Positions 1 through 41,526 of a DNA stretch of 41,526 nt are shown here, piece by piece (the first letter of the stretch is position 1; each line of letters starts with the position of its first letter). The DNA lies in NCBI GenBank assembly GCA_005777235.1, contig SXND01000046.1, forward strand, positions 1 through 41,526, read 5' to 3'. A model generated the notes under the pieces. The model was not told the origin of the DNA and made no database searches. It worked only from the letters and a program-made list of their open reading frames with translations. The position numbers and the translations under genes are program-made. This DNA comes from Pseudomonadota bacterium (lineage in GTDB: Bacteria; Tectomicrobia; Entotheonellia; Entotheonellales; Entotheonellaceae).

Positions 1-56
1 CTTGCAGCGTTGTTTTCATAATGAGAGATTATATCAATAAGAGAATCTCGTGGCAA

Positions 57-131
57 CCCCTAGGGCTCAAGCCAGGGAAAGCGTTTCCTCCACTGCCGTT
101 CACACGGCGTGGCTTCCACGGGCTCAAGCCC
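57..131. repeat. Two small hairpins resembling the TnpB-element end hairpin
   Basis: Positions 57-77 read CCCCTAGGGCTCAAGCCAGGG, close to the hairpin at both ends of the TnpB element further along (29014-29034 and 30422-30442). Positions 120-131 form a perfect GGGCT-CA-AGCCC hairpin. No gene is seen in 1-196. This may be a remnant of a similar element or the downstream flank of the chemotaxis operon. The match is short, so the link to the transposon is tentative. Confidence 0.3.
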
Positions 132-196
132 TATTCTGTGAAAAACCAGGTCATACCATCCGTCGTCGAGGCGCGGGCCTCTGGTCGGTGCGGGTC

Positions 197-1147
197 TCAG
201 GCCAGGCTGGAAACCGTGCCGGTGAGGTCTGTTGGGGCGACACGCCGGTAAATCAGCGCATCTGCTAAACGCACGGACTGGACACCGGGGAGCTGCAACC
301 CCACGACCTCCGCGGGTCCGAGGAGCAGATAGCCGCCTACCCGTAAATGCTGGCAGAGGCGTTGCACAATCTCCACGCGGCTCTCACGCGAAAAATAAAT
401 CAGCACATTCTGACAAAAAATCACATCCATCCCCCCCACGAGACCGTGCAGCCCAGGGAGTGGGGGCAGCGGAAAGGTCGTCGGATCACAGAGGTTGATG
501 TAGCGAAACTCCACGAGGGCCCGGACCCGCGCGTTGACCTCGTACATGACCGTGCTTTCATCGTACATCACCGTAAAGTACTGTTGGCGATAGTAGTCCG
601 GCAGCTGACGTAACTCATGCCGTTTGTACTGCCCACAACGCGCCTTGGCCAGGGCCTGTTGGCTAATATCAGACCCCAGGACTTTGACGTGAAAGTCCTG
701 CGCCTGCGTCCGCTGCGATTCCAGAAATGTCATGGCGAGCGAATAGGCCTCCTGACCGGTGGCACACCCGGCACTCCACATGCAGAGCGTCCGCGCACGT
801 TTGGGCTCACCGAGCAACGCAGGCAGCACGTGCGTCACCAAGGCGTGATAGGAGGGTTGATGCCGAAAAAAGCTGGTCTCATGGTTCAGTAAGAGTTCGA
901 GCAACACCTTCCACTCACGGTCACCGCCTGGATGGAACAGCACATAGTTGTAATACTCGCCGTAACTCCGCATGTGATGCAGCCGTAGGCGTTCCCACAA
1001 GCTCTGGCGCAACAGGCGCAAGCGACTTTCCGAGAAGAATAAGCCGCACCGTTGCTGGATAAGCGCCTGCCAGAGCTCATACTCCAGCGCAGACAGCTCT
1101 AGTGGAGGTATCGGCGGCGAGGTCGAAGACATGCGGCTCCTACTCAC
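197..1147 (-). CDS. cheR: CheR-type chemotaxis protein methyltransferase
   Basis: SAM-dependent methyltransferase that adds methyl groups to glutamates of chemoreceptors in the cytoplasm, opposing CheB. The 316-residue product has an alpha-helical N-terminal CheR domain (about 20-75), the NHETSFFR segment, a SAM-binding motif [16 protein letters not shown] typical of CheR, LGSDIS at the second SAM strand, and [10 protein letters not shown] late in the fold. The start is GTG at 1147-1145, which overlaps the TGA of the upstream chemoreceptor gene (GTGA overlap) and indicates translational coupling. An internal ATG at 1132 is the alternative start. It is the last visible gene of a leftward run with an MCP and CheB. 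Identity is secure. Whether it serves flagellar motility or another chemosensory output cannot be told, because no cheA or cheW is in the window. Confidence 0.93.
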
Positions 1148-2502
1148 GCACCTACGCGGTGCCCATGGCGCGTTCTGGCGAGCTGAAACATACTCACAGA
1201 CATGCGAAGCTCATCGGCGAGAAGCGCTAAGTTATTAATCGACGCGGCCGCCTGGATGGTCCCCGCCGCCATCTGTTGGGTCACCTCGGCAATGTCTCCC
1301 ATCGCTTTGGAGAGACTCTCGGAGCCACGGGCCTGTTGCCGCGACGCCTGAGAAATGGACTGAATGATCTCCGCCAGGCGCTCGGAGACCCCTTCGATTT
1401 CGCTCAGCGCCTGCCCCGCCTCATCGGCCAGGTGGGAGCCGAACACGACTTCATGGGTGCTTTGCTCCATGGCCGTCACGGCCGCGGTCGTCTCGCTTTG
1501 GATCGCCGTCACGAGGTGGGTAATTTGTCGCGTTGCCGTGGTGGCACGCTGGGCGAGCCGTTCGACTTCCTGCGCCACCACGGCGAAGCCCTGCCCCGCC
1601 TCGCCGGCGAGCGCCGCTTCGATCGAAGCATTGAGGGCCAACACGCTGGTACGGTCGGCAATGTCACCAATCACTTGCACAATCTCATTAATCTCCTGCG
1701 ACCGTTCCCCCAGACTCTTGATGCGTGCGGCAGTTTCCTGCACCTGGATGCGAATACGGTGCATGCCCTCAATGGTATTCTGGACCGCCCGTGCCCCCTG
1801 TTTGGCATTGCTCAGGGCCTGCTCGGCCACCGTCGCCGACAGGGTGGCGTGCTCGGAGACGTCTTGGATCGAGACCACCATCTCGTCGAGCGCGGCGGAA
1901 CTCTCCACAATTTGTGTGGACTGCGCGGTGCTGCCGTCGGCCAGATGATCCGCGTTGGCCTGGATTTCGTGCGCTGCCGAACTCAATTGTAACACCGCCT
2001 CTTGCACATGCCCGACGATATTACGTAACTGCTCCACCATCGTATTGAAGGCTGCGGCAATGGATTCGGTGGCAGGAATAGTCGTGAGCACTTCGACCGA
2101 GAGATTGCCGCGGGCCACTTCAGACACCTCGGCCAACAAGACGCGCAGGGCATCAGCCACTTGTTCGGAGTCGGCGCGTGCTGCCGCGTTTTGCTGCAGC
2201 AAGCTGGTGCATATGCGATCATACCCCGCTACGAGCATGTGGATGTCGTCAACCTCTTGCATCGATTCGTTGGCAGGACGCAGCTGTTCATAGGCCGTCT
2301 GCAACGCCGTGAGCGGTTGGGCCAGCGTATAGTGGCTGCTGAGCGCTGTGACGCCAGCCAAAGCGGTGGCTCCCACCAGAATGACCACCAGACTGACAGG
2401 TATGCTCGGCCTATAGGCCATGCACACGGCACTGAGTCCAAGGATAGCCACGGCACTCAGAGCGACAGACCAGACTATCTTTGCCTGCATGGATCGTATC
2501 AT
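1144..2502 (-). CDS. Methyl-accepting chemotaxis protein (chemoreceptor)
   Basis: Inner-membrane chemoreceptor that controls a CheA kinase through its cytoplasmic coiled coil. The 452 residues start with two closely spaced hydrophobic helices (about 8-30 and 35-58) separated only by a short polar loop, so there is essentially no periplasmic ligand domain. A HAMP-like stretch follows (about 60-180), then the long methylation helices. The signalling tip around residues 280-315 contains [20 protein letters not shown] followed by [13 protein letters not shown], the family hallmark. A plausible Shine-Dalgarno (AAGGGATGG) precedes the ATG. Its stop overlaps the cheR start. The missing sensor domain suggests it senses an intracellular or membrane state, or depends on another sensor; that part is inference. 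Confidence 0.93.
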
Positions 2503-2654
2503 GGTTCCATCCCTTGGGCTCTCGCTCTGGTATCTCGACCGACATGGATTAGAGCCTTTGATTCTCTAGGCAGTACTTGTGTCACGGCAAGCGGGGTATC
2601 GCCCTGCCTGCACCTGTCTGGGTGGCACGTGAGGCCCGCGGCCAGACCCCTCAC

Positions 2655-3734
2655 TTACCGTAGGGCACGTGCACCAAGCAACAAGCGCTGTGCAATGCTA
2701 CTGGGAGTGCCAATGTAATCCACTGCGCCCGTGGCGACGGCTTGGTGCGGCATCCCATCCACCACACAACTGGCAGCATCCTGCGCACAGGTCATGCCCC
2801 CCTGGGTCCGGATAGCCAGCAGGCCCATGGCGCCGTCTGCACCCATGCCGGTGAGGATAATACCCTCGCTCCGTGCCCCATAGCGCTGCGCCACCGATTG
2901 CATCGTCACATCAATCGCTGGCCGATGCCCCCCCACCTCTGGTTCCTGGGTGAGTTGGATCCGTCCGTCAGGACCGACGAGGAGATGCAGGCCTCCAGGG
3001 GCCACCAGGACTGTGCCATGCGCCAGACGGTCCCCGTCGACCGCTTCACGCACGTGCAAAGGCACCGTCCGATCTAATTGGGCTGCGAGCACGGTGGTAA
3101 AGGCCTCCGGCATGTGCTGGACAACGATCACGGCTGCGGCAAAATCCGCCGGTAAACCGCTCAGCAGCTCGCGTAGCGCGGTAGGACCCCCTGTAGAAGC
3201 CCCGATCACAATCACACGGGTGATCGTACTGGGCCCGTCTTCGCTGGGAGGCACGGTCTTGACGATCGCGGTGGGGGTGAGGCGCTGCCCCGGGGTGCGG
3301 CTCGGTGTACGGCGCACGTGGAGCGAGCGAATCACGCGGATACGGGACGCAGCGCGTATCTTGGCGACCAGCCCATGGTCGAGCGCGTCCGGTACGGTTC
3401 CAGGCGGGTGTTTCTGGACAAAATCCACGGCCCCCAGGCTGAGCCCTTGGAGGGTCAGGGCTGCCGCCTCTCGACTGCTCCCGCTCAGGAGCACGACCGG
3501 GGTGGGGCACTCATGCATGATCTTGTCCAACACGTCGAGACCACTCATGTCCGGCAATTCGAGGCCTAAGGTAATCACATTGGGACGCAGTGTATGCACC
3601 ATGGCGAGCACGCGGGCTCCATGGTGCGCTGTGCCAACGACGTGGAAATCCAGCGCATCGGTGAGATACGAGGCGAGGAGACGGCACACATACGGCGAAT
3701 CATCGACAACAAGCACGCGAATAGGAACTTCCAT
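2655..3734 (-). CDS. cheB: CheB-type protein-glutamate methylesterase with receiver lacking the phospho-acceptor Asp
   Basis: CheB removes methyl groups from chemoreceptors and deamidates glutamines. The 359 residues comprise an N-terminal receiver (1-120), a linker and a C-terminal methylesterase. The catalytic triad is visible: Ser in GASTGGP (about 179), His in VVQHMPE (about 206) and Asp in GMGADGAM (about 299). The receiver keeps the acidic pair VVDDS (11-12) and the Lys in VQKH. The position that should be Asp in the usual TLDVEMP motif is Gly57 (TLGLELP). The codon is GGC where GAC would be expected, a one-base difference. The family is normally activated by CheA phosphorylation at that Asp, so this copy is predicted to be phosphorylation-independent or dead in regulation while keeping the esterase. 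The Shine-Dalgarno is weak. It lies 152 bp upstream of the MCP start. Confidence 0.93.
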   Translation of the reverse strand: MEVPIRVLVVDDSPYVCRLLASYLTDALDFHVVGTAHHGARVLAMVHTLRPNVITLGLELPDMSGLDVLDKIMHECPTPVVLLSGSSREAAALTLQGLSLGAVDFVQKHPPGTVPDALDHGLVAKIRAASRIRVIRSLHVRRTPSRTPGQRLTPTAIVKTVPPSEDGPSTITRVIVIGASTGGPTALRELLSGLPADFAAAVIVVQHMPEAFTTVLAAQLDRTVPLHVREAVDGDRLAHGTVLVAPGGLHLLVGPDGRIQLTQEPEVGGHRPAIDVTMQSVAQRYGARSEGIILTGMGADGAMGLLAIRTQGGMTCAQDAASCVVDGMPHQAVATGAVDYIGTPSSIAQRLLLGARALR

Positions 3735-4135
3735 ACTACTCTTGAGTCCTCACCTGAGAGGACGTGATACGTGATGCCACGTCTCTGACGGTCAACACTG
3801 GCGGAGGAGAGAGCCGAGGCGCCGCACGTCGCACCAACAGCTGGAGGGGAGGGCACGCCGCCATCATGACGCTCCTGTGCAAGGCTCCACCACGGAGGCG
3901 CAGGGTGCCCCTGCCATGACTCGTAAACGTATATGGGCGCATTGCAAGAAAAGAAATGTGCAAGATCGAATAGGCCTCAGACCTGAACATGCTATGTGGT
4001 GCCATAAAGCGACATGGTACCACGGGCTTGGGGTACGGCGCCTGTAAAAAGTGACGCGGTGCGGTGGGCCGTGGTTGACAGCCCATCCTGGGCTCCAGAC
4101 AGCGCACGGTTGTCTCGCTGTCTCCACGCCCCTGT
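3735..4135. other. Gene-free gap upstream of cheB
   Basis: No convincing reading frame lies in these 401 bases; the open frames are shadows with unnatural composition. A small hairpin GTCCTC-acctga-GAGGAC (3746-3763) sits just upstream of the cheB start on the leftward strand. The gap is a plausible place for a cheB promoter, but no clear -35/-10 pair was identified. Confidence 0.4.
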
Positions 4136-4786
4136 TCAGCTCGCTTCGGATGCTGGAGTCGTCTGCAGCCTCTGCAAGGCGTGCACCAGATTGACGAAGA
4201 AACCCGTATACACCGTGCGCCATTGCTGTTGGAATCCGGGCGCATGAAACGCTTTGACACACACATTGAGACAGATGTTGATAATCCGCACGAGATCCTG
4301 ACTGAGGTGTTCAAAGGTTGCGGGAGGGATGACCGCACCACGCCGCAGGTGCAACTGCTCGAAAATGGCCATGGAGAGCCGCCCATCACGCACGTGGCCC
4401 AGGCCCAGACACACATAATGCGTGCGGCCGCGGGTCAGCAGAACGTTGAGCGTACAATGGCGCGCCTGGGCTATAGCGAGTTTCTCGGTAAAGTCCACAA
4501 TGCAGTTGACCACCTGCACCAGATACTCCAAGGCCAAGGCCTGTGACGCGCGCATCATCGTATCCGTCAAGCGAATGCTAAATTGCTCCAGCTGCGATAA
4601 GAGCACCATCGAGTCATACTCCAGGGCCATATCGTCCTCGCTCTCCTCTGCAGCACGTAGTCCTGTGGGCACTTCACGCGTTGCCATGGCCTGAGGCGAG
4701 CCAGTGGTGTCGCTTTGGGGGGACGTGGCCGATGGATACGCACGCAGAACCTCTGCGACTCTACTTACCGGCGATGTTTCTGCCAT
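4136..4786 (-). CDS. Uncharacterised protein in chemotaxis gene cluster
   Basis: A 216-residue soluble protein that I do not recognise. The first 50 residues are low-complexity and polar. The rest looks alpha-helical with several cysteines (IVDFTEKLAIAQARHC, IINICLNVCVKAF). The ATG at 4786 is chosen because AGAGGG lies a few bases upstream. This start makes it overlap the end of the upstream response-regulator gene by 22 bases, so the two are probably translationally coupled. No signal peptide or membrane span is visible. The setting suggests an accessory signalling role, for example a partner or output of the CheY-like protein, but this is inference from position only. Confidence 0.7.
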   Translation of the reverse strand: MAETSPVSRVAEVLRAYPSATSPQSDTTGSPQAMATREVPTGLRAAEESEDDMALEYDSMVLLSQLEQFSIRLTDTMMRASQALALEYLVQVVNCIVDFTEKLAIAQARHCTLNVLLTRGRTHYVCLGLGHVRDGRLSMAIFEQLHLRRGAVIPPATFEHLSQDLVRIINICLNVCVKAFHAPGFQQQWRTVYTGFFVNLVHALQRLQTTPASEAS

Positions 4787-5199
4787 AAGCCCTCTCGCAC
4801 ATACAGGCCACTGCCGCAGTACTTTGCAACGCATTGGCGGATCGTTTCTGGCTCAAACGGTTTCGTGATATACTCTTCGGCACCTGCAAGGCGTCCCATA
4901 ACACGGTCAAAGACATGATGACTGCCTGAGAGCATGGCCACGGGGACACGCCGGAGATAGCGATGCTCTTTAATGATTTTGCATACGTCCAAGCCATCCA
5001 TGCCTGGCAGCGTAATATCCAGGAAGATCAACGCTGGCACGAACTCGCGCAAAACATGCAGTGCCTCAAGGGCACTCCGTACACGCACGGAGTCATACCC
5101 CAGGCGATGCAAGATCAAAGCCATGAGATTCCGCACCGTCTGGCTATCGTCCACCACCATGACGATTTGGGGTGTTGAGGTCTCTGCCATGCTCTTCAT
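4765..5199 (-). CDS. CheY-like single-domain response regulator
   Basis: Stand-alone receiver domain of 144 residues. It would be phosphorylated by a histidine kinase and pass the signal by protein contact, since no DNA-binding or enzymatic output domain follows. The receiver hallmarks are intact: acidic pair VVDDS near residues 16-17, phospho-acceptor Asp in IFLDITLPGMDG, Ser/Thr switch in AMLSGS and the conserved Lys in YITKPFEP. The start may be the ATG at 5199 or the in-frame ATG at 5190; neither has a strong ribosome site. A 23-residue tail (VREGLWQKHRR at its end) extends past the usual fold and overlaps the next gene. Its intact Asp contrasts with the neighbouring CheB receiver, which lacks it. 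Confidence 0.88.
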   Translation of the reverse strand: MKSMAETSTPQIVMVVDDSQTVRNLMALILHRLGYDSVRVRSALEALHVLREFVPALIFLDITLPGMDGLDVCKIIKEHRYLRRVPVAMLSGSHHVFDRVMGRLAGAEEYITKPFEPETIRQCVAKYCGSGLYVREGLWQKHRR

Positions 5200-5397
5200 T
5201 CTCAGTGGTGGAGCGCCCTAGCGCTCTATCGAGCCTCCGCGGCGCTGCGTGTGTCCCTCGCGCGCGGGACAATCGCGGGAAATCTCTGAGGAGTCGTGTC
5301 GTCTCCTCCACAAAACGGCCTGGTCAACCCTGTCGAGGCTTGACGTCAATCATCAACGCCACGGGCACGTCCATCCTCCACACGTCGTCCCCGCCAT

Positions 5398-5799
5398 TTA
5401 GAGCAGCGCCAGAATGTCAGGCACCTGATTGCGTAGCATAGCAAAACCCAGGCCTTGATTGGCATCTTTCTGGGTCACCAAGACTGCCAGCACTTGCTTG
5501 TCGCGAATCAGCTTCATGAAATGAAACACTACCACCGATGAGATAAAAATCTCTTCAAAGCTCTCCTGGAGCGGCGCTCCTCGCTGCCGGCCTAACAATT
5601 CTTCCACCCGTTTGACTGTACGTCCACGAAACATTTCGACAGAGGCAGCGGCTACAGCCTCGAGATACTCCGGCGTGAAGTGCGGTACAAGGTGATACAC
5701 CCCCAATAGCATGCCAGTATGCACATCGACTACGGCACTGGCGAGCCCGCCGTAGACGCCTTCCACCATACTGCGACAGACATCCGTCAGTGTGGCCAT
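5398..5799 (-). CDS. Probable roadblock/LC7-like small protein
   Basis: A 133-residue cytoplasmic protein. The pattern fits the roadblock/LC7 (longin-like) fold: an early strand GGLASAVVDVHTGMLLG resembling the 'vdr-G-vl' strand, a central helix EYLEAVAAASVEMF, and the closing pair HFMKLIRDKQVLAVLVTQKDANQGLGFAMLRNQ. In bacteria such proteins often bind small GTPases or act in signalling clusters. A good ribosome site (GAAGGGAGA) precedes the ATG at 5799. It is the first gene of the leftward signalling run, about 200 bp ahead of the response regulator. No MglA-type GTPase is visible nearby. The assignment rests on fold-like pattern only; a generic signalling protein is the alternative. Confidence 0.55.
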   Translation of the reverse strand: MATLTDVCRSMVEGVYGGLASAVVDVHTGMLLGVYHLVPHFTPEYLEAVAAASVEMFRGRTVKRVEELLGRQRGAPLQESFEEIFISSVVVFHFMKLIRDKQVLAVLVTQKDANQGLGFAMLRNQVPDILALL

Positions 5800-5990
5800 G
5801 CCATCTCCCTTCCACAGGTGTCGCTGCCCACGGTGTCACTCCCACGCGACGCGGCGAGCCGTCAGGCAGGGTGCCTCAAACATGCAAGCCAGTGCGTGTC
5901 CATGCTGCGCCGATGGGAGCAGCTAGCGTACAGAAGCTCACCAATATCGTCAAGGTGAGGTAACAGGCGCGGCCCAGACGCGCACAGCGC

Positions 5991-8420
5991 TTACTGCGCC
6001 TCAGGGACGAAGGCCGTGCCCAGCACTTCGTCGATCATCTCCACCGGCACAAACGTTAACGCCTGGCGCACCTCCTCGGGCAGCGCCTCCAAGTCACGCT
6101 CGTTGCGTTTGGGCAAAATCACCGTGGTCAGCCCGGCCCGATGCGCTGCCAGGACTTTCATTTTCACGCCACCGACAGGCAGCACGCGCCCGCGCAGGGT
6201 GATTTCCCCCGTCATGCCGACATCATGCCGTACGGGTCGATTGGTCAACAGACTGGTGAGCGCGGTGACCATGGCGACCCCTGCGGAGGGCCCATCTTTT
6301 GGAATCGCCCCGGCAGGGACATGCACATGGATGTCGGTGTGGGCGAATACCTCCGGATCGACGCCCAGTTCCAGCGCCTTGGCGCGTACGTAGCTATGGG
6401 CAATCTGGGCGCTCTCGCGCATCACATCCCCGAGTTGGCCGGTGAGCGTCAGCGTGCCCTTGCCCTGCATGCGGGTCACTTCAATGTAGAGAATGTCCCC
6501 GCCGGTGGCCGTGACCGCCAGACCTGTGGCAATACCGGGCAAAATGAGGTGCTCGTGCATTTCCGAGAGAAACTGCTCATGCTTCAGGTAGTCCACGACC
6601 CGTGCTGGGGTTACCTCCACCTGCGCCGTCTCCTGCGCCGTCTCCTGCGCCGTAATCTGCACCGCGACTTTCCGGCACACGGTGCCCAGGCGGCGTTCGA
6701 GATGACGCACCCCGGCTTCGCGGGTGTACTCGCGGATCACTTTCCCCAGCGCCTCATCCGTAAAGGTGACTTCCTCGGGCCGTAAGCCATTGGCCTGGCG
6801 TTGCCGCGGCACCAAGTACGTCTGGGCAATACGCAGTTTCTCGTACTCCGTATAGCCGTCAAGCTGGATGATCTCCATACGGTCGCGCAAGGGTTCTGGG
6901 ATAGTTTCTAATTGATTAGCGGTGGTAATGAACATGACATCGCTGAGGTCGAAATCGACGTCGAGATAATGATCGCGAAAGGCTTTATTTTGGGCCGGGT
7001 CGAGCACTTCGAGCAGGGCGCTACTCGGATCACCGCGCCAATCCTGACCGACTTTGTCGATCTCGTCCAGCATAAAGACCGGGTTGCGCGTGCCGGCGCG
7101 CTTAAGAGCCTGGATGACGCGACCGGGCATGGCGCCAATATACGTGCGGCGATGGACGCGGATCTCCGCTTCGTCGCGCATACCCCCCAGGCTCATGCGC
7201 GAGAATTTGCGCCCCAAAGCCCGCGCAATGCTCTGCCCCAGGCTGGTCTTGCCGACGCCCGGCGGCCCAGCAAAGCACAAGATGGCCCCCATGGCTGCGT
7301 GGGTGGGGCTTGCAGCCGCCGTGCCATTGCTGGCCTCGGCGGGCTCCTGGCGGTCGGCGTGCAATTTGCGCACCGCTAAAAATTCCAGGATGCGATCTTT
7401 CACCTCTTGCAGGTCGTAGTGGTCCTCATCCAGCACCACGCGGGCCTGCGGAATATCGAGCTGGTCGGTGCTCAGCACCTGCCACGGCAGGGTCACCAGC
7501 CAGTCGAGATACGACTTGATGATGCCATACTCTGCCGCCTGTGGCGGCAGGCTCTCCAGGCGTTGTAATTCGCGTAGGGCTTCTTTCCTGGCTTCGTCGG
7601 GGAGTTGCGCAGCGTCGATTTTCTGACGGTAGTCGTCGGCGGTGACATGACTTTCGTCGGTGTTCCCCAGTTCTTTCTGGATAGCTCTGAGCTGCTGGCG
7701 CAGGTAGTACTCGCGCTGCGCTTTATCCATTTCTTCACGGGCTTCAGTCTGGATTTTGTGGCGCAGCCCTAACACTTCCTTTTCATGGCTGAGATGCGTG
7801 ATCAGGCGGCGAAACTTGTCCTTGACGCTGTCCATGGCGAGAATTTGCTGGCCCTCAGAGACCGCGAGGCGCGCCATGGCGGCCACCATATAGGCCAGGA
7901 GGCGCGGGTCGTGCACCTGCCCCAGGAAGTCGCGCAGCTCGCGTGGTACGTGTGGCGACAGTGCGACCACGTGCTGCGCCAGGTCGCGCAAGGTGCCCTG
8001 CAGGGCTTCCATCTCAACATCCGTCTCGACCACATCCGAGGCGACCTCAATGCGGGCGCGTAAGTAGGGTAGCGTTTGCACCCACTCGGTGACGCGAAAG
8101 CGTTCGATGCCCTGCACCACCACCTGCAAGGTATTATCCTGGGCACGTGAGACGTTCTGGATATTGGCCATGGTGCCAATGTCGTAGGTCTGCCCTGGCC
8201 CTGGCTCTTCGACTGTATTGTCTGGCATGCCCACCAGCCCGATGAGGCGATCGCCTTGCAGGGCTTCTTCAATCAAGCGAATAGAGCGTGGGATGCCAAT
8301 GGCCAGTGGCATGACGGAAAAGGGATAGGCCATCGTACTGCGCAGCGGCAGAATCGGCAGCTCGCTGGGGATGGTGGTCAGGCGGGTGGTTTGCGCATCC
8401 GGTTGCATAAAATTCGCCAT
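5991..8420 (-). CDS. lon: Lon ATP-dependent protease
   Basis: Cytoplasmic AAA+ serine protease that degrades misfolded and regulatory proteins. The 809 residues hold an N-terminal substrate-recognition (LAN) domain starting at LPILPLRS, a coiled-coil middle, the ATPase with Walker A GPPGVGKTS (about 384), Walker B FMLDEIDK, and the protease domain with the Ser-Lys dyad: Ser in PKDGPSAG (about 711) and Lys in GGVKMK (about 752). The start is placed at 8420 because AAAGGGGGA precedes it; 40 upstream codons are open but lack family similarity. A 12-base tandem repeat near 6628-6652 encodes a TAQE repeat in a variable loop between ATPase and protease domains. The gene begins 16 bases after the stop of the radical SAM gene, so they are probably cotranscribed. 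Confidence 0.96.
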   Translation of the reverse strand: MANFMQPDAQTTRLTTIPSELPILPLRSTMAYPFSVMPLAIGIPRSIRLIEEALQGDRLIGLVGMPDNTVEEPGPGQTYDIGTMANIQNVSRAQDNTLQVVVQGIERFRVTEWVQTLPYLRARIEVASDVVETDVEMEALQGTLRDLAQHVVALSPHVPRELRDFLGQVHDPRLLAYMVAAMARLAVSEGQQILAMDSVKDKFRRLITHLSHEKEVLGLRHKIQTEAREEMDKAQREYYLRQQLRAIQKELGNTDESHVTADDYRQKIDAAQLPDEARKEALRELQRLESLPPQAAEYGIIKSYLDWLVTLPWQVLSTDQLDIPQARVVLDEDHYDLQEVKDRILEFLAVRKLHADRQEPAEASNGTAAASPTHAAMGAILCFAGPPGVGKTSLGQSIARALGRKFSRMSLGGMRDEAEIRVHRRTYIGAMPGRVIQALKRAGTRNPVFMLDEIDKVGQDWRGDPSSALLEVLDPAQNKAFRDHYLDVDFDLSDVMFITTANQLETIPEPLRDRMEIIQLDGYTEYEKLRIAQTYLVPRQRQANGLRPEEVTFTDEALGKVIREYTREAGVRHLERRLGTVCRKVAVQITAQETAQETAQVEVTPARVVDYLKHEQFLSEMHEHLILPGIATGLAVTATGGDILYIEVTRMQGKGTLTLTGQLGDVMRESAQIAHSYVRAKALELGVDPEVFAHTDIHVHVPAGAIPKDGPSAGVAMVTALTSLLTNRPVRHDVGMTGEITLRGRVLPVGGVKMKVLAAHRAGLTTVILPKRNERDLEALPEEVRQALTFVPVEMIDEVLGTAFVPEAQ

Positions 8421-8436
8421 GGGGCTCCCCCTTTCT

Positions 8437-9333
8437 CTACTCCCAGTCACTGGCCTCAGCCATATAGTCACAGGTGTCGCACAATGGCATAGCGCGATTT
8501 TTGTGCTGCAGCTTGCGGCGATATTGCTGATACTTGTCATTCATCCAGATATCTCCCAGGGTGGCGTGGGCGGTATCGCCCATAATGACTGTCGCACGCC
8601 AATCATTGCAACACAGGAGGGCCTCACCGCGATAATTGACATACATCTGTTGCGAGGGACGCTGACAGCCTAAGGCCAGGGGGGCAGCCACGTGTCGCGC
8701 CCCAGGGATGTTTCCAGAACGATTTTGTAAATCCGGCGTGGCGATTTTCGCGACAAAACGTGGTTCCCAGAAGGACATATCGCGGCAATTGAGCAGTCGC
8801 ATGCGGCGCGGCAGGTCGGTACCCTGGAAGAAAGGATTGCTATAGCCGGTGCGCAGGGTGATGTCGGGACGCCGGGTCACCAGGCGCGTGGCCAAGGCGA
8901 CATGCGCGGCGTGTTGGGCTGGGCTGTCATAGGCGTTGAGGTCGAGGCTGTTCAAGCCCGCGTCATAGAGGCGCTCCAGCAGGTGTTCCGAGACGGCATC
9001 GCCGTTGGTATTGATGGCAATCCACGCCGCTGGGCACTGCGCCCGGGTATACGCCAGCAGGTCGGGCAGGCGTTTATCGAGCAGGGATTCGTTCATTAAA
9101 TAGGGCGAAATACGTCCGGTGTAGTGCAGCGCCTGCAACTGGTCAATGACGCGGTGATAGACGGCCAGTGGCATCAAGGCCTTCTCAAGGGGAAATTTCC
9201 CGGATGGACAGAAGGCGCAGCTCCGGTTGCACCAGGAGACAGTCTGGATCTGAATGCGGCTGAACAGGGGTACAGGGTCCAGCCCCTGCTCCTGCCCAGA
9301 CACTGCAGTAGAGGATTGTATAAGCGTTGGCAT
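8437..9333 (-). CDS. Radical SAM protein with SPASM-like C-terminus
   Basis: A 298-residue radical SAM enzyme. The 4Fe-4S/SAM motif is CNRSCAFC (residues about 35-42), followed by a TIM-barrel pattern with NTNGD and LDLNAYD. The C-terminal part has additional cysteines (LGCQRPSQQMYV, ALLCCNDWR, LCDTCDY) as in SPASM-type auxiliary cluster domains, together with the typical GDIWMNDKYQQYR element. Family members modify peptides or small molecules through a 5'-deoxyadenosyl radical; the substrate here is unknown. A strong ribosome site (GAGGAGA) precedes the ATG. No precursor peptide is obvious beside it. The immediate downstream neighbour is lon, an unusual pairing. Confidence 0.88.
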   Translation of the reverse strand: MPTLIQSSTAVSGQEQGLDPVPLFSRIQIQTVSWCNRSCAFCPSGKFPLEKALMPLAVYHRVIDQLQALHYTGRISPYLMNESLLDKRLPDLLAYTRAQCPAAWIAINTNGDAVSEHLLERLYDAGLNSLDLNAYDSPAQHAAHVALATRLVTRRPDITLRTGYSNPFFQGTDLPRRMRLLNCRDMSFWEPRFVAKIATPDLQNRSGNIPGARHVAAPLALGCQRPSQQMYVNYRGEALLCCNDWRATVIMGDTAHATLGDIWMNDKYQQYRRKLQHKNRAMPLCDTCDYMAEASDWE

Positions 9334-9440
9334 GGTGGGCTGTCTCCTCTGGCAAGCCTCAAGTCACATGATGCGTGGTGGATCCTATCACATACGAGCG
9401 GGTTCGCCCAATTTCTCCGCCTGCGGTATGGAGGACGCCC

Positions 9441-10046
9441 ATGCGTATCTGTGTGCTCAGCGATCACCCGGCGAGCCATCGCGCTGTTGTGGCCCTCGGG
9501 CAGCAGGGGCATGACGTCTCCTGGCTCGTGCCGATGGTGTTCTTGCCCACGTTGTCTGTCGAGGCCGAGCGGCTCGCCGTGGCGTCTGACATTCTGCCGG
9601 CGACCTGCCAGCATGTGGTCCCACTCCAGGCGTATCACTATCACGGCGTACACCTGCTGGTCGTCAGTCAGACGCTCTGGCAGCAGCCAGAGTTGCACAC
9701 GCGCCTCTTTACGTTGCTGGGTCTGTTGCATCGCGCCGCGCCGTATCAGGTCTTCCATACCTGGGGGCCTGTGCCGCTGGCCTACCTCACGGTGTATACC
9801 GCCCGCTTTGTCGCCGTGCCGGCGGTGGTGTCATGCGACGCAGCCATGCTGGCGGCGCGGGAGCACCAGCCGTTTCTCTGGGACTGGATGCTGCGCCAGG
9901 CCGCGGCCATGGTCGTTCCCAGCCGTGCCGAGCGCGCGCAGCTTGTGAGCCACAACGCTGGCCTGCCCGTGTCGGTCCTGGACACCACACACCCGGCCCT
10001 GGGGCAGAGGCTGACGGCGCTCTACGCGGGTCTTGGTGTGTGTTAG
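9441..10046 (+). CDS. Short protein resembling the N-terminal half of a GT-B glycosyltransferase
   Basis: A 201-residue protein with a Rossmann-like start (MRICVLSDHPASHRAVVALG) and further strands typical of the acceptor-binding half of GT4 glycosyltransferases (VFHTWGPVPLAYLTVYTARF, VPAVVSCDAAML, AAAMVVPSRAERAQLV). The C-terminal nucleotide-sugar domain is absent; the stop TAG follows naturally at 10044-10046. The ATG at 9441 has GGAGG at good spacing. It may be a non-catalytic partner of the full GT4 enzyme encoded next, or a shortened relic. A CCTGGGAGCG palindrome begins 11 bases after the stop. The gene is divergent from the radical SAM gene. Confidence 0.7.
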   Translation: MRICVLSDHPASHRAVVALGQQGHDVSWLVPMVFLPTLSVEAERLAVASDILPATCQHVVPLQAYHYHGVHLLVVSQTLWQQPELHTRLFTLLGLLHRAAPYQVFHTWGPVPLAYLTVYTARFVAVPAVVSCDAAMLAAREHQPFLWDWMLRQAAAMVVPSRAERAQLVSHNAGLPVSVLDTTHPALGQRLTALYAGLGVC

Positions 10047-10057
10047 TCGGAGGTTTG

Positions 10058-10116
10058 CCTGGGAGCGCGGGCATCCTGCCCGCTCCGGCAGCAGGCGAGA
10101 CGCCTGCGCTCCCAGG
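10058..10116. repeat. Dispersed palindrome, copy 1
   Basis: A 59-base element with perfect 11-base arms CCTGGGAGCGC (10058-10068) and GCGCTCCCAGG (10106-10116). The inner part is also GC-rich and partly self-complementary. The same arms recur at 18145-18203, 22914-22974 and 31296-31344, all between genes. It sits between the two glycosyltransferase genes. Confidence 0.8.
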
Positions 10117-10151
10117 AGACGGATGCCATCTCGCGTCTAATGGAGGCCCGT

Positions 10152-11279
10152 ATGCACATTGGCCTGCTGACCCCAAGTTTTCCCCCCATGGTCGATGGCG
10201 GGGTGGCCATTGCCACCGGGCGGCTGGCGCAGGCCTTGCTCCGACGTGGGCATACCCTGACAGTGGTGACGAGCCTGCCGCCGGCGCAGCAGAAGGCCGA
10301 GGTCGTCCATGACCGGCTGCTGCTCTCGTCGCAACTCGTGGCCGACCCGGCCCACGCCCCGTCCGCGGTCGCGGCGTTACAGCAGTGGCTGCAGGCCCGG
10401 CATCAGGCCTGCCCGATTGACCTACTCCTGGCGTACTTTCTCTATCCGGCTGGCTACCTGGCCACCATCCTGGGCGAGAGCTTAGGCGTGCCCGTAGTGT
10501 GTAGCTGCCGAGGCAATGACGTGACCAAAGACCTGTTTATCACCCCGGAGCTGATCGCCACCGTGCTGGAGCGCAGTACGCGCCTGATCTTTGTCAGTGC
10601 CTCACTCCTGCACATGGCGGACACGTTGGTGCCGTGCCGCGCCAAAGCCACCGTCGTGGCCAACGCCGTGGATAGCACCGTGTTTACCCCTGCCCTGTCC
10701 CGACCGCTGACCCCAGTGGTCGTGGGCACCAGTGGCCTGATGCGCTGGAAAAAGGGCGTCGATGTGTTTCTGCCGCTCGTGCAGAGGCTGTGCACCACGC
10801 CCAGCGTGCGCATCCTGCTGGCGGGCTATGGGCTTGATGCCGCCATGGAGGCACACATAGCCGATTTCCTGGCAGCCCACGACCTACACCGGCAGGTCGA
10901 GATCACCGGGCCGCTTCTGCATCCCCAGATGGTGCACGCCTTGCAGCGCATGCATCTCTACGTCAGTACCTCGTATCAGGAGGGGATGCCGAACGGCGTA
11001 CTGGAAGCCATGGCCTGTGGCCTACCGGTCGTGGCAACGGACGCGGATGGCACCCCAGAGCTGGTGCAGGATGGGGTGACCGGCTATCTCTGTCCCATGG
11101 GGGATCTCGCCATGCTCGCCACGCGCTGTCGGGCATTAATCGCGCACCCCGCACTGCGCCAGCGTATGGGGCAAGCAGGGCGGCAACGGGTGCAGCAACT
11201 GTTTCGCCCTGAGCAGGAAGCCGCGGCGCTGGAGGCGGTCTTACATCAAGCGTGGGCCGACAGGAGGACCGTATGCTAG
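10152..11279 (+). CDS. GT4-family glycosyltransferase
   Basis: A 375-residue retaining GT-B glycosyltransferase that would move a sugar from a nucleotide donor to an unknown acceptor. The N-terminal domain starts with MHIGLLTPSFPPMVDGGVA, including the glycine-rich acceptor loop. The C-terminal domain has GLMRWKKGVD, the donor-binding element SYQEGMPNGVLEAMACGLPV with the conserved E-x7-E pattern, and TPELVQDGVTGYL. The ATG at 10152 is preferred over the ATG at 10140, because the latter lies inside the ribosome site TGGAGG that serves 10152. The last codons hold AGGAGG and overlap the ATG of the downstream DCC gene, so the two are translationally coupled. Confidence 0.92.
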   Translation: MHIGLLTPSFPPMVDGGVAIATGRLAQALLRRGHTLTVVTSLPPAQQKAEVVHDRLLLSSQLVADPAHAPSAVAALQQWLQARHQACPIDLLLAYFLYPAGYLATILGESLGVPVVCSCRGNDVTKDLFITPELIATVLERSTRLIFVSASLLHMADTLVPCRAKATVVANAVDSTVFTPALSRPLTPVVVGTSGLMRWKKGVDVFLPLVQRLCTTPSVRILLAGYGLDAAMEAHIADFLAAHDLHRQVEITGPLLHPQMVHALQRMHLYVSTSYQEGMPNGVLEAMACGLPVVATDADGTPELVQDGVTGYLCPMGDLAMLATRCRALIAHPALRQRMGQAGRQRVQQLFRPEQEAAALEAVLHQAWADRRTVC

Positions 11280-11659
11280 GCGACGACGCGACCCCTGACG
11301 ATACACGACCACTCATCCTCTGGGATGGTGGGTGAAGCTTTTGACGACGGTGTGTCGCTTGGGTCAAGCGGCAGGATCAGCAGGGACGCCTACGGGCGAT
11401 GCCTTTCCAGGAGGTGCCAACACCCCCGATGACACCAGCATGGTATCAACGTTGTCAGCAGGCGGTGCATGTGCAACTGGCAGATGGGCAGGTGTTACGG
11501 GCGGGACGGGCGTGTATCCATATTCTCGCCGTGTTGGGCTATGGTCGCCTGGCGACCGTGCTGCTTCTGCCCCCATGCCTCTGGGCGGTGGAGGGCGTGT
11601 ATAGCCTGGTCGCCAGACATCGGCCCTTCTTTGCACGCTGGTTTTTTACCCGCGAGTGA
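11273..11659 (+). CDS. DCC-family thiol-disulfide oxidoreductase, probable UxxU selenoprotein
   Basis: A DCC-family (DUF393) protein, thioredoxin-like oxidoreductases named for the DxxCxxC motif near the N-terminus. The frame starts at ATG 11273, placed seven bases after a perfect AGGAGG and overlapping the stop of the upstream gene, and runs to 11659 (128 codons). It contains two in-frame TGA codons, at 11333-11335 (residue 21) and 11342-11344 (residue 24). The local reading is LILWDGG-U-SF-U-RRCVAWVKRQ; in the family both U positions are Cys. The rest is a good family match: RAMPFQEVP, ADGQVLRAGRACIHIL, and the C-terminal VYSLVARHRPFFARWFF. A conventional reading would yield only an 86-residue fragment from 11399 with no redox motif and no start signal. 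Both TGAs fall exactly on the catalytic positions and a SECIS-like hairpin follows, so selenocysteine is the best reading. Two independent nonsense mutations are much less likely. No sel genes are in the window. Confidence 0.8.
11353..11373 (+). promoter_or_regulatory. SECIS-like hairpin downstream of the two TGA codons
   Basis: TGTCGCTTG pairs with CAAGCGGCA in a nine-base-pair stem (one G-U pair) with a GGT triloop at 11362-11364. Bacterial SECIS elements lie inside the coding region just after the UGA, with a small apical loop having G in its first positions, usually 16-37 bases from the UGA. Here the loop starts 17 bases after the second TGA and 26 bases after the first, so both fit. The GGU loop matches the known E. 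coli formate dehydrogenase type. Confidence 0.7.
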
Positions 11660-11664
11660 AGTAC

Positions 11665-11679
11665 TGGCACCCTGTGCCA
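11665..11679. other. Small hairpin in convergent gap
   Basis: TGGCAC-cct-GTGCCA lies directly after the stop of the DCC gene and before the end of the convergent small gene. There is no T-tract on either side, so a role as terminator is possible but not shown. Confidence 0.3.
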
Positions 11680-11690
11680 TGTGTGTTGGA

Positions 11691-11891
11691 TCAATTGCAA
11701 TGATGTGCCCTCGTGCCCCAGCGATAGGTGGCATGACCCGCGCGTAACAGATGCATCACCGTGGCGACAATCAGTTCATCGTTCTCAGGGCCAACTTCAT
11801 TCTGGACCGCCTCGACTAAGGCGTACAAATTGGTAGTCACAGTGGTGGATTGGGGCACGGTACAAGACGGAGATTGCAGGACGGTAGACAT
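11691..11891 (-). CDS. Small hypothetical protein (66 aa)
   Basis: A 66-residue soluble protein of unknown function. The ATG at 11891 is preceded by AAAGGAG, a strong ribosome site, which supports it over the longer open frame to 11957. The sequence has a Ser/Thr-rich first third and an amphipathic helical middle (LYALVEAVQNEV, DELIVATVMHLLRAG), ending HHCN. Small helical proteins of this kind are common and have no assigned role. It converges on the DCC gene and shares direction with the downstream hydrolase gene, from which a 125-base gap separates it. Confidence 0.6.
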   Translation of the reverse strand: MSTVLQSPSCTVPQSTTVTTNLYALVEAVQNEVGPENDELIVATVMHLLRAGHATYRWGTRAHHCN

Positions 11892-12016
11892 CGTCGGGCT
11901 CCTTTGAGGTGCGAAAGCGTAAACGTGTGGAGAATATACCCCTATCAGCGGTGTCACTCTGTGAGCCCCCTTACATCTTTGCTGTGCAGTGTCTCACAGT
12001 TGCATCCCAGCATGTG

Positions 12017-12904
12017 TCAACGTGCCGGGAGATAGGTGTGATACCAGTCGAGAGTAGCGCGCATCACTTCACTGAACGCCGGTTCGGCATACACTTCATA
12101 GTGGCCATAGCCGTGCAACACCACCAGCTTCTTGGGCTCACCAGCCCGGGCATAGAGATGTTCAGACTCGGCCGGTGGCACGAGGCGATCATTATCTGAA
12201 GTGATAAACAGAATCGGGCGTGGCGCGATCTTATCCACCACCCATTCAGGGTGAAAACCCAGCGTATCGTCAACGTATTCCAGCGGAATGGTATTCACCG
12301 CCGCCGGATTCAAGCGCCGTGCCGCCGCGGCCAGCTCTGCAGATTGCCGGTCCGGGAGCAGGATCTCGCTCCGTTCTACGAACGTCGAGGCCCCTTTGAG
12401 GGCGCGCTGCTCACGATCGTTCCGCGCACGTTCGAGGAGGTCATACCACTCGTCAGGTCGCCGGACACTGCGCATCCAACGGTACCCATGGCCGATGCCC
12501 ACCACACTCACAATACATTTGACGCGTGGGTCAATCGCCCCGACCCACACCACCGTGGCGCCGCCATAACTGGTGCCATAGATACCGACACGTTCGGGGT
12601 CTACTTCCGGTACGGTGCTGAGAAACGTCACCGCGGCCTGCACATCCGCCACGCGGCTGTACGGTGCCAGGCGATTGCGTGAGCCAGCGCTTTCTCCCCA
12701 GCCTTTATAATCAAACGTCATGACCATATATCCGGCGGCGTTTAAGACGCGCGCATTGTCCGGGAGATACAGATCTTTCACCCCCGTATAGCCATGGCAC
12801 AGTACGATGCCAGCCCGTTGCTCACCAGGGCGGAGGTCATCAGGAAAATAGAGGTCACCAACCAACTGGCACCCCTCGCTATAGAAGGTGACGGGTTTGT
12901 GCAT
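12017..12904 (-). CDS. Alpha/beta hydrolase (dienelactone hydrolase/peptidase S9-S15-like)
   Basis: A 295-residue soluble alpha/beta hydrolase. Features in order: oxyanion-side motif CHGYTG (about 36-41), GWGESAG, nucleophile elbow YGTSYGG with Ser about residue 117, the acid in SDNDRLVPP and the His in GHYEVY near the end. A helical cap lies between, about 140-205. Members hydrolyse esters, amides or lactones; the true substrate cannot be read. The ATG at 12904 has AGGAG at seven bases. No signal peptide. It is transcribed alone between the small hypothetical gene and the structured-RNA-like region. Confidence 0.88.
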   Translation of the reverse strand: MHKPVTFYSEGCQLVGDLYFPDDLRPGEQRAGIVLCHGYTGVKDLYLPDNARVLNAAGYMVMTFDYKGWGESAGSRNRLAPYSRVADVQAAVTFLSTVPEVDPERVGIYGTSYGGATVVWVGAIDPRVKCIVSVVGIGHGYRWMRSVRRPDEWYDLLERARNDREQRALKGASTFVERSEILLPDRQSAELAAAARRLNPAAVNTIPLEYVDDTLGFHPEWVVDKIAPRPILFITSDNDRLVPPAESEHLYARAGEPKKLVVLHGYGHYEVYAEPAFSEVMRATLDWYHTYLPAR

Positions 12905-12929
12905 GGGCCAGGCTCCTAAAAATCGTGCG

Positions 12930-13300
12930 AGAGACCCCTCACTTCAGTGGGGGGAGGAAAGCACGGCGCTGCAAAGCGCCAGCCGTTTCTGCCGCGAAAC
13001 GCCTGGTCCCAGTGGGGACAGCCTGGCAACGACACAGCCTGGGACCAGGGAAGTTTTTGCCGGTTACCCGGCACACCGCTTGCGCGGGTGACGTGCGCCT
13101 CGACAAGGTTCGGAAGGTTTGTCGTGTCTGCCGCACGGCGTCGTACTCGCGACGGCTGTTTAACAGACAGACCACAGGGCCTGGGACTGGCACGCATCCC
13201 AGGGTGTGATGGCCAACCGAACGGAGTGGCTTACGCCACTGAGTCTGCTCGACACCAACTCTGAGTTTCCTCAGAGTCCCCCGACTTCAGTCGGGGGAGT
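12930..13300 (+). ncRNA. Structured RNA-like element resembling HEARO/IscB omega RNA, without an iscB gene
   Basis: A chain of strong hairpins with no convincing ORF. It starts with CCCC(t)CACT-tc-AGTGGGGG (12935-12953). Next come CCTGGTCCCAG paired with CTGGGACCAGG (13002-13012/13039-13049), a TGCCGG/CCGGCA stem near 13060, CCTGGGA/TCCCAGG (13180-13186/13197-13203), AGTGGC-ttac-GCCACT (13225-13240) enclosed by GTGT/ACAC (13204-13207/13252-13255), and CTCTGAG-tttc-CTCAGAG (13259-13276). It ends with CCCCCGACT-tc-AGTCGGGGG (13278-13297). The first and last hairpins share CTTCAGT and a G-run, like left and right ends of IS200/IS605-type elements. The conserved-looking core (GGCCAACCGAACGGAGTGGC, then the ttac loop) resembles HEARO RNAs, the guide scaffolds of IscB. 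I compared this from memory only. Confidence 0.45.
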
Positions 13301-13829
13301 ACGTCGATTCTTCCACACGGGCTCGGGCTCGGTCAATGTCCCGCACATTCCTATCATATGTACGGCCCGAACACCATGGTTGTTTGCCAGGCCATTGCAG
13401 GCGTGCTATGGGCGATGTCCCCTGTGGTGATGGAGCTCAGCAGGCGTCCGGCCAGTATTGCGGTGGCATGTCATCCCAGACAAGTAGGCACTGTCGCGAC
13501 AGATGCGCAGACGACCGGCGCTATATGGCCCCGATGGGTGGTGCCGAGGAGAGGGTACAAGTGTTATAGGCGCAGTCGTGCACCACGGGCTGGTGACCAT
13601 GCAGGTGGTGACGACAGGCATCACGCCAGCGCTGACGACGGCTCAGCGCTGGCAGAGGCCGTGCCGGCGCTTGGGGTCGCACGGCGCGGCACCCGAACCG
13701 GGACCACCGCTAGGGTCCACAGCCACCGAGCCCCACTGCTCGGTATCGGGTGCACGTGAGGGGCGTGGAGCAGAGCAGTCTCCGACATCCCGACTCTGTA
13801 CAGCGGGTGCTCTGCCCGCACGGCGTGTC
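13301..13829. other. Gene-free stretch
   Basis: No reading frame with recognisable protein character, no ribosome site linked to a credible ORF and no clear repeat were found between the structured element and the OsmC gene. The frames open here look like GC-driven shadows. Confidence 0.4.
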
Positions 13830-14285
13830 TTAGGCCACAAGCGCACTACGGGGTTCATCATGCGACGTGAGCGTCACGGCGGTATCCTGCGTCGCCGTGG
13901 CGATTGAGCCGTAGAGGGGGCAGCGCCGCTTCCACGTCTCCACGAGGCCCTCGGCATGTTCCGAGGCGACACCCCACATCTCAAAGTGTACGCGAATGGC
14001 ATCGAACACCGTGACATCACCGGCACTCTTGTCAGGATCGCGGTAGGCTTCCACGCTCACATCCATCCACTGCAGAGGCTGCTTATCTTGCTTCGCCAGC
14101 CGTTCGACCATATTGACAGCGCACGCGGACACGCCGGAGAGAAACAGTTCAGCAGCACTGACCGCATCGCCACCAACATCGTCACTGACAAAATGATGCG
14201 TGCGGGCATTACAAATGGCCCGCCCAGGCGTTCCCGTGCTATAACCATGGACTGTATAGGCCAGGGTGAGTGTCGTCGTGCTCAT
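13830..14285 (-). CDS. OsmC/Ohr-family protein
   Basis: A 151-residue cytoplasmic protein of the OsmC/Ohr family, thiol peroxidases that reduce organic hydroperoxides with a two-cysteine mechanism. The two family cysteines are present, one in the long central helix (SGVSACAVNMVERLA) and one in the C-terminal half (WKRRCPLYGSI). The substrate-pocket segment AAELFLSGV is typical. The ATG at 14285 follows a GAGAG ribosome site; an open extension to 14351 looks non-coding. It more resembles the YhfA/OsmC-like branch than Ohr. It stands alone and is leftward. Confidence 0.87.
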   Translation of the reverse strand: MSTTTLTLAYTVHGYSTGTPGRAICNARTHHFVSDDVGGDAVSAAELFLSGVSACAVNMVERLAKQDKQPLQWMDVSVEAYRDPDKSAGDVTVFDAIRVHFEMWGVASEHAEGLVETWKRRCPLYGSIATATQDTAVTLTSHDEPRSALVA

Positions 14286-14759
14286 AGAATGCTCTCCGTA
14301 GCAGTAAGGATCAGGCAGGGATACAGCGCGCTGCTGTACCAACACCCGCACAGGGTACTCAGGACTCTCTCGGCTGTCAACCTACCTGGGCGTACGCTCT
14401 GGTGAGCCCAGGAGCGACCGTTGCAACGTAAGCGCCCCCAGGGGGGATAGGTGCTTACTGCCCCCAGCACCCTACCACCTGCGAGGCAGGTCTACACTAT
14501 AGCCAACCCGAGCAGAGCACACACGAGCCACCCCTGCTTTGTCCGGGACATGCTGGCACAGCATGCGGTGTAACGTCAGAGCATTGTGGCAGGATTGTAC
14601 ATAAGAAAAACCCATAATACGCGGGGCAGACATGGCCCCGTGCGCTGTTGGCTGGCGCGCACGGGGGTGGGGAGACCCATCGCGCCGAAGACCCTGGTCT
14701 TTACACAGGACCCAGGGCTCCTCGCAGTGGCACGAGACACACGGGACGGTCCTGGAGCG
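14286..14759. other. Gene-free stretch
   Basis: The 474 bases between the OsmC-family gene and the end of the DUF1501 gene contain no credible ORF. A C/G-run region near 14430-14470 can fold locally, but no terminator with a T-tract was identified. Confidence 0.4.
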
Positions 14760-16100
14760 TTACCCCATGAAGCCGATATCACTGTGCGGAAACTGCGCCA
14801 AATTCGGGAAGGCCCAGGCCAGCTCCGCGGCTGTGGCACCAAACCACCGGCCCAGGGTGGCGCCGAACTGCGACGTAGCAATCGTGGGGATCCACACCCC
14901 CCGGGTGTTGGCATCGTCCGGGCCACCTAGGGCAAACGTGGGCATCTGGCCATAGATTCCCCCACGCACCGCCCCCCCGAGCACGATCTGGTGGTTCCCC
15001 CAGGCGTGATCACTGCCACTGCCACTCGGTTGCAAGGTGCGACCGAATTCTGACTGCGTGAACGCCGTGACCTTCTGTGCCATCCCGACCTCCTGCATCG
15101 CGGTGTCAAACGCTGCTAACGCCTGGGACAGCTGGGAAAACAAAAACCATTGATTCCAATCCTGCCCACTGTGCAGATCGAAACCATCCAGGGCACAGAA
15201 AAACACCTGGCGCCCTGGCCCCATGGTGGCTCGCAGGCGTATCAGGCGCGCCACTTCCTTGAGCTGGTTGCCGATGGCGGTGCCGGGAAACGCCGTGGCC
15301 AGCGCCGGTACGCTCTGCGTCGATTGCAGAGTATCGGCTAATTGTAAGCCATTGGCAAAAGCCTGGTTGGCCGCTTGCCGCAGGGCCGTACCACCGTGCA
15401 ACGACAGCATCTGCTGCACCGCTTGGCGGCGTGCATCAGCGGCGGCCTGTGGCCAAAAGCTCATGCCGGCCAGGCTCAGGTTCGTCCCCGGCGCGATCAC
15501 GTCGCCCGCCACCTCATAGCCTTGTAGGAACAGCGCGGGCGAGGAAACGGAGACCGCCGCCAGGCTGTCCGCGGTGTCGAAACAATCCAGCAGCCGCCCG
15601 CCCCAGCCGGTGCCGTTGGGCGTGGGCATGCCGGTCTGCGCCTGCACGGTTTGATCGGAGTGCGAAAACAGATTGGTCGGGAGCCCCACGCCCTGGAGCA
15701 CCTCGGCGCGGGTTAAGGGGCGGTGCAGCAGGCCGGTATTCAGCACCACGGCCAGGCGGCCAGCGTTGTAGAGGGGACGCAGCTCGGTCAGCCCGTAATG
15801 CAACGCATACGGGTTGCCGGTGGCGTCGGCGATCGGCGCTAACAACTCGGTCCCCGTTAGGGCCAAATCGCCACGCAGCGTCTGATAGGCGGTGTAGCGG
15901 GCCGTATCGACGGGCACCAGCAGGTTGTTGCCATCGTTGCCACCGGCGAGATAGATGCACACCAGCGCTTTGTAGTCACTGGCTTGGGCGGCGTGGGCCG
16001 GCCGCGTGGGACTCAGGCCAAGGCCCATGAGACCCAGTGTGGCCAGGCGCGCACTGAGTTTGAAGAAGCTACGACGGTCGGAGCAGTGTTGATGAGGCAT
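14760..16100 (-). CDS. DUF1501 family protein with Tat-type signal
   Basis: A 446-residue exported protein of the DUF1501 family (sulfatase/alkaline-phosphatase-like fold, biochemical role uncertain). The N-terminus has a twin-arginine signal, DRRSFFKLSA, followed by a hydrophobic stretch and AHAA cleavage region. Diagnostic segments follow: ICIYLAGGNDGNNLLVPVD-like strand (here starting CIYLAGGNDG), FSHSDQT, FTQSEFGRT and SDHAWGNHQIVLGG, with the Asp and His residues characteristic of the fold. The ATG at 16100 is preferred over 16106, because GAAGGA is at correct distance only from the former. It is 24 bases downstream of the DUF1800 gene; this pair is widely co-encoded and probably acts together outside the cytoplasm. 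Confidence 0.9.
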   Translation of the reverse strand: MPHQHCSDRRSFFKLSARLATLGLMGLGLSPTRPAHAAQASDYKALVCIYLAGGNDGNNLLVPVDTARYTAYQTLRGDLALTGTELLAPIADATGNPYALHYGLTELRPLYNAGRLAVVLNTGLLHRPLTRAEVLQGVGLPTNLFSHSDQTVQAQTGMPTPNGTGWGGRLLDCFDTADSLAAVSVSSPALFLQGYEVAGDVIAPGTNLSLAGMSFWPQAAADARRQAVQQMLSLHGGTALRQAANQAFANGLQLADTLQSTQSVPALATAFPGTAIGNQLKEVARLIRLRATMGPGRQVFFCALDGFDLHSGQDWNQWFLFSQLSQALAAFDTAMQEVGMAQKVTAFTQSEFGRTLQPSGSGSDHAWGNHQIVLGGAVRGGIYGQMPTFALGGPDDANTRGVWIPTIATSQFGATLGRWFGATAAELAWAFPNLAQFPHSDIGFMG

Positions 16101-16124
16101 AGCCATTCCTTCTCACGTCGAAGT

Positions 16125-18065
16125 TTAACGTTGCACCGCGTATTCGCTGGCAATCGCCGCCAAGTAGACGGCCCCCAGGGCGCGTTGCGTCGCATCGGGC
16201 GCGGCAAGGGTCGCTGTCAGGATGATCTGGCGTAACTCGTTGGACATACGCCCCTGCAACAGGGTCTGATTCACCTGCTCCACGAGGGCGGCGGGGTTCC
16301 CAGCCAGGGCCGTAAACGGGCTCAGATTCACACTAAAGGAGGAACCGAACTGTCCACTTAAGATGCCATAGATGAAATTCGCACGCTGGAGCGCCAGCGC
16401 TGGCGTGTAGAGCTGAAACTCGGGCCCGTACAGCGACGGCTGCCCAGGCAAGGCCGCCAGCGGCGAGTAGAAGCTGAACACGGTGGCCGGCGACAGTACG
16501 CGTTGTCCGAGATTGCTGAAGATGTACATGAACATGTTGGGATCGCCAAATTGGGCCCCGAGCGCCCGCCCCAGGCTCAGGATATGCAGCACGGGGTCTT
16601 TGAGATGCCCGTGTGGCCCTGTCGGTGCGGCGGTGGCTTCCACATCGGTCAGGATCGCCATTAACACCGCCCGCAAGTCCCCGCGCACGCCAGCACCGTT
16701 ATTGACGAACACGTCGGCGACGCGCTTGATATAGGCGGCGCTGGGATTGCTACTCACCAGCGAGCTGATGAGCCGGAAGGCGATAAAAGGCGGGACGTTG
16801 GGATGCTGGAACACGTTGTCGATCACCGCCTCCAGATCCTGCTCGACGCTTTGGCCTGCCGGCAGAACCGTGCCATTGAGCAGGGTTTTGGCGCCCGTAT
16901 CATGGTACTGGCTGCGTGGCTCCATGAGGCCGACGAAATACTCCCAGTTTTGCGAGGCGGGGGCTGTGCCTGGCCGGGTCGGATATGTCCAGCCTGTCAG
17001 GGCCCTGGCAAACTCGCGCACTGTGTGCTGGGTGTAGGTGGGAAGCGGGTTCCCCTGGGCATCGGTGCGCCGGCTCCCGTCCTGGTGCAGTTCCCACAGA
17101 CCAATGCTGAACAACTGCAAGAGTTCGCGTGGATAGTTCTCGTTGGGCTCACTGGTAGCGGAGGTTTTCTGGCTGTTGGCCTGGTCAAGATACTTCCCCA
17201 TGCTCGGGCTCATGGACATCTCCTTGAGCAGGGCACGGAAGTTGCCAAAGGCATGCCGTGAGAGCAAGCGGACCCAGGGGATTAACTCGTCGCCGTTCAC
17301 ATTCTTATTGGACGACACCACCAGCGTCTGGCTCAATGCAAACAGCATGCGCTGCCGCAACTGGTCCGCCCCACGGGCCATATTGAGGAAGAGCTGGCTG
17401 CGGACCTGCCCAGCGTTCAGACCATCTGGCATCGGGCTTTCTGGGAGTTGGTATTGCTGTGCCAACCAGACGGACGGGCCTGATTGCTGCACGGCCGCGA
17501 GGTCTGCCGCCGTCGGCCCAAATGTGGCCCGTTCGAGGAAACGTGCCGCACTGCTCACGTCTACCGGCGCAGGGGCAGGCGTCGGCGCAGGGGCAGGCGT
17601 GGGCGCAGGGGTAGGCGTGGGGGCAGGGGCAGGCGTCGGCGTGGGGGCAGGGGTAGGAGGCGGCGTGGCTTGGGCTACCGGCGTGACGACGTACCGTTTG
17701 ACTTCCGTCCAGCCCTGGTACACCACGATGTCGATCTTGGTTTTGCCATCGCAGACCCAGGCATTCCGCGTGACTCCGCTGGCAGTCTCTGTGCTGGCAA
17801 TATACAGCCGGTGCAGGCTAGGGTTCTCCAGCGTTGCCGTCACGGGAACCGAGCAGTTGGCCGTCTTGGGAATCGTATACTGCGTGACATCTGGCGCAAA
17901 GACTGGGCTAAGACCAGCCACTACGAGGCTGGAGACGGGACCAGTCGCCGCAGTAGTCACCGCAGGAGTAGAGCCCAGCGTCCCCAGTAGCAGCAGACTC
18001 GGCCAGAGGGCAGCGCGCCGACGGTGGCGGCACGACGGGCGGCTCATCATGAGGGATTCGTGCAT
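16125..18065 (-). CDS. DUF1800 family protein with cadherin-like domain and proline-rich linker
   Basis: A 646-residue secreted protein. Order: signal peptide (about 15-40, basic then hydrophobic, ending TTAAT), a cadherin-like beta-sandwich domain (about 44-130, typical SSLVVAGLSPVFAPDVTQYT start), a low-complexity PTPAP linker (about 134-170) encoded by short tandem repeats near 17575-17655, and the DUF1800 domain (about 172-646). The DUF1800 hallmarks are AARFLERATFGPT, QLRQRMLFALSQ, NENYPRELLQLFSIG, VREFARALTGW and FLxSPLA-like FYSPLAALPG. The function of DUF1800 is unknown. It is the first gene of a two-gene operon with DUF1501. AAAGG precedes the ATG at a somewhat long distance. Confidence 0.9.
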   Translation of the reverse strand: MHESLMMSRPSCRHRRRAALWPSLLLLGTLGSTPAVTTAATGPVSSLVVAGLSPVFAPDVTQYTIPKTANCSVPVTATLENPSLHRLYIASTETASGVTRNAWVCDGKTKIDIVVYQGWTEVKRYVVTPVAQATPPPTPAPTPTPAPAPTPTPAPTPAPAPTPAPAPVDVSSAARFLERATFGPTAADLAAVQQSGPSVWLAQQYQLPESPMPDGLNAGQVRSQLFLNMARGADQLRQRMLFALSQTLVVSSNKNVNGDELIPWVRLLSRHAFGNFRALLKEMSMSPSMGKYLDQANSQKTSATSEPNENYPRELLQLFSIGLWELHQDGSRRTDAQGNPLPTYTQHTVREFARALTGWTYPTRPGTAPASQNWEYFVGLMEPRSQYHDTGAKTLLNGTVLPAGQSVEQDLEAVIDNVFQHPNVPPFIAFRLISSLVSSNPSAAYIKRVADVFVNNGAGVRGDLRAVLMAILTDVEATAAPTGPHGHLKDPVLHILSLGRALGAQFGDPNMFMYIFSNLGQRVLSPATVFSFYSPLAALPGQPSLYGPEFQLYTPALALQRANFIYGILSGQFGSSFSVNLSPFTALAGNPAALVEQVNQTLLQGRMSNELRQIILTATLAAPDATQRALGAVYLAAIASEYAVQR

Positions 18066-18489
18066 AACTCAACACCTTTCATCTAGACGTTGCGTGTGTG
18101 AGGGGAAGAACCCTATGCATCTCTACAGGAATGCGTGGGTCATCCCTGGGAGCGCGGGCCTCCCGCCCGCCTTCGAAGCAGGCAAGCGGCCCGCGTTCCC
18201 AGGTAGATGTCGTGCACCAGAGGAGCTATGACAGCGCACTAAGCATAGCCAACCCTCAAGCGGTAGGCACCTCCCCCCGAAGTGCAATTTACGTGTCATT
18301 GCCTGCAATAATATGTGCGGAGCCTGAGGCCCTGCGACAATACCCTGGCACGCGTCTACTGTCTCCTTTGCACCGTCGCCAACGAGGGATGCGATACTTT
18401 CCTAGTTTCACGGCTGTACATTTGACACCAGTCTGTCTACGTTGTACCTGGCGGGACAACGGATTCCCCTGCGGCCTAAAGCGCTGCAT
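18066..18489. other. Intergenic stretch with one palindrome copy
   Basis: No credible gene. It holds the second copy of the dispersed palindrome (18145-18203) and, toward 18400-18490, frame-broken sequence that may be the eroded upstream part of the cyclase remnant. Confidence 0.4.
18145..18203. repeat. Dispersed palindrome, copy 2
   Basis: A 59-base element beginning CCTGGGAGCGCGGGC and ending CCCGCGTTCCCAGG, the same length and arm pattern as the copy at 10058-10116. One arm base differs, giving a G-U pair in RNA. It lies upstream of the DUF1800 gene. Confidence 0.8.
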
Positions 18490-18950
18490 AGAGCACGGTG
18501 CTTGCGCGCTATGCCGGCTCTATCACCCGGCAACGTGATGATGGCATGCTCCTCTATTTTGGCTATCCACAGGCGCAGGGAGAGGGCTCCTTGTGTGCTG
18601 TCCAGGGCCAGGCCGGGCTGGAGTTCCTGGAAGCCCTTAGGGCCTATAAGGCACATCTACAGGCAGAGCAGAGGCTGACGCTGGCGGTCCGCATCGGCAT
18701 CCACACCGGCCTGGTGGTGATGGATACCCTGGCCCATGACGGGAGCGCGCTGCCACTGGCCGTAGACGAGGCACCCATTGTGACGACGTGGTTGCCGGAG
18801 CTGGCGGCGGCGAATACGCTGTTGCTCAGTGCGACGACCGCCCGCTTGGTGGCGGGATTCTTCCACTCCCAGGATTTCGGAGCGCACCGGCTTCCCACCG
18901 GTACCACGTCAATGGTAAGCGATCACAGGGGGGAGCCGATGATGACGGTC
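18490..18950 (+). pseudogene. Class III adenylate/guanylate cyclase remnant
   Basis: The frame from about 18490 to 18950 encodes a recognisable part of a class III nucleotide cyclase catalytic domain: DDGMLLYFGYPQAQ, corresponding to the usual GDG-x-LVYFGYPQA, then LAVRIGIHTGLVVMD, LPLAVDEAPIV, AANTLLLSATTARLV and FGAHRL. The upstream half with the first metal-binding Asp (normally CDLVGST) is missing or in other frames. The downstream ATPase/TPR part of this multidomain family is absent. The typical GDG is eroded to DDG. No start signal is present. I read it as a dead gene fragment. Confidence 0.7.
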
Positions 18951-19187
18951 CACTCCATGCCAGGTCGGGCTGTTGAGCCGTCACCACACTCGTCACTAGA
19001 GAGGCGTGCACCTCCGGGGGGCTGCGCCCAGTCCTGTGGGGGCAAGGGACACGACCATGGGCGAGGGATGGGCTCCACTAGTGGTGCCAGGACGTCTCCA
19101 GGAGACCACGAACGCAGGACAACCATCTGCGCTGTGTAGAGCGGCACCCTCGGACGTCTGGGTGCTTACCCTGGGATCGCTGACGTT

Positions 19188-20165
19188 TCAACAGTGCTCC
19201 GGCGGCGTCCTCTCCGGCGCGGTGCTCAGGGGTAAGGCCCAGCGCAGTCGGACCACCACGGGACGTGGCCCAGCGGCGAGCGCCTCGTGCGGGACGAACG
19301 GGGTGTCCAGGGGTTGCAAGCCAGGGCCCACCAGCGTTGCACCGGACGCAGGCATTGGACGGAGACGATCACGCAGGCCCGTGGTCAGGCTCTCGAACGC
19401 TGCATCCGGGGCTGCCGTGGCGGCGGGACTGCCCCACGCCCCCATCAGCACACAGTTGGGCGTCGCGACTTGGCGCACAAACGTGAGCAACTCCTCGGTC
19501 TGGCGCTGACGTGTCGCCACCGCGTGCGCTTCCAGGTGCACATTGAGCAGGCGGATCGAGTGGGGGCCGCACTGCGCATCGACCATTTGCACGGTGTGAT
19601 AGGGGGCAAAGAGCGGCGACAGCACGGGTTGCGTGGGAGCTTGCGCAAGACGTTGGCGTGTATTTTGGACCAGCGGGTAACGGCTAATGATGCCCTGGCC
19701 AGCACGCAGGCGTCCGGCATGGCGCCACGGGGGCCAGAACGGCCAGGGCAGATAGCGGCATTCCCAGGTAATCGCCCGCGCCACAAAGCCCCAGCCCAAG
19801 GCAGCGGCAATGTACTGCAGCTGGTCCACATCGTAAGTCCGGCGGCTGGCAAAATCGACCTCCTGCAGCAGCACAATGTCGGCATCACTGGCGGCAATGG
19901 TTTCGATGATCGCATCGAGGCGGTCATAGACGGCGGCGGGATCGGGGCGTGGGCTGGTCTGTAGGGTTTCTCCCAAGCCATAGGCCATGGCATAGGACAG
20001 CAGCACCAGCTCGTCCACGGGCGGTGGGGCCATCTCCGCCACGCCCGGGATGGTCTCGATAATACCGGAGCCCTGGGTGGTGTGCAGCGTCTTGCCGCCA
20101 CCGGCCCACAGGAGGGCACTCACGAGCAGCAGGAGACAAGCCAGGACGATGGCCGTTTCAAGCAT
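19188..20165 (-). CDS. Endonuclease/exonuclease/phosphatase-fold protein lacking most catalytic residues
   Basis: A 325-residue protein with an N-terminal hydrophobic segment (about 3-20), then an EEP-fold domain. Members are Mg-dependent nucleases or phosphoesterases. Retained landmarks are the catalytic Glu in VLLQEVD (about 101), GQGIISRYPL and the His in LLNVHLEAH. Several essential positions are changed: the first metal-binding Asn (usual TYNIH) is Ala in LSYAMAY; the GDFN motif is GAWG; and the C-terminal SDH is AAG (LAAGPRPV). The ORF is long, with a good fold pattern, so it is likely a real but non-catalytic protein, or one recently decaying. It starts 16 bases after the stop of the Cys-cluster gene, so the two are probably cotranscribed. 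Confidence 0.8.
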   Translation of the reverse strand: MLETAIVLACLLLLVSALLWAGGGKTLHTTQGSGIIETIPGVAEMAPPPVDELVLLSYAMAYGLGETLQTSPRPDPAAVYDRLDAIIETIAASDADIVLLQEVDFASRRTYDVDQLQYIAAALGWGFVARAITWECRYLPWPFWPPWRHAGRLRAGQGIISRYPLVQNTRQRLAQAPTQPVLSPLFAPYHTVQMVDAQCGPHSIRLLNVHLEAHAVATRQRQTEELLTFVRQVATPNCVLMGAWGSPAATAAPDAAFESLTTGLRDRLRPMPASGATLVGPGLQPLDTPFVPHEALAAGPRPVVVRLRWALPLSTAPERTPPEHC

Positions 20166-20181
20166 ACAGTGTCCACGTCTT

Positions 20182-20778
20182 TCAGGCTGAAGGTTCGTGC
20201 GTCTCCGGGGCTGTACCGGACGCCAGTGCGGTCAGGAGAGCCTGGCGGATGCTGACCCGTACGTCTGGTAGGGCCTGCTCTTGTTGGAAGAGATGATTGA
20301 TAGCGACGAGCGTCTGATTCACCACATCGAGATTATACACAGCCTGGGCGGCAATCTCTTGCAACGGCAGGTCGGTGAAATTCAGCGGGCAGCAGTCGCG
20401 CTGCAGCCCATCGGGAGGCTCGATCATCCGGCTGGTAATCGGGAAGCCGTGGATGCGACAGATCAATGGGCGGTGCGCGTACAGGCTGCAGCGGCCCGCT
20501 TCCAACAGGAGGCAAGGCTGGGGCGCGTCCAACACCTGCCAGGGGTCGTCGGCCTGCTGTACACGCGCCGCCAGATGGGCGCGGGCGGCTGGCGAGAGCG
20601 CGGCGACGGCCTGAGCCAGGTGATGCGCTTCCACGGCAAACACGCTGAGTTGCTGGTAACAGCAGCCGTCACAGCCAGCATGGCAGGTGAGCTGGGTGGG
20701 ATAGCGCTGGCCAATGGTCTGTCCCAACGCCTCGACGCGGGCCACGAGTTGCTGGTAGTGCGTATAGGCGTCAGACAT
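20182..20778 (-). CDS. YkgJ-family cysteine cluster protein
   Basis: A 198-residue cytoplasmic protein with the YkgJ/UPF0153 cysteine pattern: CHAGCDGCC near residues 32-40, PCLLLEAGRCSLYAHRPLICRIHG around 88-111 and DCCPLNF around 128. These cysteines are thought to bind a zinc ion or an iron-sulfur cluster. The biochemical role is unknown. A strong ribosome site GGAGGAGG precedes the ATG at 20778. It lies directly upstream of the EEP-like gene, 16 bases apart, and diverges from the MOSC gene. Confidence 0.88.
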   Translation of the reverse strand: MSDAYTHYQQLVARVEALGQTIGQRYPTQLTCHAGCDGCCYQQLSVFAVEAHHLAQAVAALSPAARAHLAARVQQADDPWQVLDAPQPCLLLEAGRCSLYAHRPLICRIHGFPITSRMIEPPDGLQRDCCPLNFTDLPLQEIAAQAVYNLDVVNQTLVAINHLFQQEQALPDVRVSIRQALLTALASGTAPETHEPSA

Positions 20779-20905
20779 GCGGTGGTGCTCCTCCTCCCCA
20801 GCTCAACGCTTGCGTTGGCCTGCCAAGCAACTTAGACTGCGTTGCATCCTGACCCATCTTAACACATGTGGGGCATCATAGATGGTCGAGCCAAAGGAGC
20901 ATACG

Positions 20906-21448
20906 ATGCAGGGGAGCGTGGCAGCGGTACACAAGAGTGCGTCACATACCTTGACCAAGCCGGGGCAGGCGAGTATCCGGCTCCTGGCCGGGCTGGGCGT
21001 GGAGGGCGATGCGCATATGGGCGAGACCGTCAAGCATCGCTCACGCGTCGCCCGCGACCCCACGCAGCCGAATCTGCGGCAAGTGCATCTGATCCACGCG
21101 GAATTGCATGATGAACTCCGCACCAAAGGGTTTGGCGTGCCGGCTGGCGCCATGGGGGAAAACATCACCACCCGCGGCCTCGATCTGCTGGGCCTGCCTG
21201 TCGGGACACGGTTACATCTCGGCGCCACCGCCGTGGTCGAGATCACTGGTTTGCGCAATCCCTGCGCCCAGCTTGACAACCTGCATCCCGGGCTCATGGC
21301 CGCAGTCCTGGACCGCGATGCGCAAGGGCAGGTGATCCGCAAGGCTGGTATTATGGGCATTGTCCTGAGCGGCGGGGACGTGCGGGCTGCCGATCCCATC
21401 CGCGTGGAGTTGCCACTGGAGCCGCATCAGGCACTCGAACCAGTGTGA
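20906..21448 (+). CDS. MOSC domain-containing protein
   Basis: A 180-residue stand-alone MOSC domain protein. MOSC domains bind molybdenum cofactor or transfer sulfur; single-domain forms such as YiiM act in detoxifying N-hydroxylated compounds. Visible hallmarks are GLGVEGDAHMG, the QVHLIHAEL strand, MGENITTRGLDLLGLPVGTRL and the conserved cysteine in GLRNPCAQLD. The ATG at 20906 is selected because AAAGGAG lies seven bases upstream; the longer open frame from 20882 includes that site. It is followed 82 bases later by an MFS transporter in the same direction. Confidence 0.9.
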   Translation: MQGSVAAVHKSASHTLTKPGQASIRLLAGLGVEGDAHMGETVKHRSRVARDPTQPNLRQVHLIHAELHDELRTKGFGVPAGAMGENITTRGLDLLGLPVGTRLHLGATAVVEITGLRNPCAQLDNLHPGLMAAVLDRDAQGQVIRKAGIMGIVLSGGDVRAADPIRVELPLEPHQALEPV

Positions 21449-21530
21449 GGCAGGCAGGTTGTGCCATCTCGGCAGGCCTGGGAGCTTGCATCGTATGCGT
21501 CGGTGAGATCGTCAACACACAGGGGGAATT

Positions 21531-22871
21531 ATGGCTTTCTTCAATGCGCTCACAGGTGGGCTGCGACATCCTGCTACTGGGCATGCCCCCACGGCTAGCC
21601 CGCAGGGAGACCATGCGTCACCGGCTACGGACATCGCAGCTCTGGACTCGTCCACGACGGTCGACGCGCCGGAACCCAGCACCCAGGAAAAGCAGCTGAT
21701 GCTCCATCTGAGCAATGTCTCGCATGGGGTCAATCACTTCCAGAACCAGATGATGACCATGCTATACCCGGCGATCATGGCCGAGCTGGGGATGAGCTAC
21801 ATGCAGGTCGGCGTGCTCTCCGCCATTTGCTCGGCGCTGAACAGCATCTGCCAGGGCCTGTATGGCTTTCTCACGCCCTTTGTGTCGCGCTGTAAAATTC
21901 TCGGTGTTGGCAACATGGGCATTGCGCTGGGGACGCTGCTCAGCGGTCTCTCCGGCTCGTTCCCCATGCTGATCGTGGCCCGTGGCATTGCCTCAGCGGG
22001 CTCCAGCGCGCAGCATCCGGTGGGCTACAGTCTGCTGTCGAGCTATTTCCCTAAAAGCCGCGGCTCGGTGATCGCGCTCAATACCAGCGTTGCCAATATC
22101 GGTTCCCTGGTGGCCACGCCGGTGGCGACAGCGTTGTTGCTGGTCATGGGCTGGCGGGCGATTTTCTTTGTGATCACGTTCGCCAGCCTCATCATGGGCC
22201 TGGTGTATTTCTTCTTCCGTGATTATGGCGCCCCCAACCGTACCGGGTCGGGGAAGGCCCGCCTGACGCAGGGCTTGCACAGTTACTGGCGTGTGCTGAA
22301 GAACCGCAACATGATGCTTCTCGCTCTGGTGTTCATGGTCGGTGGCGCCGGCCGCGATGGTGGAGTGAACCAGATCTACTTTGCGCCGCACCTGGCCAAC
22401 GATTTTGGCTATTCGGCACTGATGATCGGCGTGCTGATGACGGCGATCAGTCTCGGCGGCATCATCGGCCCGGTGGTCTTTGGCTGGCTGTCGGATCGCT
22501 TGAGCCGCACGGGCATGCTGCAAGTCTCCCTGGCGCTCTCGTGTGCTGGCTCGCTGTGGGTGGCACACCTGGGGCGGGGTGAAGTGATGCTGTTCATCAG
22601 CCTCCTGCTCTACAGCGCCTTCACGTCATCGCGTGGTCCGCAGACGCAGGCCATCGTGGCCGATGCCACCACCGATGCCGACCGCGATGCCGCTTTTAGT
22701 CTCTACTTCCTGCTAGGTTTTTTATCGCAGCCGCTCTGGGTGTTGGTCACAGGCTACCTCATGGATACCTCGGGCTTCGCGACGGCGCTGACCGTGCTAA
22801 GCACTACCTATATTGTGGGGATCGTCATTCTGTACTTCGTGAAAGATGAGCGGCAAGCGGCGGCAGGCTAG
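21531..22871 (+). CDS. MFS transporter
   Basis: A 446-residue inner-membrane major facilitator superfamily transporter with about 12 hydrophobic spans. It has an unusual cytoplasmic N-terminal extension of about 55 polar residues before the first helix (HLSNVSHGVNHFQNQMM). The first-half signature (GLYGFLTPFVSRCKILGVG, then ARGIASAGSSAQHPVGYSLLS) resembles the fosmidomycin-resistance (Fsr) and related drug-exporter group. The second-half repeat shows GPVVFGWLSDRLSRTGMLQ. Substrate unknown. A GGGGGA ribosome site is close to the ATG. A palindrome copy follows the stop. Confidence 0.9.
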   Translation: MAFFNALTGGLRHPATGHAPTASPQGDHASPATDIAALDSSTTVDAPEPSTQEKQLMLHLSNVSHGVNHFQNQMMTMLYPAIMAELGMSYMQVGVLSAICSALNSICQGLYGFLTPFVSRCKILGVGNMGIALGTLLSGLSGSFPMLIVARGIASAGSSAQHPVGYSLLSSYFPKSRGSVIALNTSVANIGSLVATPVATALLLVMGWRAIFFVITFASLIMGLVYFFFRDYGAPNRTGSGKARLTQGLHSYWRVLKNRNMMLLALVFMVGGAGRDGGVNQIYFAPHLANDFGYSALMIGVLMTAISLGGIIGPVVFGWLSDRLSRTGMLQVSLALSCAGSLWVAHLGRGEVMLFISLLLYSAFTSSRGPQTQAIVADATTDADRDAAFSLYFLLGFLSQPLWVLVTGYLMDTSGFATALTVLSTTYIVGIVILYFVKDERQAAAG

Positions 22872-22913
22872 ATGGCTGTGGCATTCATACGCGGCCAGTT
22901 TTCTGGGGTTTTC

Positions 22914-22974
22914 CCTGGGAGCGCCACGCTGCAGCGTGGCTTCCGGGGCCGGGCTGGAACCCGGCATTCCCAGG
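22914..22974. repeat. Dispersed palindrome, copy 3
   Basis: A 61-base element beginning CCTGGGAGCGCCACGCTG and ending GGCATTCCCAGG. The outer arms match the other copies. The inner part carries its own stem CCACGCTG-CAGCGTGG. It lies in the convergent gap after the MFS transporter and could also act as a transcription barrier. Confidence 0.75.
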
Positions 22975-23050
22975 GGGGTACTGGCGCAGGACTGACGCCA
23001 GGCACATCAGATGTCCGGGGCATCAAGCGCGGGCGCGTTGTGCAGATCCA

Positions 23051-24643
23051 TCAGTCCCAATCACCCAGCACCGCTGACAACAGATCTGCCGCCTGGCCTT
23101 TACTCAGGTCTGCCTGCAAGGCTACGCCGAGCTTCTGCAACAGCGCTACTTGCTTATCCGAGGCCGGCTGCCGGCGCCAGGGCGCTTCGGCATCGAGCAG
23201 CCGCTCCACGCCCAGATGCCGCGCAAAGTCCTCGGCCAAGCCCTGGGCATAGTCCAGCGGCAGCAGATCCCCCAGCAGGGCGGGCTCAACCTCCCGCCGC
23301 ACGTGCATCACCTGCCAGGTATCCACCCCATCGGCCCGCAGCCGCAGGGTGCCATGCTGCGCCCCCAGCGACAGCACCCAGGCCCCCTGGCGGGTCAGCA
23401 CCCAGCGCAGGGCGCGCCGCGCAAACAAATCCACCGGGGTGCTACGCAGCGTGCCTTCGATGGGCATGGCGCCCATGGACACGTCTTCGTCTTCGTCTTT
23501 CAGGATCTCCAAGACCGAGGCCTGGGCCAGCCCGTGCGGGTCGCAGGCAAACAGGGTGGCGGCGGTCTGCAGCGTATGCTGGGTGCTGACACCCACGACG
23601 TCTAGGATGAGACAGTCGGTCTTGCCGGGATAGGTGCGCGTGCCGCGCCCGAGCATCTGCTGGTAAAAGGCGCGGCTCTGGGTCGGACGGGCAACGATAA
23701 CGCAATCGACTGACGGTTCGTCAAAGCCCTCGGTGAGCACGGCGCAATTGGCCACCACCCGCGTCTCCCCGCTATGCAAGCGCCGTAGAATAGCGCGGCG
23801 GGCCGCTATCGGCGTTGTCCCATCCAGCGCCTCTGCCGCAATGCCCGCGCCGGAAAAGGTGGCGGCCATGGCATAGGCCATGGCCACCGTGGGCGTAAAC
23901 AGCAAAGTTTTGCGCCCGGCGGCATGCCTCTGGAAGGCCGCCAGGACTTGCGCTGGGGCGTTGGCGGCCAGCAACAGGCTTTCCAGATCGGCATCGGCAA
24001 AATCGCCGCGCTGCGTACGCAGGGCATCAAAGTTCGCCTGCAGCAGCACCTGGATGGCTCGTAGATCGACCAGGTAGCCAGCTTGCATCATCTCTAGGAG
24101 GGTCTTCTGGTATACAATACGGTCAAAGACCTGCTGCAGCGACTTCCGGTCGCCACGCTCCGGGGTGGCGGTCACCCCCAGCACCAGCGGGCCGTCCGGG
24201 CGGCCCATGCGGCAGTGCTCCAGAATGCGGCGGTAGGTTACGGCGGTGGCGTGGTGGGCTTCGTCAATGACGATGGTCTGGAAATCCGGCCTGAGCCGCG
24301 CCAGGCGGGTGCGGCGGCTGAGCGTCTGCACGCTGGCCACCACGGTGGGCGCCTCATGGTCGTCCTGCGCTGCTTGCACCACTCCGAGCTTGAGGGTAGG
24401 GTCCACGAGGTGGAACTTGTCCACCGCCTGCTGGATGAGTTCATCGCGGTGGGCCAGGATCAAGGCGCGCCCGGCACGCCGTTGCACCAGCAAGGCGAAG
24501 AGAATGGTTTTGCCGGTGCCGGTGGGTAAAACCACCAGGGGGCGTTGCACGCCGAGGGCGGCGGCGGCTAGCACCGCGGCCACCGCTTCTTGCTGGTAGG
24601 GGCGCGGCGTCAGGCGCACGCGCGGTGGAGCAACAGTCGCCAT
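23051..24643 (-). CDS. SF2 DEAD/DEAH-box helicase, RadD-like
   Basis: A 530-residue ATP-dependent helicase of superfamily 2, close in layout to RadD/YejH and SSL2-type proteins that act in DNA repair. Motif Q/I region: LTPRPYQQEAV and PTGTGKT (about 43); motif II IDEAHH (about 125); motif III GVTATP; helicase C-terminal domain with TEGFDEPSVDCVIVARPT and the arginine-finger motif QQMLGRGTRTYPGK. The last 130 residues are unrelated to the core and include an LLQKLGV helix pair typical of RadD C-terminal ends. The ATG at 24643 has AAGGAGGA. It diverges from the SNF2 gene. Confidence 0.9.
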   Translation of the reverse strand: MATVAPPRVRLTPRPYQQEAVAAVLAAAALGVQRPLVVLPTGTGKTILFALLVQRRAGRALILAHRDELIQQAVDKFHLVDPTLKLGVVQAAQDDHEAPTVVASVQTLSRRTRLARLRPDFQTIVIDEAHHATAVTYRRILEHCRMGRPDGPLVLGVTATPERGDRKSLQQVFDRIVYQKTLLEMMQAGYLVDLRAIQVLLQANFDALRTQRGDFADADLESLLLAANAPAQVLAAFQRHAAGRKTLLFTPTVAMAYAMAATFSGAGIAAEALDGTTPIAARRAILRRLHSGETRVVANCAVLTEGFDEPSVDCVIVARPTQSRAFYQQMLGRGTRTYPGKTDCLILDVVGVSTQHTLQTAATLFACDPHGLAQASVLEILKDEDEDVSMGAMPIEGTLRSTPVDLFARRALRWVLTRQGAWVLSLGAQHGTLRLRADGVDTWQVMHVRREVEPALLGDLLPLDYAQGLAEDFARHLGVERLLDAEAPWRRQPASDKQVALLQKLGVALQADLSKGQAADLLSAVLGDWD

Positions 24644-24965
24644 GGTTCTGTCCTCCTTACAAAGAGGCATGGTAAATGGAGAAGCGTCGTGTCGCAGGTG
24701 ACATGGCGCCTCCGCTCTGGAATGGCTGTCCGGTGGCGTCTTTTGCCCTCCATTTTTGCAAAGCATCATAGCACGTGCGCCACTTGGAAAAATCAGCAGA
24801 CAGCATGCGCCCTTGGCACCCGCTCTTCAGCCCATACCAAACTCCGCAGAAAATTTCATAGGCATCTATCGTTCTCGTCCGCACTTTCTTCTCCACGATT
24901 TCTCAGCTAATATCACTGAGGTCTAGACGTTGTATGGAGCCCTCCTGAGAGGACTCTTTGAATCA
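24644..24965. other. Divergent intergenic region between two helicase genes
   Basis: These 322 bases are more AT-rich than their surroundings and separate two diverging helicase genes, so they should contain both promoters. I see no gene, no clear repeat and no strong consensus -35/-10 pair. Confidence 0.4.
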
Positions 24966-27353
24966 ATGAGCCATTCAGAGATCGTGACACAGGTTCTTCC
25001 TTGCTCTGAGAGCTGCACTATGCCGCCAGATGCCCCAGCCACCCACACACCAGATGCCCTGGCCGCGTGGAAAGCGCAGCTGATCTCCCATCTCAGCACG
25101 CGCCAGCCGGAGGCCTTGCAAGCCGTGCTCCCCGCCTTGCAGGTCCATCCCACCGACCCTGACATCCTCCTGATGGCCGTGCTGGCGGGGCTGTTGGACG
25201 AACGTCCCGAGCACAGTCTGCGCTATCTGCCACGCTTCACCAAGCGCTATGCACCACACAGCGTCGAGGACCACCTGCTCCACGCCATTGCCCTGGCGCA
25301 GCGTGGCATGTGGCCCCAGGCCGCCCGCCTGGTCGAGCAGCATGGTGCCTTCCAACTCAACAGCGCTATCCAGCATATCCCCTGCGGCTTACAGCTCATG
25401 ACGTGGTTCCACGGCTGGGTCAGAAAGATTGAACGCTCCGCCCCGCGCCCTGCCACCCAGACAGCACGCGCCCCAGGCGCCGCCCCGAGCAAGACGCGTG
25501 GCCAGGCTCAAGCGCACCAAGCTCCTGTCGCCCAGAAGGCACCGCGGACACCAGCGCCGCCGCCCGCCACCCCGCCAGTAGTAGCCACCGAGGCCAGCCC
25601 ACCGCCCTTGCCGCGCTCGCACGTGCAGATCGCGCTGGCGATCCAGCTGCCCACCGCACTCGATATCGCCCTGGCACAGGCCATCCAGCCTGCCCCCGAG
25701 ACGGAGGACACGCTGTTTTTCCTACGCTATGAGTGGACCAAACTGAGCTTGCTGCAAGGCTTTGATGAGCTGCTCTGTCTGCCGACCCTGCGCCAGGTGG
25801 ATACCTATTGGTACCAGATTGAGGCGGTGCGCAAAGTGCTCAAACAATTTCACGGGCGCGTCCTGCTCGCTGATGAAGTCGGCCTCGGCAAAACCGTCGA
25901 AGCCGGTATGGTGCTCAAAGAATACCTGCTGCGCGGCATGGTAGAGCGCGTGCTCATCCTCACCCCCGCAACACTGGTCGGCCAGTGGCAGGAAGAAATG
26001 GCCACCAAGTTCGACGTGCCCTGCGCCAGCAGCTACGACCCGCTGGTGCGCCAGGATCCCCGTGCCTTCTGGTCCCAGCCGCGTGTCATTGCCTCCCTCG
26101 CCCTGGCCAGGCGGCCCGAGCACCGCGCCCTGTTGACGCAGCAGCAGTATGATCTGGTCATCGTAGACGAAGCGCATCACTTGAAGAACCGCGTCACCGC
26201 CAATTGGCAACTGGTCAATGCCCTGCAAAAGCGCTTTCTGTTACTGCTCTCCGCCACCCCGGTGCAGAACTCGCTGGTGGAACTGTACAACTTGCTGACG
26301 CTGCTCAAACCCGGCATCTTCAAAACCGAGAAAGAATTTCGCGCCAGCTACATGACCAGCGGCAAACCACGCGTCCCGGCCAACAGCGAGCGCCTGCGCG
26401 ATGTGATGCGCGATGTGATGATTCGCAACACGCGCTCCCTGGTGGACGTGCCTCTACCCCCGCGCCACGCCACCACCCTGCGTCTGGAGCCTCGCGCCGA
26501 CGAAGCCGCTTGTTATCAAGAGCTCACGCGTTTGGTGCAGCAAGCCCACCTCCAGGGCTCCACGTCGCAGCGTCTGGCCTTACGCCATCTGCTGTCCGCC
26601 GCCGGCTCGCACGCCGCCACTGCCGCGGCGACCTTAGAGCGCTATCTTGCCTCACGGCCTGGGCAGCGTGCGTGGCAGACGTTGCAGCAACGTTACGCGG
26701 CACTGCCGCAGACCTGCAAAGAACAGGCCCTCTGCGAGATGCTGCACCGCAATCCCACCGAGCGCACCATCGTGTTTGTGCAGCATCGCGAGACTTTAGC
26801 GCGCCTGACCCACGTCATGCAACAGGACGGGCACCCGGCGGTGGTGTTTGACGGCAGCTTGAGCGGGCCGGAGAAAGACGCGGTCATCGAGCGCTTCCGC
26901 ACCGAGGTGCCGGTTTTACTCTGCACAGAATCAGGTGGAGAGGGGCGCAACCTGCAATTCTGCAACACCCTGGTGAATTTTGATTTACCCTGGAACCCGA
27001 TGACCATTGAGCAGCGCATCGGGCGCCTGCACCGCATTGGTCAGACGCGAGAAGTCTTTATCGTGAATCTCGCGGTGCGCGGCACCTTGGAAGACGAGAT
27101 GCTGGCCATTCTCGACGAAAAAATCAACATGTTCGAGCTGGTAGTCGGCGAGATTGATGCCATTCTCGGCGAGATGAGCGAGGAGCACGATTTTAGCGAG
27201 TTGATTTTTACGGCCTGGGTAGAAACGACTGCCGCCGAACGCGCCGCGGCCTTTGCGGCCTTGGGCGAGCAGTTGGCTGCCGCCAAAGGCCAGTATGACG
27301 CCGTGAAAGCCTTGGATGACCACCTGTTTGGGGAGGAGTTTGTCGCCGGATGA
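24966..27353 (+). CDS. SNF2-family helicase
   Basis: A roughly 795-residue SWI2/SNF2-type DNA translocase. The N-terminal 160 residues are helical and unrecognised. A Pro/Ala-rich linker (about 165-215) follows. Then comes the ATPase: Walker A DEVGLGKTVEAG (about 302), VIVDEAHHLKNR (about 400), LLSATPVQN, and the C-terminal lobe with VFVQHRETL, CTESGGEGRNLQFC and QRIGRLHRIGQTREV. This architecture matches RapA/HepA-like and defence-island SNF2 proteins. The start is uncertain: 24966 has GAGAGGA at a long distance, with 24930 and 25020 as alternatives. The stop overlaps the ATG of the next gene (ATGA), so the two products are made together. Confidence 0.92.
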   Translation: MSHSEIVTQVLPCSESCTMPPDAPATHTPDALAAWKAQLISHLSTRQPEALQAVLPALQVHPTDPDILLMAVLAGLLDERPEHSLRYLPRFTKRYAPHSVEDHLLHAIALAQRGMWPQAARLVEQHGAFQLNSAIQHIPCGLQLMTWFHGWVRKIERSAPRPATQTARAPGAAPSKTRGQAQAHQAPVAQKAPRTPAPPPATPPVVATEASPPPLPRSHVQIALAIQLPTALDIALAQAIQPAPETEDTLFFLRYEWTKLSLLQGFDELLCLPTLRQVDTYWYQIEAVRKVLKQFHGRVLLADEVGLGKTVEAGMVLKEYLLRGMVERVLILTPATLVGQWQEEMATKFDVPCASSYDPLVRQDPRAFWSQPRVIASLALARRPEHRALLTQQQYDLVIVDEAHHLKNRVTANWQLVNALQKRFLLLLSATPVQNSLVELYNLLTLLKPGIFKTEKEFRASYMTSGKPRVPANSERLRDVMRDVMIRNTRSLVDVPLPPRHATTLRLEPRADEAACYQELTRLVQQAHLQGSTSQRLALRHLLSAAGSHAATAAATLERYLASRPGQRAWQTLQQRYAALPQTCKEQALCEMLHRNPTERTIVFVQHRETLARLTHVMQQDGHPAVVFDGSLSGPEKDAVIERFRTEVPVLLCTESGGEGRNLQFCNTLVNFDLPWNPMTIEQRIGRLHRIGQTREVFIVNLAVRGTLEDEMLAILDEKINMFELVVGEIDAILGEMSEEHDFSELIFTAWVETTAAERAAAFAALGEQLAAAKGQYDAVKALDDHLFGEEFVAG

Positions 27354-28480
27354 GTACCGACTCTGCTAGCCGTTACCGCGATTTTGCCGCCAGCCTGCTG
27401 GCACACGAAGGCGCCCTGATTGAGCCTCTGGCCCCGACGGGGCTAGAGGCCATGCTGCCGGAGACGTTGCAGCAGACCCTGCACGCGCCAGAGCTGGTGC
27501 GTCTGGGCTTTGCGGCCGACCTGCCGCCGGAGGCCCAACGTGTCAGTCTGGAATCCGACTGGCTGGAACGTTTCGGCGCGCTGTTGGGGGAGCGTGGACG
27601 CTGTCTGCAGGCGGTGCTCCACGTCATTGCCCCGACCCCCTCCAACCCAGAACGCCTTCTGGAACACGCTCTGGTGCTGCAGAATGCCATCTATCGCCTG
27701 ACGCAGGTGACGCCAGCCTGGACGCGTTGCCTGGTGTTGATCTTTCGCTACACGGCGATTGCCGACGAGCAGCGTACGGGCCTCATCCCCTTTGGGCTCA
27801 ATCTGGCCAGCGGGAGCGCGCTGGATCCCCACGTGGAGGCCCTGGTGCAGGCGGCGCTGGACCCGGCACGTCCCACACCGGGCCATCTGCCACCAGGCAC
27901 CGCGCTCCCGCCAGACTGGCCCGCCCTCCAGTTACAGACCGCGGTGACGCGGGCCCTGCCCGCTCGGGTGCGCACCCATGTGCACCTCTTTCTCTCCGGC
28001 ATGCAACGCCGCCTCGAGCGCGACCTGTCGCGGGTGCACGACTATTACACCGGGCTGCGCCAGGAAGCCTGGCAGCGCTTGCACCGGCAGCACACGGACT
28101 CGGCCCGCGAACGCCTGCGCCTCGACGCTGCCGCACGCGAGTATCAGGCCAAAGTGGCGGACCTGCGGCAGAAGTATGCCCTGCGCGTCACGGTGGATCT
28201 CGAACAAACGCTCCTCTTAACCACCCCAGTACAGCGCTTCGAACTGCTCATCAAACGTCGCAAAGGCGAACGCCGTGTGACCTTGGATTGGCATCCCGTG
28301 GTGCGCCGCCTCGAACCGCCGCCGTGTGCCTGGAGCTATAGCGCCGACACGCTGCGGGTGGTCTGCGACGACGCCTTGCACCTGGTGAGTCCCGAGGGGC
28401 ATGCACCCTGCACCTCGTGCAGCAAAAACTACTGCCGGGCCTGCCAGCCACGGCGTTGCCCCAAATGCGCCGCGACATAG
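27350..28480 (+). CDS. SNF2-linked protein with coiled coil and C-terminal zinc-binding cysteines
   Basis: A 376-residue protein I cannot name. The first 190 residues look like a compact alpha/beta region (ALVLQNAIYRLTQV, RCLVLIFRYTAIADEQRTGLIP). Residues about 210-285 are rich in Arg, Glu and Leu and predict a coiled coil (RRLERDLSRVHDYYTGLRQ, REYQAKVADLRQKYA). A small beta segment follows, then a cysteine-rich end CTSCSKNYCRACQPRRCPKC, which should bind zinc. The start codon overlaps the SNF2 stop. Such a coupled partner probably supplies DNA or protein recognition to the SNF2 motor. That is inference from gene order. Confidence 0.75.
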   Translation: MSTDSASRYRDFAASLLAHEGALIEPLAPTGLEAMLPETLQQTLHAPELVRLGFAADLPPEAQRVSLESDWLERFGALLGERGRCLQAVLHVIAPTPSNPERLLEHALVLQNAIYRLTQVTPAWTRCLVLIFRYTAIADEQRTGLIPFGLNLASGSALDPHVEALVQAALDPARPTPGHLPPGTALPPDWPALQLQTAVTRALPARVRTHVHLFLSGMQRRLERDLSRVHDYYTGLRQEAWQRLHRQHTDSARERLRLDAAAREYQAKVADLRQKYALRVTVDLEQTLLLTTPVQRFELLIKRRKGERRVTLDWHPVVRRLEPPPCAWSYSADTLRVVCDDALHLVSPEGHAPCTSCSKNYCRACQPRRCPKCAAT

Positions 28481-28974
28481 ACTCCGTGTCGGACGTGATA
28501 CGCCGTGAGGAATCCTACCGGGTAGCCAGGGCATGTGACCACTCCCCAGGGTGCCTACCAAGCTCTGCCTACTCACTCTGGCCGAACATGCTCCCACCCA
28601 GACAGCGATACCCCACCACGACCACCACCGCGTTGATCACCAGCAACAGCACGGACAGCGCTGCCACCGCCTCCCACTGCGGGAGGAGATAGGCGTCCAT
28701 GATCGCCGTCGGGATCACCGTGGTCTTCGAGTTGTACAGCAATACCGAGGCACTGAGCTCTTTCAACGACGGGATAAAGACCAGAATCCAGCCCGCTAAA
28801 AGCCCGTGCTTGATCAGCGGCGCGGTGATGTCCCGCAGCACCCGTAGCCGCGAGGCTCCGAGAATGCTGGCGGCGCTCTCCAACTCCAGATGCACGCTCG
28901 ACAGGGCCGATTTGGCGCTCATAAAGGCAAACGGCATGTGCTTGGTGAGATAGGCCAGGAGCAGAATCCACAGC

Positions 28975-29110
28975 GTGCCGTACAAGATGATCGGTCCGCT
29001 ACTTTGACATACTCCCCATGGCTCAAGCCAGGGGATTCTGGGATCAACCATCCATGCAGGCCGAAGCCTGACTGACAAGATGTCCCCCATGAGAAGATGC
29101 CCCTTCTCGG
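28975..29110 (-). ncRNA. Predicted TnpB guide RNA (omega/reRNA) region
   Basis: In TnpB elements the guide RNA overlaps the 3' end of tnpB and runs through the right end into flanking DNA, which supplies the guide. Here the right-end hairpin (29014-29034) lies ten bases after the tnpB stop on the leftward strand. The guide would be the next 16-20 bases, beginning between about 29002 and 28995 in permease sequence. The exact element border is not established. This is prediction by analogy. Confidence 0.4.
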
Positions 29111-30204
29111 AAAATATTGACTGCGGCGTTGTGGTCGCGCTGATGGGTTATCCCACAATCAGGGCATGTCCATACGCGATCTCGCAGTGTGATCGCCTGA
29201 TGTATGCATCCGCATGCCGAGCACAGTTTCGTTGACGGGAACCACGTGCCGATGTGCTGAACAACCGTGCCTGTCTTGCTGGCGACATAGTGCAACCTCC
29301 CAACAAACGTCGCAAAGCCCAGGTCAGAGACCTTGCGTCCCCACAGCGCTTTCATGCCAGACAGATGCAGCGTCTCCAGGGCAATACAGTCATACTGGGC
29401 GCAGAGTGTGTACGCCAACTCCCAGTGGAAAGCCTGTCGTTGATTCGCCACGCGCTTATGGACACGGGCAAGGTTCCTCAGGGCTTGCTTGAGATTGTGG
29501 GATCCTCTCTTCTTGCTGGCAAGCTGACGGTTTGCCTTGGCGAGCGCCTTCAAATGATGTTTGAGCGGCTGAGGTGCGTGATATTCGTTGCGATCACTCC
29601 CTGTCAGGTACGTGGTCAACCCAAAGTCAAAGCCCGCGCTTTTACCTGTCATGACTCGGTCAATGGGTGGTTGGTCATCAAGGATACACGAGAAGTACAC
29701 GTACAGGTCCCCAAGAGGGTCACGCTTGATGGTCACCGTTTTGATGGTGCCGTCGATCTCGCGAGACTTGGCGTACTTATAGATCGTGGAACCAATCTTC
29801 AGGCGGTTCCCGTCGAGCAGCTTCCAGCCCGTCTGCGACAACGTAAAGGACTTAGCATTACGGACCTTACGAAAGGATGGTGGTCCCACGCGGCGCGAGA
29901 TCTTTCCGGCTTTGCGCGCCTTGACGTTGGCAAAAAATGCCTGATAGCCTTGGTCAATACGTGCAGCAATATTCTGGATGGCTTGCGCGCCAAGTTGTTT
30001 CCACCAGGCGTACTTGGGCAACTTCTTCGACTTGGCGAGGTGAGCTTGAAGGGCATAAAGCGACAGCGACTTCTTGTACAAGCGATAGTATCTGCGGTGC
30101 AGCGCAATGCAGTGGTTATGTATTGCACCGCCGCCGCCTATCTGTCGATGCAATCGCTTGTTGCGCTTACTGCGATACAGTTTGTACGAGAACGTCTTCC
30201 GCAT
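29044..30204 (-). CDS. tnpB: TnpB RNA-guided nuclease of an IS200/IS605-type element
   Basis: A 386-residue OrfB/TnpB protein, the RNA-guided DNA nuclease family ancestral to Cas12. The N-terminal part is basic and helical (MRKTFSYKLYRSKRN). The RuvC-like active site is complete: Asp in GFDFGL (about 191), Glu in IALETLHL (about 276) and Asp in HQRDHNAAVNIF (about 356). The zinc finger is CSACG followed by CPDCG. The reading frame is intact, so the protein may be active. No transposase tnpA is present, so movement would need one in trans. The start ATG at 30204 lies three bases after the stop of a small upstream ORF. Confidence 0.93.
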   Translation of the reverse strand: MRKTFSYKLYRSKRNKRLHRQIGGGGAIHNHCIALHRRYYRLYKKSLSLYALQAHLAKSKKLPKYAWWKQLGAQAIQNIAARIDQGYQAFFANVKARKAGKISRRVGPPSFRKVRNAKSFTLSQTGWKLLDGNRLKIGSTIYKYAKSREIDGTIKTVTIKRDPLGDLYVYFSCILDDQPPIDRVMTGKSAGFDFGLTTYLTGSDRNEYHAPQPLKHHLKALAKANRQLASKKRGSHNLKQALRNLARVHKRVANQRQAFHWELAYTLCAQYDCIALETLHLSGMKALWGRKVSDLGFATFVGRLHYVASKTGTVVQHIGTWFPSTKLCSACGCIHQAITLRDRVWTCPDCGITHQRDHNAAVNIFREGASSHGGHLVSQASACMDG

Positions 30205-30206
30205 GA

Positions 30207-30329
30207 CTACTTGACACCTTCTCGTTTGTCTTGGTCGCGGATCATTGTTTCGAGCCTGGCAGACATACTAATGCCAGACTTCTCGGCAAGCGCCAGCAGT
30301 AAACGCTTGACTTCCTCGGTAAGGGTCAT
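30207..30329 (-). CDS. Small ribbon-helix-helix-like protein upstream of tnpB
   Basis: A 40-codon frame starting at ATG 30329 and ending TAG at 30207, three bases before the tnpB start. The product reads MTLTEEVKRLLLALAEKSGI followed by SMSARLETMIRDQDKREGVK, which matches the helix-turn-helix part of ribbon-helix-helix (CopG/Arc-like) DNA-binding proteins. The codons just upstream (KKLSTS) continue the expected beta strand in frame but have no ATG/GTG/TTG, only ATA. The true start may therefore be unusual, or the gene may be shortened. It may regulate tnpB or bind the element ends. Confidence is limited by its size. Confidence 0.55.
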   Translation of the reverse strand: MTLTEEVKRLLLALAEKSGISMSARLETMIRDQDKREGVK

Positions 30330-31295
30330 GCTGGTTGAAAGTTTCTTTCCTATACCGTTATCCGACCATTACATATAGTAGGATACAACCCTGGTGCCCT
30401 CACGGGCAACGCGCCTTATATCCCCATGGCTAAAGCCAGGGGCTCTACGGCGCGCTTCCGGTAGATGCGTGCTGGCACCCCGATGAACGCCGGGGCACCG
30501 TACAGGATGAGGGTCTCTAAAAACATCATGAGAAACCCGACAATCAACGCCGGCAGGGCCAGGGGTAGGGTCACGGTGCGCACAATGCGCCAGGTGCTCG
30601 CCCCCAGCGTGCGCGCCGCTTCTTCCATCTCGCTGTCCATCATCTCGAAGGCGTTGTACATGAACAGAAACGCCAGCGGATAAATGGTGGCGAGCGACAC
30701 CAGTACCAGGCCAGACATGGAAAAAATGTTCAGTAGGCCGCTGTTGGCACCGGTGAGGGCCATCCACCACTTATTGAGCAGCCCGGCATTTGGCCCAGCC
30801 AGCAAGGTCCAGGACAAGGCATTGACAAACCCTGGCGCTACAAAGGCCCCAAACACGCAGAAGCGAATCAGCCAGCGCCATGGCATGTTGGTACGGCTCA
30901 CCAGCCAGGCCAGTGGTGTGCCCAGTGCCATGCCGAGCACGGCGCAGATGCTGCTCAACAGTAGGGAGTTGAGGAGGGCTTCGTGAAAACGCTTTCATTG
31001 GGTAATCTGGGCGTAGTTGGCGAGGGAGAAGCCGGCAGAGGTGTAAAAACTTTCGCGCACCAGGTGGTACACCGGCAGGAGCACCAGCACCACCAACACC
31101 AGGGTCAGCCCGCTCCACAGGAGTCCCTGGGGCGACGGGCGCAGGCTGAGGCGCAGGCCCAGCCCTGGAAGGAAGCGTGCCTGGGCTCGTACGGCCATTG
31201 GGGCTCCTCTCGTGCGTCGTTGTGAGACTGTATCGCCTCCCGTTGTGGGGAGATACAGGCTCATGGCGTTATCCAGTCAGGGCAAGACACGGACC

Positions 31296-31344
31296 AGGTT
31301 TTCCTGGGAGCGCGTGCGAGGCGCCCGCGCTCCCAGGAAAACCT
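31296..31344. repeat. Dispersed palindrome, copy 4 (perfect long arms)
   Basis: AGGTTTTCCTGGGAGCGCG (31296-31314) and its exact complement (31326-31344) form a 19-base-pair stem around an 11-base loop. The core matches the other three copies, but the arms extend further. It sits between the broken permease start and the end of the cohesin-like gene. It could block read-through from the protease/cohesin genes. Confidence 0.85.
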
Positions 31345-31389
31345 CGCCGGACAGCTGAGTTGAGGCACTATGGGGAGAGGCTCGAAGCG

Positions 31390-31989
31390 CTAGATACGTG
31401 CGGCGCGTCTCTGTCGCCACCGGTAGGCGCACAGGGTGAGCCCGGCCAACAGCATCAAGTGTAAGGTACGCGGTTCGGGAGTGACAATACTGATCGCGGC
31501 ACCTTGCAACGTCACCTCTTGCTCCTCGAAAGTCTCTGCCGAGACAAATGGCCCGGGCTGTCCCAGCCCACCGGCATTGACGGCCATGCTCAGGAGAGTG
31601 ATACCGAGGTCTAGTGTGTTGAACGTGAAGGTTCCCACGAGCAAGGCTCCCGTAAGGCCAGAGAAGTTGCCAAAACCCAGACCGCGGAGTTCTCCGAGCA
31701 GATCATCAGGTTGCCTCTGGAGGCCGGGGTCATCACCGAGACCGGGGTGGAATTGAAAGGAGACAAAATCCAGTTGGGTGGGGTCGTAGAATAGGTCGAG
31801 ACCGCCTCCCACCGTCGCTTCGTCAAACTGCATGCGCAGATCCACCGTCACCTGGCTGCCAAGACCAACCTCCTGGAACGCGGGATCCAGGGACAGCAGG
31901 CTGAGTGCCTGGGCCGGAGTGCGCAAGACCAAGACGAGGAGTGCAACACCGACCCAGCAGTATGGACGTAAGAATGAGTGCTTCGTCAT
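31390..31989 (-). CDS. Cohesin-like domain protein with PEP-CTERM sorting tail
   Basis: A 199-residue exported protein. After a signal peptide (about 8-29, ending AQA) comes one beta-sandwich domain with cohesin-type landmarks: the opening VGLGSQVTVDLRM, the central GGGLDLFYDPTQLDFVSF (YDP-x-L motif), and a late GALLVGTFTFNTL strand. The C-terminus is a PEP-CTERM tail: TPEPRTL, a hydrophobic span and YRWRQRRAAR. Such tails are recognised by exosortase for transfer to the surface or matrix. The ATG at 31989 has AGAGGAC upstream; the open frame to 32019 is less likely. It lies 89 bases after a gene whose product ends in a dockerin, the natural partner of cohesins. Confidence 0.78.
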   Translation of the reverse strand: MTKHSFLRPYCWVGVALLVLVLRTPAQALSLLSLDPAFQEVGLGSQVTVDLRMQFDEATVGGGLDLFYDPTQLDFVSFQFHPGLGDDPGLQRQPDDLLGELRGLGFGNFSGLTGALLVGTFTFNTLDLGITLLSMAVNAGGLGQPGPFVSAETFEEQEVTLQGAAISIVTPEPRTLHLMLLAGLTLCAYRWRQRRAARI

Positions 31990-32078
31990 AACATGTCCTC
32001 TGTAAGTGAGGGAGAACATCCCATGGATGACCAGGGGAGACCGGGCTACGCAACCCGCATCTCCCCCAAGCCACCCCT

Positions 32079-34865
32079 CTACGGCACCAGGCCACTCGGG
32101 CCAGGCGCACGATAAAAGAACGACCGCATAATGGCCAGGTCATCCAGCGTCACGACCCCGTCGCCGTCGAGATCCGCATGGGAGTCTGTCGTATTCATGG
32201 CGCGGCGCAACAGCCCAAGATCGAGGAAATTTACCGTGCCATCATTGTTCAGATCAGGATCACAGGCGTTGCCAAACCCGTCCCCGTCGGTATCACGCTG
32301 ATCGGTATTCGCCACGTTGAGACAGTTGTCACAGGTGTCAGCCACTCCATCCCCATCCGTGTCGACGTCACCGGCCTCCAGACAGGCCGTGTCGCCCCCC
32401 AGGAAGGCGCAGGTCCGTTGCGCCAGGCACACTTCATCGCCGGTGGTCCCTTGCATGCTGAGCCCGACCCCCCCGGCGCCCTGCACGGCGCTCAAGAGCG
32501 TAGCAAAATCCGTCTCACCCGCCCCAGGGGTGGGAGAGGGGCCATTATCAAACGAGATGTCGATGAGCGCGGAGAGCGCTCCTGCTCCAAACCCGCCCGC
32601 GGCATACCCGCCAGTGGCCCCTGGCGGAAACCCCGCGGGTGCAGAGCCTCCTGAGACCACGTTGACCAAGGCTCCCACCACATCCGCCACCCCGTGGACA
32701 TGCGGTTTACCCGGCCCCGGTAGGTGGAACACCCGCGGCGTGGTGAAGAGGATCACGGCAGTCGGACCAACCACCGCGCCAGCGCCATTTGCCCCTTGCC
32801 CGGCGGGCACGCCAACGCCGCAGCCGCCCACAGCGGGTACCAGGGCCTGCCCGGTCAGGGACGTGACGATGGCGTCAATCTGGCTCTCTGGTGTATCCCC
32901 GCCCTGACGTGGCCCCACCACCGGCAGGAAACCTGGAATTTGTGCTGCGCTCACAAACGGCGTGATGAGTTGATACGGCACATCCCCAGCGGCACCGTGG
33001 GGCGCACACGGGTAATCGTCCAGCCGGGCGATGGCGAAGCGATCTGGCCCCGGAATGGCATCCAGGCGTGGCGTGAGAAAGTTAATAATCCCATTGTAGA
33101 AGGCATTGACCCCTGCGGCGCTCCCCGTAGTATCTACCAGGTAGATGTAGTTGCGTGCTGCGGGACCGCACGGCACGGCAACGTTCATCTCAACGGCCAG
33201 CAAAGCTTTGTTGACTTCCGCCGCATCGGCCGCGGTAAAAATGTTGCCTGGCCCTGCCAGCGGTAAGCCGGTGCGCGGATCTCTGGGGGTGCTGTTGATC
33301 AACTGGGTGGCCGCCAGGTTGAAACAGGCAAACGCCATCTGGAAATCCGAGGTCGGCGTCAGACAGGTGGTGAGCGCCCGATACCACACCGCCCCGGCTT
33401 TGATGGGGCCAATGCCGGCGACATTTTGCTCGTTAAAATTCTTCCCGTCCGTCATGATGGCGAAGGCATGGTTCGGCACGCTACTGCCGCTGTGCACCCC
33501 ACCGTTATCCTGCGGGATACCGCACACGTACTGCGGGCTGGTGACCTTCTCCGGATGATTGCGGCACGACGGGAACCACATATCGCGCGCGTGACCAGCG
33601 GGGGTGTCCTCAAAGATCAACCAGCGTCGGCCATCAGGGAACCCGGCGGCCGGAGAGCACGCCGTGCGTAACTGGTTGCCGACATCGTTGCCTGGTCCAA
33701 CATAGTTCGCCGGCACCGGCCAGTTAGGCGGCCCCCCTGGAGGGCCGGCAAAGGCCGCATTGCCGTTGAATAAATCGATAAGTTCGCCGAAGACATCGGA
33801 AAACGATTCATTCAGTTGCCCTGCTTGGTTTTGGTAGATGAGGCCAGCGCTAAACTGCGTGACCCCATGCGTCAGCTCATGGCCCATGAAGTCATCGGTC
33901 ACCAGATTCGGAAAGAACACCACGCGGTTGAGCGGCGGGCCCGTCCAGAAGCCATCCTGGCGGACCGTGGAGTGCACGGTAATCGCCAGTGCTCCACCCG
34001 CGGCATTGACGCCATCCCGCCCGAAACCACGCGCGTAATAGCCGTAGACATCCCCGGCGTAGTCATAGGCCTTATCCACGTCCGGAATGCCGGTAGGCCC
34101 GGCGCCTTCCCAGCGCGCCGGGACTCCGAACAACGCGGGAGTCACATTGGCGTTGTTGATGCGCCGGTTGAGTGCCTTGTGGACCATATCCCAGCGATCT
34201 AGGATGGCCCCGGTATGGGCATCGATGAAGAAGCCGTCGCGGCCCCCGGTACTGGGGGCGCTGAGTACGAGGTAATAGGCCAGGTGTGGCCCAATGGCGG
34301 GGTCGCCATACCACCCTGGATCGACGATGACCAACTGGGTCTGCTCAACGCGGGGCGAGGCCGTGGCCAGCGCCTTGGTCGCAATCTGTGTAGCCGCCGC
34401 GGCATCGAGTGTTGGGCGCGTTTCGAAGTCGGCTGGGATGTCGTGGAAGAAGCCATTGGCCGCGCTGAAGCGACCCTGGTGATCGTGATGGACTTTGATC
34501 ATCCCCCCGAAGACCGGCACCTGCTTAAACACCTGCTCGTAGGTGGTGTGCTGATGGCCGATGTCGTCCGTCACAGTGGGCCTGGCCTGGAGTTCTTGCG
34601 CGGCATCGGTGACACCGAACAGCGCGCCATACTGCCGCAGAATCCCCAGTGGGGTGCTATCTGCAATGGCGCGCAACGCGGCGCTGGCGCCTGGGGTGTC
34701 TTTGGGGCTGATCAAGATGGCGCGCCCCGTGGTCGGCGACACCTCTACCTGCAGGTCCGCCAGGTCACTACGCGGTTGAGCGCCGGCCATCCCTGCGACG
34801 GCCACCCAGGCCAGGGCTGTCCCTACCACACGCCTGGTGCATGGTGTGAGGTGTAGAGTCGGCAT
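32079..34865 (-). CDS. Thermolysin-like (M4) metallopeptidase with VWA-like region, type-3 repeats and dockerin
   Basis: A 928-residue secreted protease. Order: signal peptide (about 10-29, GMAGAQ); FTP/PepSY propeptide ([13 protein letters not shown] to about 170); M4 catalytic domain with zinc site GHELTHGV (about 326), the downstream Glu in [11 protein letters not shown] and the His in [16 protein letters not shown]; a von Willebrand A-like region starting [11 protein letters not shown] (about 570-770); calcium-binding thrombospondin type-3 repeats ([29 protein letters not shown]); and a type I dockerin with two F-hand repeats ([19 protein letters not shown] and [19 protein letters not shown]). 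AGGAGAG precedes the ATG. The frame is intact. The dockerin suggests non-covalent attachment to a cohesin, and the next gene encodes a cohesin-like surface protein. Confidence 0.92.
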
Positions 34866-34889
34866 AACTACTCTCCTAAAAAAAGAGTT

Positions 34890-34922
34890 CTCAAAAATCC
34901 CTCGCGCAGCGGGGGGAAGTCC
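34890..34922. repeat. G/C-run hairpin upstream of the metallopeptidase gene
   Basis: The sequence CCCTCGC-gca-GCGGGGGG near 34897-34914 can fold and resembles, in its C-run/G-run design, the end hairpins of the structured element at 12.9-13.3 kb. It lies between the truncated binding-protein gene and the protease gene, where a past insertion border would be expected. The similarity is weak. Confidence 0.3.
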
Positions 34923-34970
34923 AAGACGGTAGCGATGTACCCGAGGGGAGCTGCGATACCGGCACGTCCC

Positions 34971-35681
34971 CTATCCCCGATAATGTCTCAGGGCCCCGGG
35001 GGAGGAGCCCAGGGCTCTTGCTGAGGCGATCCCCTGACCGCCAAACAGCTCAGAAAACTTCTCGCGCGCTGCTGGCAACCATTCCCCCACGTCTTTGGGA
35101 TCAGGGATCATCAGTTTCAATGCTTTCACGTCCGGGAAGCCCGGCGGGTACTTGACGTCCGGGCTCTCCAGCGGCGACAAAATGCCGCCGGTCACATGCA
35201 TGGTCTGCCCAGCCGGGGAGGTCAGCCAATCAATAAACAATTTCCCGGCGTTGGGATGCGGCGCCTTGGCCAGGAGTGCGATGGGCCCGATCTGTACAAA
35301 CACGCCATCCTCGGGGAACACCGTCTCCAGCGGCAGACCCTGGGACTGGGCCGGGGCCGTGCTCTGGTGGTCGCACAGGCTCACCAGGCGCTCGCCACTG
35401 GCCAGCAGATTGGCCTGGTCGCAGGACTGGTGCGTCAAGATATTGTTCTTGCGCAGGGCCTCAAAATATTCCCAGCCGTACAGCTTGACGAGGAAGAAAT
35501 CGACAATCGCCGAGGTGCCGCTGGCTTTAATATGCCCCTGCACCAACTTGTCTTTGTACTTCGGGTGGGTGAGCTCTTTCCATGTTTTCGGGATCAGGTC
35601 ACCCTTGAGCAGCTCTTTGTTGTCATTGATCGCCCCCAGGCCGATCCGCGAGGCATGCCAGTAGTGCTCGGAGTATACCAT
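34971..35681 (-). pseudogene. Truncated ABC transporter solute-binding protein
   Basis: About 235 residues matching the middle and C-terminal part of iron(III)-type (family 1) extracellular solute-binding proteins: VYSEHYWHASRIGLGAIN, IPKTWKELTHPKYKDKLVQG, SGTSAIVDFFLVKLYGWEYF, GPIALLAKAPHPNAGKLFIDWLTSPAGQ and a C-terminal REKFSELFGG. The signal peptide and first roughly 100 residues are missing. The open frame continues upstream to 35906 but there it is only the antisense/out-of-frame image of the aspartyl-protease gene. It probably belonged to the same transporter as the broken permease at 28.6-31.2 kb; the ATPase gene is not in the window. Confidence 0.8.
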
Positions 35682-35719
35682 ACAACCCGCCCCGCAGTCA
35701 ATGCCGCAGGCAAGCGCCA

Positions 35720-37054
35720 TCAGGGCGTGCGGGCAGACGGCGGCGCCAGCCAGAGCTGGGGCGTCTGGCGGTCCAGCGTCACCGTAAAGCGGGCCAGGAC
35801 GTCCATGCCCAGTAGCCCGCCGACCACAGGCGCCTGCGGCAGCACCTCGGCAATGCCGACCAGCACGCTCTCCACCACCGTCTCGCCGAGCTGGAAGGTC
35901 GGGCATTGCACAAGCGGCACCTCATGCAGTGCTCCATCCCCACGCTGCATGACCTGTTTGGATACGTTGGCGGCAGGCTGTAGTCCGAGCTTCTGGGCCG
36001 TGGCGGGCGTGATGATGGTCCGCGAGGCGCCGGTATCGAGCAGCAGCCACACGGTGTCCTGCTGATTGAACCGTACCGGCACCAGCAGGAGATGGTTGAC
36101 CAGGCGCAGTGGCACAGGGCTCGCCGCGGCAGCCTGTGGTTGGCTGCCAGCGGGCAATAACCACAACTGGCTCCTGGCATAGTCAAAAGTCATGGTGAAG
36201 GGCTGTAAAAAATCCGCCCCCAGGATGCCATCAATGAGCGGCGCGTTGGGGAACGACGCCAGGATCCCGATGGCGAGGTTGTCGCGCCGCATCGCCCCGA
36301 CGGTGAGACTGGCCAGCGTCACCACCGGCACTTCCAGGCGCTGGCCCCCGACCACCGCCGTGGTACGAGTCGGCGTCTGCGCCGTTGGGCTCAGGCCGAG
36401 TTTGCGCGCCACATCCGGGGTGAGCGAGGTGGCGCTGGCCCCAGTATCGAGCACCAGCGTCACGTGCTCCTGCTGGTTGAGCAGGGCGCGCACCAGGATA
36501 TGCCCCTGCACCGTGTCAAAGGCTACTGGGCCTGACGGCGTGGCCGGTGGCGCCGGCGTGGCGGGTGACGCCACCGTGCGGGTCTCCGGCAGGGTGGTAC
36601 GAATCGTGACGCGCACCGGACGCCCCCGCGCATCGGTGCCCAGCAGGGCCATGGTGTATTTCAAGGGTGCCAGAGCCGCGGCGTGTTTACAGGCAGCAGT
36701 GCTGCACCAGGGGAAAAAGAAGGGCTGCCGCAGCGTGCCGCGTGGCCGCAATTGCCACTGCACGGCGACTTCTTGCGGGGTAGTGGGCAGATAGGGATGG
36801 GTGAGCACGGAGACCACCTGGGTAAAGGTCACATCCTGTCCCTGGGTTTCGTCCAGCACGAGGGTAAAGGTATAGAGGTCGCGTGGCGTGCCCTCGATAA
36901 CGCGTTCGACAAAGCGCACGTCAGTCACCTGCCAGCGCACCGGCCCGCTGTCCCCAGCCAACCCCGTGTGGCGTCCGGCGCAGCCGCTGAGGCTAAGGAC
37001 GAGAAGTGCCATGAGGCAACCCTCCCAGGCTCTCCATAGGCCAGCGCCCGCCAT
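35720..37054 (-). CDS. Lipoprotein with two retropepsin-like aspartyl protease domains
   Basis: A roughly 444-residue protein with a lipobox (LSLSGC) after a short hydrophobic segment, so probably a membrane-anchored lipoprotein. A beta-rich domain (about 30-150) comes first. Two retroviral-type aspartyl protease domains follow, with catalytic motifs VLVLDTGASATSLTP (about 201) and LLLDTGASRTIITP (about 338); each also has the later GGLLGMD/DGILGAD element. Pairing of two such domains in one chain could form the two-Asp active site within a single molecule. Start choice is uncertain: 37054 gives a normal signal peptide; the ATG at 37012 has the best ribosome site (GGGAGG) but leaves a very short one; 37126 is the longest frame. 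Confidence 0.82.
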   Translation of the reverse strand: MAGAGLWRAWEGCLMALLVLSLSGCAGRHTGLAGDSGPVRWQVTDVRFVERVIEGTPRDLYTFTLVLDETQGQDVTFTQVVSVLTHPYLPTTPQEVAVQWQLRPRGTLRQPFFFPWCSTAACKHAAALAPLKYTMALLGTDARGRPVRVTIRTTLPETRTVASPATPAPPATPSGPVAFDTVQGHILVRALLNQQEHVTLVLDTGASATSLTPDVARKLGLSPTAQTPTRTTAVVGGQRLEVPVVTLASLTVGAMRRDNLAIGILASFPNAPLIDGILGADFLQPFTMTFDYARSQLWLLPAGSQPQAAAASPVPLRLVNHLLLVPVRFNQQDTVWLLLDTGASRTIITPATAQKLGLQPAANVSKQVMQRGDGALHEVPLVQCPTFQLGETVVESVLVGIAEVLPQAPVVGGLLGMDVLARFTVTLDRQTPQLWLAPPSARTP

Positions 37055-37212
37055 CGGGTTGCAGCCCGACCGCCTGCATGGTCTCCTGGTAGCGTCCATC
37101 TCGGCCATCCTCATACCTATACCCAAGGCGCCCGGCAGCGCTCCGCGTTAATGTTCTCAGGCGATTGCTTGCAAAGACTATCGCTCGTGCAACCACCCAC
37201 CCCCACCACCCA

Positions 37213-37731
37213 CTACTGCCCCACTGCCGGCACTTCCGCCGCGTACGACACCACCACTGCACGATTGCTGGCCTCGGGACGTACGTGCACCGGCACCTGC
37301 CAGCGGACGTCCTGGATCACGCACACGCCGGTATTGTCCTCACGGCAGTAGTAGAAGGTCACCGCCAGGTGCAGCGTGCCCTGATGCGTCCCTGCGGCAG
37401 TCTGGAAGGGGATGACCAGCGGTAGAGGTGGGGCAATGGTCTCGCCGGAGCGGTCGGCCTCTGCTATCGTGAGGCCCGCGCCGCGGCTCTGCACGGTGTA
37501 GAGCAGCGGCGCCCGGGGGTTCAGGTGATAGCCGAGGGGAAAGTGCACGCGCACGTGCAGTGCGCCCGCGGTGCCTGCCTGGATAGTCTGCGGCGCCAAG
37601 GAGATGACGTCATCCCCCACACTGCTGCTCTGCGCCAGCGCCGTACCGCCTGACAGGAGCAGCAAGAGGAGGCAGCCCAGGGCACGCAGCCCCTGGAGGG
37701 CTGCGCCGGCAGGAGCGAGGATACGCCACAT
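37213..37731 (-). CDS. Periplasmic DsbD-alpha-like domain protein
   Basis: A 172-residue exported protein with a signal peptide (about 1-32, ending ALAQ). The mature part has the pattern of the N-terminal domain of DsbD and related thiol-reductase partners: FPLGYHLNPRAPLLYTVQ, a middle strand pair, and FYYCREDNTGVCVIQDVRWQVPV, where the two cysteines nine residues apart occupy the place of the DsbD alpha cysteines. Family members receive electrons from thioredoxin-like proteins in the periplasm. The membrane and C-terminal domains of DsbD are absent. The ATG at 37731 has AAAGG upstream. It sits between the cupin gene and the aspartyl-protease lipoprotein gene, all leftward. Confidence 0.72.
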   Translation of the reverse strand: MWRILAPAGAALQGLRALGCLLLLLLSGGTALAQSSSVGDDVISLAPQTIQAGTAGALHVRVHFPLGYHLNPRAPLLYTVQSRGAGLTIAEADRSGETIAPPLPLVIPFQTAAGTHQGTLHLAVTFYYCREDNTGVCVIQDVRWQVPVHVRPEASNRAVVVSYAAEVPAVGQ

Positions 37732-37843
37732 ATGACACGCCTTTGCAGAGATATTGCGGGAGAGGGCTCGGGTCAAAGCTGCCTGCGGCACCAGCCACGG
37801 CAGCCGCCCCACGGCGGTGAGTCGCAGGGCGGCGCGATCCACC

Positions 37844-38311
37844 CTATTTCTTGCGCGGATCATCCGTCGGGTTCACATAGGTGATGCCCTGGGGATCCAT
37901 CCCGTGCAGCTGCAGCACGGTGTCCTCGGTAAACCAGGCGTAATGTATCATGCCTTTGGCGACGTACGAATACCCCCCAGACTTGATCTGCGTCCCCTTC
38001 TGCTCGTCGAGCTTGTCCCCAGTGCCAATGTTGAAGCTCCCCGAGAGCACGGTGACGTTCTCGTCATTGGGATGCGAGTGGGCGGCGATCTTGAAGCCGG
38101 CGGGAACCTTCAAGCGCACGATGTACAGTCCTTCTTTGGTGGGATCGCCTTTGACGACCGCCACTTGCGCCCCCTGCGCGTAGGCGGCCGGGGCCGACCA
38201 TGTCAGGTTTTCTGATTGTACCGTGATGTGATGATCCTCGGCAGCGATAGCCCAGAGCGGGAGTGCGGCGGCGACCAACCAGCTGGCGACTACGAATCGC
38301 ATGCTCATGCT
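37844..38311 (-). CDS. Exported cupin domain protein
   Basis: A 155-residue protein with a signal peptide (about 1-24, ending AIAA) and a single cupin barrel. The metal-binding cupin motif 1 is visible in KIAAHSHPNDENVTVLSGSF (His, His and Glu). Motif 2 is around GMIHYAWFTEDTVLQLHG. The family binds metals and small organic molecules; the activity is unknown. GAGGAGG sits six bases before the ATG at 38311, which decides the start. First gene of a leftward group of three exported proteins (cupin, DsbD-alpha-like, aspartyl-protease lipoprotein). Confidence 0.88.
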   Translation of the reverse strand, partial: SMSMRFVVASWLVAAALPLWAIAAEDHHITVQSENLTWSAPAAYAQGAQVAVVKGDPTKEGLYIVRLKVPAGFKIAAHSHPNDENVTVLSGSFNIGTGDKLDEQKGTQIKSGGYSYVAKGMIHYAWFTEDTVLQLHGMDPQGITYVNPTDDPRKK

Positions 38312-38518
38312 GTGCCTCCTCAGGCACGGCGTCAGCGCCAATAGTCAACAATGAGGCTTCTCGTGACACACGGAAGCTGGTCATCCCTGGGATAGGCTTG
38401 CCCTTCTGGCGATGCCCCGTTGGCATCCGCGTGCCTCGTGAGAGTATAGGTGATGCGCATGGGCTTTGCCACCGACGGTGATGACGCCTTGCCAAGAGTA
38501 GCGGCGTCATGGCTACGC

Positions 38519-38995
38519 CTACCGTGGCCGCCGTCGGCGCAGACGTAGCGACGCCAGGGCGGTGCGCACGGCCTCCGGGTCGTCAAACAGCGGGAACATG
38601 GCAACGGGATACCGCGCCCAGCCGTGCGCCAGGGTTACCTGACGTTTGCCAAGTTCCTCGCCAGTGTAGCGCCCCTCCGGCGTCAGCGTCAGCCAGCCGC
38701 CGCCGGTAAATTGGTACAGCGTCACCAGGCAGCGGCCCGAGGCGGTGTCCCACAGGAGCATGGTGCCGTCCATTGACGCACTGACCAGGCGCTGGCCGTC
38801 GGGCGACCAGGCGAGCGACTTGACTATCCCTGTCGAGCCCTGTAGGAGGCGACGAGCTGCCCGCTACTCACGCCCACAGCCGCACCATGCCGTCGGCCCA
38901 CCTGCTGGCCAGTTGCTGCCCATCAGCACGCCAGCACAGCGCGTTGACGCCCGCCGTATGGCCGCTGAGGACACGACGACACTGGTGTGGTGCCC
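38519..38995 (-). pseudogene. WD40-repeat protein remnant
   Basis: Two consecutive WD40 repeats in different frames. SGHTAGVNALCWRADGQQLA to VRLWA ends at a TGA near 38875; then, in another frame, STGIVKSLAWSPDGQRLVSA to MLLWDTASGRCLVTLY continues to a C-terminal tail ending at 38519. Real WD40 proteins have four to eight repeats per propeller, so this is the frameshifted 3' end of a larger gene. The upstream part is lost near the group II intron remnant. Confidence 0.75.
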
Positions 38996-39309
38996 TCGAG
39001 CCCGGAGGGGCCAGGTCGGGCGGACAGGAGTGCCTAGGGTTGCCGTGCCATGTGGTGTCTGGATGGAGGTGGCCACAGCCCCAGTGGACATGGCCCAGCG
39101 CCCCGCGGAGGAGCGCTGGGCTGTCCCCAACCAGGCCAACGGGATGGCGATGCGCGTGGAGCGGTGGCCGCCCCTGCACCCGACCCGGATGGTGCTGGAA
39201 GCCCAGGGGGCCGGGTGTGGACGTGTCTAGAGACATTAAAGTAATATACGTTGACAACGTATCAGGCGGTGCATGGACCTCCTGTCCTTACCCTCCAGAA
39301 ATCTAGTGA

Positions 39310-40330
39310 ACTGTTGCGCTATATGGGCATGGGAAAAGCTTGGAGGGGACACAGGCGAGTAGTGAGGGCGAGGCATACGCCCAAGAGGCCAACGTCGCGG
39401 AAGTCAGCTAGGGTGAACCGGTTATTGGCAAACCCGAGTACCCAGATAACCATGAAACCGCCTGGCGGCGGGAGTGAGCGATGCGGGGTCATGCCCGTCT
39501 AACGCGGCTCTGTCAGACCGATAAACAGATGACTAATGGGGCGGTGGAAGCAAAGCAAGGTATGGGGTTCCCGCATCCTTGCCCCGTAGGCTTAGGCACT
39601 GTAAGCCTGCACGGGAGCCTCACGGACCACGCATCCGTGAGGCTACGCTTCCCGGCCTGGCTCGCCAGGAGTAAGGCTACGGAAGGGCACCTACCGCTGA
39701 CGGAGAACGTACTGTGCGAGCAACACTGGAACCTGATGAAGCTTCCCGACACGGACAGGCGAACAGGTCGCCCGTGCTTCATCAGGGGTAGCGGAGGCGT
39801 AGTCATTCCCAAGAGCAACGGCACGCAGCGGCCATGAGGCATCCCTACGATGGAAGATCGGTTGGTCCAACAGGCGCTTCGTATGCTCCTGGAGCCGATC
39901 TTTGCGGCAGACTTCCTCCCAAGTTCGCATGGGTTCCGACAGGGACATAGCCCGCATACGGCGCTATGTGATGTGGCTCGCATGTATCCGCGTGTCTCAT
40001 GGGTGATTGAGGGCGACATCGTTGGTTGCTTCGATAACATCCCACACCGGGAGCTCCTGCAAGCCGTAGCCCGTCGTATTGCAGACGGCAAGATGCTGTC
40101 GCTGCTTCGCACATTTACCTCGCCTCTATGGGATTACAGCTCAGCGTGGAGAAGACGAGCATCACACACTGGAGCAAACCCATACGCTTCCTGGGATATG
40201 ATATCCATGGAGAGGGTAAAAGGAATGGGGCGCAAATCAACGCTAAGCTCACTATCCCAACGGAGAAAGGACGATCAGTCATTGGGGAACTTCAGAAAGT
40301 GGCCAGTGATCACCACATCCCGGAACTAGA
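39310..40330 (+). mobile_element. Degenerate group II intron
   Basis: The 5' part (about 39330-39790) has the compact GA-rich, hairpin-dense look of group II ribozyme sequence leading into an intron-encoded reverse transcriptase. The RT frame is broken and internally deleted, and its maturase end is missing. No domain V (the usual AGC-type hairpin) is recognisable at the 3' side. The borders are approximate. Confidence 0.65.
39793..40330 (+). pseudogene. ltrA: Group II intron reverse transcriptase/maturase remnant
   Basis: The frame VVIPKSNGTQRP meets an in-frame TGA at 39835-39837 where Leu is usual (RPLGIPT). It then continues GIPTMEDRLVQQALRMLLEP, SHGFRQGHSPHTALCDVARM and EGDIVGCFDNIPHRELLQA, the RT motifs 1-3. 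Around 40120 the sequence jumps to a later part of the protein in another frame (QLSVEKTSITHWSKPIRFLG, VASDHHIPELD). The catalytic YADD segment and the maturase/X domain are missing. It cannot make an active enzyme. Confidence 0.85.
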
Positions 40331-40366
40331 TGTCTGTTTCATACATACACTGCCAGTCCAACACCT

Positions 40367-40438
40367 GCGCGGGCCTGGCCCGCTCCTACCAGAGCGCGGT
40401 GCCCGAGGGTTTCCTGGAGGAGTGGGCCAGGCCCGCGC
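40367..40438. repeat. Long GC-rich inverted repeat
   Basis: GCGCGGGCCTGGCCC (40367-40381) and its exact complement (40424-40438) extend inward by six more pairs (one G-U) to about 21 base pairs around a roughly 30-base loop. It lies just after the intron remnant. It differs in sequence from the CCTGGGAGCG family but has the same architecture. Confidence 0.75.
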
Positions 40439-40809
40439 GACACCCTTGCCTGGCACAGGACTTACGACATGGACATCTAGATAGGGGCTTCCTGCTCGGC
40501 CAGCCGCTCGCTTTACGATGTTATAGAGGTAACGTATCTGGACGACGTGCATCAGATATGGCGTGAGATCGAGCTGCCCGGTACTGTGGATATACACGCT
40601 GTGCACGCCATGACAATAGACCGTCAAGATATAGCGTCCTACCACGAAGTCAATTTTTGCCACGCCTTGATGCGTAGACATGCTGCGTAAAGAGAGCTCC
40701 GTCACACCCCTGGATGTTGCTGTCTGGAGCGCGAGAGGGTGCCGGCGTGGGTGGACACAGCGTTGCACTTTCTTGTCGAAGCAGCTACACTCTCTGCCAT
40801 GATTTGCCA
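40439..40809. other. Mostly gene-free stretch; possible small leftward ORF
   Basis: A leftward frame from ATG 40681 reads MSTHQGVAKIDFVVGRYILT and on through VHSVYIHSTGQLDLTPYL. It has some protein character but no ribosome site, and it runs into the inverted repeat. I cannot decide whether it is real. Nothing else is seen here. Confidence 0.25.
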
Positions 40810-40810
40810 C

Positions 40811-40900
40811 ACGGGAGCTCGGGCAACCGGGCTGAGAGGGCGACTACCGTGTCGCCGACCGGATGAACCTGACCTGGGTAATACCAGCGTAGGGAGGAAA
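40811..40900 (+). promoter_or_regulatory. TPP (thi-box) riboswitch
   Basis: The conserved thi-box core is easily read: a CGGGAGCTCGGGC start, the CTGAGAGGG element (40832-40840), a variable stem GGCGAC-taccgt-GTCGCC, then ACCGGATGAACCTGACCTGG and GTAATACCAGCGTAGGGA. It binds thiamine pyrophosphate and lies directly upstream of thiC, the usual target. A terminator hairpin follows, so control is probably by transcription termination when TPP is plentiful. Confidence 0.95.
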
Positions 40901-40914
40901 GAGTATGTGTTCTC

Positions 40915-40948
40915 ATGCCGCTGGGATTTCTTCCAGTGGCATTTTTTT
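40915..40948 (+). terminator. Riboswitch-controlled intrinsic terminator
   Basis: ATGCCGCTGG (40915-40924) pairs with CCAGTGGCAT (40933-40942) with one G-U pair, loop GATTTCTT, followed by a run of seven T (40942-40948). It stands between the TPP aptamer and the thiC ribosome site, as expected for an expression platform. Confidence 0.9.
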
Positions 40949-40974
40949 GGCCAGTGACTGACAAGGAGTCCCGC

Positions 40975-41526
40975 ATGCCAACCACGACAACCAACGGCAC
41001 CGCCGGTGCCACTACGCAGGCGTCTAGCGACGATCTCTCCCGCTTTAACGCCCGCAAAGTATACGTTGAGGGCAGCACCCCCACAGTGCGCGTGCCCATG
41101 CGCGCAGTGGATCTCACCCCCACCCGCACCCCGTCTGGCGAGCGCGAGATCAATCCCTCGCTACGGCTCTACGATACCAGTGGCCCCTACACCGACCCGA
41201 CGTTTACGCCTGATCTGGGCCAGGGCCTGCCCCCGCAGCGCCTGCGCTGGATTCGCGAGCGCAACGATGTCGAAGCCCTGCCGGCACCGTCGTCTGACTA
41301 TCGTAAGCAGCGTGAGGCCGACCCCATGCTGGCGGCGATTCGCTTTCCCTCGCCGCGCCGCCCGCTACGTGCCCTGGCTGGACGACGTGTGACGCAAATG
41401 CACTATGCGCGCCGTGGCGACATCACCCCCGAGATGGAGTTTGTCGCCATCCGTGAAGGCGTCACCCCCGAGATGGTGCGTGACGAAATTGCCCGTGGAC
41501 GGGCCATTATCCCCGCCAACATCAAC
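40975..41526 (+). CDS. thiC: Phosphomethylpyrimidine synthase ThiC (5' part, runs off the window)
   Basis: ThiC converts 5-aminoimidazole ribotide to hydroxymethylpyrimidine phosphate in thiamine biosynthesis, using a radical SAM mechanism with a C-terminal 4Fe-4S cluster. The 184 codons present cover the N-terminal region: [51 protein letters not shown], then the core start [20 protein letters not shown] and [15 protein letters not shown]. The active-site cysteines lie beyond the window. AAGGAG six bases before the ATG at 40975 sets the start. It is preceded by a TPP riboswitch and terminator. Confidence 0.97.

Follow-up and report, generated by a model that had tools for sequence, protein, structure and literature searches.

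Proteins of the DCC1-like family (PF04134) have a thioredoxin-like fold. A 2026 inventory of prokaryotic selenoproteins (PMC13188914) counts 119 families and subfamilies, with U-x-x-U motifs in other domains, and its Table 1 has no entry for PF04134, DCC or DUF393. DCC and DUF393 were likewise not found in the main text of a 2022 review (PMC9312934) or in that of the deep-Sep paper (PMC12013277), and a literature search, with supplements and most subscription journals outside its scope, returned no paper tying selenoproteins or selenocysteine (Sec) to the DCC family, DUF393 or DCC1-like proteins. The inventory also provides a model for the bacterial SECIS hairpin, with a loop of 3–9 nt that has G among its first two positions, a stem of 4–16 bp, a spacing of 16–37 nt and an energy of at most -7.5 kcal/mol (PMC13188914).

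The window, which is the whole 41,526 nt stretch of DNA analysed here, carries a DCC1-like gene that retains the aspartate and the spacing of the DxxCxxC motif but has UGA at both cysteine codons, which agrees with the motif only with UGA taken as Sec. The first-pass annotation had described a frame with an ATG start, an AGGAGG, TGA codons at 11333 and 11342 and a normal stop, all of which were found on re-reading as it had described them. The features of the locus are as follows.

10140-11279, + strand: GT4 glycosyltransferase, an upstream neighbour only, whose stop end shares 7 nt with the beginning of the DCC gene
11262-11267, + strand: AGGAGG ribosome-binding site with a 5 nt spacer to the ATG (sequence reading)
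11273-11659, + strand: DCC1-like (PF04134) gene with two internal UGA codons and 128 residues ahead of the stop (frame and profile match)
11333-11335, + strand: first UGA, in place of the first DxxCxxC cysteine and predicted to encode Sec21 (frame and homologue alignment)
11342-11344, + strand: second UGA, in place of the second DxxCxxC cysteine and predicted to encode Sec24 (frame and homologue alignment)
11353-11373, + strand: predicted SECIS hairpin with a 9 bp stem and the loop GGU at 11362-11364 (-11.1 kcal/mol; covariation over the upper 8 pairs)
11399-11659, + strand: 86-aa stub frame, matching cluster P0002 of the protein collection (protein search)
11657-11659, + strand: terminal UGA, taken as a normal stop, with no qualifying hairpin behind it

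Translated with TGA as U, the motif reads WDGG-U-SF-U-RRC. Assignment to the DCC (DUF393) family, as already claimed in the first-pass annotation, is supported by a PF04134 score of 59.4 bits (cut-off 27.8) with UGA read as Cys, in an alignment that covers profile positions 1-110 of 113 and spans both TGAs. A genome-wide search with the UGAs as found gave 39.3 bits, and this gene, with two TGA inside, was the only PF04134 match of the whole assembly at E 0.001; the assembly is a fragmented MAG of 6.03 Mb in 284 contigs (89.7% complete, 6.72% contamination). PF04134 was also the sole Pfam domain of the protein at E 0.001, the AhpC/TSA domain (PF00578) being absent. There were no matches to the protein in NCBIfam (up to E 0.001) or, by sequence, among solved structures (up to E 1), none in Rfam over 1 kb around the gene (up to E 10), and a search of viral contigs gave nothing. 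The predicted structure is of medium confidence (pLDDT 74.5) and weakly resembles glutaredoxin-like, GST and thioredoxin chains, in agreement with the thioredoxin-like fold of the family.

A first scan of genome contigs with the window protein alone returned nothing. Within the same taxonomic family, a genome of another genus (Candidatus Tectomicrobia bacterium KatS3mg131, BPKO01000014.1) carries the nearest homologue, which is 56% identical and has the motif CGFC; on this basis the window probably derives from a Tectomicrobia-like bacterium. With a small alignment as query, a scan of GTDB genomes gave eight loci, five with CxxC and three (Ca. Brocadia sp. WS118, Chloroflexi bin_187 and Pyrinomonadaceae MGR_bin354) with UxxU at the window's position, TGA being read as U. 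Phylum-wide searches used a 23-row alignment as query and scored up to 11 candidates per genome, giving matches in 152 of 392 genomes of the Brocadia phylum (E 1e-8), 71 of 400 of the Chloroflexi phylum and 26 of 396 of the Pyrinomonadaceae phylum (both at E 1e-14). The TGA genes of the Brocadia phylum were drawn from among the matches listed for its 152 genomes, and in the Pyrinomonadaceae phylum TGA was seen in the starting genome only, among the 26 listed. Further genes with TGA at both motif positions were found in genomes G166, G1237, G1005, G1304, G1190, G1117 and G987, and genes with TGA at one position in G1162, G995, G1225, G1239 and G1123 and twice in G254, where the two CxxU genes (L108 and L109) are very similar to each other and both near contig ends.

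After a profile pass and removal of duplicates, 102 distinct DCC genes were left (11 UxxU, 2 UxxC, 5 CxxU and 84 CxxC); since loci were partly chosen for TGA, these counts, with TGA in 18 of 102, are not natural frequencies. A one-TGA match in G064 was dropped (47 residues, at a locus with no DCC match at E 1e-8 in the profile pass), and the TGA of L154 (G935) and one of the two of L159 (G1225) lie at the C-terminal end and were taken as stops. The internal TGAs of all 18 TGA-bearing genes are at the motif positions. In eight of these genes the frame continues past the motif to TAA or TAG and contains no further TGA, and in the remaining ten the next TGA is at the family's usual C-terminal end. 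The first-pass annotation had proposed aligning homologues and had argued that chance nonsense mutations at both positions were improbable; the alignment shows Cys or TGA at exactly these two positions, and the argument gains from the same two codons being TGA in six further genes of the subfamily.

A tree was calculated from 67 of the 102 rows (profile score at least 60; 35 were dropped, L108 among them) over 129 columns with the motif cysteines masked, and many of its forks are open because the columns are few. TGA genes fall into two groups. The window's group has 18 rows (7 UU and 11 CC, support 99/93), and within it the window pairs with the CxxC gene of the Tectomicrobia genome (support 97/89). 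Its seven UxxU genes are those of the window, WS118, bin_187, MGR_bin354, G166, G1237 and G1005, and none of its genes has a single TGA. The second group has 14 rows (4 UU, 4 CU, 2 UC and 4 CC, support 91/90, not starred), and outside the window's clade the full set holds 4 UxxU, 2 UxxC and 5 CxxU genes. The Sec versus non-Sec label changes at least eight times on the tree, which does not tell gain from loss.

Bulge-free hairpins were assessed by the model given above. The window hairpin lies 26 nt behind the first UGA and 17 nt behind the second, both within the 16–37 nt range. Counted from both codons, a model-conforming hairpin is present in 18 of 18 TGA genes, whereas 9 of 84 CxxC genes have one from the first codon and 9 of 84 from the second, and the chance level, taken from all TGA triplets of the window, is 101 of 1098. 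The contrast between TGA and CxxC genes has a Fisher p of 1e-13, uncorrected for relatedness, a value that overstates the evidence because the genes are related. More informative than this value is that a GGU loop follows the second UGA at a distance of exactly 17 nt in each of the seven UxxU genes of the window's clade, and that among these genes four of eight stem pairs are changed on both sides, with 92.9% of cells paired against 16–43% for slid structures. The observed covariation score was reached by 1 of 500 shuffles, the paired-cell share by 8 and the further pair types by 126. By itself, the folding energy showed no excess over shuffles. Behind the terminal UGA (11657-11659), where no hairpin qualifies, the best value was +0.6 kcal/mol.

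The UxxC and CxxU genes have a hairpin in this position too, with the single UGA 27 and 17 nt ahead of it, which suggests that one such element can serve a UGA at either motif position; by extension, a single hairpin would serve both UGAs within one mRNA of the UxxU type. Among the 11 CxxC rows of the window's clade one, the Tectomicrobia relative that pairs with the window (L011:1498-1875, G001), retains a hairpin that satisfies the model with unchanged spacing (stem of 9 bp, loop GGUCG, -13.2 kcal/mol) and that may be left over from a Sec ancestor after a Sec-to-Cys change. L055, another CxxC row of this clade, passes from the first codon only, and the four CxxC rows of the second group (L139, L140, L148 and L154) are not among the nine that pass.

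The Sec machinery, for which the first-pass annotation had recommended a search, is largely present in the same assembly: tRNA-Sec (77.6 bits; called as tRNA-SeC with anticodon TCA by ARAGORN), SelB (377.7 bits, above cut-off) and SelD (357.4 bits) were found, but of SelA there is just a 3' piece. This comprises the last 165 positions, is located before SelB and is cut by the contig start, and it scores 169.2 bits, below the cut-off of 267.9; SelA of the relatives G001, G002, G003 and G004 is above it. SelD carries one in-frame TGA with a hairpin behind it (loop UGGUGU). Tetranucleotide r is 0.942 for the tRNA-Sec contig, 0.954 for the SelD locus and 0.896 for the SelB locus, values that are weak proof that the contigs belong together, since loci of other genomes also reach 0.83–0.92 (L053 0.917, L163 0.887). 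Across the wider set, 17 genomes carry a TGA-bearing DCC gene, and 15 of these have a tRNA-Sec that scores above the Rfam cut-off, the other two (G1225 and G1239) having none at E 1e-9. It is also found in 17 of 21 and 2 of 4 genomes chosen for CxxC DCC genes, so that it is necessary and usually present but does not discriminate. SelB is above cut-off in G117 and G121, but no SelB exceeds it in Chloroflexi bin_187 (G119). In the tRNA-Sec of bin_187 (L072:1501-1626, 126 nt) the variable arm is enlarged and the anticodon loop intact; this tRNA was missed by ARAGORN but scores above the Rfam cut-off.

The UxxU selenoprotein proposed in the first-pass annotation has sequence support from Sec genes in the assembly, from Cys or TGA at the same positions in homologues and from a SECIS-type hairpin, which that annotation had not mentioned. 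On the strength of the frame and its two UGAs, the Cys and UGA homologues, the position, loop and covariation of the hairpin and the Sec genes of the assembly, the locus is most probably (roughly 0.93) a DCC1-like oxidoreductase gene in which both active-site UGAs would be decoded as Sec in the cell, via tRNA-Sec, SelB and the one predicted SECIS hairpin, giving a product with the motif U-x-x-U.

Insertion of Sec in bacteria competes with termination each time, and with another UGA only 9 nt further along the loss would multiply. A useful level of Sec incorporation might be reached at just one UGA, with mostly termination or misreading at the other, in which case the active product would be rare or carry a single Sec; single-Sec forms (2 UxxC and 5 CxxU) do occur outside the window's clade. 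Within the clade, on the other hand, all seven TGA genes have both TGAs, whereas a UGA of no use should have disappeared, and the hairpin is within 16–37 nt of both codons (26 and 17 nt), so that decoding of only one is considered improbable.

Which residue is inserted does not follow from an open frame across UGA alone, and the codon might be read as a residue other than Sec, through code reassignment or near-cognate readthrough. Since 8 of 21 checked ORFs of the window end in TGA, UGA is a normal stop there, and reassignment was rejected for this reason; in addition, the internal UGAs coincide with redox cysteines in 18 genes that have SECIS-type hairpins, with tRNA-Sec in 15 of 17 genomes. 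An alternative residue is very unlikely, and decoding of both UGAs as Sec is retained as the preferred reading.

The first-pass annotation had also predicted that gene callers would reduce the gene to an 86-residue stub from 11399, and this stub does exist in the protein collection, as P0002 (86 aa, three member sequences from two contigs, the longest of 13577 bases), one residue off the window. It comes from other contigs on which the frame is also closed upstream, and a base error in this one assembly is therefore unlikely. Of 46 clusters similar to the window protein, six start at residue 43 (the Met at 11399), namely the window's own stub and five at 69–74% identity, figures that cover only the better conserved part of the protein; no full-length cluster among the 46 reaches 69% identity. 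Another nine of these clusters have their first residue somewhere within 27-53, possibly at contig edges. A profile search of the subfamily, which ranks full-length proteins first, gave 959 clusters, and DxxCxxC is present in 120 of 120 listed, so CxxC forms are common in the subfamily.

Stubs are more numerous around the second group. A search with its UxxU protein L161 (L161:4032-4430) gave 394 clusters at E 1e-10, and 118 of the best 120 (P0155-P0274) have their first residue, M in 117 and L in one, at position 20 of L161, which lies three residues past the second UGA. Some are named as DCC proteins from records of Candidatus Dormibacteraeota or Dormibacteraceae, and 'selenoprotein' appears in no cluster name among the matches listed. 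A UGA would lie upstream of these stub clusters. The stubs are probably selenoprotein genes cut short by gene finders, to judge from where they begin, and the L161-near clusters are likely to be a large set of truncated selenoprotein annotations.

The same gene calls (P0002 and the 118 of 120 listed clusters near L161) could be taken at face value, the real protein being a short form from 11399, or from the matching Met in relatives, that lacks the redox motif. This is hard to reconcile with the strong ribosome-binding site at 11262 before the long start, with PF04134 similarity that extends upstream of both UGAs and with the existence of full-length CxxC homologues, and it is accorded very little probability. 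Although the assembly is a fragmented MAG, a decaying pseudogene or sequencing errors at the TGAs can be dismissed with near certainty, because P0002 points to the same closed frame on other contigs, genes from other phyla likewise have TGA at both codons and the remaining frame is intact.

Coupling of the DCC gene to a glycosyltransferase operon, as suggested by the first-pass annotation, gained no support: despite the 7 nt overlap in the window, a glycosyltransferase is absent from the 20 neighbour frames scanned in nine relatives (a subset of all neighbours), and the link was rejected. The scanned neighbours vary by locus (aminotransferase, histidine kinases, PfkB kinase, AcrB, heavy-metal ATPase, amidase and others), so the context gives no substrate. 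Just before the complete glycosyltransferase of the window is a short frame (9375-10046, + strand) with weak GT4 N-terminal matches below cut-offs. Elsewhere, the window encodes an OsmC-like protein (13830-14351, - strand), adjoining DUF1501 and DUF1800 genes (14760-18065, - strand), an IS605 OrfB/Cas12f1-like TNB (TnpB-type) gene (29044-30204, - strand) and a thermolysin-type peptidase with a dockerin-like stretch (32079-34865, - strand); for PF02566 (OsmC), Sec members from elsewhere are recorded in the inventory (PMC13188914). A second UGA candidate at 37875 (- strand) has a hairpin, but reading through it gives a frame without Pfam matches at E 1e-4, and the frame that follows (37213-37875, - strand) resembles an ordinary signal peptide start; the candidate was set aside as a coincidence. 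The same loose filter for UGA plus hairpin was passed by nine other frames of the window.

With both UGAs decoded as Sec, the product would be a small thioredoxin-like redox protein, predicted to react as a CxxC oxidoreductase would if it had two selenols. The first Sec would attack a disulfide or peroxide-type substrate and the second would resolve the intermediate, the outcome being a Se-Se bond, strongly reducing and resistant to irreversible oxidation. Diselenides are described as not easily reduced by glutathione (PMC10134987), and the Se-Se form would therefore need a stronger reductant.

Beyond the window, it is quite likely that DCC enzymes of four phyla or more make up a widespread selenoprotein family that has stayed hidden, with a diselenide site and both Sec residues inserted via a single SECIS element. 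In the window's clade the pair would change between CxxC and UxxU as a unit, while in the second clade the states CC, UU, UC and CU coexist, and most of that clade would be represented in databases only by truncated stubs. If confirmed, the selenoproteome gains a family absent from the current inventory, the failure of gene callers to detect DCC selenoproteins is explained, and selenium use is undercounted in uncultured Chloroflexota, Planctomycetota, Acidobacteriota and Tectomicrobia-like bacteria (and, by the stubs, Dormibacterota). The four states would form a natural series on the benefit of Se-Se over Se-S or S-S. Their occurrence within one small domain makes the benefit of diselenide, selenosulfide and disulfide directly testable, and by the same series it could be tested whether one bacterial SECIS drives two Sec insertions three codons apart.

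Compared with the DCC1-like thiol-disulfide oxidoreductases (PF04134, DUF393, YuxK), the window gene has the same domain over nearly the whole profile, with the motif at the same DxxCxxC place; full-length database members have Cys at both positions (120 of 120 listed), whereas the window gene has UGA at both and a SECIS-type hairpin. The U-x-x-U spacing is shared with the selenoproteins of the Prx-like (PF00578), metal-binding/putative mercuric reductase (NF041115) and FmdB (TIGR02605) families, but the domains of these differ from PF04134 (PMC13188914). The window hairpin agrees with the bacterial SECIS model of the same source in its 3 nt loop starting with G, its 9 bp stem, its spacings of 26 and 17 nt and its energy below -7.5 kcal/mol (PMC13188914), and a comparable hairpin is found in SelD of the same assembly. 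What sets the window apart is a single hairpin within range of two UGAs that are 9 nt apart.
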